The notes below the pieces were generated by a model that saw only the letters and a program-made list of their open reading frames with translations, made no database searches and had not been told where the DNA came from. This document shows, one piece after another, positions 1 through 64,000 of a DNA stretch of 64,000 nucleotides. Source of the stretch: Variovorax sp. PBL-E5 (lineage in GTDB: Bacteria; Pseudomonadota; Gammaproteobacteria; Burkholderiales; Burkholderiaceae_C); assembly GCF_901827185.1 (NCBI RefSeq), contig NZ_LR594673.1:434001-498000 (forward strand), written 5' to 3'. A program made the position numbers and the translations under genes. Each line of letters opens with the position of its first letter. Position 1 is the stretch's first letter.

Positions 1-1013
<1,013 letters not shown>

Positions 1014-1057
1014 CCCTGTCCGACCATCGCCAAACGTGGCGTTCATCGTCGACTAGC

Positions 1058-1810
1058 ATGGTCGGCATGAACCTGTTGCAGTTCGAACTCGATCGCCTGT
1101 ATGGCCTGGGCGCGAGCGCCGCGGATGGCGCCGCCCCGGGCGCTGGAGATGAAGGGCGCCAGCGCGGCGTCCGGGCCCTGGTGCTGGAGTTGGCGCTACC
1201 GGCGGGTGGGCGACAGATCTCCTCGGTCTGGCAGGGTGTCCAATCGGATCTCGGCCTTCCCGCCCCTGCCATCGCGGTCTCGGGCGTCGACGGACTGCAG
1301 CTGTGGTTCTCCCTGGCTTCGCCGATTTCGCCGCGCGCGGGCGAACGCTTTCTGCAGGGCCTCCGTGCACGGTACCTGTCGGACCTCGGGTCGGCGCACG
1401 TCCATTTGATGGCCGACACGGCCGAATTCCCTGCTGCGCCGCCGGTCGAGATCAGCCCGGATCGCTGGTCGGCTTTCGTCGCCCCCGATCTGGCATCGGT
1501 ATTCAGCGATACGCCGTGGCTGGACTTTCCTCCCAACGGCGAAGGCCAGGCGACGCTTCTGCGCGCGCTCGAACCCATGCAACAGGGTGCGTTCGAAGCC
1601 GCGTTGAGCCAGCTGGGTGCCATCGAAGGGGGCGAGTCCGGCGCACCCGCTGCCTCGACGGCACCCGGGCCGACCGAAGTGCGGGCGTGCGAGCAAACGG
1701 ACGCCGATCCGGTACGTTTTCTGAGAGGCGTCATGAACGACGAGACGGCGCCTCTGGCTTTGCGGATAGAAGCCGCAAAGGCCTTGCTTCCCGGTGCCAG
1801 GCGCTCATAG
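1058..1810 (+). CDS. hypothetical protein, about 250 aa
   Basis: Unrecognised soluble protein without signal peptide or membrane segments. A more likely start is the second ATG at 1067 (reading MNLLQFEL); neither start has a convincing Shine-Dalgarno. A central stretch (VSGVDGLQLWFSL) faintly recalls the strand motif of prim-pol/primase-like domains. The C-terminal end (FLRGVMNDETAPLALRIEAA) recalls the tail seen in some phage-related small proteins. Both resemblances are impressions from memory, not demonstrated homology. It begins 44 bp after the ABC ATPase and is followed by 204 bp without a convincing gene. Codon use is like the neighbours. Function not assigned. Confidence 0.6.
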   Translation: MVGMNLLQFELDRLYGLGASAADGAAPGAGDEGRQRGVRALVLELALPAGGRQISSVWQGVQSDLGLPAPAIAVSGVDGLQLWFSLASPISPRAGERFLQGLRARYLSDLGSAHVHLMADTAEFPAAPPVEISPDRWSAFVAPDLASVFSDTPWLDFPPNGEGQATLLRALEPMQQGAFEAALSQLGAIEGGESGAPAASTAPGPTEVRACEQTDADPVRFLRGVMNDETAPLALRIEAAKALLPGARRS

Positions 1811-2014
1811 ACATCGCGCAGCACTCATGCAGGCAGGATGCCCGAGGAGCTGCTGACGCGGCTGCTCGGGCGGCGCTGAGCCCCGGGGGCCTCGGCCATC
1901 TGGCACATGGACGCGCCCCGCGCGGCGGCGTAGCATTTTTCTCCTTGCCGCCTCAGCCGCGGCGACAAGTTCCGAGTCAGTGAGGCTGGCCATTCAACGC
2001 ACAAGGAGCTTGCT

Positions 2015-2617
2015 ATGAGCTATCACCTGGAAGGTCGTCTGCTGGAGGTCTGCAACTGCAATGTCCTGTGTCCGTGCTGGATCGGAGAGGATCCGGACAA
2101 CGGGACCTGCGACACCATCGTCGCCTGGCGCATCGACAAGGGCACGGTCGATGGCCTCGACGTCGGCGGCAACACCATCGCCGCCGTGGCCCATGTGCCC
2201 GGCAACATCCTGCAGGGCAACTGGACGGCCGCGATCTTCGTGGACGACAACGCCTCCAAGGAGCAGGAAGAGATGCTGCTCAAGGTCTACACCGGCCAGG
2301 CCGGCGGGCCGATCGCCGATCTCGCCAAGCTGATCGGCACCGTGGTGTCGGTGGAGCGCGCCAAGATCGACTTTCACGTGAACGAGGGCAGCGGCAAGCT
2401 GTCGATCGGCAGCGACTACTACGCCGAACTGGAGCCCTACCGCGGCGCGACCGGCGGCCAGACCGTGCTGTCCGACACCGTGTTCTCGACCGTGCCGGGC
2501 GCGCCGGTCTTCGTCGGCAAGGCGCCGACCTACCGCTCGAAGAACGCCGCCCTGGGCATCGACCTGGACATCAAGAACCACAACGCGCTGCAAAGCACCT
2601 TCGTGTTCGACGCTTGA
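2015..2617 (+). CDS. DUF1326 domain-containing protein
   Basis: 200-aa cytoplasmic protein of the DUF1326 family. The N-terminus carries the family's Cys-rich signature (EVCNCNVLCPCW, residues about 11-22), which suggests metal or thiol chemistry, although no activity is established. A good Shine-Dalgarno (AAGGAG) sits at about 2001-2006, 8 bases before the ATG. It is followed after 10 bp by a DUF2182 membrane protein; DUF1326 and DUF2182 genes are commonly adjacent in proteobacteria, so the pair was probably one functional unit before the partner was broken. Confidence 0.85.
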   Translation: MSYHLEGRLLEVCNCNVLCPCWIGEDPDNGTCDTIVAWRIDKGTVDGLDVGGNTIAAVAHVPGNILQGNWTAAIFVDDNASKEQEEMLLKVYTGQAGGPIADLAKLIGTVVSVERAKIDFHVNEGSGKLSIGSDYYAELEPYRGATGGQTVLSDTVFSTVPGAPVFVGKAPTYRSKNAALGIDLDIKNHNALQSTFVFDA

Positions 2618-2627
2618 GCGCCCCGCC

Positions 2628-3224
2628 ATGCCCGCCGCCGCGCGTGCGGTACCGCTGGCCGGCCCCGCGCGCCACCGCCGAGTGTTTCTGCCGCTGCTGG
2701 CTGCGCTGGTCGTGCTGGCGTGGGTGGTGCTGTGGGCCTGGGCGCGCAGCCCCTGGGGACGCTACCTCGAGCACGGGGACTGGATGGCCTCAGGCCCGGC
2801 CGCCTTCCTGTGCCGCGCCCTGCCCGCCGGCGAATGGTGGCTGCCCGGATTGCTCTATGCCCTTGCCTGGGTACTGATGACCGCTGCCATGATGCTGCCC
2901 ACCACCTTGCCCCTGTTCGACGTGTTCGACCGGATGACCGCGCGGCGCGCGGACCATCGCCGCCTGATGCTGCTGCTCGGTCTCGGCTACATGGCGGCGT
3001 GGGGCGCCTTCGGGCTGCTGGCCCATGGGCTGCACACGGCGCTGCTGTCCGTGCTCGCGAAATCACCCACGCTGGCCTGGCATGGCTGGCTGATCGGCGC
3101 GGCCGTCATCGCGCTGGCCGGCGCCTTCCAGTTCAGCCGGCTCAAGTACCGGTGCCTCGACAAATGCCGCACGCCTCTGGGCTTCGCGCTGCTGGGGCCA
3201 TCCGCTGCTCGAGGTAAGCCGTAG
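2628..3224 (+). pseudogene. DUF2182 predicted metal-binding membrane protein, 3' end lost
   Basis: The first about 190 residues match the DUF2182 pattern: an N-terminal membrane helix, the MMLPT motif in a helix near residues 85-95, further hydrophobic helices, and the Cys-containing FQFSRLKYRCLDKC motif near residue 165-178. The family normally continues for another 60-80 residues with more helices. Here the similarity stops at about base 3195 and the frame runs into unrelated sequence with a stop at 3224, just before insertion-sequence remnants. I infer truncation by an IS-associated event. Start chosen at 2628, 10 bp after the DUF1326 stop. Confidence 0.75.
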
Positions 3225-3297
3225 GCAGGTGCCCGGCAGCCTCCGGCCGGCGATCCGCTCACGAGCTGGGGGTCTTTGAACCGAGGGAGGATCGCGA

Positions 3298-3780
3298 TGG
3301 CGCAGAGGCTGCAAAGCGTGGGCGAGCTGTTCAAAGGGCGGCACTTCGAGAGAGAGATCACGTGTTGTGCGTTCGCTGGTACCAGCGCTTCAAGCTGAGC
3401 CTTCGCGACCTCGTGGAGATGATGACCGAGCGCGGCCTGGTATTGGCCCACACCCCGATCATGCGCGGGGTGCAACGATTCGTGCCCGAGTTCGAGAAGC
3501 GCTGGAATCGATTTGCTCGCAAGGCCGGTCGTTCGCGGCGCGTCGACGAAACCTACGTGAGAATCCGCGGCAGATGGACCTATCTATACCGTATACCGGG
3601 CTGCCGATCGAGTCGAGACGTGAAGTCGCGCACCAAGCCCATGCTCGGCTTCAAGGTCTTCGATCGCGCGGCGGTAACAATCGCTGGCATCGAGCTGCTG
3701 CATCGCATTCGCAAAGGTCAGTTCAAGCCCGGTCGACTGCGCCCTGCGGGCCAAGCCGCGAAGCGCGTGCTCGCCACTTG
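3298..3780 (+). pseudogene. IS6-family transposase, decayed (type 1)
   Basis: The N-terminal LFKGRHFEREI segment starts at 3298. One base is missing near 3357-3362, shifting into the frame that reads LCVRWYQRFKLSLRDLVEMM, the IS6 helix-turn-helix. The first DDE aspartate (VDETY) is present near 3546. After TYLYR (about 3592) roughly the central third of the protein is deleted and the sequence resumes at VKSRTKPMLGFKVF and the C-terminal IRKGQFKPG. The second DDE aspartate region is therefore gone. At least one frameshift plus an internal deletion make it inactive. It lies directly behind the truncated DUF2182 gene. Confidence 0.85.
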
Positions 3781-3804
3781 CCCAGAGGCGCCACGCAAGA
3801 TCGT

Positions 3805-4087
3805 CCCAACCAGCTGCAAAGCTGTCCAGCTGCCAAGGCCGAGATTCCTGAGCTTGCGGCCGTGCGGCACGTGTTCGTGAAGGCCTGTGCGCGCGTGAAC
3901 AACCGCGCCGAAAACAGCCATCAGCCCTCGCGAGCGCGAGCGGCGCATGGGAGGCTTTCGCCGGCCCGAGCGCTCGCAGAACTTTCTATCGAGCTTCGGT
4001 TCTATCCACCAGCACTTCGCGCTCAAGCACCATCTGTTGCGCGCCTCGCTCTACCGCAAACAACTGGCCGCGCGCTTCGACGCCTAG
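3805..4087 (+). pseudogene. second, different IS6/IS240-like transposase, C-terminal fragment
   Basis: Only the C-terminal half remains: QLQSCPAAKAEIPEL, then VNNRAENSHQP (the region of the last acidic catalytic residue). A frameshift near 3928 follows, after which the frame reading RERERRMGGF runs through ALKHHLLRASLYRKQL to the natural stop TAG at 4085-4087. This sequence family differs from the type 1 relic upstream, whose C-terminus is of the MLGFKVF/IRKGQ type, so two IS copies were spliced together here. No N-terminal part is present. The IS right end lies downstream. Confidence 0.8.
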
Positions 4088-4114
4088 CGCCCTTTCACCG
4101 ACGTCGCCCAAACG

Positions 4115-4185
4115 CCGTGCGCCGCCTTCTGAGAGATCCATCTCCAGACCTTTTTCAACCCGCCATCGCTAACGTGACAAAGCCG
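4115..4185. repeat. 71-bp direct repeat, copy 1 (probable IS right end)
   Basis: Bases 4115-4185 are identical to 29478-29548 in the same orientation. The complementary strand of the outer edge begins GGCTTTGTCACG, reminiscent of the GGC...TGT start of IS6-family terminal repeats. With the transposase stop at 4087, this fits the 3' end of the type 2 element. The matching left end was not found upstream. Confidence 0.85.
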
Positions 4186-4204
4186 AGAGGGCTGCGCCCG
4201 CCTT

Positions 4205-4222
4205 CGCCGCCGCGTGGCGGCG
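4205..4222 (-). terminator. GC hairpin behind the flavin reductase operon
   Basis: A perfect 7-bp stem (CGCCGCC/GGCGGCG) with a 4-base GCGT loop lies 22 bp beyond the stop of the leftward operon. There is no T-run on the minus strand, so intrinsic termination is uncertain. Confidence 0.3.
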
Positions 4223-4243
4223 ATACATGGCCCAGCGACGGGC

Positions 4244-4693
4244 TCAGAGCGCACGGCAGCCGTGCACCTGCCCGCGCAAGGCCACGTCACCGGTCTCGCC
4301 GGTACCACGGCGGAAGCTTGCGAGCTGCGCGAAATGCACGACCTCGTCACCGCAGTCGATGCGGTCGAACACCACCGCCTCGAAGCTTGCGAGCGAATCT
4401 GTCGCCAGTGGCGCGCCGAGTTCCTCGCCCGGCTGCCAGTGCAGCAGGCTGGGCGGCTGTCTGCCCGCGAGCACGCTCACACCGCACGCCTGGTCGAGGC
4501 TGAAGTGCAGTTCCTCGTCCTTGCCCAGCACCCACACGACGATGGCAGGCGTGAGCGACACGGAGTTGAAGGCAAGCGCCTGCGTCGCGCGCGGCCGCCC
4601 GTTGTCGCCGCGCAGCGAGATCAGAACCCGGCCCGTGGCGAAAAGGCCCTGCGGCAGCGGCGGGCAAGGCGCAAGGATGGGCATGGCGTTCAT
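4244..4693 (-). CDS. flavin reductase-like (FMN-binding split-barrel) protein
   Basis: 149-aa protein resembling the flavin reductase-like domain: an early FATGRVLISL strand, FNSVSLTPAIVVWVLGK (the family's N-S-x-S-x-x-P-P-type segment), then the SVLAGRQ strand. It is shorter than the adjacent reductase. Its ATG overlaps the stop of the upstream reductase (ATGA, 4690-4693), indicating translational coupling. The two proteins are diverged rather than a recent duplication. It may supply reduced FMN to a monooxygenase or be a non-reductase flavin-binding protein. No flavin-dependent monooxygenase is in the window. The conserved catalytic features cannot be verified by eye. Confidence 0.72.
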   Translation of the reverse strand: MNAMPILAPCPPLPQGLFATGRVLISLRGDNGRPRATQALAFNSVSLTPAIVVWVLGKDEELHFSLDQACGVSVLAGRQPPSLLHWQPGEELGAPLATDSLASFEAVVFDRIDCGDEVVHFAQLASFRRGTGETGDVALRGQVHGCRAL

Positions 4694-5220
4694 GCGGCGA
4701 GGCCCTCGGCCAAGGCGGCGCGCGAGGCCTGCGCATCCAACGCCATGCGCTCGATCGCGGCGTAGCGGCCATCCACGTAGAGCAGCGGCCGCAAGTTCGC
4801 GTCCGCGTCCCACGCCACCACGTCGCCGATGAACGCGACGTGATCGCCGATCTCGCGCACGATGATGTTCGAGCATTCGAATCGCGCCATGCTGCCCACA
4901 ATGAGCGGCATGCCGATTGCAGCGCCGCGATGCCAGTCGACGCCGGCAAGCCGGTCCGCCACTGGCGACGCCATTTGCGTCGAAATCGCCTGCTGGTGTT
5001 CGGCAAGCAGCGACACGCCGAAGCGTCCCGCGGCTTCGAAAGCCGGTCGCGACCGCGATGAGCGGCCCAGGCTCCAGATGATGCAGGGCTGTGCCGACAT
5101 CACCGGCAGCACCGAGTTGGCAGTCATGCACACGGGCGTGCCATCGACAGCGACCGTCGTCACCACGCACACGCACGTGGGCACACGCCCGAGGGAGTTG
5201 CGCAGCGCCTTCATGTCCAT
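4690..5220 (-). CDS. flavin reductase family protein
   Basis: 176-aa member of the flavin reductase-like family (NAD(P)H:FMN oxidoreductases such as HpaC). It starts MKALRNSLGRVPTCVCVVTT after two extra residues, includes TANSVLPVMSAQP (the flavin-contacting NS..S.P segment), then FGVSLLAEHQ, and ends with the typical YVDGRYAAIE strand. It lies 9 bp behind MmgE/PrpD and overlaps the next gene by 4 bp, forming a three-gene leftward operon that starts at 6618. Such reductases normally serve two-component monooxygenases; none is seen nearby, and IS debris sits immediately beyond the operon. Confidence 0.82.
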   Translation of the reverse strand: MDMKALRNSLGRVPTCVCVVTTVAVDGTPVCMTANSVLPVMSAQPCIIWSLGRSSRSRPAFEAAGRFGVSLLAEHQQAISTQMASPVADRLAGVDWHRGAAIGMPLIVGSMARFECSNIIVREIGDHVAFIGDVVAWDADANLRPLLYVDGRYAAIERMALDAQASRAALAEGLAA

Positions 5221-5229
5221 GGGGCCATC

Positions 5230-6618
5230 CTATTCCTGCCGGATGCCGCCCGGTTCGGCAGAGTGAAACGGAGCGAAAAGATCCGCCGCGTCGGCGCAGA
5301 TCTCCAGCGCATCGAGGCGCCCCAGCCACTCATCGCACTGCGCGGCATCGAGGGGCCGTGTGCCGCGTACGAGGCAGTCGCGCGCTTTGGCCCGCAAGTC
5401 CGATTCGGTCATGGGGTTCGCGCGGGTACCGGGCACCTCCTCCACGCGGCGGGCGAGCACGCGGCCGTCCCGCAGGGTGAGACGCACTTCGGCGGGCGCG
5501 AGCTTGCCGGAGTTCGTCTCGTCCACCTCGATGGCGATGCGGTTCGCGAACGCAAGGAGCCTTGGATCGAGTGCACTGGCCGGCTCGATCTCTTGCAGCC
5601 CCACGCGCTTGCGGGCCACGGCGCTCGCCACGCAATAGCGCACGCTGAACTGCGCGGCGACGGTAGGGTTGTCCGCGGGCGAATACGGCGCGCCGACGAT
5701 GCCGTTCATGTAGGGCGAGATGCGGATCACCGCGCTTTCGATCATCGACTCGTCCAGCGCATGCTCGACTGCCAGTTGCAGCGCCGCTTCCGTGGCCGCG
5801 TGGCCGCAGCCGCAGGTGGGGAATTTCTTGTAGCTCGACAGCATGCCTTCGAAGCGCCTGCCCAGTCCATCGAGCACGATTTTTTCGTCGCCGCCGCGTT
5901 CGAAGCGCGCGTACAGGCCGTGGCGCCCCGCGAAAGGTTCGGTCGGCGCGCTAACACCCCACGCGGCAAGGAGCGCCGAATGCGCCCCACCGCGCGCGGC
6001 GATGGCGGACTGCACGCGCTTGAGCCCCGTCTGCTCGACGATCGCCTGCTGCGTGCCGCCCGTGTGTCCGAGCGCAATGCCCAGCGATTGCGCAATGCCG
6101 TGTTCGTCCAGCCCGAGAAGGCGTGCGCAACCGGCGGCAGCGCCGAACACGCCATAGATCGAGCTGTGCCACCAGCCCGTGTGCTCCGCTGCGCCGAGTG
6201 CGAGGCGGCAGGTCACATCGCAGGCGAGCGCCGTTGCCGCAATGAGCTCGCGGCCGCTGGCGTGGCGCTCCTGCGCGAATGCGAAGACCGCCGGCACACA
6301 CACCAGGTCCGCATGCACCAGCCCGGCGTCGTGCAGCGAATCGAATTCCAGCGCGGCAGCGGCCACACCGTTGAGGAAGACGGCGTCGAGCGCGCGAGCC
6401 CGCCCGCCCGTTCCCCAGACATCGCATGGACCCAGGGCAGCGCCGCCCAGCGTGCCGCCCCGCATCGCCTCCAGCCCGGCAAACGCCGAGCCCGCCCAGC
6501 CGACGGCCAGCGTGTCGCGCAGCAGCAGGCGCGTGGCCTGGATGGCGTCCGGTGGCAAGTCCTCGAATCGCCGCATGGCGACGTGCCGCGAGAGGGCCTG
6601 GGCGAGTGTGTCGGTCAT
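5230..6618 (-). CDS. MmgE/PrpD family protein
   Basis: 462-aa protein of the MmgE/PrpD family, which contains 2-methylcitrate dehydratase, cis-aconitate decarboxylase and many uncharacterised dehydratases or isomerases acting on carboxylic acids. The N-terminal all-helical domain is recognisable by the RDTLAVGWAGS and LNGVAAAALEFDSLHD motifs and the later HSSIYGVFGAAAG segment. The C-terminal domain shows KKFPTCGCGH and a late NPMTESDLRAKARD. I chose the ATG at 6618 because family homology begins there, although the frame stays open further upstream. It is first in an operon with two flavin reductase-like genes and divergent from a CoA ligase. The substrate is not inferable, and nothing marks it as a true methylcitrate dehydratase because prpBC are absent. 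Confidence 0.88.
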   Translation of the reverse strand: MTDTLAQALSRHVAMRRFEDLPPDAIQATRLLLRDTLAVGWAGSAFAGLEAMRGGTLGGAALGPCDVWGTGGRARALDAVFLNGVAAAALEFDSLHDAGLVHADLVCVPAVFAFAQERHASGRELIAATALACDVTCRLALGAAEHTGWWHSSIYGVFGAAAGCARLLGLDEHGIAQSLGIALGHTGGTQQAIVEQTGLKRVQSAIAARGGAHSALLAAWGVSAPTEPFAGRHGLYARFERGGDEKIVLDGLGRRFEGMLSSYKKFPTCGCGHAATEAALQLAVEHALDESMIESAVIRISPYMNGIVGAPYSPADNPTVAAQFSVRYCVASAVARKRVGLQEIEPASALDPRLLAFANRIAIEVDETNSGKLAPAEVRLTLRDGRVLARRVEEVPGTRANPMTESDLRAKARDCLVRGTRPLDAAQCDEWLGRLDALEICADAADLFAPFHSAEPGGIRQE

Positions 6619-6664
6619 GTCCGGTCCTGATCCTCGCCATCGTAACCAGCGCCTGCCCGCGCGC

Positions 6665-6681
6665 GTTCCGCCCTGCGAAAC
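6665..6681. promoter_or_regulatory. candidate IclR operator, copy a
   Basis: A 17-bp imperfect palindrome of form GTTCC-N7-GAAAC lies in the 96-bp gap between the divergent MmgE/PrpD and ligase genes, 33 bp before the ligase ATG. The same pattern recurs at 9046, 10301, 15220, 20406 and 21198-21280, always between genes. Confidence 0.55.
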
Positions 6682-6714
6682 CGCAAGCGGCGCACCGCAC
6701 GCTATCGTCGGTCC

Positions 6715-8112
6715 ATGCCAATCGATCCTGGTGCCGGTTTCGGGCCCGACGTTCACTTCGCACAGCCCGGCGACGACCTGGGGCGCCCCTACTGGAATAC
6801 CAAGCGCGAGGCCATGCCCGCCGGGCTCATGCGCGAAGTGCAGTTGCAAAAGCTGCGCGTGCAGCTCGACTACCTGGAAAGCCACTCGGCCCTGTACCAG
6901 CGCAAGTTCGCGCAGGCGGGCTTTCGTGCGAAGGACCTCCAGACCATCGACGAACTCGCGCAGTTGCCCTTCACCACGAAGGCCGAGTTGCGCGCGGGGC
7001 AGGAATCGCACCCGCCGTTCGGCCTGCACCAGGCCGCGGCCGACAGCGAGATCATCCGCACCACTGCCACGTCAGGCACCACGGGCAAGCCGGTGTTCCA
7101 GGCGTACACGCGCCACGACGTGCTGATGCGAAGCGAGAGCATCGCGCGGGCGCTGTGGTCCTTCGGGGTCCGGCCCGGCGACCGCGTGGTCAACGGCTTT
7201 GCGCTGAGCATGTTCAACGCGGGCGTGCCGATCTGCACGTCGATCGAACATCTGGGCGCCAACAGCATTCCGGTGGGCGCAGAAAAGCGCGCCGAAGGCA
7301 TGCTGAGGATGATGAAGGAGATCCGCGCCACGGCGTGGATCGGAACGCCCTCGTTCATGGCCTACCTGACCGAGCGTTGCCGCGACGTGCTGGGCATGGA
7401 CCCGGCCGATCTCGGCGTGCGCGTGATCTGCGGCGGGGGCGAGTCGGGTTTCGAGGTGCCGGAGTTTCGCCGCCGCATCGAGGAGGCCTGGGGCACGCCG
7501 CACGTGTACGACTTCGCCTCGTCGTCGGATGCGCAGCCCAACAACTTCTCGCACTGCCACGTGCGCGAGGGCAAGCACCAGACCACGCCCGACATGGCGC
7601 TGGTGCAACTCATCGATCCTGCAGCCGGCACGCTGCTGCCCCTGGAAGACGGCGCCGAGGGCGAGTACATCTTCACGCACCTCAGCCGCCACGCCTGCGG
7701 GCTGGTGCGCTACCGCAGCGGGGACGTGCTGAAGGTGCGCGTGGGCGATTGCGCCTGCGGGCGCACGGGCTTTCGAATGGACATCGTCGGCCGCACCGAC
7801 GACATGCTGATCGTGCGCGGCGTGAACCTCTATCCGTCCGCGGTGCAGGCGGTCGTCAACCAGTTCGAGCCACAGCTGGCGGGGCCGATGCAAATCGTGT
7901 TGAAAGCCAAAGGGCCGAAAGTGGAGCCACCGCTGCACGTGCGCGCCGAGGTGAGCGCGGGCATCGACGGCGCCAGCCTCGAGACATTGAAAGCGGCCTT
8001 CGAGAACGCATGCCGCGAGCAGCTCAATGTGCGCGTGCGCGTGGAATGCGTCGCGACCTGCTCGCTCGACCGCACGGAAAGCAAGGCGAAGCTGATCGTC
8101 GTGGAGTCCTGA
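6715..8112 (+). CDS. phenylacetate-CoA ligase (PaaK) family acyl-CoA synthetase
   Basis: 465-aa adenylate-forming ligase that would activate an aryl or alicyclic carboxylate with ATP and CoA. The TTATSGTTGKPVF P-loop is near residues 116-128. The acyl-binding and adenine motifs follow (GTPSFMAYL, YDFASSSDAQPN), with GRTDDMLIVRGVNLYP near 360-375 starting the C-terminal lid, and a lysine near the C-terminus (TESKAK). A Cys pair in DCACG resembles the PaaK-family zinc-like knuckle. It is alone in its transcription unit, divergent from MmgE/PrpD and convergent with an IclR regulator. Length and motifs fit PaaK-like enzymes, but the paa operon genes are absent, so phenylacetate is not assumed to be the substrate. 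Confidence 0.9.
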   Translation: MPIDPGAGFGPDVHFAQPGDDLGRPYWNTKREAMPAGLMREVQLQKLRVQLDYLESHSALYQRKFAQAGFRAKDLQTIDELAQLPFTTKAELRAGQESHPPFGLHQAAADSEIIRTTATSGTTGKPVFQAYTRHDVLMRSESIARALWSFGVRPGDRVVNGFALSMFNAGVPICTSIEHLGANSIPVGAEKRAEGMLRMMKEIRATAWIGTPSFMAYLTERCRDVLGMDPADLGVRVICGGGESGFEVPEFRRRIEEAWGTPHVYDFASSSDAQPNNFSHCHVREGKHQTTPDMALVQLIDPAAGTLLPLEDGAEGEYIFTHLSRHACGLVRYRSGDVLKVRVGDCACGRTGFRMDIVGRTDDMLIVRGVNLYPSAVQAVVNQFEPQLAGPMQIVLKAKGPKVEPPLHVRAEVSAGIDGASLETLKAAFENACREQLNVRVRVECVATCSLDRTESKAKLIVVES

Positions 8113-8132
8113 ACTGCGGGCAAGCCGCGTTC
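8111..8132. terminator. stem-loop shared by convergent ligase and IclR genes
   Basis: GAAC-T-GCGG and CCGC-GTTC form an 8-bp stem with one bulged T and a 5-base loop exactly across the 18-bp gap, overlapping both stop codons. No long T-tract follows on either strand. A bidirectional terminator is plausible from its position. Confidence 0.35.
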
Positions 8133-9012
8133 AGTGCCGCCGCGCCCACGCGTCGGGCAGCGGCTGCGGGGGCTCGGCCTCGGCGTTGGCCAGCCGCTCT
8201 TTCATCTGCGCCACCAGCTCCGCCAGGCGCGGGCCGATGTCGTCGAACAAGCGAGCGTGCGACGACGCTTCCGCGGTGATCGCGCAATTGAAGACGTAGG
8301 GCTCGCCCTGGTCGGGCAAGTGGATGGGTGCGGCCACCACATGCACGCTGGGTCGCACGAGCCCTTCGTGCACGCAAAAGCCCAGGCGCGCGACCTGTTC
8401 GCGCGAGCGCTCGATGCGGCTCGCCGTCGCCTCCCATTCGTCGGGCATCGATGTGCGGATGTCCGACAGCAGCGACTCGCGCGTGCCCTGCGGCAACGCG
8501 GCAAGGAACGCATCGCCCATGCACGAGCGCCCGAGCGCGAACGTCTTGCCGATGTCCGAGATCCAGCCTGCCGATTCGACGCGCTTGGCCGTGTGCACGT
8601 AGACCATGTTCAGGCCGTCGCGCACGCCGAGCGACACCGCGCCGCCCACCGCGTCGGCCAGTTCGCGCATCGGTGTGCGGGCCGCCTGCCGCAGCTTGAT
8701 GTTGGCCAGAAGCGGATGCGCCATCGACAGGACCGCACGGCCGAGCACGTACTTGCCGTACTTGCCCGCCTCGGGCAGGAAATGCAGGAAACCCAGGCTG
8801 GTGAGCGTGTAGGTCAGCCGCGAGACGGTGGCCTTGGGCAGGCCCGTGCGCTGGCTGATTTCCTTGTTGCCGAGCACGGGCGCTTCGGCGCTGAACGCGC
8901 GCAGCACGTCCAGGCCGCGCGCGAGCGTGATGGCGAACTGGCGGTCGCCCACATGCGCGCCGCCGGCCTCGTCGAACGGCTCTTCCGGAAGATCGGGCGG
9001 GTTTCGGGTCAC
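8131..9012 (-). CDS. IclR family transcriptional regulator
   Basis: 293-aa regulator. The N-terminal winged helix is at residues about 28-90 (LARGLDVLRAF, then ISQRTGLPKATVSRLTYTL as recognition helix). The C-terminal effector domain follows, with a typical HTAKR and a late FVHEGLVRPSVHVVAAPI strand. It is convergent with the ligase and downstream of the 9100-10248 dehydrogenase. A copy of the cluster's palindromic motif lies 34 bp upstream of its start, consistent with autoregulation. It is related to the second IclR gene at 12366, with a near-identical DNA-binding layout (TVSRLTYTLT in both), so the two may read the same operator. The effector is unknown. Confidence 0.93.
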   Translation of the reverse strand: MTRNPPDLPEEPFDEAGGAHVGDRQFAITLARGLDVLRAFSAEAPVLGNKEISQRTGLPKATVSRLTYTLTSLGFLHFLPEAGKYGKYVLGRAVLSMAHPLLANIKLRQAARTPMRELADAVGGAVSLGVRDGLNMVYVHTAKRVESAGWISDIGKTFALGRSCMGDAFLAALPQGTRESLLSDIRTSMPDEWEATASRIERSREQVARLGFCVHEGLVRPSVHVVAAPIHLPDQGEPYVFNCAITAEASSHARLFDDIGPRLAELVAQMKERLANAEAEPPQPLPDAWARRH

Positions 9013-9045
9013 GCGCCATCGTACGTCCCCGCGCCGCAGCGTGCA

Positions 9046-9062
9046 TTTCTGCGGAGTGAAAC
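9046..9062. promoter_or_regulatory. candidate IclR operator, copy b
   Basis: TTTCT-N7-GAAAC, a weaker match with one good half-site, sits 34 bp upstream of the IclR start, between it and the dehydrogenase that ends at 9100. Confidence 0.4.
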
Positions 9063-9099
9063 CCAGCGGCTGCGGGACCGGGGATTTACCCGAAGCCGG

Positions 9100-10248
9100 T
9101 CAGCCGGAAATGTCCATGAAGCTCGCGCCCAGGAGCTCCTTGACCACGGTGAGCTTCATCACGTTGATCGTGCCGCCGGTGAACGTAAGCCCCAGGACGT
9201 CGCGCAGCCGCCGCTCCAGCGGCAGTGCCTTGAGGTAGCCGCTGGCGCCGAACATCTGCAGGCAGTCCTGGATGGCGGCGATCGAATCAGTGATGCCGCT
9301 CCACTTGGCCATGCCGGCGATGCGCGCCGCGTTTTCGCCGCGCGTGTTCATCCACAGCCCGCGGTAGGCCAGCATGCGGCCCGCCTCCACACGCGTGGAG
9401 TGCTCCACCAGCGGAAAGCTGATCGCCTGGTAGTGGCCGATGGCCTTGCCGTACACCTCTTTTTTCTTGACGAACTCGATCGTGTCGTCGAGCACCTGCT
9501 GCGCGGCGCCCAGTGCGTTGAGCGCGGACAGGCACCGCGACACGTTCCACCGCGCATAGAGCACGGCTTTGCCCTGCCCTTCGCCGCCGAGCGTGTGTTC
9601 CACCGGCACGCGCACGTCCTTCAGGCGCACGATGCCGAGCTGGTGCGAGCGCAGCCCCATCTCGGGCATGAGCTCGCAGCTCACGCCGGGCGCGTCGGCC
9701 GGCACGCGGATGAACGTGATGCGCGAGCTGCCGTCGGGCTGCTGCACCTTCGCGGTGACGCCCATCAGCGCGGCGCCGGGCATGAGGCTCACGTGGATCT
9801 TCTCGCCATTGATGACGAAGTGGCCGTCTTCCACGCACGCGGTGGTCGACATGTTCGACAGGTCCGAGCCCGCTTCCGTCTCGGATGTTGCGATGCACAC
9901 CAGCCGCTCGCCGCTGATCACGCCGCGCGCGGCCTCCTCGCCCCACCCGGGCACGAGGTTGGGCAGCGTGTTCTGCATCGAGCAGATCATGGCGCAGCTG
10001 TTGTCCACGCGCGCGATCTCCTCGACCGCGATGCCCAGCATGATGTAGTCGCCTTCCATGCCGCCCAGGCGCTTGGGCGCGATGATGCCCAGAAGGCCCG
10101 TCTTGCCCATGTGGCGGATGGCCTCCACCGGAAACCGTTCCTTCTCGTCGCACTCCACCACGTAAGGCTGGATCGCCTCCCGCGCGAAGCCACGGACGAA
10201 AGCGCGAAACGACTCATGCTCTTGCGAAAACGAATAATCCAGTGCCAT
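9100..10248 (-). CDS. acyl-CoA dehydrogenase
   Basis: 382-aa FAD-dependent acyl-CoA dehydrogenase passing electrons to ETF. The ATG at 10248 is preferred over an in-frame upstream ATG because AAGGAG (in ATCAAGGAGAGC) lies just before it and the family start MALDYSFSQEHESFR follows. Visible motifs are CIATSETEAGSDLSN (flavin/substrate loop, near residues 125-140), RWNVSRCLSALNALG, and a C-terminal FTGGTINVMKLTV segment. In the last, the position where many family members have the catalytic Glu (EGT) reads TGGT; the base may instead be the helix-G glutamate type, which I cannot settle by eye. It is divergent from a Bug receptor at 10385 with a palindromic operator candidate between. Confidence 0.9.
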   Translation of the reverse strand: MALDYSFSQEHESFRAFVRGFAREAIQPYVVECDEKERFPVEAIRHMGKTGLLGIIAPKRLGGMEGDYIMLGIAVEEIARVDNSCAMICSMQNTLPNLVPGWGEEAARGVISGERLVCIATSETEAGSDLSNMSTTACVEDGHFVINGEKIHVSLMPGAALMGVTAKVQQPDGSSRITFIRVPADAPGVSCELMPEMGLRSHQLGIVRLKDVRVPVEHTLGGEGQGKAVLYARWNVSRCLSALNALGAAQQVLDDTIEFVKKKEVYGKAIGHYQAISFPLVEHSTRVEAGRMLAYRGLWMNTRGENAARIAGMAKWSGITDSIAAIQDCLQMFGASGYLKALPLERRLRDVLGLTFTGGTINVMKLTVVKELLGASFMDISG

Positions 10249-10300
10249 CGGGGTGCTCTCCTTGATGCCATGCAATGGTGGCAGCGCGGCACGGCCCAAT

Positions 10301-10317
10301 GTTTCGCAGAGCGAATT
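10301..10317. promoter_or_regulatory. candidate IclR operator, copy c
   Basis: GTTTC-N7-GAATT, matching the cluster A palindrome, lies in the 136-bp gap between the divergent dehydrogenase (10248) and Bug receptor (10385). Confidence 0.45.
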
Positions 10318-10384
10318 CTTCGCGCGCGCGCCTGCTCCTAGACTGGCCTTGGCTTTCTGATCAGAAGTACACAGGAGACAAGCG

Positions 10385-11359
10385 ATGCGCTATTTGAAGG
10401 GCCTGCTCGCCGCGGCCGTGTTCGCCCTGACCCTGCCCGCGGCCCTCGCGCAGGCGAGCTCGTGGCCCGACCGCCCCGTCAAGATGATCGTGCCCTTCCC
10501 GCCCGGCGGCACGGCCGACATCCTGGGTCGCTTCCTGGCGCAGAGCCTGTCCACGCACCTGGGCAAGGCCGTGGTGGTCGAAAACAAGAGCGGCGCGGGC
10601 GGCCTGATCGGCGCCGACTTCGTCGCCAAGGCAGCGCCCGACGGCTACACGTTGCTCATGTCCTCGGCTGGACCGCTGGGCGTGGCGCTGGCGCTGTATC
10701 CGAAAGTGCCCTACGACATCCTGAAGGATTTCGCCCCGGTCGCCGTGGTGGCCGAAGCGCAGATGGTGCTGGTGAGCAACCCCGAATTCAAGGCGCATAC
10801 GCTGAAGGAACTGGTTGATCTGTCGAAGGCCAAGCCGATGGAAGTGCGCGCCGCCATCAACGCGACCGGCTCGATGCACCACCTGATGACCGAGATGTTC
10901 GCCACGCACAACGGCACGAAGTTCACGATGGTGCCCTACCGCGGCTCGGGCCCCGCGATCATGGACATGCTCGCCGGCCACATCGACCTCGACGTGGAGA
11001 ACCTGCCGGCTGTGGCCGAATACGTGAAGCTGGGCAAGCTGCGCGCCATTGCAACCCTGGGTGCCGAGCGTGCCCCGCAGCTGCCCGACGTGCCCACGTT
11101 CAAGGAGCTCGGCTACCCGGAGTTCGTCGCCGCGCCGTGGTTCGCCCTGGTCGCGCCCGCGAACACGCCCGCTGCCATCGTCGGCAAGTTGAACCAGGCC
11201 GTGAACGCATCGCTCGCCGAGCCCGATGCGAAGGAATGGCTCGCCAAGCAAGGCGCCAACGCCGTGCCGGGCACGCCGCAGCAGGCCGCCGACAAGATCC
11301 GCAGCGAAACCGTGCGCTGGGCAGAGATCGTCAAGAAGACCGGCGTGAAAGCAGACTGA
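10385..11359 (+). CDS. Bug family (tripartite tricarboxylate transporter) substrate-binding protein
   Basis: 324-aa periplasmic receptor. It has a signal peptide (KGLLAAAVFALTLPAALAQA, cleavage after about residue 22) and then the family opener VKMIVPFPPGGTADILGR, where the PPGG turn contacts carboxylates. YTLLMSSAGPLG and PYRGSGPAIMDMLAGHID follow. AGGAGA precedes the ATG by about 6 bases. Bug proteins bind organic acids for TctAB-type transporters, but no TctA or TctB gene is present here. A second, non-identical Bug gene follows after 12 bp, so the two are cotranscribed. It belongs to the cluster A regulon through the operator-like site at 10301. Confidence 0.93.
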   Translation: MRYLKGLLAAAVFALTLPAALAQASSWPDRPVKMIVPFPPGGTADILGRFLAQSLSTHLGKAVVVENKSGAGGLIGADFVAKAAPDGYTLLMSSAGPLGVALALYPKVPYDILKDFAPVAVVAEAQMVLVSNPEFKAHTLKELVDLSKAKPMEVRAAINATGSMHHLMTEMFATHNGTKFTMVPYRGSGPAIMDMLAGHIDLDVENLPAVAEYVKLGKLRAIATLGAERAPQLPDVPTFKELGYPEFVAAPWFALVAPANTPAAIVGKLNQAVNASLAEPDAKEWLAKQGANAVPGTPQQAADKIRSETVRWAEIVKKTGVKAD

Positions 11360-11371
11360 AGAAGAAATGAC

Positions 11372-12343
11372 ATGAAATTCGCTTCGATCCTCTTTTCCGC
11401 CATCGCATCGGTGGCGGCCGTCGTACCCACTGCCCAAGCGCAGGACGCATACCCGAGCCGGCCGATTCACCTGCTCGTCGGCGCCACCGCCGGCGGCGGC
11501 TCGGACCTGGTCGCGCGCATCGTCGCGACCGAACTCACGAAGAAGCTCGGGCAGGCTGTCGTCGTCGAGAACCGTCCCGGCGCGGGCGGCAACATCGCGA
11601 ATCTCGCGGCCGCACGCGCGCCGGCCGACGGCTACACACTGGCGATGGCGTACTCAGGCCTCGCGGTCAATCCGGCGGTGATGCAGAAGATGCCGTTCGA
11701 CACCTTGCGCGAGCTGGCCACCGTCTCGCTCGTGGCCGACGTGCCCATGGGTTTGTACGTGAACGCGGCCGTGCCCGCGCGCAACGTGAAGGAGCTGATC
11801 GACACCGCGAAAGCATCGCCCGGGCGCTACGCGCTCGGTGTGAATGCACTGGCGAGCGTAGGGCATCTGGCCACCGAGCTCTTCAAGCAGCGCACCGGCG
11901 TCGACATGCCCACCGTCGTCTACAAGGGCAGCTCGGCCGCGATGACCGACCTTCTGAGCGGCAACGTGAGCGCGATGTTCGACACCGTCGCCAGCGCGGG
12001 CCCGCAGGTGCAAAGCGGCCGCATCCGCATGCTCGCCTACGGCGGTGTCAAGCGGCTCGCGACGAGCCCCGACGTGCCGACCTTGACCGAAGCCGGACTG
12101 GACAACTTCGATTTGCGCTCGTGGTATGGCGTGGTCGCGCCCGCCGGCACGCCCAAGGCCACCGTCGACAAACTGAGCACGGTGATCGCCGAAGTGATCC
12201 GCATGCCTGAGGTCGTCGAGAAGTTCGAGAAGAACTCGCTGATCCCCGTGGGCAGCACGCCCGATGCGTTCGAGCAGTACCTGGCGGCGGAGACGGAGAA
12301 GTGGACCCACGTGGCGAAGGCCGCGAAGGTGCAGGTGCAATAA
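11372..12343 (+). CDS. Bug family substrate-binding protein
   Basis: 323-aa periplasmic receptor with signal peptide ending near residue 24 (PTAQAQ). IHLLVGATAGGGSDLVAR replaces the usual PPGG turn with a TAGGGSD version, so the carboxylate pocket may differ from its neighbour. VVYKGSSAAMTDLLSGNVSA is the second family landmark. It is cotranscribed with the preceding Bug gene and convergent with the second IclR gene, sharing a hairpin at 12353-12377. Two receptors in tandem suggest two related ligands or regulatory roles; Bug proteins can also act as extracytoplasmic sensors. Confidence 0.92.
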   Translation: MKFASILFSAIASVAAVVPTAQAQDAYPSRPIHLLVGATAGGGSDLVARIVATELTKKLGQAVVVENRPGAGGNIANLAAARAPADGYTLAMAYSGLAVNPAVMQKMPFDTLRELATVSLVADVPMGLYVNAAVPARNVKELIDTAKASPGRYALGVNALASVGHLATELFKQRTGVDMPTVVYKGSSAAMTDLLSGNVSAMFDTVASAGPQVQSGRIRMLAYGGVKRLATSPDVPTLTEAGLDNFDLRSWYGVVAPAGTPKATVDKLSTVIAEVIRMPEVVEKFEKNSLIPVGSTPDAFEQYLAAETEKWTHVAKAAKVQVQ

Positions 12344-12352
12344 AGCGCGAAA

Positions 12353-12377
12353 GAAGCGGCCGGCCTCAGGCCGCTTC
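12353..12377. terminator. bidirectional stem-loop between convergent Bug and IclR genes
   Basis: A perfect 9-bp stem, GAAGCGGCC/GGCCGCTTC, with a 7-base loop starts 10 bp after the Bug stop and overlaps the IclR stop. On the minus strand it is followed by a T-richer stretch (TTTCGCGCTTTATT), supporting termination of the IclR transcript. Confidence 0.5.
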
Positions 12378-13172
12378 CGGATCGGACGACAGCCGCTCGT
12401 GCACGCTGCGCACCAGCTCCACCAGGCGCAGACCGATGTCCATCTCCAGCTGGCCCGGTGACAGCGACCGCGCGGGCACCGCGCAGTTGAACACCACGGT
12501 CTCGTCCTGCAGCCGCAGCGGCACGGCCACCGTGTGCACGTCGGGGTTGTAGCCGCCGCGGCGCAGGCAGAAGCCGCGATGCGCGAATTCGGCCAGCGCA
12601 TCGGCCGCGCCTTGCGAATAGCGCGTCCAGTCCTGCGGCGTCTTGAGGCGAATCTGGTTCAAGAGCTTCGTACGCTCGCCTTCGTCCAGCGCGGCCAAAT
12701 AGGCATGCCCGATGGCCGACGAGATGATCGGGAAGGTGAGGCCGATGTCGCGCTTGGAAAGCGCTTGCGCATCGAAGCTCACCGTCTCCATGTAGACGAT
12801 GTTGGTGCGTTCGCGCACGCCGATCGAGACCCATCCGCGCGCGTAGTCGGCGAGCTCGCGCATTTGCGGCACGGCCACGCGGTAGATCTGGATGCTTGCG
12901 ACCAGCGGATAGGCCAGCGACACGACGGCGGGGCCCAGCTCGTACTTGGCGCTGTCGGCCACTTTGCGCAAGTAACCCAGCTGCGTCAGCGTGTAGGTCA
13001 GGCGCGAGACGGTGGACTTGTACAGGCCCGTGATCTCCGCGATTTCGCCGTTGCCCAGCACGGGCTGGCGCGCGCTGAAGCAGCGCAGCACGTCGAGGCC
13101 GCGTGCAAGCGAGGTGGCGAACTGGCGGTCCTTGTCCTCTGCCGCCGCGTCGGGGGCATCCGGCGTATCCAT
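12366..13172 (-). CDS. IclR family transcriptional regulator
   Basis: 268-aa IclR protein starting at 13172, where family homology begins. The frame is open further upstream, but that part runs antisense through the SDR gene region. The winged helix spans residues about 18-80 (LARGLDVLRCFSA, IAEITGLYKSTVSRLTYTL). The effector domain contains NIVYMETVSFDAQ and VAVPLRLQDETVVFNCAVPA. It lies 55 bp behind the SDR gene on the same strand and may be the last gene of the long leftward unit. It is closely similar in layout to the regulator at 8131. No copy of the palindromic motif was seen directly before it. Confidence 0.92.
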   Translation of the reverse strand: MDTPDAPDAAAEDKDRQFATSLARGLDVLRCFSARQPVLGNGEIAEITGLYKSTVSRLTYTLTQLGYLRKVADSAKYELGPAVVSLAYPLVASIQIYRVAVPQMRELADYARGWVSIGVRERTNIVYMETVSFDAQALSKRDIGLTFPIISSAIGHAYLAALDEGERTKLLNQIRLKTPQDWTRYSQGAADALAEFAHRGFCLRRGGYNPDVHTVAVPLRLQDETVVFNCAVPARSLSPGQLEMDIGLRLVELVRSVHERLSSDPEAA

Positions 13173-13227
13173 GGCGAAGGCGCTCAGGTGCCGGAACACA
13201 GACCCAGCAGACGGCGCGTCCGCCAGT

Positions 13228-13977
13228 TTAGACCGTTGCAGTTCCGCCCCCATCGACCGCGAGCACGGTCCCGGTGATGTGGCGCGCCGCATCGCCCAGA
13301 AGAAAGGCGATGGCGTTCGCGATATCCAGCGGCTGCGCCATGTGGTCCATGGCCGCGCGCTTGTTGTCGCCGCCCCAGGCCGCGACATTGCTGCGCTCGA
13401 TGAGCTTGAACCGGTCGGACTCGATGGGACCCGGCGCAACGACGTTGATGCGGATGCCGTCGGCGCGCACGACGTCGGCCACGCCTTTCGACAGAAGATT
13501 GACCGCCGCGTTCGCGCATCCGCCCGGCAGGTGCGCGGGCGTGGGCTGGCGCCCACCACGCCCGGACACGTTGACGATGCTGCCGCCGCCGCGCCGCTGC
13601 ATGTGCGGGATCGAAGCGCGCATGGTGCGGATGTAGCCCATGAGCTTGGTATCCAGCACCTCTTGCCAGTCGCTGTCGGTGAGTTTCATGAAGTCGCCGA
13701 AGGTGCGCGCGGCGACCGTGTTGACCAGCGCGTCGATGCCGCCGCAGTCCGCTGCGATGCGCTCGGCGATCTCGCGGATCGCCTTGTCGTCTGAAATGTC
13801 CAGCGCATAGGTGTGCGCGGTGCCACCCGCATCCGCGACGGCCTTGGCGATCTCGGCCAACTGCTCTTGCTTGCGGCCGGTCAGCGCGAGCACCGCACCG
13901 CGCGAGGCGAGCAATGGCGCAAGCGCCGCCCCCACCACGCCCGTGGCGCCGACGATCCAGACGACGCGGCCTTTCAC
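13228..13977 (-). CDS. SDR family protein lacking the usual Tyr-Lys pair
   Basis: 249-aa Rossmann-fold short-chain dehydrogenase homologue. The nucleotide loop GATGVVG is at residues 10-16 and the NAG-like motif reads VNTVAA near 85-90. The active-site Ser is at 138. The YxxxK motif is replaced: the aligned residues are Gly152 and Asn156 in LPGGCANAAVN. PGPIESDRF follows as usual. Its ATG is 10 bp after the dehydrogenase gene at 13988, so the two are coupled. Divergent SDRs with a G/N variant exist, and it may bind NAD(P) without classical Ser-Tyr-Lys catalysis. The gene looks otherwise intact. Confidence 0.88.
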   Translation of the reverse strand: MKGRVVWIVGATGVVGAALAPLLASRGAVLALTGRKQEQLAEIAKAVADAGGTAHTYALDISDDKAIREIAERIAADCGGIDALVNTVAARTFGDFMKLTDSDWQEVLDTKLMGYIRTMRASIPHMQRRGGGSIVNVSGRGGRQPTPAHLPGGCANAAVNLLSKGVADVVRADGIRINVVAPGPIESDRFKLIERSNVAAWGGDNKRAAMDHMAQPLDIANAIAFLLGDAARHITGTVLAVDGGGTATV

Positions 13978-13987
13978 GTTGCGGTCC

Positions 13988-15154
13988 TTACAGGCGCGCC
14001 GTGGTGTCGAATGCCTGGCCCAGGTTGAACTTGCCCAGTGTCGCAGCGCTCTTGTCGAGGTTTTCGTGCAGCGTGTGGATGCGCAGGTCGCGCACGAAGC
14101 GCGAGAGCACGCTGTCGGCCCAGAAGGCGCTGGAGCCCGCGATCTGCGCGGCCTTGTCCATCACCATCACGGCGTTTTCGATTGCCCGGTGCTTGGCGCC
14201 CATCGACTCCAGTTCGGCCTTCACGCGGTCGCCCTGCGTCCAGAGCCACGCAGCGCGGTAGATGAGCCAGCGCACCGAGTCGATGCCCACGCGGATCTCT
14301 CCCATGCGCAGCTGCGCGTACGGATCGTCCGCAGTGCCGCGATGCGGGATGTATTCCTTGAGCAGGTCGAAGATGCCTTCGCAGCCGCCCAGGTATTGCG
14401 CCGCGAAACTGAGGTGAAAGCGTGCCTGCCAGCGCTCGCGCGGGAAGATGCCGGGATCGCCCAGCAACATTTCGTCCGGCACGAAACAGTCCTGCAGCTG
14501 CATGACGGGGCTCACCGCGCCGCGCATGCCGATCGGGTTCCACGAACCCTTCACGATCGACAGGCCCTCGGTGCGCTTGGGGATCACGAGGTTCACGTGG
14601 CCTTCGGCCGGCGGCACGTCGGGGATGCCTGCCGCGACGATGTTGTAGTCGGCCATGTCGACGAGCGTCGCGTAGTTCTTGACGCCGTTCACCTTGAAGC
14701 CGCCGGGCACGCGCTCGGCTGTGGTCAGCAGCGTGTACAGGCCGCGCGAGGTGCGCCCAGGCTCGCTGCCGGTGAAACTCACCGTCGCGCCCTTTTTAAC
14801 CACGTCGTTGCCCACGAGCTCGCGCAGGTACTTGCTGCCTGCCTTGTCGATGAAGTGCGACCCGTGGCAGTGGATGTGCAGGCACTGCGCGGTCGACATG
14901 CAATAGCGCGCGGTCTGCTCGACCGCCACCAGGTACATCAGCGGGTCGGTGCCGGCCGTGCCACTGCCCATGCCGCCCAGGTCTTCCGACACGGTGAGCT
15001 TGAGCAGGCCCGCGTCCTTCAGGTCGGTCATGTTCTCGACCGGCAGCGTCGCGGCCTGGTCATGTTCCGCCGCGCGTGGCGCGAAACGTTCGCGGCCCAG
15101 GGCCCCCACGGTATCGTAGACCTTCTGCTGCTGGGGAGTGAAACTGAAATCCAA
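13988..15154 (-). CDS. acyl-CoA dehydrogenase
   Basis: 388-aa acyl-CoA dehydrogenase starting MDFSFTPQQQKVYDTVGALG. The middle domain has ATVSFTGSEPGRTSRGLYTLL and the KRTEGLSIVKGSWNPIGMRG beta-barrel segment. The C-terminal helical domain includes FAAQYLGGCEGIFDLLKEY. The typical C-terminal EGT/GGT loop is not obvious; the end reads LNLGQAF-type sequence instead. This places it in a divergent subgroup, close to dehydrogenases whose base is elsewhere. It is first in a unit with the SDR and IclR genes and is preceded by operator-like copy d. Confidence 0.86.
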   Translation of the reverse strand: MDFSFTPQQQKVYDTVGALGRERFAPRAAEHDQAATLPVENMTDLKDAGLLKLTVSEDLGGMGSGTAGTDPLMYLVAVEQTARYCMSTAQCLHIHCHGSHFIDKAGSKYLRELVGNDVVKKGATVSFTGSEPGRTSRGLYTLLTTAERVPGGFKVNGVKNYATLVDMADYNIVAAGIPDVPPAEGHVNLVIPKRTEGLSIVKGSWNPIGMRGAVSPVMQLQDCFVPDEMLLGDPGIFPRERWQARFHLSFAAQYLGGCEGIFDLLKEYIPHRGTADDPYAQLRMGEIRVGIDSVRWLIYRAAWLWTQGDRVKAELESMGAKHRAIENAVMVMDKAAQIAGSSAFWADSVLSRFVRDLRIHTLHENLDKSAATLGKFNLGQAFDTTARL

Positions 15155-15219
15155 GATGGCTCTCCTTGTGGCGTGTACCTTGATGTGAGTCCATCGTAGG
15201 CAGGCGGTGTGCGGATGCG

Positions 15220-15236
15220 GTTCCGCACGTTGAAAC
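15220..15236. promoter_or_regulatory. candidate IclR operator, copy d
   Basis: GTTCC-N7-GAAAC lies in the 102-bp gap between the rhodanese stop and the dehydrogenase ATG at 15154, about 66 bp upstream of that start. It suggests that a separate promoter drives the dehydrogenase-SDR-IclR block. Confidence 0.55.
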
Positions 15237-15256
15237 TCACTGCGGCTTTTCGCGAT

Positions 15257-16804
15257 TCAGCCGCGGTGCTTGCCCGCCAGCGCCACTTCCCAATCCAGGT
15301 AGTGCTGCATGGCCTCGACGTCGCGATTGAGGATCGCGAGATTGGCCAGGTCCTTCACGCGGCTCCAGGCGCTGGTACGGCCGGCTTCGAGCGGATGCTT
15401 CGCCTCGCGCCATTCATCGATGGATTCGTGCAGCACGCGGATGTGCGTGTAACCCAGGCCCTGCAGCGTCCGCGCGGCTAGTTGCGCCTGCTCGTGCGAC
15501 GTGCCGCTGACCACGATGGGCGTGCCGCGAACGGCAATGCGCTGGGGCATCTCGATCTCGAGCCAGCCGCGGCTGATCCAGTGCGCACCGGGGATGTGGC
15601 GCTTGTCGAACCGGATGCTGGAGCCCAGGTCGAGGACGACGGGCTGCGCGTCGCTTTCGATTTCACGCGCGAGCGTTGCGGCATCGACGTACGGCGCGCG
15701 ATCGGGCACGTGCAGCGTCGCGGCCGCGCCTTTTTCCACGCCATAGCCCGCTGCTTGCCATGCGGCGATGCCCCCTTGCAACACCTGCGCCCGCGAGTAA
15801 CCCATGCGGCGCAGCCAGGAAGCCGTCACAGCAGCGCGCTCTGCGCGCAGGCTGACGACGATGATGTCGGCACGGTGCAGCGCGATGTGGTCGTCGGCGC
15901 ATTGCACGAGCTGCCCGCCGGGCACGTGCTTCGCGCCTGGCACGTGCGCCGCCTCGAATTCGGCGGTGCCGCGCACGTCGAATAGATAGAAGTCGCGCGG
16001 CAGGTGCGCCATCCGTTCATGCAGCTCGTGTGACGTGGCACCGGCCGATTCGAACGGCGACGGCGTGGCCGCATCGGTGGACGGAACGTCCCGCCACTCG
16101 AAGCGGCGCAGCTTCGCAGGCGTCTCCACCTGTTTGCCATCGAGCAGCCAGCCCATCGTGCCGTTGCGCAGCGCGCGCACGTTGTCGACCCCGAGCTTGC
16201 GCAGCGTGGCGGCCGCCACCAGGCTGCGCGTGCGGCCCGCGCAATGCGTGACGATGGGGCGGCCCGTGGCCTTCAATTCGCTGGCGGCACGCACGAGGTC
16301 GCCGCCCGGCAGGTTCACCGCGCCCGGAATGCACCCGCGCAGGAATTCCGCGCCAGTGCGCACGTCGATGACGAGCGGCACAAGGCCCGCGTCTTCCAGC
16401 TCGCGCGCCAGTTCCTGCGCCGTCACTTCGGGCACACCATCTTCATGCAACAGGCTTTCGCCGAACACCTTGCTGGGCACGTTGGTGCCGCTGTGCACCG
16501 CGCCGCCCGCCGTCTGCCATGCCGCGATGCCACCTTCGAGCACGCGCACGTCCGTGTAGCCGAGCGACTGCGCCGTCTGGGCGGCCAGGCGTGCGCGCGC
16601 ATCGTCCTCGCCGTACAGAACCACGCAGGCCGACGTGTCCGGCACGATCGCCGCCAGATCGCTCTCGATGCGCGCGCGCGGCAGCGGCGTCGCGCCGCCC
16701 AGATGCGCTTTCTCGTATTCGCCAAGGTCGCGAATGTCCAGCAAGGCGTGGTCGATCGTGAGCGCCTTCAGTTCCGGCGCGGTGATGGAGCGTGGGAAGG
16801 CCAT
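15257..16804 (-). CDS. four-domain rhodanese-like sulfurtransferase with one catalytic Cys
   Basis: 515-aa protein built from four rhodanese folds, at about residues 5-105, 125-225, 255-355 and 372-470, each with the GxI(A/D)xW-type C-terminal signature or a variant of it. Only the second has an active-site loop cysteine, Cys188 in HCAGRTRS. The corresponding positions are Tyr64 in domain 1, Ser318 in domain 3 and Ser433 in domain 4. Catalytic rhodaneses move sulfane sulfur to thiols or cyanide, and inactive repeats usually serve as scaffolds. No signal peptide, so it is cytoplasmic. It lies 19 bp after a CoA ligase in a catabolic operon, an unusual partner suggesting sulfur handling by the pathway. 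Confidence 0.9.
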   Translation of the reverse strand: MAFPRSITAPELKALTIDHALLDIRDLGEYEKAHLGGATPLPRARIESDLAAIVPDTSACVVLYGEDDARARLAAQTAQSLGYTDVRVLEGGIAAWQTAGGAVHSGTNVPSKVFGESLLHEDGVPEVTAQELARELEDAGLVPLVIDVRTGAEFLRGCIPGAVNLPGGDLVRAASELKATGRPIVTHCAGRTRSLVAAATLRKLGVDNVRALRNGTMGWLLDGKQVETPAKLRRFEWRDVPSTDAATPSPFESAGATSHELHERMAHLPRDFYLFDVRGTAEFEAAHVPGAKHVPGGQLVQCADDHIALHRADIIVVSLRAERAAVTASWLRRMGYSRAQVLQGGIAAWQAAGYGVEKGAAATLHVPDRAPYVDAATLAREIESDAQPVVLDLGSSIRFDKRHIPGAHWISRGWLEIEMPQRIAVRGTPIVVSGTSHEQAQLAARTLQGLGYTHIRVLHESIDEWREAKHPLEAGRTSAWSRVKDLANLAILNRDVEAMQHYLDWEVALAGKHRG

Positions 16805-16823
16805 GGGCTTTTGTTCGACAAGT

Positions 16824-18170
16824 TCAGTAGGCGCGTTCGACCAGCGGGCTCTTGCCCTTGTCGGTGACTTTCAGTTCGCCAGGTTTCACCAGCAGCACAT
16901 TGGCCGTGAAACGCAGGCGCGAGCGGATCTCGGTAGCCAGCTCTTCCTTCAGCGCGATGAGCTCGCCCTCGCCGAGCGCCGCGTCGTGCTCCACCTTGAT
17001 GTCCAGCGGCGACGCGGCGCGGGGCGGCGGCTCCTTGAGCACGATGCGCATCATCCCCGTGCAGCGCGGCACGAACGAGGCAACCACGCTGCGCACCGCC
17101 GCCGGGTACACGTTCACGCCGCGCACGATCACCATGTCGTCCGCTCGGCCGATGATGCGCACGCGCCGACCTTCGAAGCCGCATTCGCAGCGCGCGGTGT
17201 ACACCTGCGCGACATCGCCCGTGTCGTACTTCAGCACGGGCCGCGCGCGGTGCTCCAGCGCCGTGGTCAGCACCTTGCCGATGGCGCCTTCGGTCACCTC
17301 CATCGGCGCGTGCGTCTGCGGATCGACGAGGTCGTCGCCCCAGATCATGTAGTCGGGCGTGAGCTCGTGCAGGCCGTGCGAATGCTCGCCCGCGCAGGAG
17401 ATCGCCGCGCGCGCCCACCCGCCGCCCATGCCGTCGAAAAGCTGCGCGCCATACGCGTCCTGCACGCGTTTGCGCACGGCCGGGATGCTCGCGCCCGGCT
17501 CGCCGCTGCAGTAGATGCGTTCGATACCCAGCTCGCTCACGGGTTTGCCGAGCACCTGCGGTGCGCGCTCGATCAGGTGCTCCACCAGCGACGGCGTGCC
17601 CATGAGAAGGCGCGGGCGAAAGAGCTCGGCGAATTTCAACATGCGCTCGGCGCCTGCTTCGGCTCCTGCGGGAATGAGGTTGTAGCCGTTGTCCAGGAGG
17701 GCACTCGTCAGCGGTGCACCCATGGCCCACATGCTCATGCCGAAGCCGTGCAGCACGCGCTCGCCGGGCTTCATGCCCATCCACGCGAGCATGCGGCCCC
17801 ACAGCATGCGCACATCCTTCAGGTCCTCGCGCGTGTAGAGGTAAGTGAAAGTCGGCTGCCCGGTGGAGCCCGAGGTGCCGCAGATGCACGCGACATCCGC
17901 CGGGTCGGCGCACAGGTGCATGCCCAGCGGATGCCCGAGCTTCGCTTGCGATTCTTCCTGGCTCTCGCGCTCGATCTGCTTGTTCATCAGCACCGGCAGG
18001 CACCGGAAGTCGCTCCACTCGCGGATGTCGCCGGGCTGCGCGCCCGCTGCCTGCAAGCTCGCGCGATAGAGGGGCGAACGCTCCCAGCAATAGGCAATCT
18101 GCTTTTGCAGCTTGCGCATGCGCAGCTCGTGCAGCGCATCGGGCGAGAGCGAAAGCGCCTGCGCGTGCAC
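16824..18170 (-). CDS. phenylacetate-CoA ligase (PaaK) family acyl-CoA synthetase
   Basis: 448-aa adenylate-forming ligase. The GTG at 18168-18170, 4 bp after the upstream dehydrogenase stop, is chosen because the PaaK-like N-terminus (ELRMRKLQKQIAYCWERSPLY) follows it; longer starts run antisense into coding sequence of the previous gene. Motifs: ICGTSGSTGQPTF P-loop (about residues 88-100), GTPSLVEHLI, YCSGEPGASIP, a CECGFEG Cys pair, and GRADDMVIVRGVNVYP with the terminal lysines (TDKGKS). It is related to but clearly diverged from the ligase at 6715. It is transcribed with the Bug receptor, a dehydrogenase and the rhodanese, and probably activates the cluster's carboxylate substrate or an intermediate. 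Confidence 0.88.
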   Translation of the reverse strand: MHAQALSLSPDALHELRMRKLQKQIAYCWERSPLYRASLQAAGAQPGDIREWSDFRCLPVLMNKQIERESQEESQAKLGHPLGMHLCADPADVACICGTSGSTGQPTFTYLYTREDLKDVRMLWGRMLAWMGMKPGERVLHGFGMSMWAMGAPLTSALLDNGYNLIPAGAEAGAERMLKFAELFRPRLLMGTPSLVEHLIERAPQVLGKPVSELGIERIYCSGEPGASIPAVRKRVQDAYGAQLFDGMGGGWARAAISCAGEHSHGLHELTPDYMIWGDDLVDPQTHAPMEVTEGAIGKVLTTALEHRARPVLKYDTGDVAQVYTARCECGFEGRRVRIIGRADDMVIVRGVNVYPAAVRSVVASFVPRCTGMMRIVLKEPPPRAASPLDIKVEHDAALGEGELIALKEELATEIRSRLRFTANVLLVKPGELKVTDKGKSPLVERAY

Positions 18171-18174
18171 CCGG

Positions 18175-19347
18175 TCAGTTCCTGTGCGGCGCGTAGCCTT
18201 TGCCGAAGATTTCGCGCCCGATGTTGATCGAGTGGATCTGCGGCGTGCCGCCCGAGAAATACATGCCGCGCACGTCGCGCAGCATGCGCTCCAGCGGCAG
18301 CTCGCGCGTGTAGCCGTCGGCGCCGTGCGTCTGCAGCGCCACGTCGCAAGCCTCGAAGGCCGTGCGCGCGCCATACAGCTTGGCCATCGAGGCTTCCTTG
18401 GCCGAAGCGATGCCGTTGTCCGCGCCCCAGAGCGCGCGGTACGCCAGCCACCGGCCCGCTTCGATGCGTGTGTACTGCTCCACGATTGGGAACTGCACGG
18501 CCTCGAAGCGCGCGATGGGCTTGCCGAACACGACGCGCTTTTTCGCGTATTCGGTCGCCAGGTCGAGCGCACCCGTGGCGGTGCCCAGCGAGATCAACGC
18601 ACTGACCGCGCGCGAGACGTTCCAGCGCACGAAGTTCATCGCCATGCCTTGGCCTTCTTCGCCCATCACGTTCGAGATCGGCACGCGCACGTCACGGAAA
18701 TAGACTTCCGCGAGCTGGTGGGCACGCTGACCCATCTCGGGAATCTCCTCCCAGCTCACACCGGGGCGATTCGCCTCCACCTTGATGAGCGTCGTGGCAT
18801 CTCGGCCGGGCTCGACTTCCATCGTCGCGCTCACCGCCAGCACCGTGGCGCCGGGCACCAGGCTCACGTGGCGCTTGGTGCCGTTGATGACGAGCTCGTC
18901 GCCGTCCTTGACCGCCGTCGTGCGGATCTGCGAGATGTCCGAGCCCGAGTCCGGCTCCGATGTTGCAAGTCCGATGATGTCTTCGGCGCGATTCACCGAA
19001 GCGCGCAGCCCGTCGCCCCAGCCGTGCAGCAAGTTGCCGAGCGTGTTCTGCATCGAGCAGATGATGGCGCAGCTCAAATCGACCTTCGCAATCTCCTCGA
19101 CCGCCGCGCCGAGCGCGACATTGCTCGTGCCCAGGCCGCCCAGCGCTTTGGGCGAGATCACGCCCAGAAGCCCGATGCGGGCCATCTTGCGAAGCGTCTC
19201 GATCGGAAAGACCTCTTTGGCGTCGTTGGGAGCCGCGACGGGCGCGATCTCAGCGTGCGCGAATTCGCGAACGCGCGCGCGCAGTGCTTCCACGTCAGCG
19301 GGAAACTGAAAGCCCCACGGCATTTCGCCTGCATCGTTCGTCGTCAT
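18175..19347 (-). CDS. acyl-CoA dehydrogenase
   Basis: 390-aa acyl-CoA dehydrogenase starting at the ATG at 19347, 11 bp after the Bug stop. GLATSEPDSGSDISQIRTTA (flavin loop), EEIPEMGQRAHQLAEVYFRD, RWNVSRAVSALISLG and the C-terminal YFSGGTPQIHSINIGREI are visible. The last has GGT but not the EGT catalytic glutamate. It is notably similar in layout to the dehydrogenase at 9100 (shared IICSMQNTL and RWNVSR segments), so these two are likely paralogues acting on related CoA esters. It is in the leftward operon Bug, dehydrogenase, ligase, rhodanese. Confidence 0.9.
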   Translation of the reverse strand: MTTNDAGEMPWGFQFPADVEALRARVREFAHAEIAPVAAPNDAKEVFPIETLRKMARIGLLGVISPKALGGLGTSNVALGAAVEEIAKVDLSCAIICSMQNTLGNLLHGWGDGLRASVNRAEDIIGLATSEPDSGSDISQIRTTAVKDGDELVINGTKRHVSLVPGATVLAVSATMEVEPGRDATTLIKVEANRPGVSWEEIPEMGQRAHQLAEVYFRDVRVPISNVMGEEGQGMAMNFVRWNVSRAVSALISLGTATGALDLATEYAKKRVVFGKPIARFEAVQFPIVEQYTRIEAGRWLAYRALWGADNGIASAKEASMAKLYGARTAFEACDVALQTHGADGYTRELPLERMLRDVRGMYFSGGTPQIHSINIGREIFGKGYAPHRN

Positions 19348-19358
19348 GGGCGCCGCCG

Positions 19359-20348
19359 TCACTGCATCTGCGCGGTTTTCGCGAGCGGGATGATCTCGTT
19401 CTCGTCCTCTTGCGCCAGCTTGGTCGCCTCCGCTGCACTGAAGAACACCGGCTCGGCGCCACCATCGCGAAGAATCTTCTGCGCGTGCGCATCGGTCTTG
19501 ATCAGCTCGCACGATTTCGACAGGCGCTCCACCACCGCATCGGGCGTGCGCTTCGAGACGAGCACGCGCATCCATCCCTGCTTGAGCGCGGGCAGCCAGC
19601 CTTTGTCCTTGTAGCTGGGGATGCCGGGCAGATCCGCCAGGCGGTTCGGTCCCTGGATCAAAAGTACGCGCACCTTGCCCGCCTGCAATTGCGGGCGCCA
19701 CAGCGCGTACGAGCCGCCCATCAGGTCCACCTGCCCGCCGAGCAGCGCGGTGATGGCGGGGCCGCCGCCCTGGTAGGGCACATGCAGGATCTCCACGCCG
19801 GCTTCACGGCGAAACAGCTCCATCGTCCAGAAGTGGCCCGTCCCCAGACCCGCAGTACCCCACGAGAGCGAGCCCGGCTTGGCCTTCGCTTCGGCGACAA
19901 CGTCGTCCACCGTCTTGAAGCGCGAGTCGGCCTTCACGACGAGGCCGAGGTAGGGCGTGGTGGCTGTGCCGCACACCGTTTTGAAATCGGACAGCTTGTA
20001 CGCCAGCCCCTTCGCAGTGACGACGGCCGAGACGAAATCGATCTCGGCGACCACCAGCATCGTGTGCCCGTCGGGCTCTGCTGCGAGCAGCGCCGTGCCC
20101 GCGATGGTCTGGCTCGCGCCGGACTTGTTCTCCACGATGACGGGCTGGCCCAGGTCCTTGCCCATCATCTCGCCCAGCACGCGCGCCGTGCGGTCCGCCG
20201 TGCCGCCAGGCGGGTAGCCCACGAGCATGGTGATGCGCTTGGTGGGGAATTCGCCCGCGGCCGTCGCCGGCATCGCCCCGAAAAGCGCCATCGAGAGAGC
20301 GATGACCGGCAACGCCAGCGCGAGCCGGCGCGCGTTGAAATTCAGCAT
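19359..20348 (-). CDS. Bug family substrate-binding protein
   Basis: 329-aa periplasmic receptor with an N-terminal signal (ALPVIALSMALFGAMPATAA, cleavage near residue 31). ITMLVGYPPGGTADRTAR, with the PPGG carboxylate turn, and VPYQGGGPAITALLGGQVDL follow. It is first gene of the operon leading to the 18175 dehydrogenase, ligase and rhodanese, with operator-like copy e 58 bp upstream. It gives the operon its own uptake or sensing receptor. No TctAB permease genes are in the window. Confidence 0.93.
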   Translation of the reverse strand: MLNFNARRLALALPVIALSMALFGAMPATAAGEFPTKRITMLVGYPPGGTADRTARVLGEMMGKDLGQPVIVENKSGASQTIAGTALLAAEPDGHTMLVVAEIDFVSAVVTAKGLAYKLSDFKTVCGTATTPYLGLVVKADSRFKTVDDVVAEAKAKPGSLSWGTAGLGTGHFWTMELFRREAGVEILHVPYQGGGPAITALLGGQVDLMGGSYALWRPQLQAGKVRVLLIQGPNRLADLPGIPSYKDKGWLPALKQGWMRVLVSKRTPDAVVERLSKSCELIKTDAHAQKILRDGGAEPVFFSAAEATKLAQEDENEIIPLAKTAQMQ

Positions 20349-20405
20349 GGCGATGTCTCCTGTTGGATGTTCCCAACCATCCTAGGCAGCAACACAGGCG
20401 CGGCG

Positions 20406-20422
20406 GTTCCGCACATCGAAAC
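20406..20422. promoter_or_regulatory. candidate IclR operator, copy e
   Basis: GTTCC-N7-GAAAC in the 76-bp gap between the SDR stop (20425) and the Bug start (20348). It differs from copy d only within the 7-base spacer. Confidence 0.55.
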
Positions 20423-20424
20423 GC

Positions 20425-21159
20425 TCAATAGCGCCCGCCGCTCACGTGCATCAGGTCGCCGGTGACGTAACTCGCGCGTTCGGAGGCCAGGAAGACGACG
20501 AGATCCGCCACGTCCTCGGGCCGGCCCATGCGCGGGATGGGCGTATTCTTCTCCACGCTGGAACGCACGCTTTCGTAGTGGGGAAGCGCTCGCACCATCT
20601 CTGTGTCGATCAGTCCCGGCGCGACGGCGTTTACCGTCACTCCGTGTCTCGCGTTTTCCAACGACAGGGCGCGGGTAAACCCAATCAGGCCCGCCTTGGC
20701 CGCCGAGTAATTGGCCTGCCCGCGATTGCCCAGGTGCGCACGCGATGAGATATTGATGACGCGGCCCCAGCCCGCTTCGATCATTGCCGGCATCAGCGCG
20801 CGCGTGCACAGGAACGCGCCTTTGAGGATCACGTCGACCACCGCGTCCCACTCGCCCAGCGTCATCTTGGTGATGCGCGTGTCGCGTGTGAAGCCCGCGT
20901 TGTTCACGAGGATGCCCACCGGGCCGAGCGAAGCGGCCGACTCGGCCATTGCGGCGACCTGCGCCTCATCGGTGATGTCGCAGCGGATGGCGGTGCCGCG
21001 CTCGCGCAGCTGACTTGTCACGCGCTCCGCCGCCTCGATGTTGATGTCCACCACGGCCACGTGGGCACCTTCAGCCGCCAGCGCCCGTGCGATGGCCGCG
21101 CCGATGCCGTTGCCCGCGCCCGTGACGAGCGCCACCTTGTTCTTCAGCCCCAGGTCCAT
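20425..21159 (-). CDS. SDR family oxidoreductase (3-hydroxyacyl/3-oxoacyl-reductase like)
   Basis: 244-aa classical SDR. GAGNGIG (about residues 14-20) binds NAD(P), NNAG is near 86-89, Ser in NISSRAH is near 138, and the catalytic YSAAK follows. It ends with the typical YVTGDLMHVSGGRY. The ATG at 21159 is preceded by GGAAGAAG. It resembles FabG or 3-hydroxyacyl-CoA dehydrogenases, so it probably oxidises the 3-hydroxy intermediate made by the MaoC hydratase encoded divergently. It is divergent from the thiolase operon across a 143-bp region holding a 16-bp inverted repeat. Confidence 0.92.
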   Translation of the reverse strand: MDLGLKNKVALVTGAGNGIGAAIARALAAEGAHVAVVDINIEAAERVTSQLRERGTAIRCDITDEAQVAAMAESAASLGPVGILVNNAGFTRDTRITKMTLGEWDAVVDVILKGAFLCTRALMPAMIEAGWGRVINISSRAHLGNRGQANYSAAKAGLIGFTRALSLENARHGVTVNAVAPGLIDTEMVRALPHYESVRSSVEKNTPIPRMGRPEDVADLVVFLASERASYVTGDLMHVSGGRY

Positions 21160-21197
21160 CGCTTCTTCCAGTGAAATCGGCGCTTGCTCGCCGTTGT

Positions 21198-21280
21198 GTT
21201 TCGCCCTGCGGTTCCCGCGCGGGCGGCCAGCATCGCATCCTCGCGCCACGGCGCCCGCAGCGGAAACCGCAGGGCGAAAC
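21198..21280. promoter_or_regulatory. divergent control region with 16-bp inverted repeat (operator copies f and g)
   Basis: GTTTCGCCCTGCGGTT (21198-21213) and its exact reverse complement (21265-21280) are separated by 51 bp between the divergent SDR and thiolase genes. Each arm carries one GTTTC/GAAAC half-site of the cluster A palindrome with the same GCCCTGC spacer seen at 6665. Long spacing suggests a looped or doubled regulator site, or a transcript hairpin. Confidence 0.55.
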
Positions 21281-21302
21281 TAAAGAGCAAGGAAGGCGAA
21301 GG

Positions 21303-22544
21303 ATGGGCGATGTATTCGTCATCGGCGCGGCGGCGACGCCGCTGGGCAAACACCTGGACCGCACGGTGAAATCGTTGAGCGCGCAGGCTGTCGCGGACGC
21401 GCTCGCCGATGCGGGCGTCGAGCGCCGCGACATCGAAGCCGCGTGGTTCTGCAACACGCGCCAGGGCGTGCTGGAGGGTCAACACGGCATCCGGGGCCAG
21501 TGCTCCCTGCGGGCCGACGGGTTCGAGCGCCTGGCGATCTTCAACATCGACAACGCCTGCGCGAGTTCGACGGCCGGGCTGTACCAGGCCTATGCCGCCG
21601 TCCGCGCGGGCCTGGCCGACATCGCGCTCGTCGTCGGCGCGGAAAAGATGAACTACCCCGAGCGCCGCAAGGAGATGTTCGAGGCATTCAAGGGCAGCTG
21701 GGACCGCGACCTCGCCGACGCACACCTCGCCGCGCTGCTGGCGCTCGGCGAAGGCCTGGATGTGCCGGCGGGTGTCGAATCCGCGCCCGAGCGCTCGGTC
21801 TTCATGGACATCTACGCCGCGCAGGCGCGCTTTCACATGCGGCGCTTCGGCACCACGCCACGGCAGATCGCGAGCGTCGCCGCCAAGAACCACTGGCATT
21901 CGCAGTGGAACCCGCTCGCGCAGTACCGCACGCCGATGACGGTGGACGAAGTGCTCGCCGACAAGATGATCAGCTGGCCCATGACTCGCTCGATGTGCGC
22001 GCCGATGAGCGACGGTGCGGGCGCACTGGTCGTCGCGAGCGAGAAAGCCGTCCAGCGCCTGGGCGCCACGAAGCGGGCGGTTCGCATTCGCGGCATCGCG
22101 ATCGCATCGGGTATGGCGCGCGCGCCGGACGACGACGAACATCACATCACCCATCTGGCCGCCATGCAGGCCTACGAGCGCGCGGGCGTGGGGCCATCGG
22201 ACATTTCGCTGGCCGAGATGCACGACGCATCGGCCATCGCCGAGATCATCCACATCGAGCATGTCGGCTTCTGCGACACGGGCTCGGGCGGCGCGTTGGT
22301 GGAAAGCGGCGCGACACACCTCGGCGGGCGCCTGCCGATCAACGTATCGGGCGGCCTCTTGTCCAAGGGCCACCCCATCGGCGCCACGGGGGCATTGATG
22401 ATTCACGACCTGGTCCGCCAGTTGCGCGGCGAAGCGGGCGCGGCACAGGTGAGTGGCGCGCGTCTGGGCCTGGCCGAGAATGGCGGCGGCTTCTACGGCG
22501 TCGAAGAAGCCGTGTGCGCGGTAACGATCCTCGAAGCGCCGTGA
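21303..22544 (+). CDS. thiolase family protein (SCP2/lipid-transfer thiolase type)
   Basis: 413-aa thiolase homologue. The start at 21303 is chosen because MGDVFVIGAAATPLG opens the fold; the upstream frame is open only through the promoter. Nucleophile Cys lies in NIDNACASSTAG (about residue 90). An EMHDASAIAE segment matches the HDCFS-like motif of SCP2-type thiolases. GHPIGATGALM carries the conserved His near 355. The usual second Cys loop is replaced by LAENGGGFYG, as in SCP2-type enzymes. It would cleave a 3-oxoacyl-CoA. The stop overlaps the following MaoC gene (GTGA), and it heads a thiolase-MaoC-racemase operon. Confidence 0.9.
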   Translation: MGDVFVIGAAATPLGKHLDRTVKSLSAQAVADALADAGVERRDIEAAWFCNTRQGVLEGQHGIRGQCSLRADGFERLAIFNIDNACASSTAGLYQAYAAVRAGLADIALVVGAEKMNYPERRKEMFEAFKGSWDRDLADAHLAALLALGEGLDVPAGVESAPERSVFMDIYAAQARFHMRRFGTTPRQIASVAAKNHWHSQWNPLAQYRTPMTVDEVLADKMISWPMTRSMCAPMSDGAGALVVASEKAVQRLGATKRAVRIRGIAIASGMARAPDDDEHHITHLAAMQAYERAGVGPSDISLAEMHDASAIAEIIHIEHVGFCDTGSGGALVESGATHLGGRLPINVSGGLLSKGHPIGATGALMIHDLVRQLRGEAGAAQVSGARLGLAENGGGFYGVEEAVCAVTILEAP

Positions 22545-23398
22545 CCACATTCGACCCCGGGGCGCTGCGTCGGTTCGACATCGAGCGCGTCGAGCACGAA
22601 TGGTGTCCCCGCGACTGCGCGCTCTATGCCGTCTCGTGCGGCATGGGCCATGACCCGCTCGATGAATCGCAGCTTCGCTTTGCCGACGAAACACGCAGAG
22701 ACCATGCCGCGCTGCCCTCGATGGCGCTCGTGCTGGCGTACCCGGGCTTCTGGCTCGCGCGGCCGGGCACCACGGCTGACCCCGCCCGCCTCATGCACGT
22801 CGAGCAACAGATCGAATGGCACGCGCCCATCGCCACGTCGGGCCGCGTGACGAGCACGACGTGCGTCACCGGCATCTACGACAAGGGCGCCGGCGGTCAC
22901 GTCTTCATTCGCTCGGAGCGGGTGCTGCACGACGCCTCGGGAGCGGCGCTGGCAACGCTTGCGCAAACGCACCTGCTGCGCCAGGGCGGAGGCTTTGGTG
23001 GAGAGCCGCCGCCGAAGCCTGTCACGCGCAATGTTCCCGACGCGGCGCCGGCAGTCGAAGTGCACGTCGACACGCGCCCCGAACAGGCGCTGCTCTACCG
23101 ATTGAACGGCGATCTCTTTGCGCTACACAGCAGCCCGCAACGCGCGCACGATGCCGGCTTCGAACGGCCCTTGCTGCACGGCATGTGCACGGCGGGAATT
23201 GCGATGCAGGTGCTGCTGCGCACGCTCGCGAAAGGCGAGCCTCGCCGATTCCGCCGGGTGAGCCTACGTTTTTCCGCGCCTGTGTTTCCCGGCAATCGGC
23301 TGCTCGTCGAAGCGTGGGACGACGGTTCGTTCCGGGTACGGGTGCCGCAGCGCGACGTCGTCGCGATCGACCAAGGCGTGTTGGAGCTTGCCGCATGA
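22541..23398 (+). CDS. MaoC family dehydratase (2-enoyl-CoA hydratase 2 type)
   Basis: 285-aa double hot-dog protein beginning at the GTG that overlaps the thiolase stop by 4 bp. The C-terminal hot-dog shows the hydratase-2 motif: Asp and His in LNGDLFALHSS, followed by FERPLLHGMCTAG. It resembles the bacterial counterparts of the peroxisomal MFE-2 hydratase and of actinobacterial sterol side-chain hydratases. It hydrates 2-enoyl-CoA to the (R)-3-hydroxyacyl-CoA. Its neighbours (thiolase, AMACR-like racemase, SDR) make a complete beta-oxidation spiral for a 2-methyl-branched acyl-CoA, which is an inference from context. Confidence 0.88.
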   Translation: MTTFDPGALRRFDIERVEHEWCPRDCALYAVSCGMGHDPLDESQLRFADETRRDHAALPSMALVLAYPGFWLARPGTTADPARLMHVEQQIEWHAPIATSGRVTSTTCVTGIYDKGAGGHVFIRSERVLHDASGAALATLAQTHLLRQGGGFGGEPPPKPVTRNVPDAAPAVEVHVDTRPEQALLYRLNGDLFALHSSPQRAHDAGFERPLLHGMCTAGIAMQVLLRTLAKGEPRRFRRVSLRFSAPVFPGNRLLVEAWDDGSFRVRVPQRDVVAIDQGVLELAA

Positions 23399-24420
23399 AG
23401 CCGCTGCAAGATGTTCGCGTCGTCGAATTCGAAGCACCCGGGCCGGTGACGTGGGCGGGAATGATGCTGTCCGACCTGGGCGCGCAGGTCACGCGCATCG
23501 CGCGTCCGTCGTCGGGCGGGCAACGGGCCGAGCCGCTGCTGCGCGGCCGCACGAACGTTGCGGCCGACCTGAAAGATGCAGCGCAGCGCGACGACGCGCT
23601 GCGCATCGTGGCTCAATCCGACATCCTGCTCGAAGGCCTGCGGCCGGGCGTGATGGAACGTCTCGGCCTCGGGCCGAAGGAATGCTTCGCGCAGCAGCCG
23701 CGACTCGTCTATGGCCGCATGACCGGCTGGGGCCAGACAGGGCCGTTCGCACAGGTGGTGGGACACGACATCAACTTTCTTGCGCTCACGGGCGCGCTGC
23801 ATGCCATCGGCCCCCGCGATGCGCCCGCGGTGCCGCTCAATCTTGTCGGCGACTTCGGCGGTGGCGCGATGCTCCTGCTCGTCGGCGTCCTTTCGGCGCT
23901 CAACCCGGCACGAGCGCCCGGCGGCGAAGGCAGCGTCGTCGATGCCGCGATGGTGGACGGTACGCTCGCGCTGATGGCTTCGACATTCGCCCGCTTCCAG
24001 CAGGGCCACTGGATTGACGCGCGCGAAAGCAACTTGGTCGACGGCGGCGCACCGTTTTATCGCACGTACCGGACATCCGACGACAAATTCGTTGCGGTGG
24101 GCTCGATCGAGCCGCGCTTTTACGCCGCGCTGCTGAAGGGCCTCACCCTTGACGCCGCCACGCTCCCGGAGCAGAACGACCGCGCCCAGTGGCCGCAGCT
24201 GCACGAGTCTTTCGCGCAAGCCTTCGCATCGCACCCGCGACAACATTGGGTAAGCGTCTTCGCGGGGACCGAAGCGTGCGTGACGCCCGTGCTGTCGCTG
24301 GCGGAGCTTGCGTCCGATCCGCACCTGATCGCGCGGGGCAGCTTTGTTGAGGGGCAGGGGTTGCTGCAAACCGCGCCCGTGCCCCGGTTCTCGAAGGCGT
24401 CGGACGTCACAGACGGCTGA
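23395..24420 (+). CDS. CaiB/BaiF family, alpha-methylacyl-CoA racemase-like
   Basis: 341-aa class III CoA-transferase fold protein overlapping the MaoC stop by 4 bp (ATGA). It has the AMACR-type landmarks GHDINFLALTG (His) and NLVGDFGGGAMLL (Asp), which form the racemase acid-base pair, and the N-terminal VVEFEAPGPVTWAGMMLSDLGA. Racemases of this family interconvert (R)- and (S)-2-methylacyl-CoA before stereospecific dehydrogenation. At 341 aa it is slightly short. It ends cluster A; 140 bp downstream lies an IS6 fragment. Confidence 0.87.
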   Translation: MKPLQDVRVVEFEAPGPVTWAGMMLSDLGAQVTRIARPSSGGQRAEPLLRGRTNVAADLKDAAQRDDALRIVAQSDILLEGLRPGVMERLGLGPKECFAQQPRLVYGRMTGWGQTGPFAQVVGHDINFLALTGALHAIGPRDAPAVPLNLVGDFGGGAMLLLVGVLSALNPARAPGGEGSVVDAAMVDGTLALMASTFARFQQGHWIDARESNLVDGGAPFYRTYRTSDDKFVAVGSIEPRFYAALLKGLTLDAATLPEQNDRAQWPQLHESFAQAFASHPRQHWVSVFAGTEACVTPVLSLAELASDPHLIARGSFVEGQGLLQTAPVPRFSKASDVTDG

Positions 24421-24560
24421 ACTTACACTGCGCCCACCGGGGACGACGACGAAGACGGAGAGCAATCATGAGCGACGGCCTGTACGCCGTTGCGCTGGCT
24501 CTGTTGCAAGTTCTCCGCTCGGCCGAACAACTTCCTGAGTGCGTTGCGACGGTCAGGCCG

Positions 24561-24620
24561 AAAGCCGAGCATGGGCTTGGTGCGCGACTTCACGCCGCGA
24601 TGGTCCTGCTCGACCATTTT
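24561..24620 (-). mobile_element. IS6-family transposase fragment
   Basis: The minus strand encodes MVEQDHRGVKSRTKPMLGF, the C-terminal catalytic-Glu region of type 1 IS6 transposases and the same family as the 3298 relic. Similarity ends sharply on both sides, so this is a small scar. The rest of 24421-24700 has no supported gene, only the promoter region of the following LysR gene. Confidence 0.7.
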
Positions 24621-24700
24621 GGAATGTCTGCGCTTTGCCCTTGCGTATACGATGGGACAACCCACTACGATGGCCTGCCGCCTACTCCAGCGCGCCACTT

Positions 24701-25627
24701 ATGGAACTCCGCCAACTCCGTTATTTCGTGAAGGTCTGCGACCTGCGCAGCATGGGCCGCGCCGCCATTGAGCTCGGCGTGGTGACTTCGGCCTTGAGCC
24801 AGCAGATCAACCGCCTGGAGAGCGAACTCAGTACTCGACTGCTGCAGCGTGGCAGCACCGGCGTCAGCCCCACGGACGCGGGCGTGGCCTTCCTGCAGCA
24901 GGCCCAGCTCACGCTGCGCCATGCTGACGAGGCGGTGCGCGCGGCGCAGCAGGCGCGCTTGTCCGGCCATGTGAGCGTGGGCCTGGCGCCGACCACAGCC
25001 TCGGTGCTCGGCCTGCCGCTGATGCAGGCGATGCGTGCCCGTTACCCGGACGTACGGCTGCACTTGGTGGAGTCGCTGTCGGGCAACCTCGCCAGCATGC
25101 TGCAGGCACGCCAACTCGATCTTGCCGTGCTGTTCGAAGCCGCCACACCGCGCCGCTGGAGCATCGAGCCCTTGCTCGACGAAAAGCTGTTCCTCATCGC
25201 CGCCGCCACGCTGGCGCAGCGGCCTGCTGGCCTGCGTGTGCGTCTGTCCCAGCTCGCCGGCGTACCGTTGATCATGCCCAGCGCCGGCCATGGCTTGCGC
25301 GCCACCCTCACCGCCGCCTTTGCCCGCGCGCGCATCGTGCCCGACGTTGTGGCCGAGATCGACGGCCTGGCGCTGCTGATGGACGCCGTCCGCGCCGGCT
25401 TGGGCGCCACGATCCAACCTGGCGCCGCTGTCGCACGCCAGCCGGCGGACAATGTGCTTAGCAGCCAGATCACCGACGCCCATGTGGGCCGGCGCAACCT
25501 ATTGGTCAGCCTGTCGGACGACGAACTGTCGCCGGCCGCGCTGGCCACCCGGGTGGTGATGGCCGACACCGCGCGCACGCTGGTGCGCGAGGGCCGCTGG
25601 GCCGGCGCAAGTCTTCTCAAAAACTGA
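24701..25627 (+). CDS. tcuR: LysR family transcriptional regulator (TcuR-like)
   Basis: 308-aa LysR regulator starting MELRQLRYFVKVCDLRSMGRAA. The helix-turn-helix spans residues about 15-40 (GVVTSALSQQINRLE), and the effector domain starts near residue 90 (GHVSVGLAPTTASVLGLPLM). It is placed 76 bp before tcuA in the same direction. In Salmonella, TcuR is the LysR activator of tricarballylate genes, so the name rests on synteny, not on sequence identity. The upstream 80 bp include IS6 scrap, so its promoter may be partly IS-derived. Confidence 0.85.
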   Translation: MELRQLRYFVKVCDLRSMGRAAIELGVVTSALSQQINRLESELSTRLLQRGSTGVSPTDAGVAFLQQAQLTLRHADEAVRAAQQARLSGHVSVGLAPTTASVLGLPLMQAMRARYPDVRLHLVESLSGNLASMLQARQLDLAVLFEAATPRRWSIEPLLDEKLFLIAAATLAQRPAGLRVRLSQLAGVPLIMPSAGHGLRATLTAAFARARIVPDVVAEIDGLALLMDAVRAGLGATIQPGAAVARQPADNVLSSQITDAHVGRRNLLVSLSDDELSPAALATRVVMADTARTLVREGRWAGASLLKN

Positions 25628-25703
25628 ACACCTGTTGCCCGATTCGGCCTTTCGCCTGAGGGACCCCCGGCCTAAAGTCTTCTGACGCACAAGGAGACAA
25701 GAA

Positions 25704-27131
25704 GTGAGCGATGAACAAGCCGAGGCAAAGATCGACGTACTGGTCATAGGTGGCGGCAATGCCGCGCTTTGCGCCGCGCTGATGGCGCGCGAGGCCGGCG
25801 CCAGCGTGCTGCTGCTCGAAGCCGCGCCCAAGGCCTGGCGCGGCGGCAATTCACAGCACACCCGCAACCTGCGCTGCATGCACAACGCGCCGCAGGACGT
25901 GCTCGTCGAGACCTACCTAGAGGAAGAATACTGGCAGGACCTCCTCAAGGTGACCGGCGGCCTGACCGACGAACATTTGGCCCGGCTGGTGATCCGCGCC
26001 TCGTCAAACTGCCGTGACTGGATGCGCGGCCACGGTGTGCACTTCCAGCCGCCGCTCTCCGGCGCGCTGCATGTGGCCCGCACCAACGCCTTCTTCATGG
26101 GCGGCGGCAAGGCGCTGGTGAATGCCTATTACCGCAGCGCCGAACGCCTCGGCGTGCAGATTCGTTACGAGACGCCGGTGGCTTCGGTGGAACTCGACGG
26201 CGACCGCTTCAAAGTGGTTCGCACCGAGGCCGGCGAACGTATCACCGCCAAAAGCTGCGTGCTCGCGGCTGGCGGCTTCGAGTCAAACCGCGAATGGCTG
26301 CGCGAGGCCTGGGGCCAGAACGAGCGCGGCGAATGGCCGACCGACAACTTCCTGATCCGCGGCACACGTTTCAACCAGGGTGTGTTGCTGAAACAGATGA
26401 TTGATGCCGGTGCAGACGCTATTGGTGATCCGTCGCAGGGCCACATGGTGGCCATCGACGCCCGCGCCCCGCTCTACGACGGCGGCATCTGCACCCGCAT
26501 TGATTGCGTGTCGTTGGGCGTGGTGGTCAACCGCGAGGCCCACCGCTTTTACGACGAAGGCGAAGACTTCTGGCCCAAGCGCTACGCCATCTGGGGCCGG
26601 CTGGTGGCGCAGCAGCCGGGCCAGGTGGGTTACTCCATCATCGACCAGAAGGCCATGGGCCGCTTCATGCCGCCAGTGTTTCCCGGCACCATCGCAGATA
26701 CGCTGCCCGACCTGGCACGCCAGCTCGGACTGGACGAGGCGACTTTCCTGCGCACCATCGCCGACTACAACGCCGCCTGCCGCGTTGGCCGCTTCGACCA
26801 CACCGCGCTTGACGACTGCCACACCGAAGGCCTCTCACCGGCCAAGACCCACTGGGCCCGGCCCATCGACACCGCACCCTTCTACGCGTATCCGCTGCGG
26901 CCCGGCATCACCTTCACCTACCTCGGCCTGAAGGTGGACGAAACCACGGCCGTGCGCTTCGGCGGCCGGCCCAGCCCCAACCTCTTCGTGGCCGGCGAAA
27001 TGATGGCCGGCAACGTGCTCGGCAAGGGCTACGCCGCCGGCGTGGGCATGAGCATCGGCACCGCCTTTGGCCGCATCGCCGGCACCCAGGCCGCGGCCGC
27101 CGTCCTGAAGCAGAAACATGCAATCGCTTGA
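25704..27131 (+). CDS. tcuA: FAD-dependent tricarballylate dehydrogenase TcuA
   Basis: 475-aa flavoprotein of the fumarate reductase/succinate dehydrogenase flavoprotein family, oxidising tricarballylate to cis-aconitate in the cytoplasm. The FAD Rossmann motif [20 protein letters not shown] is at residues about 14-33, followed by the [14 protein letters not shown] segment typical of TcuA. The C-terminal FAD-binding [17 protein letters not shown] is near 430-446. It starts with GTG, 7 bases after AAGGAG. The coding end overlaps tcuB by 14 bp. A related 2-enoate reductase-like role cannot be excluded, but the tcuB partner supports the call. Confidence 0.9.
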
Positions 27132-28302
27132 AGCCTTGGCACGCGAGGCCGTGTCACTCGCAGGTGGTCCGCGCCGCGTCATTCCCATTCCTTCGGCCGC
27201 TGAGACCGAGGTCGGCAGGCAGATGCAAATCTGCAATGCCTGCCGCTACTGCGAGGGCTTCTGCGCCGTGTTCCCGGCCATGACCCGCCGGCTCGAATTC
27301 GGCAAGGCCGACATCCACTTCCTGGCCAACCTCTGCCACAACTGCGGCGCCTGCCTGCATGCCTGCCAGTATGCGCCGCCGCATGAGTTTGCCGTTAACG
27401 TGCCTCAGGCTATGTCCGAGGTGCGCGGACAGACCTATGTGGACTACGCCTGGCCACCCGCACTCGGGGTGCTCTACCAGCGCAACGGGCTGACGCTGTC
27501 GCTAGCCCTCGCCGCGGCGCTGGCGTTGTTCTTGGCACTCGCCGCGCTGCTCAAAGGCAGCCTGTGGGGCGCGGCGCCAGGCGACAACTTCTACAGCGTA
27601 TTTCCTCACAACCTGCTGGTGAGTCTGTTCGCCCCCGTGTTCCTGTTCGCCACGCTGGCGTTGGCCATGGGCGTGCGGCGCTTCTGGCGCGAAATCACGC
27701 CCGCCACCAGCGGCGCGCCGCTGAATGCGTACGCCGCGGCCGAAGCCAGCGACGCTGTGCTGCGTCTCAGGTACCTCGACGGCGGCCATGGCGACGGCTG
27801 CCACAACGAAGACGATGCCTACACGCTGGCACGCAGGCGCTTCCACCATCTCACCTTCTATGGCTTCCTACTGTGTTTCGCCGCCACCAGCGTGGCTACG
27901 CTCTACCACTACGCCTTCGGCTGGGCCGCGCCCTACGCCCTGCCCAGCGTGCCCAAGCTGCTCGGCGTGGTCGGTGGCATCAGCCTGATGCTCGGCACCG
28001 CCGGCCTGTGGCGGCTGAACCGCAAGCGCCATCCGCTGCATGGGGACCCAGCCCAAAAGCCGATGGACCTCGGCTTCATCGCCCTGCTGTTCCTCACCAG
28101 CGCCAGCGGCCTGGCCCTGTGGCTCGGCCGCGGCACACCCGCCCTGACTCTACTGCTGTGCCTGCACCTGGGCGCGGTGATGGCCCTGTTTGTCACGATG
28201 CCCTACGGCAAGTTTGGCCATGGCATCTTCCGCAGCGCTGCGCTGCTGCGCCATGCCGTGGAGAAGCGCCAGCCCAACCCTATCGGCCTTGGTGCGGACT
28301 GA
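27118..28302 (+). CDS. tcuB: tricarballylate utilisation protein TcuB
   Basis: 394-aa membrane protein that re-oxidises TcuA flavin and passes electrons to the quinone pool. Two iron-sulfur motifs occur early: [11 protein letters not shown] near residue 39 and [11 protein letters not shown] near 75. About six hydrophobic membrane segments follow, from residue about 120, with histidines ([18 protein letters not shown]) that could bind heme. It overlaps tcuA by 14 bp, so the pair is translationally coupled. Length and architecture match TcuB/CitB-type proteins. Confidence 0.92.
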
Positions 28303-28335
28303 ACCACCCAACACGACAACCCCAAGAAGACTGCG

Positions 28336-29313
28336 ATGAACAAACGACAACTTCTGCGCGCCATATCCCTGGCCGGCGCGGCTCTCTGCTTGGCCTGCCA
28401 CGCGCAGGCCCAGGATTTCCCGCCGAAGAAACCCGTCACCCTGGTGGTGGGCTTCGCCGCCGGTGGCGCAGCCGACGCGGCGGCACGACTGATCGCCCGG
28501 AAACTCGGCGAGGACATTGGCCAGACCGTGATCGTCGAAAACAAGGCCGGCGCCGGCGGCAACATCGCCCACCAGCAGGTGGCCAACGGGCCGGCCGACG
28601 GCTCGATGCTGTTGTTCGGCTCCATCGGCCCGCTGACCATCGCACCGCATGTGATGAAGGTCAGCTACGACCCGTTCAAGGACCTGGCCGCGATCTCGGG
28701 CGGGGTGAACTTCCCCAATGTGCTGGTGGTGCACAAAGGCCTGGGCGTGAAGACCCTGGCCGAGTTCGTGGCCCTGGCGAAGAAGAAACCGGGCAGCGTC
28801 GACTTCGCCTCCACCGGTGCCGGCTCGGCTTCGCACCTGGCCGGGGAGCTGTTTAACCAGCGCGCCGGCATCGACATGGTGCACGTGCCCTACAAGGGCG
28901 GCGCCCCGGCCCTGCAGGACTTGCTGGGCGAACGCATCGCCTCGTATTTCTCGGCGCCGCCCACGGCGCTGCCGCACATCGAAGCCGGCAAGTTGATCCC
29001 GCTGGCTACCACCGGCCTGACCCGCCCGGCCTACATGCCCAACATCCCGACGGTGGCCGAGTCTGGTTACCCGGGCTTCGAAGCCCTTAACTGGTACGCC
29101 TTCGTGGCATCCGGCAGGACGCCTGTGGCCATCCTGGAGCGCTGGAACCAAGCCATCGTCAGGGTGCTGGCCGATCCCGGCGTGAAGGAGGCTCTGAACA
29201 AGCACGGCCTGACGCCGCAGCCGACCACCCGCGCCGAGCTCACCGACTTCATGAAAAAGGAAGACGCTAAGTGGAGCGCAATCGTGCGCGACCGCAAGAT
29301 CACCGCCAACTGA
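28336..29313 (+). CDS. Bug family substrate-binding protein, tcu-associated
   Basis: 325-aa periplasmic receptor with signal peptide ending near residue 26 (ACHAQAQ). The opener is VTLVVGFAAGGAADAAARLI, with an AAGGAAD turn instead of PPGG. VPYKGGAPALQDLLGERIA follows. It lies 33 bp after tcuB. Salmonella has the MFS permease TcuC in this operon; here a Bug receptor takes its place, so uptake probably uses a TctAB permease coded elsewhere. The likely ligand is a tricarboxylate such as tricarballylate or aconitate, by context. Confidence 0.9.
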   Translation: MNKRQLLRAISLAGAALCLACHAQAQDFPPKKPVTLVVGFAAGGAADAAARLIARKLGEDIGQTVIVENKAGAGGNIAHQQVANGPADGSMLLFGSIGPLTIAPHVMKVSYDPFKDLAAISGGVNFPNVLVVHKGLGVKTLAEFVALAKKKPGSVDFASTGAGSASHLAGELFNQRAGIDMVHVPYKGGAPALQDLLGERIASYFSAPPTALPHIEAGKLIPLATTGLTRPAYMPNIPTVAESGYPGFEALNWYAFVASGRTPVAILERWNQAIVRVLADPGVKEALNKHGLTPQPTTRAELTDFMKKEDAKWSAIVRDRKITAN

Positions 29314-29548
<235 letters not shown>

Positions 29549-29557
29549 TCGCCAGCG

Positions 29558-30271
29558 CTACCCCAAATACGCCTCCATCACCTCCGGTGAATTCCGCAGT
29601 TCGCTCGGCTTGCCTTGCAGCACGATCCGACCGCGCTTCAGGAAGTAGGCGTACTGCACCACCGACATCGCCACGGCCGCGTTCTGCTCGACCAGGAGCA
29701 CCGTTTGGCCTTGGGCATGCAGGGCGACGATGGCTTCGAAGACGAGATCGACGATGGCCGGTGCCAGACCCATCGACGGCTCATCCAGCACGAGCACGTC
29801 GGGCCCGCTCATCATCGCGCGGCCGATGGCGAGCATCTGCTGTTCGCCACCGCTCATCAGGCCCGCCGTCTGCGTGCGGCGTTCCTTCAGACGCGGGAAG
29901 AGCTGGTAGACGCGGTCGAGATGTTTCGCGATGTGGTGGCGGCCCGCGTAGACCGACAGACGCAGGTTCTCCTCCACCGTCAGCGGCGCCGCAACCATCC
30001 GCCCTTCCGGTACGAAGGCCATGCCGAGGCGCACTACGCGGTGCAGGGACAACCGCGACAGCTCGACGTCGCGCAGCTTGACCGAGCCCTTGATCGGGCG
30101 GTGCAGCCCCATGATGCTGCGCAGAGTAGTGGACTTGCCTGCGCCGTTGGCGCCGAGCAGGGCCGCGAAGCCGCCGACCGGAACTTCCAGGCTGACGTCT
30201 TCGACCGCTCTGATCGCCCCGTAGCTAGCCGAGAGTCCCGAGACCGTCAGCATCGATTCGTTGCTTGCCAA
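29558..30271 (-). CDS. livF: branched-chain amino acid-type ABC transporter ATPase LivF
   Basis: 237-aa ATPase. Walker A GANGAGKST is at residues about 39-47, the signature LMSGGEQQML near 138, and Walker B with VLVLDEPSMGLAP near 159. Its length and lack of an extra domain fit LivF. The start at 30271 overlaps the end of livG by 47 bp; an internal ATG at 30253 would shorten the overlap. It is last gene of the NIPSNAP-receptor-livHMGF operon. In catabolic clusters such Liv systems often import aromatic or alicyclic acids rather than leucine. Confidence 0.93.
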   Translation of the reverse strand: MASNESMLTVSGLSASYGAIRAVEDVSLEVPVGGFAALLGANGAGKSTTLRSIMGLHRPIKGSVKLRDVELSRLSLHRVVRLGMAFVPEGRMVAAPLTVEENLRLSVYAGRHHIAKHLDRVYQLFPRLKERRTQTAGLMSGGEQQMLAIGRAMMSGPDVLVLDEPSMGLAPAIVDLVFEAIVALHAQGQTVLLVEQNAAVAMSVVQYAYFLKRGRIVLQGKPSELRNSPEVMEAYLG

Positions 30272-31019
30272 AATAAGCTTCCTGTACCTTGGAATCCCTG
30301 ATGCAATCGACCGGCTTGCCCACGGCGATCCGGCGACCGAAGTTCACCACCACGACCGAATCGCAGAAGTCGACCACCAGCTTCATGTTGTGCTCAACCA
30401 TCAGGATGCTGAGCCCTTCGTCGCGCAGGCGATGGGTCAGCTGCCCGATCTCGTTGGACTCCTGCGGATTCATGCCGGCCGTCGGCTCGTCGAGCAGCAG
30501 CAGCACCGGGTCGGCGCCCAGCGCGCGCGCGATCTCGACGCGCCGCTGCTCGCCGTACGAGAGCGTCTCGGCCAGCGTGTCGGCCGCATGCGCCATGCCC
30601 ACGCGTTGGAGCAGATGCATGGCCTTGTCTCGCAGTGCGCGCATGCGTCGCCGCGCGGCCGGCGTGTGCAGGAAGCTCGCGATGAAGGATGTGTCCCGCT
30701 TCAGGAAAGAGCCCGCGATCACCTGTTCGAGCGCCGTCAGCCCCGAGATCAACCGCACGTTCTGATAGGTTCGCGCCAGGCCCAGCGCGCCGATATCGTG
30801 CGGCTTCGCGCGGCTGACTTCGGTGCCCTCGAGACGGATGCTTCCGCTGTCGCACTTCAGCAGACCGCTGATGAGATTGATCACCGTCGTCTTGCCGGCG
30901 CCATTCGGGCCCATCAGTCCCGTGACCTTGCCGCGCCCCGCGGCGAACGAGAGCTCGCTCACCGCCGCGATGCCGCCGAAGGACTTGCTCGCCCGGTCGA
31001 GCTCGAGGATGGCGCTCAC
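30225..31019 (-). CDS. livG: branched-chain amino acid-type ABC transporter ATPase LivG
   Basis: 264-aa ATPase with Walker A GPNGAGKTT near residues 38-46, a signature variant LSYGEQRRVEIA, Walker B LLLLDEPTAGMNP, and the LivG-specific C-terminal VQEAYFG. The GTG start at 31019 overlaps the livM stop (GTGA). The longer upstream frame runs through livM and is not used. Confidence 0.93.
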   Translation of the reverse strand: MSAILELDRASKSFGGIAAVSELSFAAGRGKVTGLMGPNGAGKTTVINLISGLLKCDSGSIRLEGTEVSRAKPHDIGALGLARTYQNVRLISGLTALEQVIAGSFLKRDTSFIASFLHTPAARRRMRALRDKAMHLLQRVGMAHAADTLAETLSYGEQRRVEIARALGADPVLLLLDEPTAGMNPQESNEIGQLTHRLRDEGLSILMVEHNMKLVVDFCDSVVVVNFGRRIAVGKPVDCIRDSKVQEAYFGKQRIDADGLGTLG

Positions 31020-31876
31020 GATGCCCGGCCCTTGGCAGATCGCCGCATTCGCATCGCCCGCGGGTCGATCAGGCCGCGCGGCAGGAATACCATGATCAGC
31101 AACAGGAAGACGCCGTTGGCCACATCCTGAAGGCTCGGCACGATGAATTGCATGACGCTGGGCAGCACCGTGTAGACCGCCGCGCCCAACACCGGGCCGA
31201 GCCAGTGGTAGGAGCCGCCAAGGACGGTCGCCGCGATCATCGTGAACGCGATGCCCAGGAAGAAGGTGTCCGGCGAGATGTACTGCAGCAGCATCGCCAT
31301 CGCCGCACCTCCGACGCCGCCGACGATGCCGCTGATGCCGAAGGCGATGAATTGCACTTTGCGCAAGTCCACGCCCATGCAGGCGGCCACCGAAGGGTCC
31401 TCGCGCAGCACGCGCGAGGCGATGCCGAACCAGGAGTGATACAGCGCATAGAAAGCCAGCACGGTGAGCACCAGGATGCCTGTGAGCCAATCCAGCGGCA
31501 GCGCCATCGGAATGCTGAGGCCGTTGACCCCACCGGTCAGCGTCGTCGCATTCAGCACGACCACGCGCGTGATCAGCACCAGTGCCAGGCTGGCGAGCGC
31601 CATCCAGTGGCTGTTGAGCCGCAGGAACACGGCCGCGACCAGCAGCGAAATGATCAGCCCCGCCAGTCCCGAGACGATGAAGACGACGGCGAGCGGCAGG
31701 CCCTTGATGACCATCTGCGCGCCGACGAAGCCGCCCATCGCGCCGAACACCACGGTGCTGAAGCTGAGGAATCCCGCGGACAGGACCACGTAGGTGCTGA
31801 GCGCGAACATCGCGTTCACCATGGCGAAGGCCACAGTGCTGCGATGCGCGGCCCAGAGATCGCTCAGGTTGTCCAT
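31016..31876 (-). CDS. livM: branched-chain amino acid-type ABC permease LivM
   Basis: 286-aa inner-membrane permease with about eight hydrophobic helices. It starts MDNLSDLWAAHRSTVAFAMVNA and includes the LivM cytoplasmic loop (FGIASRVLREDPSVAACMGVD), whose conserved RED...A..MG region contacts the ATPase. It lies 4 bp after livH and overlaps livG by 4 bp. It pairs with LivH to form the translocation channel. Confidence 0.92.
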   Translation of the reverse strand: MDNLSDLWAAHRSTVAFAMVNAMFALSTYVVLSAGFLSFSTVVFGAMGGFVGAQMVIKGLPLAVVFIVSGLAGLIISLLVAAVFLRLNSHWMALASLALVLITRVVVLNATTLTGGVNGLSIPMALPLDWLTGILVLTVLAFYALYHSWFGIASRVLREDPSVAACMGVDLRKVQFIAFGISGIVGGVGGAAMAMLLQYISPDTFFLGIAFTMIAATVLGGSYHWLGPVLGAAVYTVLPSVMQFIVPSLQDVANGVFLLLIMVFLPRGLIDPRAMRMRRSAKGRAS

Positions 31877-31880
31877 TCGA

Positions 31881-32768
31881 TCAGGCCCTCACGAAGCTGC
31901 CCTTGCCGAACAGCCCTTGTGGCTTGACCAGCAGGAAGATCAGAAGAAGCGAATAGGTGAAGGCATCGCGGTAGCTGGCCGAGAAGTACTGGCCGACGAA
32001 CACTTCGAGGATGCCCAGGACCACGCCGGCGATCGCCGTGCCGCGCACATCGGAATAGCCTCCGACCACGACGGCCGCGAACCCCTTGAGCATCAGCCCC
32101 TGCCCGAGCGTGAACGACACGTTGGCCGTGAGCACGCCGCCCAGGATGCCCGCCGTGCCCGAGATGGCGCCCGAGAGCGCAGCCGTCAGCACGATCACGT
32201 AGCGGCTGTTGACGCCGCTCAGTGCGGCCGAAACCGGGTTCCAGCCGACGGCGCGGATGGCCGAGCCGACCGCCGAGCGCGTCATGAGCAGATGCGTGCC
32301 GACGGCCACCACCACCAGCGCCAGGATTGCGATGAGCTGCATCGCCGGCAGGGGCACCGGCTGGGTCAGCAGCATCTGGCCAGGGTAGCTCTGAGGCGGG
32401 AAGCTCAGGCTCTGTTGTCCGGTGGCGAAGCCGGCCAAGCTGTCGAGGATCATCCAGAACGCGATGCTCGTGATCAATGCGCCCAACATGTCGGCGCCGC
32501 GTGCGCGCAGCGGCTGGAAGCCCATCTGGTCCACGATCACCGCCACCGCAGCGGCGCCGCCCATGCCCGCGAGCATGATGAGCGGAAAGGGCAGACCCGC
32601 GCGCTCGGCCGCGATCAGCCCCGCGATCGCGGCCCAGCTCGCGTAGCAGCCCTGCGCTGCATTCAGGATGCCGAGCGTGGCGAACACGAGCCCGAAGCCG
32701 ATGCCGAAAAGGCCGTACAGCGAACCCAGTGCGAGGCCGTTGAGGAGCTGAGAAGCAAAGAGCTCCAT
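31881..32768 (-). CDS. livH: branched-chain amino acid-type ABC permease LivH
   Basis: 295-aa inner-membrane permease. The N-terminal QLLNGLALGSLYGLFGIGFG is the classic LivH opening, and the coupling-loop region (TRSAVGSAIRAVGWNPVSAALSGV) is near residues 165-188. About eight membrane helices. It lies 3 bp after the receptor gene. Confidence 0.93.
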   Translation of the reverse strand: MELFASQLLNGLALGSLYGLFGIGFGLVFATLGILNAAQGCYASWAAIAGLIAAERAGLPFPLIMLAGMGGAAAVAVIVDQMGFQPLRARGADMLGALITSIAFWMILDSLAGFATGQQSLSFPPQSYPGQMLLTQPVPLPAMQLIAILALVVVAVGTHLLMTRSAVGSAIRAVGWNPVSAALSGVNSRYVIVLTAALSGAISGTAGILGGVLTANVSFTLGQGLMLKGFAAVVVGGYSDVRGTAIAGVVLGILEVFVGQYFSASYRDAFTYSLLLIFLLVKPQGLFGKGSFVRA

Positions 32769-32771
32769 CGA

Positions 32772-33917
32772 TCAGGGCTTCCAGCGCACGATCTTGCCTT
32801 CGGGCGACCAGGCGAGAAAGAGGTTCTGCTTGGTCTGGACCTGGCCATTGACCAGGTTCACGCCGCCGTAGACGTCGTCGCGGATCGTCGGCAGCTTGGC
32901 CATGGCTTCGGCGAGCTGCTCGCGCGTCGGCTTGCCGGAGAGTGTCTGCATGCCTTGCGCGATCAGCTGCATCGCGGTGAAGCCCTGCGCGGCGTACACG
33001 TCGGGATCGGCCCCGAATTTCTTGTTGTAGCTGGAGACGAAGGCCTTGCCGGCATCGCTGTCCGCCACGTCGGACGCGAACCCGACCGAGAAGGGGACGC
33101 CCGCGAGGGCCGGACCGACCTTCTTGAACACCGCGGCCGGCGAGACCGCTTCATTGGTGGCCATGCGCCCGGCCCAGCCGCGTGCGCGCACCGCAGCGAT
33201 GAAGCTCGAGGCCGGAATCTGCGTCACGTAGACCATGATCAAGTCAGGCTTGTACGAGATCACCTCGGTGGCCTGCGCGGTGAAGTCGGTGTCCGCGCCG
33301 AGCGCGGTGACGACGCCGACGGTCTTCGCGCCGGAGGCTTCGAAGATTTCCCGGCTGGCCTTGTAGCGGGCCTGGAATGCATCGTTGTCGGACAGAACGA
33401 AGTAGGCCACGGTCTTCGGCTTCAGGACCTCGACCAGGTGTTTCGACAACGCGATCTCCTGCAGCCCCGGCAGGCCCGTGACGTTGTAGGCCCAGGGCAG
33501 CGACGGCAAGTTCGGCATCGTCGCGCCGTAGAAGACCAGCGGCACCTTGTTGGGCACGGCGATGGCCTTCAGTGCACCAGCGATGTTCGAGAAAATGCAG
33601 CAGCTCGTGGCGATCACGCTGCGGTCCGCGATGAGCTGGTTGTAGCCCTGGATGCTCTTGGCTACGTCGCTGCCGCCTTCGCGCTCGACGATCTCGAGCT
33701 TCGCGCCTTGGCCCATGCTGCCGGAGGCATTGATCTGTTCGACGGCCAGTTGCGCGCCTTGCGCATAGGAGATGCCGGCGAAGGCCACCACGCCGGTGCG
33801 GTCGGCAACGAAGCCGATCTTGTAAGTGCCCGGATCGACCGCCCAGGCGCTCGTGATCGCGCCGAGCGTGGGCAGCAGTGTCGCCGTGATGCGAAGGAGT
33901 TTCTTCAAGCTCATCAT
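32772..33917 (-). CDS. ABC transporter substrate-binding protein, LivK/Peripla_BP_6 type
   Basis: 381-aa periplasmic binding protein. A signal peptide (LRITATLLPTLGAITSAWA, cleavage near residue 26) precedes YKIGFVADRTGVVAFAG. GAKLEIVEREGGSDVAKSIQGYNQLI is the family's first-lobe signature. The start could be either of two adjacent Met codons. It is second in the operon after the NIPSNAP gene and is the specificity determinant of the Liv system. Ligand unknown; the operon context suggests a carboxylate used by the divergent acyl-CoA genes. Confidence 0.92.
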   Translation of the reverse strand: MMSLKKLLRITATLLPTLGAITSAWAVDPGTYKIGFVADRTGVVAFAGISYAQGAQLAVEQINASGSMGQGAKLEIVEREGGSDVAKSIQGYNQLIADRSVIATSCCIFSNIAGALKAIAVPNKVPLVFYGATMPNLPSLPWAYNVTGLPGLQEIALSKHLVEVLKPKTVAYFVLSDNDAFQARYKASREIFEASGAKTVGVVTALGADTDFTAQATEVISYKPDLIMVYVTQIPASSFIAAVRARGWAGRMATNEAVSPAAVFKKVGPALAGVPFSVGFASDVADSDAGKAFVSSYNKKFGADPDVYAAQGFTAMQLIAQGMQTLSGKPTREQLAEAMAKLPTIRDDVYGGVNLVNGQVQTKQNLFLAWSPEGKIVRWKP

Positions 33918-33969
33918 CTGTGATGTCTCCGTTGGGTTCGATGGAGGGGATGCGGGACTGAGGCCAGTC

Positions 33970-34605
33970 CTACTGCATGGGTGAAAAGAGCGTGGGCTTC
34001 AGGAGAATCGATTCGACTTCAACGAGCTTCGATTCCTGCGCTTGCTCGGAAGAGCCTTCGGCCCGAGGCAATTGATGCGCGGCGCGGTCGCGCAGCCAGT
34101 CGTCGCAGGACGAGAAGCTGAGCAGTTGCACGACCTCGTTCGGCTGCGGGGAAATGCCGGTCCACAGGCCAACGGTCCGCGACGATGAAGCCGTGTCAGC
34201 CTCTTCGCGCGACAGGGCTTCGTCGAGCCAGGGCTTCGCGTGGCCGGGACGGGCCCGGTGCAGGCGCAGCTCGAACAGACCGCCCGTCTCGGGTGCGCTC
34301 ATCGGGCGCACCGGACCCAGGAGCCGGATGTCCTGACGCTGGAGAAGCGGAAGCACGGCGCCGCCGTATTCCTTCGTCCACCGATCGTTCTGCATCAGGA
34401 TAGCGCGAAGCCGCGTGCGCTCGTCGAGGCTGTCGTAGCTCCACAGATGCCAGACCTGATCGAGCCGGCCGGTCTGGGCGATCCAGTAGCCGCAGCAGAT
34501 GCCGAAATCGTTGCCCCGCACCGGGCGGCCGAGTACCTGCGCGAGATGCAGATAGGTCGGGAGCGCACCCGGATGGAAGGAATACGTCCGCATCTCAAAC
34601 ACCAT
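33970..34605 (-). CDS. NIPSNAP family protein
   Basis: 211-aa protein with two dimeric alpha-beta barrel (NIPSNAP) repeats: EMRTYSFHPGALPTYL at residues 4-19 and a second FELRLHRARPGHAKPWLDEAL near 111-131. Bacterial NIPSNAP proteins occur often in catabolic operons, but their role is not established. It is first gene of the leftward transporter operon, 52 bp before the receptor, and divergent from the SDR-GntR operon across the shared operator region. Confidence 0.85.
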   Translation of the reverse strand: MVFEMRTYSFHPGALPTYLHLAQVLGRPVRGNDFGICCGYWIAQTGRLDQVWHLWSYDSLDERTRLRAILMQNDRWTKEYGGAVLPLLQRQDIRLLGPVRPMSAPETGGLFELRLHRARPGHAKPWLDEALSREEADTASSSRTVGLWTGISPQPNEVVQLLSFSSCDDWLRDRAAHQLPRAEGSSEQAQESKLVEVESILLKPTLFSPMQ

Positions 34606-34665
34606 GTTTCATCACTCCGGAAGCGCCTGGGCCCACGAGCGGCGCTCGCGTAGCTGCGGTCAATT

Positions 34666-34772
34666 TTGTATCCAATTACGGATGGCCAGATCCAGGGTTT
34701 CCCCTGTATCTCCTATGAACTTTATATTTTTGGCAATTTATCTTGGATCCATTTATTGACATTGCATCCAAT
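34666..34772. promoter_or_regulatory. divergent promoter with three GntR-type operator-like repeats
   Basis: The 250-bp gap 34606-34855 is distinctly AT-richer than its surroundings. It holds TTGTATCCAAT (34666-34676), TTGGATCCATT (34743-34753) and TTGCATCCAAT (34762-34772), consensus TTGNATCCAAT, whose core TTGNATNCAA is palindromic like known operators of GntR/FCD regulators. A TTGACA -35-like box (34756-34761) touches the third repeat. The GntR/FCD gene at 35632 is the obvious candidate to bind here and control both arms. Confidence 0.6.
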
Positions 34773-34855
34773 CCATGTGAACCTCGCGTCATTGCCGCAG
34801 TGCTCCTGCAGCGGCTCAGAGGCCCTTGGCCGGCATCTAGCGAGAGGTCTTCCCG

Positions 34856-35632
34856 ATGAATTTCCAATGCAGCGGACGGCGCGTTGTGGTGACAGCCGGC
34901 GCCTCCGGCATTGGCGCCGAAATCGCTTCAGCCCTGATCGAGGCGGGCGCGGCCGTGCACGTCTGCGATATCGATCGCGGCCGGCTCGATGCCTTCGCCG
35001 CGGCGCATCCGTCGGTGGGCGTGTCCCTGTGCGATGTAGCGGACGAGGCGGCAGTCGTGCGCATGGTGGACGAGGCGGCCGAGCGATTGGGCCGCGTCGA
35101 TGCGCTGGTCAACAACGCCGGAATCTCCGGACCCACGTCCCCGATCGAGCTCACGCCCACGGACGACTGGATGCGCACCTACGCCATCAACGTGCACGGC
35201 AGCTTCTTCTGCACGCGTGCCGCGGTCCCGCATCTGCGCCGTGCCGGAGGCGGCTCGCTCGTCAACATCGCCTCGGTCGCCGGGCGCCTCGGCTTTCCGC
35301 TGCGTTCGGCCTATGTGGGTTCCAAATGGGCTTTGATCGGTTTGACCAAGACTTGGGCGATGGAGCTGGGCCCTTCGGACATCGGCGTGAACGCCATCCT
35401 GCCTGGCTTGGTGGAAGGTCCGCGCATCCGCTCGGTGATCGCTGCGAGGTCCCAGGCCACCGGTCGCAGCGAGGCCGACATCGAAGCCGGCTTCCTCGCC
35501 GATATCTCGCTGCGTCGGATGGTGAAGTCTTCGGAGGTGGCGGCGCTCGCCGTGTACCTGTTGTCGCCGGCCGGCCGCAACATCAGCGGCCAGACGATCA
35601 GCGTCGACGGCAACTTCGAGGTCATCCGCTGA
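34856..35632 (+). CDS. SDR family oxidoreductase
   Basis: 258-aa classical SDR: VTAGASGIGAEIA cofactor loop (residues about 12-24), DVAD near 60, VNNAGISG near 86-93, Ser in NIASVAG, and catalytic YVGSK near 156-160, with the usual SGQTISVDG ending. It is first gene of the rightward operon, with its ATG 83 bp after the last operator-like repeat. The stop overlaps the GntR ATG (TGATG). Probable role is oxidation of a hydroxyl group on the pathway substrate or a 3-hydroxyacyl-CoA. Confidence 0.92.
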   Translation: MNFQCSGRRVVVTAGASGIGAEIASALIEAGAAVHVCDIDRGRLDAFAAAHPSVGVSLCDVADEAAVVRMVDEAAERLGRVDALVNNAGISGPTSPIELTPTDDWMRTYAINVHGSFFCTRAAVPHLRRAGGGSLVNIASVAGRLGFPLRSAYVGSKWALIGLTKTWAMELGPSDIGVNAILPGLVEGPRIRSVIAARSQATGRSEADIEAGFLADISLRRMVKSSEVAALAVYLLSPAGRNISGQTISVDGNFEVIR

Positions 35633-36384
35633 TGGGACCCGACAAGGTTCCCGCGAGCGCGCAGGAGAGCGACGCCGAGTCGCTCGTCTATCGCAGCGTG
35701 CGCAAGCGGATCGTCGATGGCGAATATCCGGGCGGCACGCATTTGTCGACCGAGTCTCTCGCGAGCTCGCTCGGCGTGAGCCGCACCCCCGTACGCGGCG
35801 CGCTGCGGCGGCTGCAGGCGGAAGGCTTGGTCGAGCTGCATGTCAACCGCGGCGCTTTCGTCGCCTCGTGGACCCGCACCGATGTGGACGAGGTGTTCAA
35901 CCTGCGCGTGCTGCTCGAAGGCCACGCCTGCGAGCACGCGGCCATGCGCATCGGGCCGGAGGCTATCGCCCGCATGCAGGCGCTGTGCGCGTCGATGGAC
36001 GGGGTGGCCGCCGCATCGGCAGCCGGACGGTCCGACAAGCTGACGGCGCTCAACGAGGAGTTCCATCGCCTGATCCTGCAAGAGTGCGGGCAGCCGCGAT
36101 TGGCGAATATCGTGAAGACGCTGGTCGACCTGTCGATGGTCATGCGCACCTTCGCAGCCTATAGCCGTGAAGAGCTGATGCGCAGCATGGACCATCACCG
36201 CGAACTGGTGGCTGCCTTCCGCAGCCACGACCCGGGTTGGGCAGGCTCGGTCATGCGGAGCCATTTGTCTGCCGCGCACCAAGTGACCCTGCGCTCGCAG
36301 TTCATCGCCGATGACACTCGCGCCGCGACACCGCGGACCCCGACCGGGATCGCGAAGGCCACCGGCTCGTTCAAAAGGAGTTGA
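35632..36384 (+). CDS. GntR family regulator with FCD domain
   Basis: 250-aa FadR-subfamily regulator. The winged helix is at residues about 18-85 (VYRSVRKRIVDGEYPGGTHLS, then LASSLGVSRTPVRGALRRL). The all-helical FCD ligand domain is about 95-225, with metal or acid-binding residues in FHRLIL and MDHHRELVAAF. It starts on the SDR stop codon, so it is cotranscribed with the genes it likely controls. FCD regulators usually bind carboxylic acids. Candidate operators are at 34666-34772. Confidence 0.93.
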   Translation: MGPDKVPASAQESDAESLVYRSVRKRIVDGEYPGGTHLSTESLASSLGVSRTPVRGALRRLQAEGLVELHVNRGAFVASWTRTDVDEVFNLRVLLEGHACEHAAMRIGPEAIARMQALCASMDGVAAASAAGRSDKLTALNEEFHRLILQECGQPRLANIVKTLVDLSMVMRTFAAYSREELMRSMDHHRELVAAFRSHDPGWAGSVMRSHLSAAHQVTLRSQFIADDTRAATPRTPTGIAKATGSFKRS

Positions 36385-36386
36385 AA

Positions 36387-37307
36387 GTGGCCAAATGGAT
36401 CAAATCGTCCGATTTCATCGCATTCGCGGTCGAACGCAAGGTCGCGCGCATCACGCTGAACCGGCCGGACAAGCGCAACGCGCTGCATGAGCCGATGATG
36501 GTCGAGCTGCATGCCGCGTTGCTCGAGGCCGACGATCTGGTGGACGTGAATGTCATCGTGCTCGACGGTGCCGGCAAGGACTTCTGCGCCGGCTACGATT
36601 TCTCGAACGTCTACAGCGGCGGCGTCGATGCCGACAAGGCGGCCGAGGCAGCACGCTATCGCTCGGTTGGCGATACGCTGGACGACGATGCCTGGCAGCT
36701 CGAGCGCACGCAGGCGCTCACAGCGGTGCTGTTCGACATCCACAAGCCGGTCATTGCGAAGGTGCACGGCAACTGCCTGGCCGGCGGCACCGACCTGGCC
36801 TTGATGTGCGACATGGTGATTGCGTCCGAGGATGCGCGCATCGGCTTTCCGGCCACGCGCGCCAACGGCACCGCGCCGAACAACATGTGGTTCTATCACG
36901 TGGGTCCGCAGTGGGCGAAGCGGCTGTTGCTGAGCGGCGACTGCGTCTGGGGCCGCGATGCCGCGCGCATCGGCCTGGTTATGGATGCGGTGCCCGCCGA
37001 CAGGCTCGATGCGGCGGTCGACGAACTCGCCAATCGCCTCGGCTTCGTCGACCACGAGCTGCTGACCACGCAGAAGCGGATCGTCAACATCGCGATGGAG
37101 CTGGCCGGTGCGCGGTCGCTGCAGCGCATGGCCGTCGAGATGAACGCGCGCTCGCACACCGCCAACGGCCCTCGTCGCGCGCAGTTCGCGAGCGACCTCA
37201 CGCAGCACGGGCTCAAGGTGGCCCTGCGCAACCGGGACGAGCCTTTCGGCGATGGCATGGTGACCCTGCATGCAGCCGCGGGACGCTCAGCCGGAGAGAG
37301 CGTATGA
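36387..37307 (+). CDS. enoyl-CoA hydratase/isomerase (crotonase) family protein
   Basis: 306-aa crotonase. The GTG at 36387 is chosen because AAAGGAG ends at 36380, six bases before it. A TTG at 36381 would leave no spacer. Oxyanion-hole segments are DGAGKDFCAGYDFSN and KVHGNCLAGGTDLAL. It is about 40 residues longer than typical hydratases, with an insert around YSGGVDADKAAEAARY and a C-terminal extension. It lies 2 bp after the GntR stop and overlaps the ligase by 4 bp. It hydrates, isomerises or cleaves an acyl-CoA; the exact reaction is not predictable. Confidence 0.9.
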   Translation: MAKWIKSSDFIAFAVERKVARITLNRPDKRNALHEPMMVELHAALLEADDLVDVNVIVLDGAGKDFCAGYDFSNVYSGGVDADKAAEAARYRSVGDTLDDDAWQLERTQALTAVLFDIHKPVIAKVHGNCLAGGTDLALMCDMVIASEDARIGFPATRANGTAPNNMWFYHVGPQWAKRLLLSGDCVWGRDAARIGLVMDAVPADRLDAAVDELANRLGFVDHELLTTQKRIVNIAMELAGARSLQRMAVEMNARSHTANGPRRAQFASDLTQHGLKVALRNRDEPFGDGMVTLHAAAGRSAGESV

Positions 37308-38881
37308 CGGCTAGCGCCATCTGGCGCAGCATCCCGCACCTGCTGGAAGACGCGGTCGAGCGCCACGGCACGGCGCTGGCCGTGGTCGAGGGCGATCTGC
37401 GCCTCAGCTATGCCGGCCTCGGCGAGCAGGTGCAGCGCGCCGCGCGCGGCCTGCGCGCGCACGGCGTGCAACCGGGCGATCGGGTCGCGATCTGGGCGCC
37501 GAATGGATGGCGCTGGATCGTCGCCGCACTGGCAACGCAGAGCCTGGGTGCGGCCATCGTCCCGCTCAACACGCGATTCCGCGCCGACGAGGCCGGCTAC
37601 ATCGTCGGCCGCGCGCGGCCCAAGGTGGTGTTCGTGCACCGGCATTTCCTCGACACCGACTACGAGGCCATGCTGACCCAGGGTTGCACCGGCCTGCAGT
37701 ACGAGGTGGTCAGCCTCGACGACGTGCCGCTGGACAAGGGCATCAGCTGGTCGCAGCTCGTGGCCGACGGCGAGTCCGTATCCCCGGAAGAAGTGACGGC
37801 GATCGCCCGCGCCGTGAAGGCCGACGACGTCTGCGACGTCATGTTCACCTCGGGCACCACCGGCCATCCAAAGGGCGTCGTCGGCCGGCACGGTCAGGTG
37901 CTCAGGGCCTTCCACGATTTCGGCCGCCTCGGCGGCTTCCGGCAGGGCGACCGGCTGATGCTGGTCAATCCCTTCTTCCACGCGCTGGGCTACAAGCTGG
38001 GTTGGCTGCTGTCGATCCTGATGGGTGCCGTGACTTACCCGATGGCGGTCTTCGATCCGAAGCAGGTGCTGTCGCTGGTCGAGCGCGAGCGCATCACGAT
38101 CCTGCCGGGCCCGCCGACGATCTATTTCGCACTGCTGGCCGAGCCGGGTCTCTCGCAGACGGATCTGAGCTCGTTGCGCGCCTGCGTGACCGGTTCCACC
38201 ACCTTGCCTCCAGCATTGATCGACCGCATCCGCGTCACCTTCGGCTTCGAAACCATGTTGACTGGCTATGGTCTGACCGAATGCTCCGGCCTCGCGACCA
38301 TGACCCGGCCGGGCGACGAGACGCGCATCCTGTGCGAGACGAGCGGGCGCGCCATACCCGATTGCGAGGTCGCCATCTTCTCCACCGACGGCAGGCAACT
38401 GCCCGCGGGCGAGTCAGGCGAGATCCGCGTGCGCGGCTACGTCGTGATGGACAGCTATTTCGAGGATCCCGAGGCGACCACGAGCACGCTCACGCCCGAT
38501 GGCTGGCTGCTCACCGGCGATCTCGGATCACTGGACGAGCAGGGCAACCTGCGCATCGTCGGCCGGCTCAAGGACATGTACATTGCCGGCGGCTTCAATG
38601 CCTATCCGGCCGAGATCGAGAACATGCTGCTGCAGCACGAGGACGTGGCGGAAGTCTCGGTCATCGGCATCCCGGACGAGCGCCTGGGCGAAGTCGGTCT
38701 GGCCTTCGTCGTGCGCCGCGCTGCTGCCGATCCGACGGAGGCCGATCTCATCGAATGGGCGCGAGGGCGCATGGCCAACTACAAGGTGCCGCGCGTCGTC
38801 CGCTTCGTCGACGAGCTGCCGAAGAACGGGAGCGGCAAGGTCCTCAAGACCCGGCTGCGCGAGATCGCCGCCGAGCACTGA
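37304..38881 (+). CDS. acyl-CoA synthetase (AMP-forming), FadD-like
   Basis: 525-aa AMP-dependent ligase. P-loop FTSGTTGHPKGV is near residues 183-194, with YGLTECSG, GWLLTGDLG, GRLKDMYIAGGFNAYPAEIE (hinge and A8 motif) and the catalytic lysine in NGSGKVLK near the end. It overlaps the crotonase stop (ATGA). It would activate a carboxylate imported by the divergent Liv system. It resembles fatty-acid or cholesterol-side-chain ligases (FadD3 type) more than the PaaK-type ligases of cluster A. Confidence 0.92.
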   Translation: MTASAIWRSIPHLLEDAVERHGTALAVVEGDLRLSYAGLGEQVQRAARGLRAHGVQPGDRVAIWAPNGWRWIVAALATQSLGAAIVPLNTRFRADEAGYIVGRARPKVVFVHRHFLDTDYEAMLTQGCTGLQYEVVSLDDVPLDKGISWSQLVADGESVSPEEVTAIARAVKADDVCDVMFTSGTTGHPKGVVGRHGQVLRAFHDFGRLGGFRQGDRLMLVNPFFHALGYKLGWLLSILMGAVTYPMAVFDPKQVLSLVERERITILPGPPTIYFALLAEPGLSQTDLSSLRACVTGSTTLPPALIDRIRVTFGFETMLTGYGLTECSGLATMTRPGDETRILCETSGRAIPDCEVAIFSTDGRQLPAGESGEIRVRGYVVMDSYFEDPEATTSTLTPDGWLLTGDLGSLDEQGNLRIVGRLKDMYIAGGFNAYPAEIENMLLQHEDVAEVSVIGIPDERLGEVGLAFVVRRAAADPTEADLIEWARGRMANYKVPRVVRFVDELPKNGSGKVLKTRLREIAAEH

Positions 38882-38926
38882 ATCGACTCCCTCGCTCTCA
38901 ACAACCACCAACCTCAAACGCTGCCC

Positions 38927-39505
38927 ATGAAAGACCCCAAGTTGTCTCCTTCGGACGTGCTCATCGTGTTCGCCGACCTGCAGGCCGGCATCGTCGACCT
39001 GCCACTCACCATCGAGAAGGACGACCTGCGCCGCGGCGTGCGCGGTCTCGCCAAGTTGGCCAGGACGCTGGACATCCCGGTGGTCGTCTCGGTGATTCCC
39101 GACCACGGTGGCGGCCCCGCCCAACCGATCGCCGAACTCGCCGAGGTCGTGGCGAAGTACCGGCCCTTGCAACGCTCGGCGCCCGACTCCTGGACCAACG
39201 ACGCCATCCGCCAGGCCATCGAGAAGAGCGGGCGCAAGACGCTGCTGATCTCGGGCGTCGCGACGGAGATCGCGGTGCAGCTGCTCAGCCTCTCGGCCGC
39301 TGCCAACGGCTATCGCGTACTGGTGGTCGAGGATGCGTGCGGCGGATTGAGCACGCGGTCCGAGGACGCGGCATTCCGGCGCCTGGCCGCGGCCGGCGTC
39401 ACGACGACATCGGTGGTCGCGCTGGCAGGCGAATTCGCAGGCGACTTCACCCAGCCGCAGGGAGGCGCCGTGATCGGCGTCGTCTATGACATGGTGACTC
39501 GATGA
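38927..39505 (+). CDS. isochorismatase-family protein lacking the nucleophilic Cys
   Basis: 192-aa alpha/beta protein of the cysteine-hydrolase (isochorismatase/YcaC) superfamily. Asp17 of VFADLQAGIVD is the conserved acid. The motif that normally reads GVxTxxCV is GVATEIAV, with Ala116 at the cysteine position. The Lys of the triad also appears replaced, by Arg near 83. The fold landmarks after it (SAAANGYRVLVVEDACGG) are intact, so this is not decay. It lies 45 bp after the ligase and overlaps the next dehydrogenase by 4 bp. It may be a non-hydrolytic ligand binder or use another mechanism. Confidence 0.85.
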   Translation: MKDPKLSPSDVLIVFADLQAGIVDLPLTIEKDDLRRGVRGLAKLARTLDIPVVVSVIPDHGGGPAQPIAELAEVVAKYRPLQRSAPDSWTNDAIRQAIEKSGRKTLLISGVATEIAVQLLSLSAAANGYRVLVVEDACGGLSTRSEDAAFRRLAAAGVTTTSVVALAGEFAGDFTQPQGGAVIGVVYDMVTR

Positions 39506-40695
39506 ACTTCGAAGACGCGCCGGATGCGTTCCGCGCACAGATCCGCGACTGGCTCCAGGGCAATTGCCCGCCGGAGATGCGCATCCCGCCGCTCGGCGAG
39601 GACGACATCTGCTGGGGCGGCCGGCGATGGGTCTTCAGCTGCGACGCGCAGCGCCTGTGGATGGAGCGAGCGGCTGCCGTCGGCTTCACTGTGCCGGGCT
39701 GGCCGCGCGCCTATGGCGGCGCCGGTCTCTCGCCGGAGCAGTTGCGCATTTTCGATGAAGAGATGATGCGCATCGATGCGCGCTCGCCGCTGGAGAGCTT
39801 CGGCATCTGGATGCTCGGGCCGGCGCTGCTGAAGTTCGGCACGGAAGCGCAGAAGCGTCTGCACCTGCCGCGCATCGCCAGGGGCGAGATCCGCTGGTGC
39901 CAGGGCTATTCGGAGCCTGGGGCGGGATCGGACCTCGCGTCCCTGTCCACGCGGGCCGAAGACCGCGGCGAGCACTTCGTCGTCAACGGCCAGAAGATCT
40001 GGACCAGCTATGCCGACCAGGCCGATTGGATCTTCTGCCTCGCGCGCAGCGACAGTGCTGCGCCGAAGCACCGGGGCATCTCCTTCCTGATGTTCGACAT
40101 GGCAACCTCGGGCGTGACGACGCGCCCGATCAAGCTGATATCGGGCAAGTCGCCCTTCTGCGAGACCTTCTTCGACGACGTCGCCGTGCCCAAGGACAAC
40201 CTTGTGGGTCCCTTGCACGGCGGGTGGACGGTGGCCAAGTACCTGCTGACGCAGGAGCGCGAGATGATCTCGGGCCGTGCGCGCGGACTGCACGACGGCC
40301 GCGCGCTGCGCAGCATCGTGCAGGAACTCACGGGCGCCGAGGATGGCCGGATCGCCGATCCAGCACTGCGCGCACGCGTCGCACATGCGGAGATCGATGC
40401 CATGGCGCTCGAAGCGACCATCGCGCGCTTCGTCGACGAAGCGGCCCGCGGTCAGGAGATCGGCGATCGCTCTTCCGTGCTCAAGTATTGCAATGCCGAG
40501 ATCGCCAAGCGCCGCCAGGGGCTTATCGTCGAAGCGGCCGGGATGGACGGGTTGCGATGGGATTTCACGCGTCGCGACGGCGGTCCGGTGGCGCAGGACT
40601 GGCTTCGGTCGAGAGCGAATTCGATCGAAGGCGGCACGGCCGAAATCATGCTCGGCATCGTGGCCAAGAGACTGCTCGATCTTCCGGGGAGTTGA
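39502..40695 (+). CDS. acyl-CoA dehydrogenase, subunit A of a split pair
   Basis: 397-aa dehydrogenase with YSEPGAGSDLASLSTRAE (flavin loop) and FVVNGQKIWTSYADQADW. It also has a helix-G glutamate in YLLTQEREMISG and a C-terminal SIEGGTAEIMLGIVAKRLL, so glutamates occupy both possible catalytic-base positions. It is immediately followed (6 bp) by a second, shorter dehydrogenase, the arrangement of heteromeric alpha2beta2 enzymes such as FadE28-FadE29 of steroid catabolism. It is the probable FAD- and base-carrying subunit. Confidence 0.9.
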   Translation: MNFEDAPDAFRAQIRDWLQGNCPPEMRIPPLGEDDICWGGRRWVFSCDAQRLWMERAAAVGFTVPGWPRAYGGAGLSPEQLRIFDEEMMRIDARSPLESFGIWMLGPALLKFGTEAQKRLHLPRIARGEIRWCQGYSEPGAGSDLASLSTRAEDRGEHFVVNGQKIWTSYADQADWIFCLARSDSAAPKHRGISFLMFDMATSGVTTRPIKLISGKSPFCETFFDDVAVPKDNLVGPLHGGWTVAKYLLTQEREMISGRARGLHDGRALRSIVQELTGAEDGRIADPALRARVAHAEIDAMALEATIARFVDEAARGQEIGDRSSVLKYCNAEIAKRRQGLIVEAAGMDGLRWDFTRRDGGPVAQDWLRSRANSIEGGTAEIMLGIVAKRLLDLPGS

Positions 40696-40701
40696 TAAAC
40701 G

Positions 40702-41838
40702 ATGTCACTGACACCGACAGATGAAGAGGCGATGCTGGCAGCGAGCGCGCGCGAGTTTCTTGCGCGGCGCGCTTCGCCGCGGGACTTGCGCGCCCTGCGC
40801 GACGAGCGCGTGGCGGCCGCGTTCCGCGGCGAGGTGTGGCAGGAGATGGCTGCGATGGGCTGGGCCGGCATGCTGGTGGATGAGCAGCATGGCGGCTCGG
40901 ACTTCGGCCATTTCGGCAGCAGCCTTCTCTGCATGGAGATGGGGCGGCAGTTGTCGGCCTCGCCATTCGTATCGACGGCGGTGATGGGCGCGATCGCAAT
41001 GCGAGGCGCGGTGCCGAGCCTTCGCGATCGCTGGCTGCAACGGATCGCCGACGGCAAGGCCATCGTCGCCTTGGCCGTGGATGAAAGCCAGCAGCATGCA
41101 CCGACCCGGACCGCACTCACGGCAACGCACGATGGCGATGGCTTCATCTTGCGAGGCGAGAAGCGCTTCGTCGTCGACGGTCAGGCTGCCGACGCCTTCG
41201 TCGTGGCGGCCAGGACGTCGAAGCGCGCGGGCGATACAGACGGCCTGAGTCTTTTCCTGGTCGAGGCCGGGCAGCCCGGCATTACGGTGCAGCCTCTGGA
41301 CATGATCGACAGCCGTGCCGCGGCCTCTGTCGCTTTCGACGGCGTTCGCGCAGGTCCGGACGACGTGATCGGCAAAGTCGACCAGGCGTGGTCGCTGCTC
41401 GAAGACGTGCTGGACGCCGGCCGCCTGGCACTGGCGGCCGAGCTGGCAGGCATGGCCGACGAAGTTCTGTTGCGCACGACAGACTACTTGAAGCAGCGTC
41501 GGCAGTTCGGCCAGCCGATCGGCAGCTTCCAGGCGCTGCAGCATCGCGCGGCGGATCTGTATTGCCAGATCGAACTGGCGCGATCGACCGTGATGCAGGC
41601 CGCGCGCCTGCGCGACCATGGCGATCCGCGTGCTGGCCTTCACGCGTCGGTGGCGAAATGCAAGGCCGGCGAAGCGGCTCGCAGAGTCACCGAGGAGGCC
41701 GTGCAGATGCACGGCGGCGTCGGCATGACCGATGAACTCGACGTCGGCCTCTTCCTCAAGCGGGCACGCGTGGCCGGCGCGCTGCTGGGCGACTGCGACT
41801 TCCACGCGGATCGCGTGGCCTCCATGCTGCACTTCTGA
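40702..41838 (+). CDS. acyl-CoA dehydrogenase, subunit B of a split pair
   Basis: 378-aa dehydrogenase-fold protein. The N-terminal domain is recognisable (AAMGWAGMLVDEQHGGSDFGHFG) and the C-terminal helices carry YLKQRRQFGQPIGSFQALQHRAADL and VQMHGGVGMTDELDVGLFLKRAR. It ends shortly after that and lacks the EGT/GGT loop, so it probably needs its partner encoded 6 bp upstream for a complete active site. It lies 14 bp before the hydrolase gene. Confidence 0.9.
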   Translation: MSLTPTDEEAMLAASAREFLARRASPRDLRALRDERVAAAFRGEVWQEMAAMGWAGMLVDEQHGGSDFGHFGSSLLCMEMGRQLSASPFVSTAVMGAIAMRGAVPSLRDRWLQRIADGKAIVALAVDESQQHAPTRTALTATHDGDGFILRGEKRFVVDGQAADAFVVAARTSKRAGDTDGLSLFLVEAGQPGITVQPLDMIDSRAAASVAFDGVRAGPDDVIGKVDQAWSLLEDVLDAGRLALAAELAGMADEVLLRTTDYLKQRRQFGQPIGSFQALQHRAADLYCQIELARSTVMQAARLRDHGDPRAGLHASVAKCKAGEAARRVTEEAVQMHGGVGMTDELDVGLFLKRARVAGALLGDCDFHADRVASMLHF

Positions 41839-41852
41839 CTGCGAGGACGACG

Positions 41853-43013
41853 ATGCAACCGATCGAACATCAATGGATCCACGTAGCCTTCGAGGAGAAG
41901 ACCCAGTTCACCGAAACCTACGGCTTCGCCGGCAGCCAGGGCACCGTCAACCTGGAGGGCGTGCTGATCCGCCCGGTCGGCGAGCACAGCCGCACGCTGT
42001 TCCTGCTGATGCATCCGAGCACCACGCTGCAGTTGTTGCCATTGCCGTCTGCGCTCGCTTGCGCCGGCCACGCGGTGCTGTGCATGGGCAGCCGCTACGT
42101 GAAGAACGATGCGCCGCTGATCTACGAGAAGGTCGCGCTCGATCTCGGCGCCTGCGTGCGCCATGCGAAGGAGCGATTGGGCTACCGCAAGGTCGTGCTG
42201 CTCGGCTGGTCCGGCGGCGGATCGCTCGCGCTGTTCTACCAGTCGCAGGCCGAGCGTCCGGACATCAAGCAGACGCCGGCGGGCGATCCGGTGGATCTGA
42301 CCGTTGCCGAGCTGATGCCCGCGGATGGCGTGATCGTGGAGGCCGCTCACCTTTCGCGCGCGCGAACCTTGTGCGACTGGATCGACCCGTCGGTGCGCGA
42401 CGAGTCGAACCCCGACGATCGCAACCCCGAGTTCGACCTGTACTCGCCGAATCTGCCCGTGCGCCCGCCCTACCCCGCCGACTGGCTGCGTGCCTACCGG
42501 CAGGCGCAGGAGCAGCGCGTGCGCAACATCACGGCCCGCGTCCGCGAGACCCTGGAGGACCTGCGGCGGCGGGGTGGCGCCGAGCTCGAGCGCGGCTTCG
42601 TCACCCATCGCACGCTGGCCGAGCCGCGCTTCCTCGACGGCACCATCGAGCAAAACGACCGCCCGATCGGGCGCTGCTATCTCGGCGTGCCGGAGACCGC
42701 CAACACCGGCCCCGTGGGCCTCGCGCGTTTCTCCACGCTGCGGGGCTGGCTATCGCAATGGTCGATCGACGATTCGCGTGCCGACAGCGAACGCTGCGCC
42801 GCGCGCATGAGCGTGCCGCTGCTGGCGATCGAGCACAGTGCCGACGACGCCGTGCCCCAGCCCGACACTGGCCGCGTGTTTCGTGCCTGCGCGAGCAAGG
42901 ACAAGACGATGCATTGCATCCAGGGTGCGAATCACTATTTCCAGGGCCAGCCCGAACATCTGACCCATGCCGTGAACCTGATCGACGCGTGGGCAGGCCG
43001 CTTCGAAGCATGA
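41853..43013 (+). CDS. alpha/beta hydrolase family protein
   Basis: 386-aa alpha/beta hydrolase. The nucleophile elbow GWSGGGSL has Ser120, and a late GANHYFQGQ supplies the catalytic His near residue 362. It is longer than simple esterases, with an insert between the nucleophile and the C-terminal core (residues about 150-270) that reads as a lid or cap. No signal peptide. It overlaps CaiB by 4 bp. A thioesterase, ring-opening C-C hydrolase or lactone/ester hydrolase role would fit a degradative operon; sequence does not choose between these. Confidence 0.82.
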   Translation: MQPIEHQWIHVAFEEKTQFTETYGFAGSQGTVNLEGVLIRPVGEHSRTLFLLMHPSTTLQLLPLPSALACAGHAVLCMGSRYVKNDAPLIYEKVALDLGACVRHAKERLGYRKVVLLGWSGGGSLALFYQSQAERPDIKQTPAGDPVDLTVAELMPADGVIVEAAHLSRARTLCDWIDPSVRDESNPDDRNPEFDLYSPNLPVRPPYPADWLRAYRQAQEQRVRNITARVRETLEDLRRRGGAELERGFVTHRTLAEPRFLDGTIEQNDRPIGRCYLGVPETANTGPVGLARFSTLRGWLSQWSIDDSRADSERCAARMSVPLLAIEHSADDAVPQPDTGRVFRACASKDKTMHCIQGANHYFQGQPEHLTHAVNLIDAWAGRFEA

Positions 43014-44227
43014 GCAGCACCGCAAACACGACCGCCACGCGACCGCTCGACGGCATCCGCGTCGTCGAACTCGGAAGCCTCATCGCGGGGCCGTTCGCGG
43101 CCAAGACGCTTGCCGACTTCGGTGCCGAAGTCATCAAGATCGAGCCACCCGGCACCGGCGATCCGCTGCGCGTCTGGCGTGCACCCGAAGGCGAGACGGC
43201 GGTCTGGTGGCACGTGCAGTCGCGCGACAAGAAGTCGGTTGCGGTCGACCTGCGTCAGGCCGAGGGCCAGGCGCTGGTCCGCAAGTTGGTCGAGACGGCT
43301 GACGTGCTTGTCGAGAACTTCCGCCCCGGCACGCTCGAAGGCTGGGGCCTGGGCTACGAGGCCCTTTCTGCCGTGAATCCGGGCCTGATCATGCTGCGGA
43401 TCTCGGGCTACGGCCAGACCGGTCCCTTGCGTGACCTGCCGGGCTTCGGCGTGATCGCCGAGGCCATGGGCGGGCTGCGCCACATCACCGGAATGCCTGG
43501 CGAGCCGCCGGTGCGGCCCGGCGTGAGCATCGGCGACTCGCTGTCGGCACTGCACGGCGTCATCGGGGTTCTGCTCGCGCTCTATCACCGCAGCACGCGC
43601 GACGGCCGCGGGCAGGTCATCGACGTGGCGCTCTTCGAGTCGGTCTTCAACATGATGGAGGGAGCCGTTCCCGAATACGACCGCTACGGCCTGCAGCGCG
43701 AGCCCGCGGGCAGCGCGTTGGCCGGCGTGGCGCCGACCAATGCCTATCCCTGTTCCGATGGCCGCTACGTGCTGATCGCCGGCAACGGCGACAGCATCTT
43801 CAAGCGGCTGATGGATCTGATCGGCCGCGACGACCTGGGCCGGGACACGGCGCTCGTGGGAAACCCGGGCCGCGTGAAGCACGTGGAGACGATCGACGAG
43901 GCGATCGGCGCCTGGACCCGAACGCGGACGCTGGACGAGGCGCTCGTCGCTCTGGCCGACGCCAAAGTCCCGGCGGGCAAGCCCTATACCGTGAAGGACA
44001 TCGTCGGGGACCCGCACTACCAGGCGCGCGGCATGCTGCAGAAGCTGCAATTGCCCGATGGCAGCGCGCTGACCGTGCCCGGGGTAGTGCCCAAGCTCAG
44101 CGATACGCCAGGAGGCTTCAGCGGCGGCGGACCCGCTCTAGGCGCACACACCGATGCGGTACTGCGCGCGACCGGCGTCGGCGATGTCGAATTGCAGGCC
44201 CTGCGCGCGCGAGGAGTGATCGCGTGA
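43010..44227 (+). CDS. CaiB/BaiF family CoA-transferase
   Basis: 405-aa class III CoA-transferase. The N-terminal VVELGSLIAGPFAAKTLADFGAEV is diagnostic, and the catalytic Asp lies in VSIGDSLSALHG near residue 171. It overlaps the hydrolase stop and the HMG-CoA lyase start by 4 bp each. Family III enzymes move CoA between acids, for example human SUGCT from succinyl-CoA to glutarate or 3-hydroxy-3-methylglutarate. Adjacency to an HMG-CoA lyase suggests it supplies that lyase's thioester. Confidence 0.92.
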   Translation: MSSTANTTATRPLDGIRVVELGSLIAGPFAAKTLADFGAEVIKIEPPGTGDPLRVWRAPEGETAVWWHVQSRDKKSVAVDLRQAEGQALVRKLVETADVLVENFRPGTLEGWGLGYEALSAVNPGLIMLRISGYGQTGPLRDLPGFGVIAEAMGGLRHITGMPGEPPVRPGVSIGDSLSALHGVIGVLLALYHRSTRDGRGQVIDVALFESVFNMMEGAVPEYDRYGLQREPAGSALAGVAPTNAYPCSDGRYVLIAGNGDSIFKRLMDLIGRDDLGRDTALVGNPGRVKHVETIDEAIGAWTRTRTLDEALVALADAKVPAGKPYTVKDIVGDPHYQARGMLQKLQLPDGSALTVPGVVPKLSDTPGGFSGGGPALGAHTDAVLRATGVGDVELQALRARGVIA

Positions 44228-45207
44228 GCGAATCGAAGCGCAAGGTACACGTCCACGAGGTCTTCATGCGCGACGGTCTGCAGAACGAGGCCGTGTTCGT
44301 GCCGACGGATGAGAAGGCGCGCATGGTCGATGCGCTCTCGCGAACCGGCCTGACCAAGATCGAGGTGACCTCTTTCACCTCCGCCAGTGCCATCCCGGCG
44401 TTGCGCGATGCCGATGCCCTGATGCAACGCATCGAGCGTCGGCCGGGCGTCGTCTATGCCGCCCTCGTGCTCAATCTGCGCGGTGCGCAGCGCGCCCTGG
44501 ATGCGCGCGCCGACGAACTCAACCTCGTGGTCTCGGCCAGCGAGACCCACAACCTGGCCAACACGCGCATGACGCGGCGGCAATCGCGCCATGCGCTGCG
44601 CGAGGTCTGCCGGCTTGCGGGCGAGCACGCCAAAGTAGCGCTGTCCATCGGCACCGCCTTTGGCTGCCCGATGGAAGGCGCGGTGCTCTTTGATGACGTG
44701 CTGGACATTGCCGACGAGTTCGTCGGCAGCGGCGTTGCTGGAATCACGCTGTGCGACACCACTGGCATGGCCGACCCGGCGCAGGTTCGCAAGGCCTGCG
44801 CCGGTTTGGCCGGGCGCTGGCCCGGTGTTGCGCTCACACTGCATCTGCACGACACGCGCGGCATGGGTCTGGCCAATGCCCTGGCGGGGCTGGAGGCAGG
44901 CATTACGCGCTTCGATGCCTCGCTGGGCGGTCTGGGCGGCTGCCCCTTCGCGCCGGGCGCCAGCGGGAACATCTGCACCGAGGACCTGGTTCATATGCTC
45001 GAGGCGGTCGGCTGCGATACCGGCGTCGATCTGCAGGCACTCATCGATTGCGCGGCGGAACTGCCCGGCATCGTCGGTCACGAGATTCGCGGGCAGGTCT
45101 GGCGTGCAGGGTCTGCTGATCGGCGCTATCCGCGGCCCGCCGACTTCGAACAGATCGTTGAGCGGGCGCACGTCCGCGAATCGATGCAAGCCGCCGTCGG
45201 TTCCTGA
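44224..45207 (+). CDS. hydroxymethylglutaryl-CoA lyase family protein
   Basis: 327-aa TIM-barrel lyase of the DRE-type family. It starts with GTG overlapping the CaiB stop (GTGA). It has the substrate-binding Arg and Asp in FMRDGLQNE (near residues 16-20), metal ligands in TLHLHDTRGMGLANAL, and the flexible-loop Cys in GGLGGCPFAPGASGN near 238-250. It would split HMG-CoA, or a 3-substituted analogue as known for LiuE/AtuE-related enzymes, into acetyl-CoA and an acetoacetate-like acid. It is last gene of the ten-gene operon. Confidence 0.92.
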   Translation: MSESKRKVHVHEVFMRDGLQNEAVFVPTDEKARMVDALSRTGLTKIEVTSFTSASAIPALRDADALMQRIERRPGVVYAALVLNLRGAQRALDARADELNLVVSASETHNLANTRMTRRQSRHALREVCRLAGEHAKVALSIGTAFGCPMEGAVLFDDVLDIADEFVGSGVAGITLCDTTGMADPAQVRKACAGLAGRWPGVALTLHLHDTRGMGLANALAGLEAGITRFDASLGGLGGCPFAPGASGNICTEDLVHMLEAVGCDTGVDLQALIDCAAELPGIVGHEIRGQVWRAGSADRRYPRPADFEQIVERAHVRESMQAAVGS

Positions 45208-45219
45208 TTCGACGGCGGC
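45190..45219 (+). terminator. stem-loop terminating the cluster C operon
   Basis: GCCGCCGTCG and CGACGGCGGC form a perfect 10-bp stem with a 10-base loop that contains the HMG-CoA lyase stop codon. Downstream TGGTTCTGGTG is only moderately T-rich. Confidence 0.55.
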
Positions 45220-45338
45220 TGGTTCTGGTGCGAAGTAAATGTCCGAGCGTCCGCGTTCTTGCGAATGGATTGTTGATGGAGGAAGGTCGACGTCTTTGCA
45301 TCGAGGATGTTGACGATGGAACCGGAGAAGGATGCCTA

Positions 45339-45779
45339 CGCTACAAGCTGAGCCTACGTGACCTGGTGGAGATGATGGCCGAGCGCGACCTTGCCATCGC
45401 TCCCACCACGATCATGCGCTGGGTCCAGCGTTTCGTGCCCGAATTAGAGAAGCGTTGGAATCGCGTTGCCCGCAAGGCCGGTCGGTCGTGGCGCGTCGAC
45501 GAGACCTATGTGAAGATCCGCGGCAAGTGGACCTATCTCTACCGAGCCGTCGATCGGGAAGGTCAGACCGTCGACTTCCGGCTGAGCATCACGCTGGACG
45601 GCTACGCCGCCTCGCATCGTGCCGTGCGGGAATTGAACTATCCGCGCAGAACGCCGGTTGGAAGGACACGCCGCTGAGATCGCATCCGCAAGGGCCAGTG
45701 CAATCTCAACCGACTGCGCATTGCGAGCCAAGCTGCGCCCGTGATCTGGAACGCGGTGCTTTCGGCTGGACTGGCGCGA
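45339..45779 (+). pseudogene. IS6-family transposase, internally deleted (type 1)
   Basis: RYKLSLRDLVEMMAERDL begins at 45339; the usual first about 20 residues are missing. The first DDE Asp (VDETYVKIRGKW) is intact. After FRLS (45587) about 20 codons are missing before ITLDGYAASHRAVRE (to 45632). Then a larger gap precedes RIRKGQCNLNRLR (45681) and the natural C-terminal VIWNAVLSAG (to about 45779). The deletions remove the last catalytic Glu region, and the frame is broken at 45633-45680. Same family as the 3298 and 24561 relics. The rest of 45208-45828 has no supported gene. Confidence 0.82.
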
Positions 45780-45828
45780 CACGTCGTCCGACATCGCTGG
45801 AAATTCGCACCAGAACCTGGCTGGCATC

Positions 45829-46719
45829 CTACGAGGTCCCAGGTTCGTGCAACTCCTCCGCGACGGTGGTGCGACGGAGTTCACGCACGTATTTCGTCTC
45901 GTCGAAGGGCATGGCGCGATGCATGGTGCAGCGGTTGTCCCACATCAGCAGATCCCCTGGACGCCAAACGTGCGCATGCACGAACTCTGGCCGAGTGGCA
46001 AAGGCCATCAGCTCATCCAATAGCTGGCGGCTTTTGTCGTCAGGCAGACCGACGATGCGCTCGGCATGCGAGGCGAGGTAGAGCCCGGGACGACCGGAGC
46101 CCGGATGGACGCGCACCAACGGCTGAACGCACGGCACGAAACTTCTGCGTTCGGCTTCGTCCAGCGGTGGCGAACCGGGAATGAGGCTGCGCGAGAAGGC
46201 CAGCGAGTGCTGCACCTGCAGCGTGCGAAGCACCTGCTGCTTCTGCGGCGACAGGGCATCCCAGGCCGCACGCATGTCGGCAAACTCGGTGTTGCCTCCT
46301 TGCTCCGGGAGGCTTTTCGCGCACAGGAATGTGTACTTCCCCGAAGGCTTGCGGAACGAACTGTCGGTGTGCCAGAGCTTGGTCGTCAGCGCGTAGAGGC
46401 GGCGAGGATGATCGACGCCCAGGGGAAAGCCGTGTTCGTCCACATTGGAGATGTCGCTGAGTTCTTCCCTTTGCAAGCGTCGCTCGAGGTTCTGGCGCTG
46501 CAAGGTAATGGAGCGCTGAGGCTGTCCAAAGTAGCTGGAAAAGCGCAACTGCTGCTCGTCGTCAATCGCCTGGTCTCGGAACACCAGCACGCCGTGCGTG
46601 TCGATGGCCGCCGTCACGGCCGATCGCATGGCCTCGCTGAGCTCCTGGCGCAGATCCAATCCCACCACTTCGGCGAAGAAAAGCGGATGTATGCGATTGA
46701 CTTGAAATGGCATGTGCAT
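45829..46719 (-). CDS. TauD/TfdA family 2-oxoglutarate-dependent dioxygenase
   Basis: 296-aa Fe(II)/2-oxoglutarate dioxygenase. The facial triad is His117 and Asp119 (LWHTDSSF) and His267 (CTMHRAM), with the 2-oxoglutarate-binding Arg near 282-283 (LRRTT). It is similar in layout to TfdA/TauD, which hydroxylate a carbon next to an ether, sulfonate or similar group so that it is released. It is last gene of a leftward operon SMP-30, Bug, bicupin, dioxygenase (gaps 20, 19 and 100 bp), next to IS6 debris. The substrate is unknown. Confidence 0.9.
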   Translation of the reverse strand: MHMPFQVNRIHPLFFAEVVGLDLRQELSEAMRSAVTAAIDTHGVLVFRDQAIDDEQQLRFSSYFGQPQRSITLQRQNLERRLQREELSDISNVDEHGFPLGVDHPRRLYALTTKLWHTDSSFRKPSGKYTFLCAKSLPEQGGNTEFADMRAAWDALSPQKQQVLRTLQVQHSLAFSRSLIPGSPPLDEAERRSFVPCVQPLVRVHPGSGRPGLYLASHAERIVGLPDDKSRQLLDELMAFATRPEFVHAHVWRPGDLLMWDNRCTMHRAMPFDETKYVRELRRTTVAEELHEPGTS

Positions 46720-46752
46720 GTCGCTGCGTTCTCTCTGTTGGGGCCTCGGCGA

Positions 46753-47652
46753 TCAGGCGGTCCAGGCGAAGCCGGGATTCCTCAGTTGGTAGTAGAGCGC
46801 GCCATCCTGCAGCACCAGCGACTTCATCATGCCCGCGCCGCGGTTGTGATGGGAGTGCATCGCACGCGCAGGCGTGACCATCAGGCCGAAGGGAATCCAG
46901 TCGATGCGCTCGCCGGCCACCATGGAGTACACGCCTTCGCTCTCGATGGCCAGCGTGAGCGCCGCGGCGTTGTGCAGGTGCGGGCGCTGGTTGCCGCCGG
47001 GCTCGAGCGTGTTCACCGCGGCCGTCATCGTCGGCAGGATGGATTTCATGCGCGCCATCGGCGTCGTCGCGAAGATGACCGACTTGCCTGCCGTGCGCTG
47101 CGGCCCGGTGCGCGCCTGCACGACGCCCAGCGATTCATCGATCTTCGCGGACCTGAACAGCGCCGGCGCGACGACCTGGTTGTCGGCCGCCATGGGCGCC
47201 CGCACGCCGCCATAGCAGATCTCGGGCTCGTTGGTGACGCAGAACAGCACGCTGTCCGCGCGGGCCTCGTGTTGCGTGGCGCTGGCGCCGGGCAGCACGA
47301 ACAGGTCGCCCGCCGCCCACTCGATGCGCGCCTCGCCGGCCTGCGTCGCTCCCTCGCCGCGGATCACGTAGAACACCTCGCCCGTGGCCTCGAACGCATG
47401 CGAGATCGAATCGCCGCCACGCAGCACCACATAGCGCGCCAGCATGGCCGGCGTGGTGGCCGGCCAGCCCAGACCCAGCATGGACGACAGGTCCATCGCG
47501 ATCAGGCCGGTCGGCGCGTTGCGACCGAGCGCCCTGCGCTGCTCGTCGGCGAAGAGGCAGGGCGGCACCTCTGCCAGCCCACGGTCGAAGGCGCCTTCGG
47601 GCACATGGAAGATCGCGTCGCGCTCGGCCGGGTTCAACGTTGCCACGGACAT
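46753..47652 (-). CDS. bicupin protein, gentisate 1,2-dioxygenase-like
   Basis: 299-aa protein with two cupin barrels. Barrel 1 has HAFEATGEVFYVIRGEG near residues 85-101. Barrel 2 has the metal-binding HLH of NQRPHLHNAAALTLA near 219-233 and a later HSHHNRG. The bicupin arrangement and length resemble gentisate or salicylate ring-cleaving dioxygenases, but first-barrel His ligands are incomplete by eye, so an isomerase or oxalate-type role is possible. It lies between the Bug receptor and the TauD-type dioxygenase in the same operon. Confidence 0.75.
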   Translation of the reverse strand: MSVATLNPAERDAIFHVPEGAFDRGLAEVPPCLFADEQRRALGRNAPTGLIAMDLSSMLGLGWPATTPAMLARYVVLRGGDSISHAFEATGEVFYVIRGEGATQAGEARIEWAAGDLFVLPGASATQHEARADSVLFCVTNEPEICYGGVRAPMAADNQVVAPALFRSAKIDESLGVVQARTGPQRTAGKSVIFATTPMARMKSILPTMTAAVNTLEPGGNQRPHLHNAAALTLAIESEGVYSMVAGERIDWIPFGLMVTPARAMHSHHNRGAGMMKSLVLQDGALYYQLRNPGFAWTA

Positions 47653-47671
47653 GTCGGGCTCCTTGAAGGGT

Positions 47672-48694
47672 TCAGTTCTCGAACTTGATCGCGGCCTTCT
47701 CGACCACCCCGCTCCAGCGCTTGAAGTCCGTATCCAGCCGGGTCTGGAACTGCTCGGGCGTGCCGGACATGCCCATCGTCACGCCGGCCGCGCTCAGGCG
47801 CTGGATCACTTCGGGTTCGAGCGAGGCTTGCACGATGGCCTTGGCGACGGCATCCACATAGGGCTTGGGGGTTCCCGCCTTCATGAACACGCCGAACCAG
47901 GACGTCAGGTCCAGGCCCGGATAGCCCAGCTCGCCGGTGGTCGGCACGTCGGGGAACAGGTCGCTGCGGTGCTCGCCGGCGATGGCAAGCACCTTGGCCT
48001 TGCCCGACTTCTGCAGCGTGGACAGGCCCACGATGCCCGAGCATGCGTACTGGATGTCGCCGCTGATCAGCGCCTGGGTGAACTCGGCCGTGCCCTTGTA
48101 AGGGATGTGCACGGTCTGCATGCCGGCCATCTGGTTGAGCATCTCGCCGCCCAGATGGGTCAGGCTGCCGATGCCGTCGGAGCCGAAGTTGAGCTTGCCG
48201 GGGTTCGCCTTGGCGGCAGCGATCAGTTCCTTGAAGCTGCCGATGTTGGCCTTGGTGCTGGAGGCGAAGGCGAGCGCGCTGCCGCCCATCAGGCTGACCG
48301 GCACCACATCCTTGCGCGCGTCGTACGGCAACGCTTGCTTGCGATAGGCGCTGATGACCGGGAACACGACCTGCGTCGACAGCGTGCCGAAATAGATGGC
48401 ATGCCCGTCGGCCGGAATCTGCAGGAACTGCTGCATGGCGGGCACGCCCTGCGCCCCTGGCTTGTTCTCCACGATCACCGGCGTGCCGAGGATCGTCGAG
48501 AGCCTTTCTGCGAACACGCGGCCCGTGAGGTCGGTCGGTCCGCCCGGCGGATAGGGCACGATGAAACGGATCGGCTTGGTGAAGCGGGCTTGCGCCCATG
48601 CCGGCGCATGCGCGAACAGGCCGGCGGCCAGCGCCAGTCCGGCGAGGCTTGCAAGCCCGGCGCGGCGCGAGAGGTTCGTCGCGGATTTCTTCAT
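47672..48694 (-). CDS. Bug family substrate-binding protein
   Basis: 340-aa periplasmic receptor. The start at 48694 is preceded by AGGAGACACC. It has a twin-arginine-like beginning (LSRRAGLASLAGLALAAG) and cleavage near residue 35 (PAWAQA). IRFIVPYPPGGPTDLTGRVF carries the PPGG turn, and IPYKGTAEFTQALISGDIQ follows. It belongs to the SMP-30, Bug, bicupin, TauD operon. No TctAB genes nearby. Confidence 0.93.
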   Translation of the reverse strand: MKKSATNLSRRAGLASLAGLALAAGLFAHAPAWAQARFTKPIRFIVPYPPGGPTDLTGRVFAERLSTILGTPVIVENKPGAQGVPAMQQFLQIPADGHAIYFGTLSTQVVFPVISAYRKQALPYDARKDVVPVSLMGGSALAFASSTKANIGSFKELIAAAKANPGKLNFGSDGIGSLTHLGGEMLNQMAGMQTVHIPYKGTAEFTQALISGDIQYACSGIVGLSTLQKSGKAKVLAIAGEHRSDLFPDVPTTGELGYPGLDLTSWFGVFMKAGTPKPYVDAVAKAIVQASLEPEVIQRLSAAGVTMGMSGTPEQFQTRLDTDFKRWSGVVEKAAIKFEN

Positions 48695-48714
48695 GGTGTC
48701 TCCTGGTAGTTGAT

Positions 48715-49626
48715 TCAGTGGGCCAGCGCCAGGCCGGGTCGCGGCCAGTCGAGGGCCACCAGCTCGCCGTTGCCCGACAGGGTCACGTAGGCCGTGCGCC
48801 GATCGGGACCGCCGAAGCAGATGTTGGTCACGTAGGTCTCGCCGTCGATCGGCACGTGTTCCATCCGCTGCCCTTGCGGCGACACGACGGTGATGCCGGC
48901 CTTGATGATGGTGGCGATGCAGACGTTGCCGCCGGCCTCGACCGCCAGCGAATCGAAGCGCATGTACTCGGACGCGGCATGCAGCAGGCGCCCGCCGTTG
49001 GGCGATGCCGGCCAGGGCATCGGCGCGATCTCGCCAGGCGCATCGATGGCCCAGGCCCACAGCCGCGCTGTGTCGGTCTCGGCGACATACAGGGTCTTGC
49101 CGTCGGGCGCGAGGCCGATGCCGTTGGGCGTGATGAGCGGAAACACGACCTCGCGGATCAGGCTGCCGTCGGCGCGCGCGTAGTAGACGCTGCCGCGGTC
49201 GGTATCGCGCTCGCGCACCTTGCCGTGGTCGGTGAACCAGAAGCCGCCGTGGTGGTCGAAGACGAGATCGTTCGGTCCCTTGAGCCGCACGCCGTTGCAG
49301 CTGTCGTAGAGCGTGGTGCACGCGCCGGTTTTCAGATCGACACGCTGGATCGATCCGCTGACGTACGAAGGCGCGGTGCCGTGCGGCAGCAGCCAGCGGC
49401 CGCGCGGCACCCAGTTCAACCCGCCGTTGTTGCACACGTAGAGCGCGCCATCGGGACCCAGCGCCGCGCCGTTCGGCCCACCGCCGGTCTCGGCGCAGGT
49501 GCGGCGCATGCCCTTCGCGTCGATGCCGGTGATCACGCCGCCGCCGACTTCCACGCACAGCACGCTGCCGTCGTCCAGCACGACGGGCCCTTCGGGGAAT
49601 CTCAACTTGTCCAGCACTGTCCTCAC
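48715..49626 (-). CDS. SMP-30/gluconolactonase family protein
   Basis: 303-aa six-bladed beta-propeller hydrolase. Glu12 in RFPEGPVV, the Asn of GPNDLVFDHHGGFWFTD and an Asp in YVAETDTARL-type segments are the usual divalent-metal ligands. It acts on lactones; in catabolic operons such enzymes open sugar or ring-derived lactones. It is first gene of the leftward operon, divergent from the ligase at 49800 across a region with shared motif copy i. Confidence 0.9.
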   Translation of the reverse strand: MRTVLDKLRFPEGPVVLDDGSVLCVEVGGGVITGIDAKGMRRTCAETGGGPNGAALGPDGALYVCNNGGLNWVPRGRWLLPHGTAPSYVSGSIQRVDLKTGACTTLYDSCNGVRLKGPNDLVFDHHGGFWFTDHGKVRERDTDRGSVYYARADGSLIREVVFPLITPNGIGLAPDGKTLYVAETDTARLWAWAIDAPGEIAPMPWPASPNGGRLLHAASEYMRFDSLAVEAGGNVCIATIIKAGITVVSPQGQRMEHVPIDGETYVTNICFGGPDRRTAYVTLSGNGELVALDWPRPGLALAH

Positions 49627-49718
49627 AAAAACCTCCGGGCCGCGCGCACGGCGGCACGCTTCAGTCTCGCAAAAGTTTAGGCCGCGCAGCCGTCATTCGA
49701 CGGCACGCGCTGCGTTCA

Positions 49719-49740
49719 ACATGTATGTGCTGAATTGCCG
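49719..49740 (+). promoter_or_regulatory. cluster D shared motif, copy i
   Basis: ACATGTATGTGCTGAATTGCCG lies between divergent SMP-30 and ligase genes, ending 59 bp before the ligase ATG. Its last 16 bases match the consensus ATGTGATGAATTGCCG with one change. Confidence 0.55.
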
Positions 49741-49799
49741 TTCGCAGGGCAAACGTCATTGCGTGCCGGGCCCGTGCCGCCTCAGAGTGGCATCACTTC

Positions 49800-51338
49800 A
49801 TGCTGACCCTCAAGACTGTCATCGAGCGCAACGAGCGCTGGTACCCCGACGTCCAGGCCTACGTGCAGGGCGAGCGCGTCCTCACCCATCGCCAGTACGC
49901 GCAGCGCGTGCGCAAGCTCGCCGCGGCGCTTGCCGCCACAGGCCTCGCGCGCAACGGCCGCGTCGCCGTGCTCTCGATGAACTCGATCGCGTACTGCGAG
50001 ATCTACGGCGCCTGCGAATGGGCCGGCTTCATGGCCGTCACGCTGAATTTCCGGCTCGCCGCGCCCGAGATCGCATGGATCCTCGCCGACAGCACGCCCG
50101 CGGTGCTGTTCTTCGAGGCGTCCTTCGCGCCGATGGTGGCGACGCTTCGTCTTGCGCTGCCCGCCATGCGCTGCGTCTGCATCGGCGAGGCCATGGCATG
50201 GGCCGAGGACTGCGAGGCGCTGCTTGCCCGCGGCGACGAGGCAGGCCCGCCTTTCGGGCCGACGCCGGACGACTACGCCTCGCTCATCTACACCAGCGGC
50301 ACCACGGGCCGGCCCAAGGGCGTGCTGTCGACGCAAGCCACCGTGCTGGCCACGGCCGAAATGCTGGCGCAGGAGATGGACATGGCGGCGCACAGTCGCT
50401 CGCTGCTGATCACGCCGCTCTTCCACGTGGGCGCCAGGAATGTGCGGGCGGCGCAGGCCTGGCGCTACGGCACCTGCGTGATCGAGCGCGGCTTCGATGC
50501 GTCGCGCCTGGCCGGCCTCGTGCAGCGCGAGCGCATCAACACCATGTTCCTCGTCGCAGCCCAGCTGCAGATGCTGCTGGACCAGCCCGACATCGACAGC
50601 CACGACCTGAGCAGTCTCGTCACCGTCGGCATGGCCGGCGCGCCGATCCCCGTGCCGCTGCTGGAGCGCGCCATCGCGCGCATGGGCCGCGCCATCATGG
50701 TCCAGTACGGCATGACCGAAGGACAGATCGCCAGCCTCTATCGCCACGAGCTGCGCCCGCGCGGCACGCCCGAGGAGATCCGGCGCATCGGCTCGGTCGG
50801 CCACTCGCTGCCGCACGGCCAGCTGCGCGTGGTGGACGAGCGCGGCGCCGATTGCGCACCGGGCCTGCCCGGCGAGGTCTGGTTCCGCAACGCATCGGTG
50901 ATGGACGGCTACTGGAACAACACCGCGGCCACGCTGGAGGCGCTCGCCGGCGGCTGGATGCGCACCGGCGACATCGGCGTGCTCGACGATGCGGGCTATC
51001 TCTTCCTGATCGATCGCAAGAAGGACGTGATCATCTCGGGCGGCGAGAACATCTACAGCCGCGAGGTGGAGGAAGCCTTGCACCGCCACTCGGACGTGAC
51101 CGAGTCGGCGGTCATCGGCATCCCCGACGTGCGCTGGGGCGAAGCGGTGAAGGCCTACGTGGTGCGCAAGCCCGGCGCGGCCGTCAGTGCCGCCGAGCTG
51201 ATCGAATTCGCCGCCACGCAGATCGCCCGCTACAAATGCCCGAAGCAACTCGTCTTCGTCGACGCGCTGCCGCGCCTGGCGACCGGCAAGGTGAGCAAGG
51301 TGGCGCTGCGCGAAGCCCACCGCGCCGAAGGCCGCTGA
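49800..51338 (+). CDS. acyl-CoA synthetase (AMP-forming)
   Basis: 512-aa AMP-dependent ligase: P-loop YTSGTTGRPKGV near residues 163-174, YGMTEGQIAS, GWMRTGDIG, DRKKDVIISGGENIYSREVE and catalytic Lys in LATGKVSK near the C-terminus. It is alone on the plus strand, convergent (8-bp gap) with the leftward aldolase/dehydrogenase operon. It probably activates the cluster D acid. It is a separate lineage from the PaaK-like ligases, and the motifs are complete. Confidence 0.93.
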   Translation: MLTLKTVIERNERWYPDVQAYVQGERVLTHRQYAQRVRKLAAALAATGLARNGRVAVLSMNSIAYCEIYGACEWAGFMAVTLNFRLAAPEIAWILADSTPAVLFFEASFAPMVATLRLALPAMRCVCIGEAMAWAEDCEALLARGDEAGPPFGPTPDDYASLIYTSGTTGRPKGVLSTQATVLATAEMLAQEMDMAAHSRSLLITPLFHVGARNVRAAQAWRYGTCVIERGFDASRLAGLVQRERINTMFLVAAQLQMLLDQPDIDSHDLSSLVTVGMAGAPIPVPLLERAIARMGRAIMVQYGMTEGQIASLYRHELRPRGTPEEIRRIGSVGHSLPHGQLRVVDERGADCAPGLPGEVWFRNASVMDGYWNNTAATLEALAGGWMRTGDIGVLDDAGYLFLIDRKKDVIISGGENIYSREVEEALHRHSDVTESAVIGIPDVRWGEAVKAYVVRKPGAAVSAAELIEFAATQIARYKCPKQLVFVDALPRLATGKVSKVALREAHRAEGR

Positions 51339-51346
51339 GATTCATT

Positions 51347-52393
51347 TCACGTCCCCGCCAGCAGGGGCCAGACCTCGTCCGCCTGACAGCCGGCGAACGC
51401 GGCGGCCAGCTGGCGCCGCCAGTAGGGAACGCTGCCGAACTGGTCGCGCCAGGCCATCAGGCGCCGGGTGCGAAAGTGCAGCACGTATTCGTAGCTGAAG
51501 CCGATCGCGCCATGCACCTGGTGCGACAGCGCGAACACGGTGTCGGCCGCATCGCCCAGGCGCGAGCGCGCCGCCGCCACGATCACCCGGTCATCGGGGG
51601 CGGCGATCGCCGCATCCAGCACCGCATGCGCGGCGACCACCGCCGAGGCCAGTTCCGCGATCATCTGCTGCACCACCTGGAACTTGCCGATCTCGCGGCC
51701 GAACTGCTTGCGCTCCAGCGCGTAGGCCGTGGTGCGCTCCAGGCACCAGCGCATCGCACCGATCATCTGCGCGCCACGCAGCAGGGCCGCACGGCGCAGC
51801 AAGGCATCGAAATCCATGCCGTCGATCGGCAGCCAGTCGACGGCTGGCGGCAGCTCGAAATCGGAGGCGGGCTCGCCCGCCGCATCCGCGATCGAATCCT
51901 GCAGCCGCAGGCCGGACGTGGGCAGCACGGCCAACCGTGCGCCGGCGCCGGTGCCCGCGCGCGCGACCACCAGCACCTGCGCCGACGCACCCGCCCACGC
52001 CGCGCCACGCATGCGCGTCGGCAAGGCCTCGCCGTCGGCGAACAGGAGGCACAGCGGCCCGGCCGCCGGTTCGCGGCCGGCCAGTGCCAGCAGTGCGTTG
52101 CCCATGATCAGTTCCAGCACCGGTACCGGCAGCGCATGCCGGCCGGCCGCCTGCAGGATCGCCGCGGCACCGGCCAGCCCGGCGCCGATGCCGCCTGCGT
52201 CCTCGGGCACCAGCGCGAGGCCGATGCCGGCCTCCTCCACCGCCGTCCAGATCGCTTGCGGAAACGTGCCGTCCTCGGCCGATTCGATGCGCGCCGGCAT
52301 GGCGATGTCGCCGAACAGCCGCTCGGCCATGTCGGCGAACTGCGCCGTGTCGTTATCGTTATCGTTGTCGTTGTCCTGGCTCATGTCGTTCAT
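51347..52393 (-). CDS. acyl-CoA dehydrogenase, subunit B of a split pair
   Basis: 348-aa dehydrogenase-fold protein. The N-terminus has a curious Asp-Asn repeat (residues 6-14). The middle domain is abbreviated, and the C-terminal domain shows ERKQFGREIGKFQVVQQMIAEL and VHGAIGFSYEYVLHFRTRRL, then ends without the catalytic loop. The ATG overlaps the stop of the partner gene (ATGA, 52390-52393). It is probably the non-catalytic half of a heteromeric enzyme. Convergent with the ligase gene. Confidence 0.88.
   Translation of the reverse strand: MNDMSQDNDNDNDNDTAQFADMAERLFGDIAMPARIESAEDGTFPQAIWTAVEEAGIGLALVPEDAGGIGAGLAGAAAILQAAGRHALPVPVLELIMGNALLALAGREPAAGPLCLLFADGEALPTRMRGAAWAGASAQVLVVARAGTGAGARLAVLPTSGLRLQDSIADAAGEPASDFELPPAVDWLPIDGMDFDALLRRAALLRGAQMIGAMRWCLERTTAYALERKQFGREIGKFQVVQQMIAELASAVVAAHAVLDAAIAAPDDRVIVAAARSRLGDAADTVFALSHQVHGAIGFSYEYVLHFRTRRLMAWRDQFGSVPYWRRQLAAAFAGCQADEVWPLLAGT
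52351..52374. repeat. hexanucleotide tandem repeat encoding Asp-Asn repeats
   Basis: Four units of CGTTRT (two CGTTAT, two CGTTGT) near the 5' end of the 51347-52393 gene. They encode Asp-Asn dipeptides on the minus strand. Unit changes would keep the reading frame. Confidence 0.8.
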
Positions 52394-53553
52394 CTCAGGC
52401 CCAGTCCGCGCGCGATCACGCCGCGCAGGATCTCGCCGGTGCCGCCGCGGATGGTGAAGGCCGGCGCATAGCGCTGCGCGCTGGCCAGCAGCGCCCGCAG
52501 CGCGGGCAGATCGGCGCCTTCGAACAGCGCGTCGGCATGGACGATGCTGCGCACCGTGCGCACGATCTCCTGCTCGAGCCGCGTGCCGATGTCCTTGGCG
52601 ATCGAGGCCTCCAGGTTCGGCGTCTTGCCGGCCTGCAGCATGCTGGCGATCGACAGCGAGATCTGCCGCACGGCCATCAGCTGGCCGAACAGCCGGCCGA
52701 TCTCCATCGCACTCGCGTCCGAGGGACGAGGGCCCGCGGCCTGCACCAGCTCGGCCAGCAGGCGAAAGCTGCTGAGCCAGCGTTCGGGGCCGCTGCGCTC
52801 GTAGGCCAGCTCGGCGCTAACCTGGTTCCATCCATGGCCCGGCTGGCCCACCACGTCGGCATCGGACACGAACACGTCCTGGAACACCACCTCGTTGAAA
52901 TCCTGCACGCCCACCATGCTGCGGATCGGGCGGATGGCCACGCCCGGGCTGTCCAGCTTGATGAGGATCTGCGTGAGGCCCGACTGCCGGTTGCCTTCGT
53001 CGGCCCTGGCCGTGCGCACCAACGCGATCATGTAGTCGACGCGGTGCGCGTTGGTGGTCCAGAGCTTGGCGCCGTTGATGCGCCAGCCGCCGTCGACGCG
53101 CGTGCCGCTGGTGCGCAGCGAGGCCAGGTCGGAACCCGAGTCGGGTTCGCTCATGCCGATGCAGAAGGCCAGTTCGCCGCGCGCGATGCGCGGCAGGTAT
53201 TCCTGCTTCTGCGCCTCGGTGCCGAACTTCAGCAGCACCGGTCCGCTCTGCCGGTCCGAGATCCAGTGCGCACCGACGGGCACGCCGGCGGCCAGCAGTT
53301 CCTCCGTCACCACGTAGCGCTCCAGCGCCGTGCGCTCGTGGCCGCCGTAGCGGCGCGGCCAAGTCATGCCGATCCAGCCCCGCGCGGCGATCCTGCGCGA
53401 GACCTCGGGCGAGAAGCCGAGCCCGACCTTGTCGGGGTACGGCAGGCCGCCGGCGGCGCGCTCGGCGGCGACGAAGCCGCGGACCTCGCGGCGCAGCGCC
53501 ATCAGCTCGCCGGGCAACGCGGGCAGTTCGAGGTGCAGGGAAGAAACGGTCAT
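52390..53553 (-). CDS. acyl-CoA dehydrogenase, subunit A of a split pair
   Basis: 387-aa dehydrogenase starting at 53553, where the family N-terminus begins. It has IGMSEPDSGSDLASLRTSG, RINGAKLWTTNAHRVDY and the helix-G segment ELAYERSGPERW, whose glutamate sits where isovaleryl-CoA dehydrogenase has its base. The C-terminal loop reads FTIRGGTGEILRGVIARGLG, with Arg where medium-chain enzymes have Glu. It is very close in pattern to the 59587 protein, so the two pairs are paralogous. It is second in the aldolase-dehydrogenase-dehydrogenase operon. Confidence 0.9.
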   Translation of the reverse strand: MTVSSLHLELPALPGELMALRREVRGFVAAERAAGGLPYPDKVGLGFSPEVSRRIAARGWIGMTWPRRYGGHERTALERYVVTEELLAAGVPVGAHWISDRQSGPVLLKFGTEAQKQEYLPRIARGELAFCIGMSEPDSGSDLASLRTSGTRVDGGWRINGAKLWTTNAHRVDYMIALVRTARADEGNRQSGLTQILIKLDSPGVAIRPIRSMVGVQDFNEVVFQDVFVSDADVVGQPGHGWNQVSAELAYERSGPERWLSSFRLLAELVQAAGPRPSDASAMEIGRLFGQLMAVRQISLSIASMLQAGKTPNLEASIAKDIGTRLEQEIVRTVRSIVHADALFEGADLPALRALLASAQRYAPAFTIRGGTGEILRGVIARGLGLR

Positions 53554-53602
53554 GAACGGTCGAGAAGAGAAGGTGCGGGCGCGACGGCGCGCCATGCGAC
53601 GC

Positions 53603-54367
53603 TCATTCGCGCCACGAGCTGTCGATCTGGTCGAGCATGCGCAGCAGCGCCGTCCATTCCAGCGTGAAGGTGCGGCCGTCCTGCGTCTTGCGGCGGTCGC
53701 GCGCGGTATCGAATTGCTGGGCCGTGGTCGCGGACACGGCATCGCTCAGCACCGACAGCGGCGTGCCGCCCGCGAGCGCGGCCACCTGGACCTGGCAGGC
53801 GCGCTCAAGGTAGTGCGTCTCGATGAAGGCCTCGGCCACGCTGCGCCCGCAACCCAGGATGCCATGGTTGCGCAGCAGCATCGAGAGGTTGTCGCCGAGG
53901 TCGTGCGCCAGGCGCCGGCGTTCCGCATCGTCGTCGGCCACGCCCAGGTACTCGTGGTACGACAGCCGGCCGTGGAAGCGCAGCGCGTGCTGGCTGATCA
54001 TCCGCAGGCCCGCCTGCTGGGCCGCGACGGCGATGCCCGCCGTGGTGTGCGTGTGGATCACGCAGGCGATGTCCGGTCGCGCCTCGTGCACTGCGCTGTG
54101 GATGAAGAAGCCCGCGCGGTTGATCGGCGCATTGATCTCCGTGACGGGATTGCCCCTGAGGTCCACCCGCACCAGGTCGCTGGCGCGGATCTCATGGAAC
54201 ATCAGGCCGTAGGGATTGATGAGGATGGCTTCCTCCTCGCCCGGAATGCGGCCCGACACGTGCGTGTAGATCAGGTCCGTCATGCGGTAGTGCGCAAGCA
54301 GCCGGTAGCACGCGGCCACGTCCAGCCGCACTTGCCATTCGGCGTCCGACATCGATGAAGGTTTCAT
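53603..54367 (-). CDS. class II aldolase/adducin family protein
   Basis: 254-aa protein with the class II aldolase fold. Zinc ligands are visible in CVIHTHTTAGIAVAA (two His) and a third His further on (RNHGILGCG); the AAYLERACQ-type helix appears as THYLERACQVQ. The family includes fuculose-phosphate aldolase and decarboxylases or epimerases. In acid-degradation clusters it may decarboxylate or retro-aldol cleave an intermediate. It starts the leftward operon, with 49 bp to the next gene; an alternative ATG is 15 bp inside. Divergent from a Bug gene across motif copy ii. Confidence 0.88.
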   Translation of the reverse strand: MKPSSMSDAEWQVRLDVAACYRLLAHYRMTDLIYTHVSGRIPGEEEAILINPYGLMFHEIRASDLVRVDLRGNPVTEINAPINRAGFFIHSAVHEARPDIACVIHTHTTAGIAVAAQQAGLRMISQHALRFHGRLSYHEYLGVADDDAERRRLAHDLGDNLSMLLRNHGILGCGRSVAEAFIETHYLERACQVQVAALAGGTPLSVLSDAVSATTAQQFDTARDRRKTQDGRTFTLEWTALLRMLDQIDSSWRE

Positions 54368-54422
54368 TGATGCGAAGCGTAAGCCCGGGCCCTCGCATTC
54401 GCCAGTTGCCGCGCACGATTTC

Positions 54423-54443
54423 CACATACGTGATGAATTGCCG
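54423..54443 (+). promoter_or_regulatory. cluster D shared motif, copy ii
   Basis: CACATACGTGATGAATTGCCG lies in the 163-bp gap between the divergent aldolase and Bug genes. It shares GTG-TGAATTGCCG with copy i and GTGATGAAT with copy iii. Confidence 0.6.
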
Positions 54444-54530
54444 CCGACTCTGTGCGCGGCACGGTACACGCCGCATGCGGCCGTAGCATTCGTCGCAACG
54501 GGACTGATCCCACGCACAGAGGAAACGACC

Positions 54531-55544
54531 ATGAATCCAGCCATCCCGCGCGGCGCCTTCGCGCAGCGTGCCCTTCGCCGCCATCTGCTGGGCCTCGCAC
54601 TGGCCCTTGCCGTCAGTCCCTTCGCCTTCGCGCAGCCGGCCGCATGGCCGGCACAACCGATCCACCTGATCGTCCCCTTCCCCGTCGGCGGCCCGACCGA
54701 CATGGCCGCGCGGCTGGTGGCGGAGAAGCTCACGCATTCGCTCGGCCAGCCGGTCATCGTGGACAACCGCGGCGGCGCGGCAGGCATGCTGGGCACGCTG
54801 GCGCTGGCCCAATCGAAGGGCGACGGCTACACCATCGGCCTGATCGGCAACGGCCTCGTCACGCTGACGCCCTACGTACGCAAGGACGTCGGCTTCGATC
54901 CGCTCAAGGACCTGATCCCGCTCTCCAAGGCCGTCGACATTCCGCTGGTCGTGGTGGAGAACGTTGCGCTGCCGCCGAAGACCATGAAGGAGTTCATCGC
55001 CTATGCCAGGGCCAACCCGGGCAAGCTCAGCTACGGTTCGGACGGCACGGCGTCGCTCACCCACCTGAGCTTCGAGATGTTCAAGCAGGCGCAGGACATC
55101 CACCTGGTGCACATCCCCTACCGCGGCACCGCGCAGATACTGACCGATCTGCTGGGCAACCAGATCCAGGTATCCATGAGCGGCATCGCCGGGCCGCTGC
55201 CGCACATCAAGTCGGGCAAGCTGCGCGCACTGGCAGTCACCAGCGCCAGGCGCGTGCCCGCGCTGCCCGACACGCCGACGATGATCGAGCTGGGCATGAA
55301 GGACTTCGACATCACCACCTGGTTCGCCTTCTTCGCGCCGGCCGGCGTGCCTGCGCCGGTGGCCGCGAAGCTCAACGAACACCTGGGGCGCGCGCTGCGG
55401 GAGCCCGACGTGATCGAGAAGCTGCGCGGCGCGGGCATGGAAGCCGCGCCTTCCTCGCAGGCGGAGATGGACCGCATCGTGCGCCGCTACATCGCGCAAT
55501 GGCAGGGCGTGATCAAGAGTGCGAACATCAAGCTGGACGATTGA
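54531..55544 (+). CDS. Bug family substrate-binding protein
   Basis: 337-aa periplasmic receptor. The start at 54531 follows AGAGGAAACGACC. It has a signal peptide with cleavage near residue 35 (PFAFAQ), IHLIVPFPVGGPTDMAARLV (PVGG turn) and IPYRGTAQILTDLLGNQIQ. It is single-gene, convergent with DUF2889 (19-bp gap). Its operator region holds motif copy ii, placing it in the cluster D regulon. Confidence 0.93.
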   Translation: MNPAIPRGAFAQRALRRHLLGLALALAVSPFAFAQPAAWPAQPIHLIVPFPVGGPTDMAARLVAEKLTHSLGQPVIVDNRGGAAGMLGTLALAQSKGDGYTIGLIGNGLVTLTPYVRKDVGFDPLKDLIPLSKAVDIPLVVVENVALPPKTMKEFIAYARANPGKLSYGSDGTASLTHLSFEMFKQAQDIHLVHIPYRGTAQILTDLLGNQIQVSMSGIAGPLPHIKSGKLRALAVTSARRVPALPDTPTMIELGMKDFDITTWFAFFAPAGVPAPVAAKLNEHLGRALREPDVIEKLRGAGMEAAPSSQAEMDRIVRRYIAQWQGVIKSANIKLDD

Positions 55545-55563
55545 CCGGCGCCCTCACCCGCCG

Positions 55564-56166
55564 TCACCCACCGACCGCATCCCGTGCGCCGGCCTTCGGC
55601 GCGACGTAATGCTCGGGGTAGATGCGGCGCACCATCTCGCCGCTCTTGCCGTAGCCCAGGCAGGCGCCGACCACCGGCGGTGGTCCGCCGTCGGGCGGCA
55701 CGCCGTAGACGCGCTCGGCCGCGGCACGATCGTTCCATCGGATCTGGCTGGACAGCGTCTGGATGGCCACCGTCGCCATGGTCTGGAACAGCGTCAGCAC
55801 ATGCGTGCAGCCGGCCTCGCCGCCGACGCGCGCCTGCAGCTCACGATGAAAGCCCGCGCCCAGCCTGAGCCCGACCAGGCGCTGGAAATTCGGCACGGCG
55901 CCGGGGCATTCGGGGAAGGGATGGCTGTCGATGCGGACCTCGACCTCGCGCAGCGCGCGCGCATCGTCCATCGCGAAGCGCACCCACATCTCGTGGAATT
56001 TGCCGCCGGCCGGTACCGAGGGGCGAAACGGTGTCGGGCTTTCGTAGGTGCGCGTGTCCACCAGGCTGGCCTCCACTTCCCACAGGCCGTCGTCGCGCCG
56101 GAAGCCTTCGCAGCGGATGGTGCGGTCGTTCAGCGGCTGGCGGGGCTGGGGGTGTGAAAGCGGCAT
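55564..56166 (-). CDS. DUF2889 domain-containing protein
   Basis: 200-aa cytoplasmic protein with the DUF2889 pattern: RTIRCEGFRRDDGLWEVEASLVD at residues about 15-37, then FHEMWVRFAMDDARALREVEVR and FPECPGAVPNFQRLVGLRLG. The molecular function of DUF2889 is unknown. It occurs in operons of acyl-CoA metabolism, as here. It is divergent from the truncated crotonase across motif copy iii, so it seems to be a regulon member. No membrane segment or signal. Confidence 0.8.
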   Translation of the reverse strand: MPLSHPQPRQPLNDRTIRCEGFRRDDGLWEVEASLVDTRTYESPTPFRPSVPAGGKFHEMWVRFAMDDARALREVEVRIDSHPFPECPGAVPNFQRLVGLRLGAGFHRELQARVGGEAGCTHVLTLFQTMATVAIQTLSSQIRWNDRAAAERVYGVPPDGGPPPVVGACLGYGKSGEMVRRIYPEHYVAPKAGARDAVGG

Positions 56167-56220
56167 GGGATCTCCGGTCCGCCCTCAGTCTAAGGGCCGT
56201 CGGCGCGCGCAAAGCAACAG

Positions 56221-56240
56221 GCATGTGATGAATGGCGCCG
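56221..56240 (+). promoter_or_regulatory. cluster D shared motif, copy iii
   Basis: GCATGTGATGAATGGCGCCG between divergent DUF2889 and crotonase-fragment genes, ending 51 bp before the latter's ATG. Confidence 0.5.
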
Positions 56241-56291
56241 GTGCGCGCATCCACGCTTTTGCGCCGTCCCGCTTTGCGGCCCACTGAGGGG

Positions 56292-56606
56292 ATGGAAGAC
56301 CCTGTGCATTTCGAAACCCTGCCCGGCCGCGTCGGCCTCGTCACGCTCGACCGGCCCGCGGCGCTCAACGCGCTGGACATGCGCAGTGTCCGCCTGCTGC
56401 GCGAAGGCATCCGTGCGATGGAGGCGGATGCGGGCATCGACGTCATCGTGCTCACCGCCTGCGGCGAGCGCGCCTTCTGCGTGGGCGTGGACCTGAAGGA
56501 GCGTCAGCGCCTGGGCGACGAGGCATCGCGCGACTTCGCCGCGATCCACGAATGCTATGCGGCCGACCCTTCGCGGCAGCTCGCGGGCTTCGGCCGGAAG
56601 GCCTGA
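56292..56606 (+). pseudogene. enoyl-CoA hydratase, N-terminal fragment
   Basis: 104 codons encode the first part of a crotonase: VHFETLPGRVGLVTLDRP and the first oxyanion-hole region TACGERAFCVGVDLKERQ. The product then ends with a non-family tail (QLAGFGRKA) and a stop at 56606, where a functional family member continues about 150 residues with the second oxyanion loop and the catalytic residues. No continuing similarity is visible in any frame before the convergent cupin gene at 56618. I infer a deletion remnant. The promoter region with motif copy iii survives. Confidence 0.75.
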
Positions 56607-56617
56607 GCGGCCGCGGC

Positions 56618-57391
56618 TCAGGCGCCGGTGCCGGGCGTGCGCCGCGGCATCCTCTGCGGCTCGGGGTCGAGCGCGAAGGCCGGGTACTGCAACACCAGGA
56701 CTTCCAGGCCCGCGGCACCGGCATGCAGCGCCATCGGCGCCTCGTCCCCCGAATGCCAGACACAGGCCGGCGGTCCCAGCGCTTCGCCGTGCGCGACGAG
56801 CGCGCCCGACACCACCACGTGATAGCGCCCGCCGCTGTCGCGCTGGGCAGGCGCGGTGGCGCGGCCGCACGGCGGCACGCGCACCACCCACGCGGCCAGG
56901 CCGCTGGCGTCCGATGCGATCAGCACTTCAGTGATCGGCTGCGCCAGCCCGGCGAGCGAGGCCGAGGTTGACACATGGATCGGGCCCACGCTTTCCTGCC
57001 GCTTGCGCAGGCCCTTGCGCATCTTCTCGCGCGACTCGGGCAGATACCACGCACCCGGATCGGTGACGGTGCGCAGCGTGAGGTAGTCCAGGCCCTCGGG
57101 GCCGGCGACGAGCGGGCCATAGCCGGCCTCGCGCGAAGCGTAATGGATGCTCACCGCGTCGAGCGCATGCGCGCCCAGCGTGCCGCCGCCGCGCGTCACC
57201 ACCTGGAACTGCTCTTCGAGATGGAAGTGCGTGGGTAGCACCCAGCCGGGCTGCTGATGAACCAGGAAGGCCTGCGGCGCGGGGCGCGGACCGGCCTCGG
57301 TCTCGATCAGGTACTCGGTGTAGCCGCGGAAGTTGCCTTCATCGAAGACGCGGGTGCGGGTCTTTCTTTCGACGATACCGATGCGTTCCAT
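56618..57391 (-). CDS. cupin-type hypothetical protein
   Basis: 257-aa protein starting at 57391 (MERIGIVERKTRTRVFDEGN). A cupin motif is visible at HFHLEEQFQVVTRGGGTLG near residues 56-74, and a second weaker beta-barrel half near the end (HSGDEAPMALHAGAAGLEVLVLQ) suggests a bicupin. A much longer open frame upstream runs antisense through the OYE and hydratase genes and is rejected. No family function known to me. It is divergent from the OYE-type gene across motif copy iv, so it is likely part of the cluster D regulon. Confidence 0.75.
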   Translation of the reverse strand: MERIGIVERKTRTRVFDEGNFRGYTEYLIETEAGPRPAPQAFLVHQQPGWVLPTHFHLEEQFQVVTRGGGTLGAHALDAVSIHYASREAGYGPLVAGPEGLDYLTLRTVTDPGAWYLPESREKMRKGLRKRQESVGPIHVSTSASLAGLAQPITEVLIASDASGLAAWVVRVPPCGRATAPAQRDSGGRYHVVVSGALVAHGEALGPPACVWHSGDEAPMALHAGAAGLEVLVLQYPAFALDPEPQRMPRRTPGTGA

Positions 57392-57475
57392 TTGCCTTGC
57401 CTTCCGGATTCCTTGCCGCCAGTATGGCCACATGGCGGAACGAGACAACGCCGGCGCCGAGCCCGCCGCGCATTG

Positions 57476-57498
57476 CACATGCATGTGATATTTCGCCG
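57476..57498 (+). promoter_or_regulatory. cluster D shared motif, copy iv
   Basis: A perfect 12-bp palindrome CACATGCATGTG (57476-57487) followed by ATATTTCGCCG, between divergent cupin and OYE genes, 43 bp before the OYE ATG. The palindrome suggests the left half of the motif is the protein-binding core. Confidence 0.55.
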
Positions 57499-57541
57499 CG
57501 CCCGCTTGTGCTGCCGCATGACCGTCGGCTAGTGTCGGCCG

Positions 57542-58657
57542 ATGGAACCCACGGCTTCCCGGCTCTTCTCTCCTTTCGACTTGCGCGGCGTTCGCTTTCG
57601 CAACCGCATCGGCGTGTCGCCCATGTGCATGTATGCCTGCGGCCCGGACGGCCTGGCCACGCCCTGGCACATGGTGCATCTGGGCATGCGCGCACCGGGC
57701 GGCGCCGGGCTCGTCGTGGCGGAAGCCACCGCCGTCGCGCCGCACGCGCGCATCTCGCCGGCGGACCTCGGCCTGTGGTCGCGCGCGCATGCCGACGCGC
57801 TCGCGCCGATCACGCAATTCATCTCCGGCCAGGGCTGCGTGCCCGGCATCCAGCTGGCGCACGCCGGGCGCAAGGGCAGCACGCGCAGCCCCTGGATCGG
57901 ACGCGATGCGGTGCCCGAATCGGAAGGCGGCTGGCAGGTGCAAGCGCCCTCGCCTCTTCTCTTTTCGCCGCTGAACGCGATGCCGCGCGAGATGAGCGAG
58001 GCGGACATCGCACGCACGATCGGCGAGTTCGGCGCGGCGGCGGGCCTCGCCTTCGAGGCCGGCTTCCGGTACCTCGAACTGCACCTGGGCCACGGCTACC
58101 TGGCGCACCAGTTTCTCTCGCCGCTCAGCAACCGGCGCACCGACGGCTGGGGCGGCGATTTCGAGGGCCGCACGCGCTTCGCGCGCGCGCTGGCGAAGGC
58201 CGCGCGCGCGGCCTGGCCGGACGAACTGCCGCTGGCCGCACGCCTGTCGATCACCGACTGGGTCGAGGGCGGCTGGACGGCCGACGAAGCCGTGCGGCTG
58301 GCCGGGCTGCTGGGCGAAGCCGGTGTCGACCTCGTCGTGTGTTCGAGCGGCGCCATCGTTCCCGGCGCCATGCCGCCGGACGGTCCCATCATGCAGTTGC
58401 CCTTCGCAGCCCGTGTGCGCGCGCAGGCCGGCGTGGCCTCCGGCGCCGTGGGCCAGATCACCGAGGCCGCACAGGCGGAACAGATCATCGCAAGCGGCGG
58501 CGCCGACCTCGTGTTCCTGGCCCGCGCCATGCTGCGCGATCCGTTCTGGGCCGTGCATGCGGCCGAGGCGCTCGGCGCACCAGCGCCCTGGCCCATCGCC
58601 TATGGCCGCGCCGTAGGCCAGCGGCAGGGGCGCGTGCAGCGGCCTCAGCGGCCGTAG
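57542..58657 (+). CDS. NADH:flavin oxidoreductase, Old Yellow Enzyme family (YqjM-like)
   Basis: 371-aa FMN-dependent TIM-barrel ene-reductase. VSPMCMYA near residues 22-29 includes the YqjM-type regulatory Cys. IQLAHAGRKG is near 103-112. ELHLGHGYLAHQFLSPLSNRRTDGWGG near 180-206 holds the catalytic His. GAVGQITEAAQAE and LARAMLRDPFWA bind the FMN phosphate. It reduces or desaturates an enone/enoyl intermediate; OYE relatives also act in alicyclic and steroid ring degradation. The 3' end overlaps the convergent hydratase by 13 bp. Confidence 0.9.
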   Translation: MEPTASRLFSPFDLRGVRFRNRIGVSPMCMYACGPDGLATPWHMVHLGMRAPGGAGLVVAEATAVAPHARISPADLGLWSRAHADALAPITQFISGQGCVPGIQLAHAGRKGSTRSPWIGRDAVPESEGGWQVQAPSPLLFSPLNAMPREMSEADIARTIGEFGAAAGLAFEAGFRYLELHLGHGYLAHQFLSPLSNRRTDGWGGDFEGRTRFARALAKAARAAWPDELPLAARLSITDWVEGGWTADEAVRLAGLLGEAGVDLVVCSSGAIVPGAMPPDGPIMQLPFAARVRAQAGVASGAVGQITEAAQAEQIIASGGADLVFLARAMLRDPFWAVHAAEALGAPAPWPIAYGRAVGQRQGRVQRPQRP

Positions 58658-59439
58658 TTGGCCGGACGCTTTTCGAGGAAGGCCGCCACGGCCTCGCGAT
58701 GGTCGTCGGTCTTGTGCGAGACCGCCTGGAACACGGCGGACATTTCGAGGATGCTGTCCAGCCGCGAATGGATGGCTTCGCGCATGAGGCGCTTGGCCAG
58801 CCGCACGCCGTGCGACGGGTTGACGGCGATGCGGTCCGCAAGCTGGCGTGCCGCGGGCATGAGTTCTTCGGCCGGCACGACGCGCGACACCAGGTTCCAT
58901 TCGAGCGCCTGCCTGGCATCGATGGCGTCGCCGGTGAAGGCCATCTCGGCCGCGCGCGACAGGCCCACGGTGCGCGGCAGCAGCCATGCGCCGCCGTCGC
59001 CGGGGATGATGCCGAGCTTCACGAAGCTCTCCGCGAACCGCGCCTTGTCGGACGCGATGCGGATGTCGCACATGCACGCCAGGTCGAGGCCTGCGCCGAT
59101 GGCATGGCCGTTGACCGCGGCGATCACCGGCACCTCGAGGTTGAACAGCGCCAGCGTCAGGCGCTGGATGCCGCGGCGGTAGTCGTGGCGGATGTCCATC
59201 TCGCTCACTTCGGCGGTGGACTGGCGCTGCATCTCGCGGATGTCTCCGCCGGCCGAGAACGACGGCCCGTTGCCGGTCAGGATCACGGCACGCACGCTGC
59301 GGTCGTCGTGGATGCGATCGATCGCGACCAGGAATTCCGCCACCGCCGTGTTGCCGGTCAGCGGGTTGCGCTGCTCGGGCTGGTTCATGGTGAGCGTGAC
59401 GATGGCGCCCGTCTGCTCGTACAACAAGAAGTCTGTCAT
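58645..59439 (-). CDS. enoyl-CoA hydratase/isomerase family protein
   Basis: 264-aa crotonase starting MTDFLLYEQTGAIVTLTMNQP. Oxyanion-hole loops are GNGPSFSAGGDIREMQ (near 56-71) and VNGHAIGAGLDLACMCD. The catalytic-Glu region reads AESFVKLGIIPGDGGAWLLP, with Glu in the first position and Asp replacing the second Glu (GDG rather than GxG after the second acid). It is divergent from the dehydrogenase pair at 59587. The length is standard. Confidence 0.92.
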   Translation of the reverse strand: MTDFLLYEQTGAIVTLTMNQPEQRNPLTGNTAVAEFLVAIDRIHDDRSVRAVILTGNGPSFSAGGDIREMQRQSTAEVSEMDIRHDYRRGIQRLTLALFNLEVPVIAAVNGHAIGAGLDLACMCDIRIASDKARFAESFVKLGIIPGDGGAWLLPRTVGLSRAAEMAFTGDAIDARQALEWNLVSRVVPAEELMPAARQLADRIAVNPSHGVRLAKRLMREAIHSRLDSILEMSAVFQAVSHKTDDHREAVAAFLEKRPANYGR

Positions 59440-59517
59440 CTCTGGTGTCCTCTCAGGTGCCGGCGAGTCTGGCGGGCACGCCGCCAAAAGTCCAATACAC
59501 AAAGGCCGCCGGGCCAT

Positions 59518-59531
59518 GCGGTATTCATATG
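59518..59531 (-). promoter_or_regulatory. weak fifth copy of cluster D motif
   Basis: On the minus strand CATATGAATACCGC partly matches the motif (ATGAATNNCCG) in the 147-bp gap between the hydratase and dehydrogenase genes. The same gap holds an 8-bp inverted repeat, GTCCAATA (59490) and TATTGGAC (59549). Tentative. Confidence 0.25.
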
Positions 59532-59586
59532 GCGCCGCTGCACTTCGCTATTGGACAGTGCGCATGGCCGGCGATAACCTGCCCCG

Positions 59587-60744
59587 ATGGCAGACCTTCT
59601 CGACAACCTGCGCCTGGCCACGCTGCCCGCGCATGCCGACAACTTCAGGGCGAAGGTCAAGACCTTCCTGAGCCGCGAACTGCCGCCCGCGCAGGCCGAC
59701 GTGCGCTCGCGCTCATGGCTGGCCTTCGACGCCGACTTCAGCCGCGCGCTGGCGGCGCAGGGCTGGGTCGGCGTCACGCTGCCGAAGGCCCATGGCGGCG
59801 CCGACCTCGACGCCTTCAGCCGCTTCGTGCTGGTGGAAGAGCTGCTGGCCGCCGGTGCACCCGTGGGCGCACACTGGATCGCCGATCGCCAGAGTGGTCC
59901 CTTGATCCTCAAGTACGGCAGCGAAGCGCAAAAGAACTTCTACCTGCCGCGCATCTGCCGCGGCGAGGCCTTCTTCGGCATCGGCATGAGCGAGCCGAAC
60001 GCCGGCTCCGACCTGGCAGCCGTCGGCACGCGCGCGACCCGCACCGGCCGCGGCTGGCGCCTGAACGGCCGCAAGATCTGGACGACCAACGGGCACCGCT
60101 GCCACTACGTGATCGCGCTGGTGCGCTCTTCCGGCACGGCCGCCGACCGACACGCGGGGCTGTCGCAGTTCATCGTCGACCTGTCCTTGCCCGGCGTCAC
60201 CGTCCGGCCGATCGTCGACCTGACGGGCGACGCGCACTTCAGCGAGATGTTCTTCGACGACGTGGCGCTGGACGAGGCCGCGCTGATCGGCGCCGAGGGT
60301 CAGGGCTGGCAGCAGGTGACCGCCGAGCTGGCCTTCGAGCGCAGCGGGCCCGAGCGCATCTACTCGAGCATCGTCCTGCTCGACCGCTGGATCGCATGGC
60401 TGCGCAAGACAGGCGGCGCCGACGCGCACCTGGAAACGCTGGGCCGCTTCGCCACCCACCTGGCCACGCTGCGCCACATGTCCATCACCGTCACGGCGCG
60501 GCTCGCGGCCGGCGAAAGCCCGGTGGTGGAAGCGGCGTTGGTGAAGGACATCGCCACCGAGTTCGAACAAAGCATCCCCGCGATCCTGGAGGCGGCGCTG
60601 GGCGCGGACCCCGGCGCCGCGATCGACGACGACCTGCTGCGCGCCCTGGCCTACGTGAGCCAGATGGCGCCCACCTTCTCGCTGCGCGGCGGCACCCGCG
60701 AGATCCTGCGCGGAATGATCGCGCGCGGTCTCGGCCTGCGCTGA
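59587..60744 (+). CDS. acyl-CoA dehydrogenase, subunit A of a split pair
   Basis: 385-aa dehydrogenase: IGMSEPNAGSDLAAVGTRATR, RLNGRKIWTTNGHRCHY, the helix-G glutamate in AELAFERSGPERIY, and C-terminal FSLRGGTREILRGMIARGLG with Arg in place of the medium-chain type Glu. It shares its whole pattern with the 52390 protein (GAHWI-DRQSGP and GLGLR at the end), so the two are diverged duplicates. It lies 16 bp before its short partner in a four-gene operon with a hydratase and a CoA-transferase. Confidence 0.91.
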   Translation: MADLLDNLRLATLPAHADNFRAKVKTFLSRELPPAQADVRSRSWLAFDADFSRALAAQGWVGVTLPKAHGGADLDAFSRFVLVEELLAAGAPVGAHWIADRQSGPLILKYGSEAQKNFYLPRICRGEAFFGIGMSEPNAGSDLAAVGTRATRTGRGWRLNGRKIWTTNGHRCHYVIALVRSSGTAADRHAGLSQFIVDLSLPGVTVRPIVDLTGDAHFSEMFFDDVALDEAALIGAEGQGWQQVTAELAFERSGPERIYSSIVLLDRWIAWLRKTGGADAHLETLGRFATHLATLRHMSITVTARLAAGESPVVEAALVKDIATEFEQSIPAILEAALGADPGAAIDDDLLRALAYVSQMAPTFSLRGGTREILRGMIARGLGLR

Positions 60745-60760
60745 CAACAGAAGGACCTTC

Positions 60761-61774
60761 ATGTTCGCCGAAGCACTCGCATCCATCCTCCGTGACCACT
60801 GCACGCCGGCCGACGTGCGCGCCATCGAAGCCGGCGGCTCCCACGCCGCGCTGCTGGCGACCATCAGCGACGCCGGCTTTCTGGAACTGCTGGCCGCCGA
60901 GGAAGAAGGCGGCGCGGGCGCCAGCCTGTCCGACTTCCATCCGGTGCTCGCGCTGTGCGGCGCGCATGCCGTGCCGCTGCCGCTGGCGCAGACCTTCGGT
61001 GCGCGCCTGCTGGCGCCGCGCGAGGCCTTGCCCGACGGCCTGATCACCTTCGCGCCCGGGCTGGCACGCGACGCGGACGGCGCGCTGCACGCAGCGCCGG
61101 TGCCGTGCGCGCTCGTCGCCGCGCATGTGATCGCGGCCGACGGCGATGCGCTGCGGCTGCTGCCCGTGGCCGGCGCCCGGCGGGTACCGACCGGCGTGCA
61201 CGGCAGCCTCGCCGCATCGCTGCACTGGCCCGCCGGTGCAGGCCGCGTATTGCCGTCAGGCGCCGCCGCCGGCCTGCAGCCGCTGGCCGCCGCACTGCAC
61301 GCCGGCCTGCTCGCCGGTGCCATGAAGCGCGTGTTCGACATGACGCTGGCCTACGGCAACGAACGCGTGCAGTTCGGCAAGTCGATCGGCAAGTTCCAGG
61401 CGGTCCAGCACCAGTTGAGCGTGATGGCGGAGCACGTGGCCGCCGGCTGCATCGCGGCCGAAGCCGCATTCCAGGGCGCGGCCCGCATCCCTGCCGATGG
61501 CGCCTGTGCCATGGCCAAGGCCCGCACCAGCGAGGCGGCGCAGCTGGTGGCCTCGATCGCGCACGCGTTGCACGGCGCGATCGGCATCACCGAGGAATAC
61601 GACCTGCAGCTCTACACCCGCCGCCTGCACGAATGGCGCATGGCCCACGGTTCGGAGACACACTGGAACCGCGTGCTCGGCCGCCTGCTGATCGACAGCC
61701 CGCACACCCTGGCGGCGGATTTCGTGCGCGCCATCGGCACCGCCGGCACCACCCCCACATCCACTTCCCCCTAG
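60761..61774 (+). CDS. acyl-CoA dehydrogenase, subunit B of a split pair
   Basis: 337-aa dehydrogenase-fold protein with a reduced middle domain (low-complexity Ala-rich stretch, residues about 95-180). The C-terminal domain has ERVQFGKSIGKFQAVQHQLSVM and HGAIGITEEYDLQLYTRRLHEWR and lacks the GGT loop. The companion of the 59587 subunit, as 51347 is of 52390. It lies 7 bp before the hydratase gene. Confidence 0.9.
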   Translation: MFAEALASILRDHCTPADVRAIEAGGSHAALLATISDAGFLELLAAEEEGGAGASLSDFHPVLALCGAHAVPLPLAQTFGARLLAPREALPDGLITFAPGLARDADGALHAAPVPCALVAAHVIAADGDALRLLPVAGARRVPTGVHGSLAASLHWPAGAGRVLPSGAAAGLQPLAAALHAGLLAGAMKRVFDMTLAYGNERVQFGKSIGKFQAVQHQLSVMAEHVAAGCIAAEAAFQGAARIPADGACAMAKARTSEAAQLVASIAHALHGAIGITEEYDLQLYTRRLHEWRMAHGSETHWNRVLGRLLIDSPHTLAADFVRAIGTAGTTPTSTSP

Positions 61775-61781
61775 GAGCACC

Positions 61782-62579
61782 ATGTCCCGCTATTCCGGTT
61801 ACGAACGCCTGCTGATCCAGCAGGACGGCAAGATCCTTCGCATCACCCTCAACCTGCCCGAGAAGCGCAACATCGTCGGCGGCCCCATGAGCCTGGAGCT
61901 GATCCGTGCCGTGCAGACCGCCTCCAGCGACGACAGCGTGGCCGTGATCGTGCTCACCGGCGCGGGCGGCAGCTTCTCGGCCGGCGGCGACATCGTGGGC
62001 ATGCAGACCAAGATCGACGACCCCAGCCTGTTCTACAAAGGCGTGATCCATTCGCGCCAGCTGGTGTTCAGCATGCTCGACTGTCCCAAGCCTGTTGTCT
62101 GCCGCGTCAACGGCCACGCCATCGGCCTGGGCGCGACCATCGCGCTGCTGTGCGACGTGGTGATCGCCAACGAGGACGCGAAGATCGGCGACCCGCATGT
62201 GCGCATGGGCCTGGTGGCCGGCGATGGCGGCGCGCTGATCTGGCCGCAGTTGATCGGCTATGCGCGTGCGCGCAAGTACCTGCTGGGCGGGGATCTCATC
62301 ACCGGCAAGCTGGCCGCCGAGATCGGCCTCATCGCCGAAGCCGGACCGATGGACGTGGTGGACCGCCTGACCGAAGAGTGGGCGCAGAAGTTCGCCGAGG
62401 GCGCGACGCAATCCATTGCCGGCACCAAGATCACCATCAACCTGCCGCTGCGCCAGGCCGCGCAGGCCGCGCTGGACGTGGGCATGGCGTACGAGGGCCT
62501 GTCCAACATCACCAAGGACCACCAGGAAGCCGTGAGCGCCTTCATCGAAAAGCGCAAGCCGAGCTTCACCGGCGAATGA
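61782..62579 (+). CDS. enoyl-CoA hydratase/isomerase family protein
   Basis: 265-aa crotonase with TGAGGSFSAGGDIVGMQ and VNGHAIGLGATIALLCDVV oxyanion loops. At the two catalytic-acid positions of mitochondrial hydratase the sequence reads DPHVRMGLVAGDGGA: Asp replaces the first Glu region and Gly-Asp the second, so dehydratase chemistry may be altered towards isomerisation or another reaction. AGGAGC precedes the ATG, and the stop overlaps CaiB by 4 bp (ATGA). Confidence 0.9.
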   Translation: MSRYSGYERLLIQQDGKILRITLNLPEKRNIVGGPMSLELIRAVQTASSDDSVAVIVLTGAGGSFSAGGDIVGMQTKIDDPSLFYKGVIHSRQLVFSMLDCPKPVVCRVNGHAIGLGATIALLCDVVIANEDAKIGDPHVRMGLVAGDGGALIWPQLIGYARARKYLLGGDLITGKLAAEIGLIAEAGPMDVVDRLTEEWAQKFAEGATQSIAGTKITINLPLRQAAQAALDVGMAYEGLSNITKDHQEAVSAFIEKRKPSFTGE

Positions 62580-63796
62580 ACGGCGCCATGAGCACTGCGC
62601 AACCCGCGCAGCCGCGCAAGCCCGCCCTCGCCGGCGTCCGCATCCTCGACCTGTCGCGTGTGCTCGCGGGTCCCTGGTGCACCATGACGCTGGCCGACCT
62701 GGGCGCGGACGTGATCAAGATCGAGAACCCCGCCGGCGGCGACGACACACGCGGCTGGGGTCCGCCCAACGTGGGCGGCGAGTCGGCCTATTTCTTCTGC
62801 GCCAACCGCAACAAGCGCAGCGTGGCGGTCGACATCAGCCAGCCCGAAGGCCAGGCGCTGGTGCGCGAACTGCTCGCGCATTGCGACGTGGTGGTGGAGA
62901 ACTTCCGCGCCGGCGCACTCCAGCGCTACGGACTGGACTACGAAAGCCTGAGCGCGAGCCGGCCCGACCTGATCTATTGCTCCATCTCCGGCTACGGCCG
63001 CAGCTCGCCGCTGGCGGACCGGGCCGGCTACGACTACATCATGCAGGCCGAAGGCGGGCTGATGTCCATCACGGGCGAGGCCGAGGGCGAGCCGATGAAA
63101 GTGGGCGTGGCCGTCGCCGACCTGTTCACCGGCATGTACGCGGTGCAGGCCATTCTGGCGGCCATCATCGCGCGGCGCAACGACGGCCTGGGCCAGCGGA
63201 TCGACATGGCGCTGTTCGACTGCCAGCTGACCATGCTGGCCAACGTGGGCAGCTCGTACCTGGTCTCGGGCAAGGAACCCGTGCGCTACGGCAACGGGCA
63301 TCCGGCCGTGGTGCCCTATCAGGTGTTTCCCACGCGCGACGCCGAGATCGTCGTCGCGGTCGGCAACGACCGGCAGTTCCGGCTGTTCTGCGAGCAGGTG
63401 CTGGAACGTCCCGACATCGCGGCCGACCCGCGCTTCAGCGCCAATGCCGACCGCGCGCGCCACCGCGAGGCGCTGGTGCCGCTGCTGTCGGACATCCTGC
63501 GCACGCAGGATGCGGCGCACTGGCAGGCGCGCCTGGCGACCACCGGCATTCCGACCGGCCGCGTGCGCACCGTCGGCGCGGCGCTCGAATCACCGGAAGC
63601 GCAGGCGCGCGGCATGGTGAGCGAGGTGGAACATCCGACGGCCGGCTCCATCCGCCTGGTCAGCTCGCCGCTGCGCATGAGCGGTACGCCGGTGCGCACG
63701 CCCTCGCCGCCGCCGACGCTGGGGCAACACACCGATGAAGTGCTGGCGGAAATCGGCTGGCCGACGCGCGGGCGCAGCCAGCCGAAGGTCGTTTGA
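62576..63796 (+). CDS. CaiB/BaiF family CoA-transferase
   Basis: 406-aa class III CoA-transferase. The ATG at 62576 overlaps the hydratase stop; an internal ATG at 62588 is also possible. ILDLSRVLAGPWCTMTLADLGADV opens the fold. The catalytic Asp is in VGVAVADLFTGMYA near residue 178. GLGQRIDMALFDCQ follows. It probably loads CoA onto the imported acid by exchange with succinyl- or acetyl-CoA, providing an activation route independent of the ligase at 49800. Confidence 0.93.
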   Translation: MNGAMSTAQPAQPRKPALAGVRILDLSRVLAGPWCTMTLADLGADVIKIENPAGGDDTRGWGPPNVGGESAYFFCANRNKRSVAVDISQPEGQALVRELLAHCDVVVENFRAGALQRYGLDYESLSASRPDLIYCSISGYGRSSPLADRAGYDYIMQAEGGLMSITGEAEGEPMKVGVAVADLFTGMYAVQAILAAIIARRNDGLGQRIDMALFDCQLTMLANVGSSYLVSGKEPVRYGNGHPAVVPYQVFPTRDAEIVVAVGNDRQFRLFCEQVLERPDIAADPRFSANADRARHREALVPLLSDILRTQDAAHWQARLATTGIPTGRVRTVGAALESPEAQARGMVSEVEHPTAGSIRLVSSPLRMSGTPVRTPSPPPTLGQHTDEVLAEIGWPTRGRSQPKVV

Positions 63797-63798
63797 GG

Positions 63799-63846
63799 GA
63801 CGCGCAAGGCCCGCGCGTCGACCGGGCAATGGCCTTGCCGCGCGGG
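63799..63846. terminator. hairpin between convergent CaiB and dehydrogenase genes
   Basis: GACGCGC (63799-63805) pairs with GCGCGTC (63813-63819). Alternatively CGCGCAAGGCC pairs with GGCCTTGC-CG-CGCG (63831 onward). The two stems are mutually exclusive. Position between convergent stops (63796 and 63863) supports termination, but there is no clear T-tract. Confidence 0.4.
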
Positions 63847-63862
63847 TCCGCCCCGACGATCT

Positions 63863-64000
63863 TCACTCGCCCGCAGCGGCCAGTTCGACATGACGCCGGC
63901 GGTGCTGGGCCGCATTGCCCAGCCAGGCCGAGAGCACCAGGGCGCGCTTGAGGTAAAGGCCGATATCGCATTCGTGCGTGTAGCCGATGGCCCCATGCAA
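63863..64000 (-). CDS. acyl-CoA dehydrogenase, C-terminal end only (continues beyond window)
   Basis: The final 45 codons of a dehydrogenase, starting LHGAIGYTHECDIGLYLKRALVLSAWLG. This is the same C-terminal pattern as the B-type subunits at 40702, 51347 and 60761, so it is probably another short subunit of a split pair. The rest lies outside the window. Convergent with CaiB. Confidence 0.8.
   Translation of the reverse strand: MHGAIGYTHECDIGLYLKRALVLSAWLGNAAQHRRRHVELAAAGE

Follow-up and report, generated by a model that had tools for sequence, protein, structure and literature searches.

Operators of the IclR family, in the excerpted text of the comparative survey by Suvorova and Gelfand 2021 (PMC8222616), are dimeric palindromes situated mostly ≤80 bp from gene starts, with tandem sites in many groups and three-box sites in 32 groups. 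The same excerpts give the consensus GKTYCRYW3-4RYGRAMC for group 1 and TGRAACAN1-2TGTTYCA for group 2, list GTGTGRYTSSMRTCAYAC as the operator of TsdR from Rhodococcus jostii (Table 1 of PMC8222616), and describe IclR factors as generally controlling their own genes together with one or two neighboring operons (PMC8222616). Here we examined a motif repeated in the divergent gaps of an acid-degrading gene island, part of which lies in a 64,000-nucleotide stretch of Variovorax sp. PBL-E5 (the window). From sequence comparisons, we consider the motif a putative operator whose reader is, with a probability of about 0.75, the IclR-family protein encoded at 83253–84056 (window numbering continued).

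All four motif copies proposed in the first-pass annotation are present a few bases from the positions given there, in divergent gaps and on one strand (Table 1), with site ends 59 (i), 87 (ii), 52 (iii) and 43 bp (iv) from the plus-strand gene. The SRS16 start annotated for the gene facing site iii lies 12 bp further on. Each site comprises two inverted half-sites (consensus ATGTGAT) that form a palindrome, with a tail, GAATTGCCG, on one side and oriented toward one of the two divergent genes; by eye, the tail contains no third box with the half-site sequence. Site iv does hold the perfect 12-bp palindrome claimed for it, CACATGCATGTG, and its tail, GATATTTCGCCG, deviates from the consensus. 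The left half is spaced differently from copy to copy and the copy iv tail deviates, so that the consensus as originally written matches only 1/4 sites at ≤3 mismatches. The site form is palindrome plus one-sided tail, not one linear consensus. Among the flanking genes, the earlier label "cupin" for 56618–57391 found no support, the product being without any Pfam or NCBIfam match.

Table 1 Candidate operator sites of the window and the genes on either side (window coordinates)
Feature	Position	Strand	Context
Candidate operator site i, AACATGTATGTGCTGAATTGCCG	49715..49740	+	SMP-30 / AMP-ligase divergent gap
Candidate operator site ii, CCACATACGTGATGAATTGCCG	54420..54443	+	class II aldolase / Bug divergent gap
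Candidate operator site iii, AACAGGCATGTGATGAATGGCGCC	56215..56239	+	DUF2889 / crotonase-remnant divergent gap
Candidate operator site iv, CACATGCATGTGATATTTCGCCG	57475..57498	+	gap before OYE gene; perfect 12-bp palindrome
SMP-30/gluconolactonase family protein	48715..49626	-	divergent partner, site i; collinear annotated SRS16 gene
AMP-binding acyl-CoA ligase	49800..51338	+	tail side, site i
Class II aldolase/adducin family protein	53603..54367	-	partner, site ii
Tripartite tricarboxylate transporter (Bug) binding protein	54531..55544	+	tail side, site ii
DUF2889 protein	55564..56166	-	partner, site iii
Crotonase remnant	56292..56606	+	tail side, site iii; SRS16 gene longer, 744 bp
Hypothetical protein ("cupin" in the first-pass annotation)	56618..57391	-	partner, site iv
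NADH:flavin oxidoreductase (OYE family)	57542..58657	+	tail side, site iv

Random occurrence was assessed by scoring each window copy with a matrix of the other three against 40 Markov-simulated windows. Copies i, ii and iii outscore the best of all 40, whereas copy iv is not clearly above chance, its score being reached in 4/40 simulations. Applied to the next 32 kb, the four-site matrix returned as its top two matches 77344 and 80523, both in divergent gaps (sites v, 30.7, and vi, 30.0, at ranks 1 and 2), and the third-ranked match (17.4) lies 42 bp upstream of the IclR start. When the six strong sites were left out of the matrix one at a time, the omitted site always stayed within the top six of 96 kb. 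Weaker candidates were found at 83189, 86977, 88587 and 69733. All six strong and four weaker sites fall within a catabolic island of 44 kb (~45.8–89.6 kb, window numbering continued), in which the divergent gap at 59.4–59.6 kb is without a site. These matches suggest a regulon larger than first proposed, which gains a further two strong divergent gaps plus four weaker candidates and extends to ~88.6 kb.

Counts in the PBL-E5 genome separated the parts of the motif. The linear 17-mer pattern occurs at 14 places at ≤3 mismatches (reversed control, 0), and its four 1–2-mismatch places are all inside the island. By comparison, the core TCACRTAYGTGA at 1 mismatch gave 21 places versus 13 for the control, 2 of them inside the island; CACATGCATGTG at 1 mismatch gave 20 versus 5, and its exact form occurs three times, 1/3 outside the island. 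The palindrome alone therefore does not mark the island; palindrome plus tail does. Across 121 relatives (own genome included), the linear motif at ≤2 mismatches matched in 32, and no island-like context was seen elsewhere in 20 loci read by eye. Several of these 20 loci are the same coding-looking sequence. Other genomes of the genus never hold more than two matches; the most outside the own genome, four, occur in G104, from another family (control, 1).

The island is collinear and 95–97% identical on plasmid 3 of Variovorax sp. SRS16, which carries it as a block including its own IclR and LysR genes, and it is probably transferable. The motif is kept in the orthologous gaps: SRS16 differs at 2/166 positions in the six strong sites versus 62/832 in the rest of their gaps (one-sided Fisher P 6e-4, with gap limits hand-set to within ~20 bp). 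Sites ii and iv are identical, site iii has one difference and the SRS16 copy of site i reads AACACGTATGTGCTG; the rest of the site iv gap is ~10% different. No regulator is annotated in the SRS16 stretch collinear with 45.8–64 kb, in line with the first-pass annotation, which had seen none there and had placed the controlling protein outside the window.

Both regulator genes lie beyond the window and inside the island: the IclR gene ~19 kb past the window end, and the LysR gene (84063–84983) directly behind it. The product of 83253–84056 matches HTH_IclR at its N-terminus (34.9 bits; cut-off 22) and IclR_C at its C-terminus (49.3; cut-off 24). It scored 66.8 bits versus a cut-off of 284.75 for the PcaR/PcaU/PobR subfamily (NCBIfam TIGR02431), and 44–61 bits versus cut-offs of 275–406 for the NCBIfam equivalogs IclR, AllR, KdgR and BhcR. 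Of the classes originally suggested (LysR, MarR or TetR), a LysR gene is present, but the best candidate is the IclR protein, not a MarR or TetR.

Comparison with other genomes links the palindrome to this IclR type and bears out a regulator outside the window. The core TCACRTAYGTGA occurs at ≤1 mismatch at 10/20 distinct IclR-homologue loci, in five lineages (a Cupriavidus clade, V. boronicumulans, Tistrella pTM1, a Rhizobiales MAG and Neoroseomonas), six of the ten positive loci being one close Cupriavidus clade. An eleventh locus (L067) has a 2-mismatch copy exactly where L064 has a perfect one, their IclRs being 78% identical. The other 10/20 are without the palindrome at this threshold, among them two of the nearest IclR relatives, in Tistrella pTM2 (44%) and G401 (45%). 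Mapped on the IclR tree, presence of the palindrome clusters only weakly (5 changes versus a shuffled mean of 7.5; 27/500 shuffles as low, with G032 counted as positive). Exact ATCACRTAYGTGAT, absent from the own genome, is found in 4/399 genomes of the order. Apart from the own genome, 5 genomes encode an IclR homologue at E ≤ 1e-30, and 2 of the 4 belong to these (Fisher P 8e-4 with the own genome left out; 1e-3 with it counted as IclR without an exact copy). In both co-occurring genomes the palindrome is flanked by an MmgE/PrpD gene on one side and a gene for an HpcH/HpaI-type lyase on the other (the labels of the genes near the palindromes of G032 and G386 were checked). Association with IclR-homologue loci thus appears to be far above chance, yet not universal.

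A matrix built solely from the foreign sites at IclR-homologue loci ranked island sites vi, ii, iii and i as 1–4 in 96 kb; iv, v and vii fell outside its top 14, and their half-sites are 2 bp wider apart than in the foreign sites. One IclR may conceivably read both half-site spacings (CACAT-ATGTG and CACAT-GC-ATGTG), with GAATTGCCG as a third, non-repeat box that fixes orientation and singles out one gene per gap, although we hold this idea as doubtful. Recurrence of the palindrome beside IclR homologues in distant genomes also makes it very improbable that the motif is a shared promoter element or a remnant of duplicated upstream DNA rather than an operator. The tail TTGCCG does look, in our own reading, like the −35 box of a high-GC promoter, and the six strong copies each face one gene, ending 43–98 bp before it; yet a promoter scan of 49600–57700, of the sigma-70 type only, gave no sigma-70-like match, and by eye the flanks of the six strong copies share nothing beyond the motif.

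The main rival to the IclR protein is its LysR-family neighbor, which would read the sites with IclR merely adjacent. Divergent promoters are a common target of LysR proteins, and this gene shares the island with the IclR gene it directly follows. We nevertheless regard this assignment as unlikely: the loci of two of its closest homologues, in C. metallidurans (57%) and Comamonas antarctica (56%), the only 2 covered, contain no TCACRTAYGTGA at ≤1 mismatch and only matrix matches ≤13.4, whereas IclR-homologue loci do carry TCACRTAYGTGA (10/20). One CACCTGCATGTG is present at the C. metallidurans LysR locus. Slightly less probable still is control by a regulator coded elsewhere in the genome, either TetR-like as in Cupriavidus, where a TetR gene adjoins IclR and the palindromes at the one locus scanned (L070), or the second IclR present in the window (8131–9012). 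The latter is only 26% identical to the island IclR, the gene immediately before IclR in G032 encodes a methyltransferase, 0/6 scanned neighbors at L064 (part of its genes) are TetR, and the SRS16 island is one block that includes IclR and LysR genes of its own.

For the IclR protein of the island, we propose that a dimer or dimer of dimers would bind the sites and switch the ligase, acyl-CoA dehydrogenase, hydratase, transporter-binding and oxidoreductase genes, most likely by repression relieved by an effector, which may be an acid or a CoA-thioester from the pathway; that site ix serves autoregulation is a guess. The comparative evidence supports the earlier proposal of one shared operator and one regulon. 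This links the catabolic island (44 kb) carried by a Variovorax-like soil bacterium to one candidate regulator and one candidate operator, so that the island's substrate should be findable by expression tests.

In string searches of the literature, 28 papers contained one of three palindrome strings; none of the 27 listed concerned a bacterial operator, judging by title and abstract start, and the palindrome 14-mer was absent among the matches listed. Against the group 1 and group 2 patterns, none of the ten island sites beats the highest-scoring of 300 random stretches from the region; for group 1, sites i and ii equal the random 95% level (13/18), and for group 2, site viii is above it (11/15). 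The TsdR half-site GTGTGRY resembles the island half-site ATGTGAT, in the opposite order (PMC8222616, as excerpted): in the TsdR order every site stays below the random 95% level (12/18), whereas in swapped order v and viii exceed it (11/14 versus 10) and five more equal it. In the excerpted survey, operators of the PcaU/PobR/HmgR/IphR type likewise combine a palindrome with an extra element on one side, but the island tail GAATTGCCG is, by eye, not a half-site repeat, unlike their external box (PMC8222616). Tandem palindrome centers in Cupriavidus are 35 bp apart versus 18–22 in the excerpted IclR examples, and the island has six strong divergent gaps versus the one or two adjacent operons described there (PMC8222616). 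Shared with the excerpted IclR operators are dimeric palindromes near gene starts and catabolic targets (PMC8222616). Set against this portion of the literature, the system is of an ordinary kind; what is new is the large predicted regulon and a candidate operator type outside the two main published IclR groups, which the family would gain and which recurs in beta- and alphaproteobacteria.

The first-pass annotation had proposed one motif shared by four divergent gaps, and all four copies (sites i–iv) are present, each built of two inverted half-sites (consensus ATGTGAT) that form a palindrome and a one-sided tail directed at the plus-strand gene. The linear consensus as then written matches copy i within 3 mismatches and not the other three, because the left half occurs at two spacings. 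A chance-occurrence check (leave-one-out matrix, 40 Markov-simulated windows) placed i, ii and iii above every simulated maximum, whereas the score of iv was reached in 4/40.

Further copies lie past the window end. Searching the own genome (7.09 Mb) with a 17-mer at ≤3 mismatches returned 14 places, against 0 for the reversed control; sites i and ii, together with v and vi, both newly recognised beyond the window, make up the four with 1–2 mismatches. Site iii has 3 mismatches, as do nine other places, and site iv is absent from the list. With a matrix from the window sites only, the next 32 kb yielded sites v (30.7) and vi (30.0) as ranks 1 and 2, both in divergent gaps with the tail directed at the minus-strand gene; third was site ix (17.4), a weaker candidate 42 bp before an IclR gene. 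The half-site of site x (5/7) is no better than random; its tail is recognisable, also in Variovorax sp. SRS16. No site was found in the island's divergent gap at about 59441-59586.

Motif copies and regulator genes. Numbering above 64000 continues the window (position on contig G000:C3 of the own genome minus 434000; window, C3:434001-498000).
Feature	Position	Strand	Context	Distance to plus-strand start codon
Site i	49715-49740		SMP-30 / AMP-ligase divergent gap	59 bp
Site ii	54420-54443		aldolase / Bug divergent gap	87 bp
Site iii	56215-56239		DUF2889 / crotonase remnant divergent gap	52 bp
Site iv	57475-57498		hypothetical ('cupin') / OYE divergent gap	43 bp
Site v	77344-77371	-	acetate-CoA ligase family / NTF2-like gap	
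Site vi	80523-80549	-	acyl-CoA dehydrogenase / enoyl-CoA hydratase gap	
Site vii (weaker candidate)	86977-86994		perfect 16-bp palindrome without tail, upstream of nitronate monooxygenase gene	
Site viii (weaker candidate)	69733-69751		between Bug gene and thiolase gene	
Site ix	83189-83210	-	MaoC / IclR gap	
Site x (weaker candidate)	88587-88612	+	NTF2 / SDR gap	
IclR gene	83253-84056	+		
LysR gene	84063-84983	+		

The sites belong to a catabolic island (45834-89648) that aligns to SRS16 plasmid 3 (NZ_LR594668) in four blocks at 95–97%. In the SRS16 gene table it is edged by IS110 (left) and IS6 (right) transposases and holds acyl-CoA ligases, paired acyl-CoA dehydrogenases, enoyl-CoA hydratases, a CaiB transferase, a thiolase with OB-fold protein, MaoC, SDR and Bug (transporter-binding) proteins. 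Only two regulators are annotated between the transposases, one of IclR type ('helix-turn-helix') and a LysR; none falls in the part matching 45.8–64 kb, in agreement with the earlier claim that no regulator is encoded there. The six strong sites (i–vi) differ from SRS16 at 2/166 positions, located in i and iii, versus 62/832 in the remainder of their gaps, whose limits were set by hand (one-sided Fisher 6e-4). The crotonase gene (56292-56606) is a remnant: SRS16 has a 744-bp gene in this place, and from the own copy about 440 bp are missing at the junction of two alignment blocks with a 10-base overlap; the site upstream of it is retained. At the left island edge lies a transposase fragment (45228-45677; Pfam DDE_Tnp_IS240, 58 bits), and 3761-4184 matches the SRS16 IS6 region at 80%.

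The island IclR is the likely reader of the sites, with the LysR as main rival. Within ≤1 mismatch, TCACRTAYGTGA occurs in 10 of 20 distinct IclR-homologue loci (L056, L057, L062, L063, L064, L068–L072; 21 locus names, L053 and L073 being one place) and is absent from L058, L059, L060, L061, L065, L066, L067, L073, L074 and L075. The six Cupriavidus-clade loci carry it twice, 35 bp apart; in the two annotated ones (L057, L070) it lies between HpcH/HpaI-type lyase and MmgE/PrpD genes, and L058 (genome G032) has an exact copy between such genes on a different contig. The palindrome stands immediately before IclR in Neoroseomonas terrae (L064), likewise in the preceding stretch in a Rhizobiales MAG (L062), ~6 kb before it in V. 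boronicumulans (L056), where it opens the row of genes leading to IclR, and ~9 kb before it in Tistrella pTM1 (L063). N. alba (L067), whose IclR shares 191/244 residues with that of N. terrae, has a two-mismatch copy (9946) at the same locus position. The palindrome is missing from Tistrella pTM2 and G401, which are among the nearest IclR relatives; in the gap upstream of the pTM2 gene (L073/L053), TCATATATGA occupies its place and is possibly a diverged operator. The palindrome label clusters weakly on the IclR tree; Cupriavidus loci form the majority of positives, and the scanned one also has a TetR beside IclR. For the rival LysR, the palindrome is absent from both contrast loci. One, L055 (Comamonas antarctica plasmid, 565033-585902), has the LysR homologue in a cluster of similar genes (thiolase, OB-fold, SDR, MaoC, CaiB, Bug).

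Exact ATCACRTAYGTGAT occurs in 4/399 genomes of the order, the own genome being counted and having no exact copy. Leaving the own genome aside, five genomes have an IclR homologue at E ≤ 1e-30, and two of the four are among them (Fisher 8e-4; 1e-3 when the own genome is entered as having the IclR but no exact copy); the other two matches have different contexts. Within the own genome, one-mismatch TCACRTAYGTGA has 21 places (control 13), two inside the island, and CACATGCATGTG 20 (control 5), three inside. Bare palindromes are thus not confined to the island, which counts against a simple reading; the island's mark is palindrome plus tail.

A symmetric matrix built from foreign sites only and run across the 96-kb own region ranked vi (19.3), ii (16.7), iii (16.0) and i (16.0) first, followed by a 14.4 match within a gene; viii took ninth place, and the best 14 include none of iv, v, vii, ix and x. 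The same four lead in the SRS16 stretch, with i on top. The foreign palindrome and the first-pass motif therefore meet independently in four sites. For the predicted sites with 2-bp wider spacing, support is likeness to their neighbours and conservation. The tail is not a half-site repeat. Where the island has GATGAATTGCCG, a site runs on as GATGAATGCC or GATGAATCCC in five of the six Cupriavidus-clade loci, and Tistrella pTM1 shows GATGAAATGGCGGG; the predicted operator may therefore include the tail, which is not clearly visible in L072, L062, L064 and L056.

The island IclR protein has both IclR domains and falls far under all named NCBIfam cut-offs; its best solved structures by sequence match are 3d3o (an unnamed IclR-type regulator) and 8eju (a Pca-regulon regulator). 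A second IclR-family gene (8131-9012), 26% identical, adjoins acyl-CoA dehydrogenase and Bug (TctC) genes. As putative reader of sites i–x, the island IclR rests on comparative evidence. Scored against the IclR operator consensus groups 1 and 2 of PMC8222616, none of the ten sites beats the best of 300 random stretches; for group 1 the scores of i and ii come up to the random 95% level, and for group 2 that of viii exceeds it. By our own reading of Table 1 in that source, TsdR has a half-site similar to the island's, in opposite order (PMC8222616).
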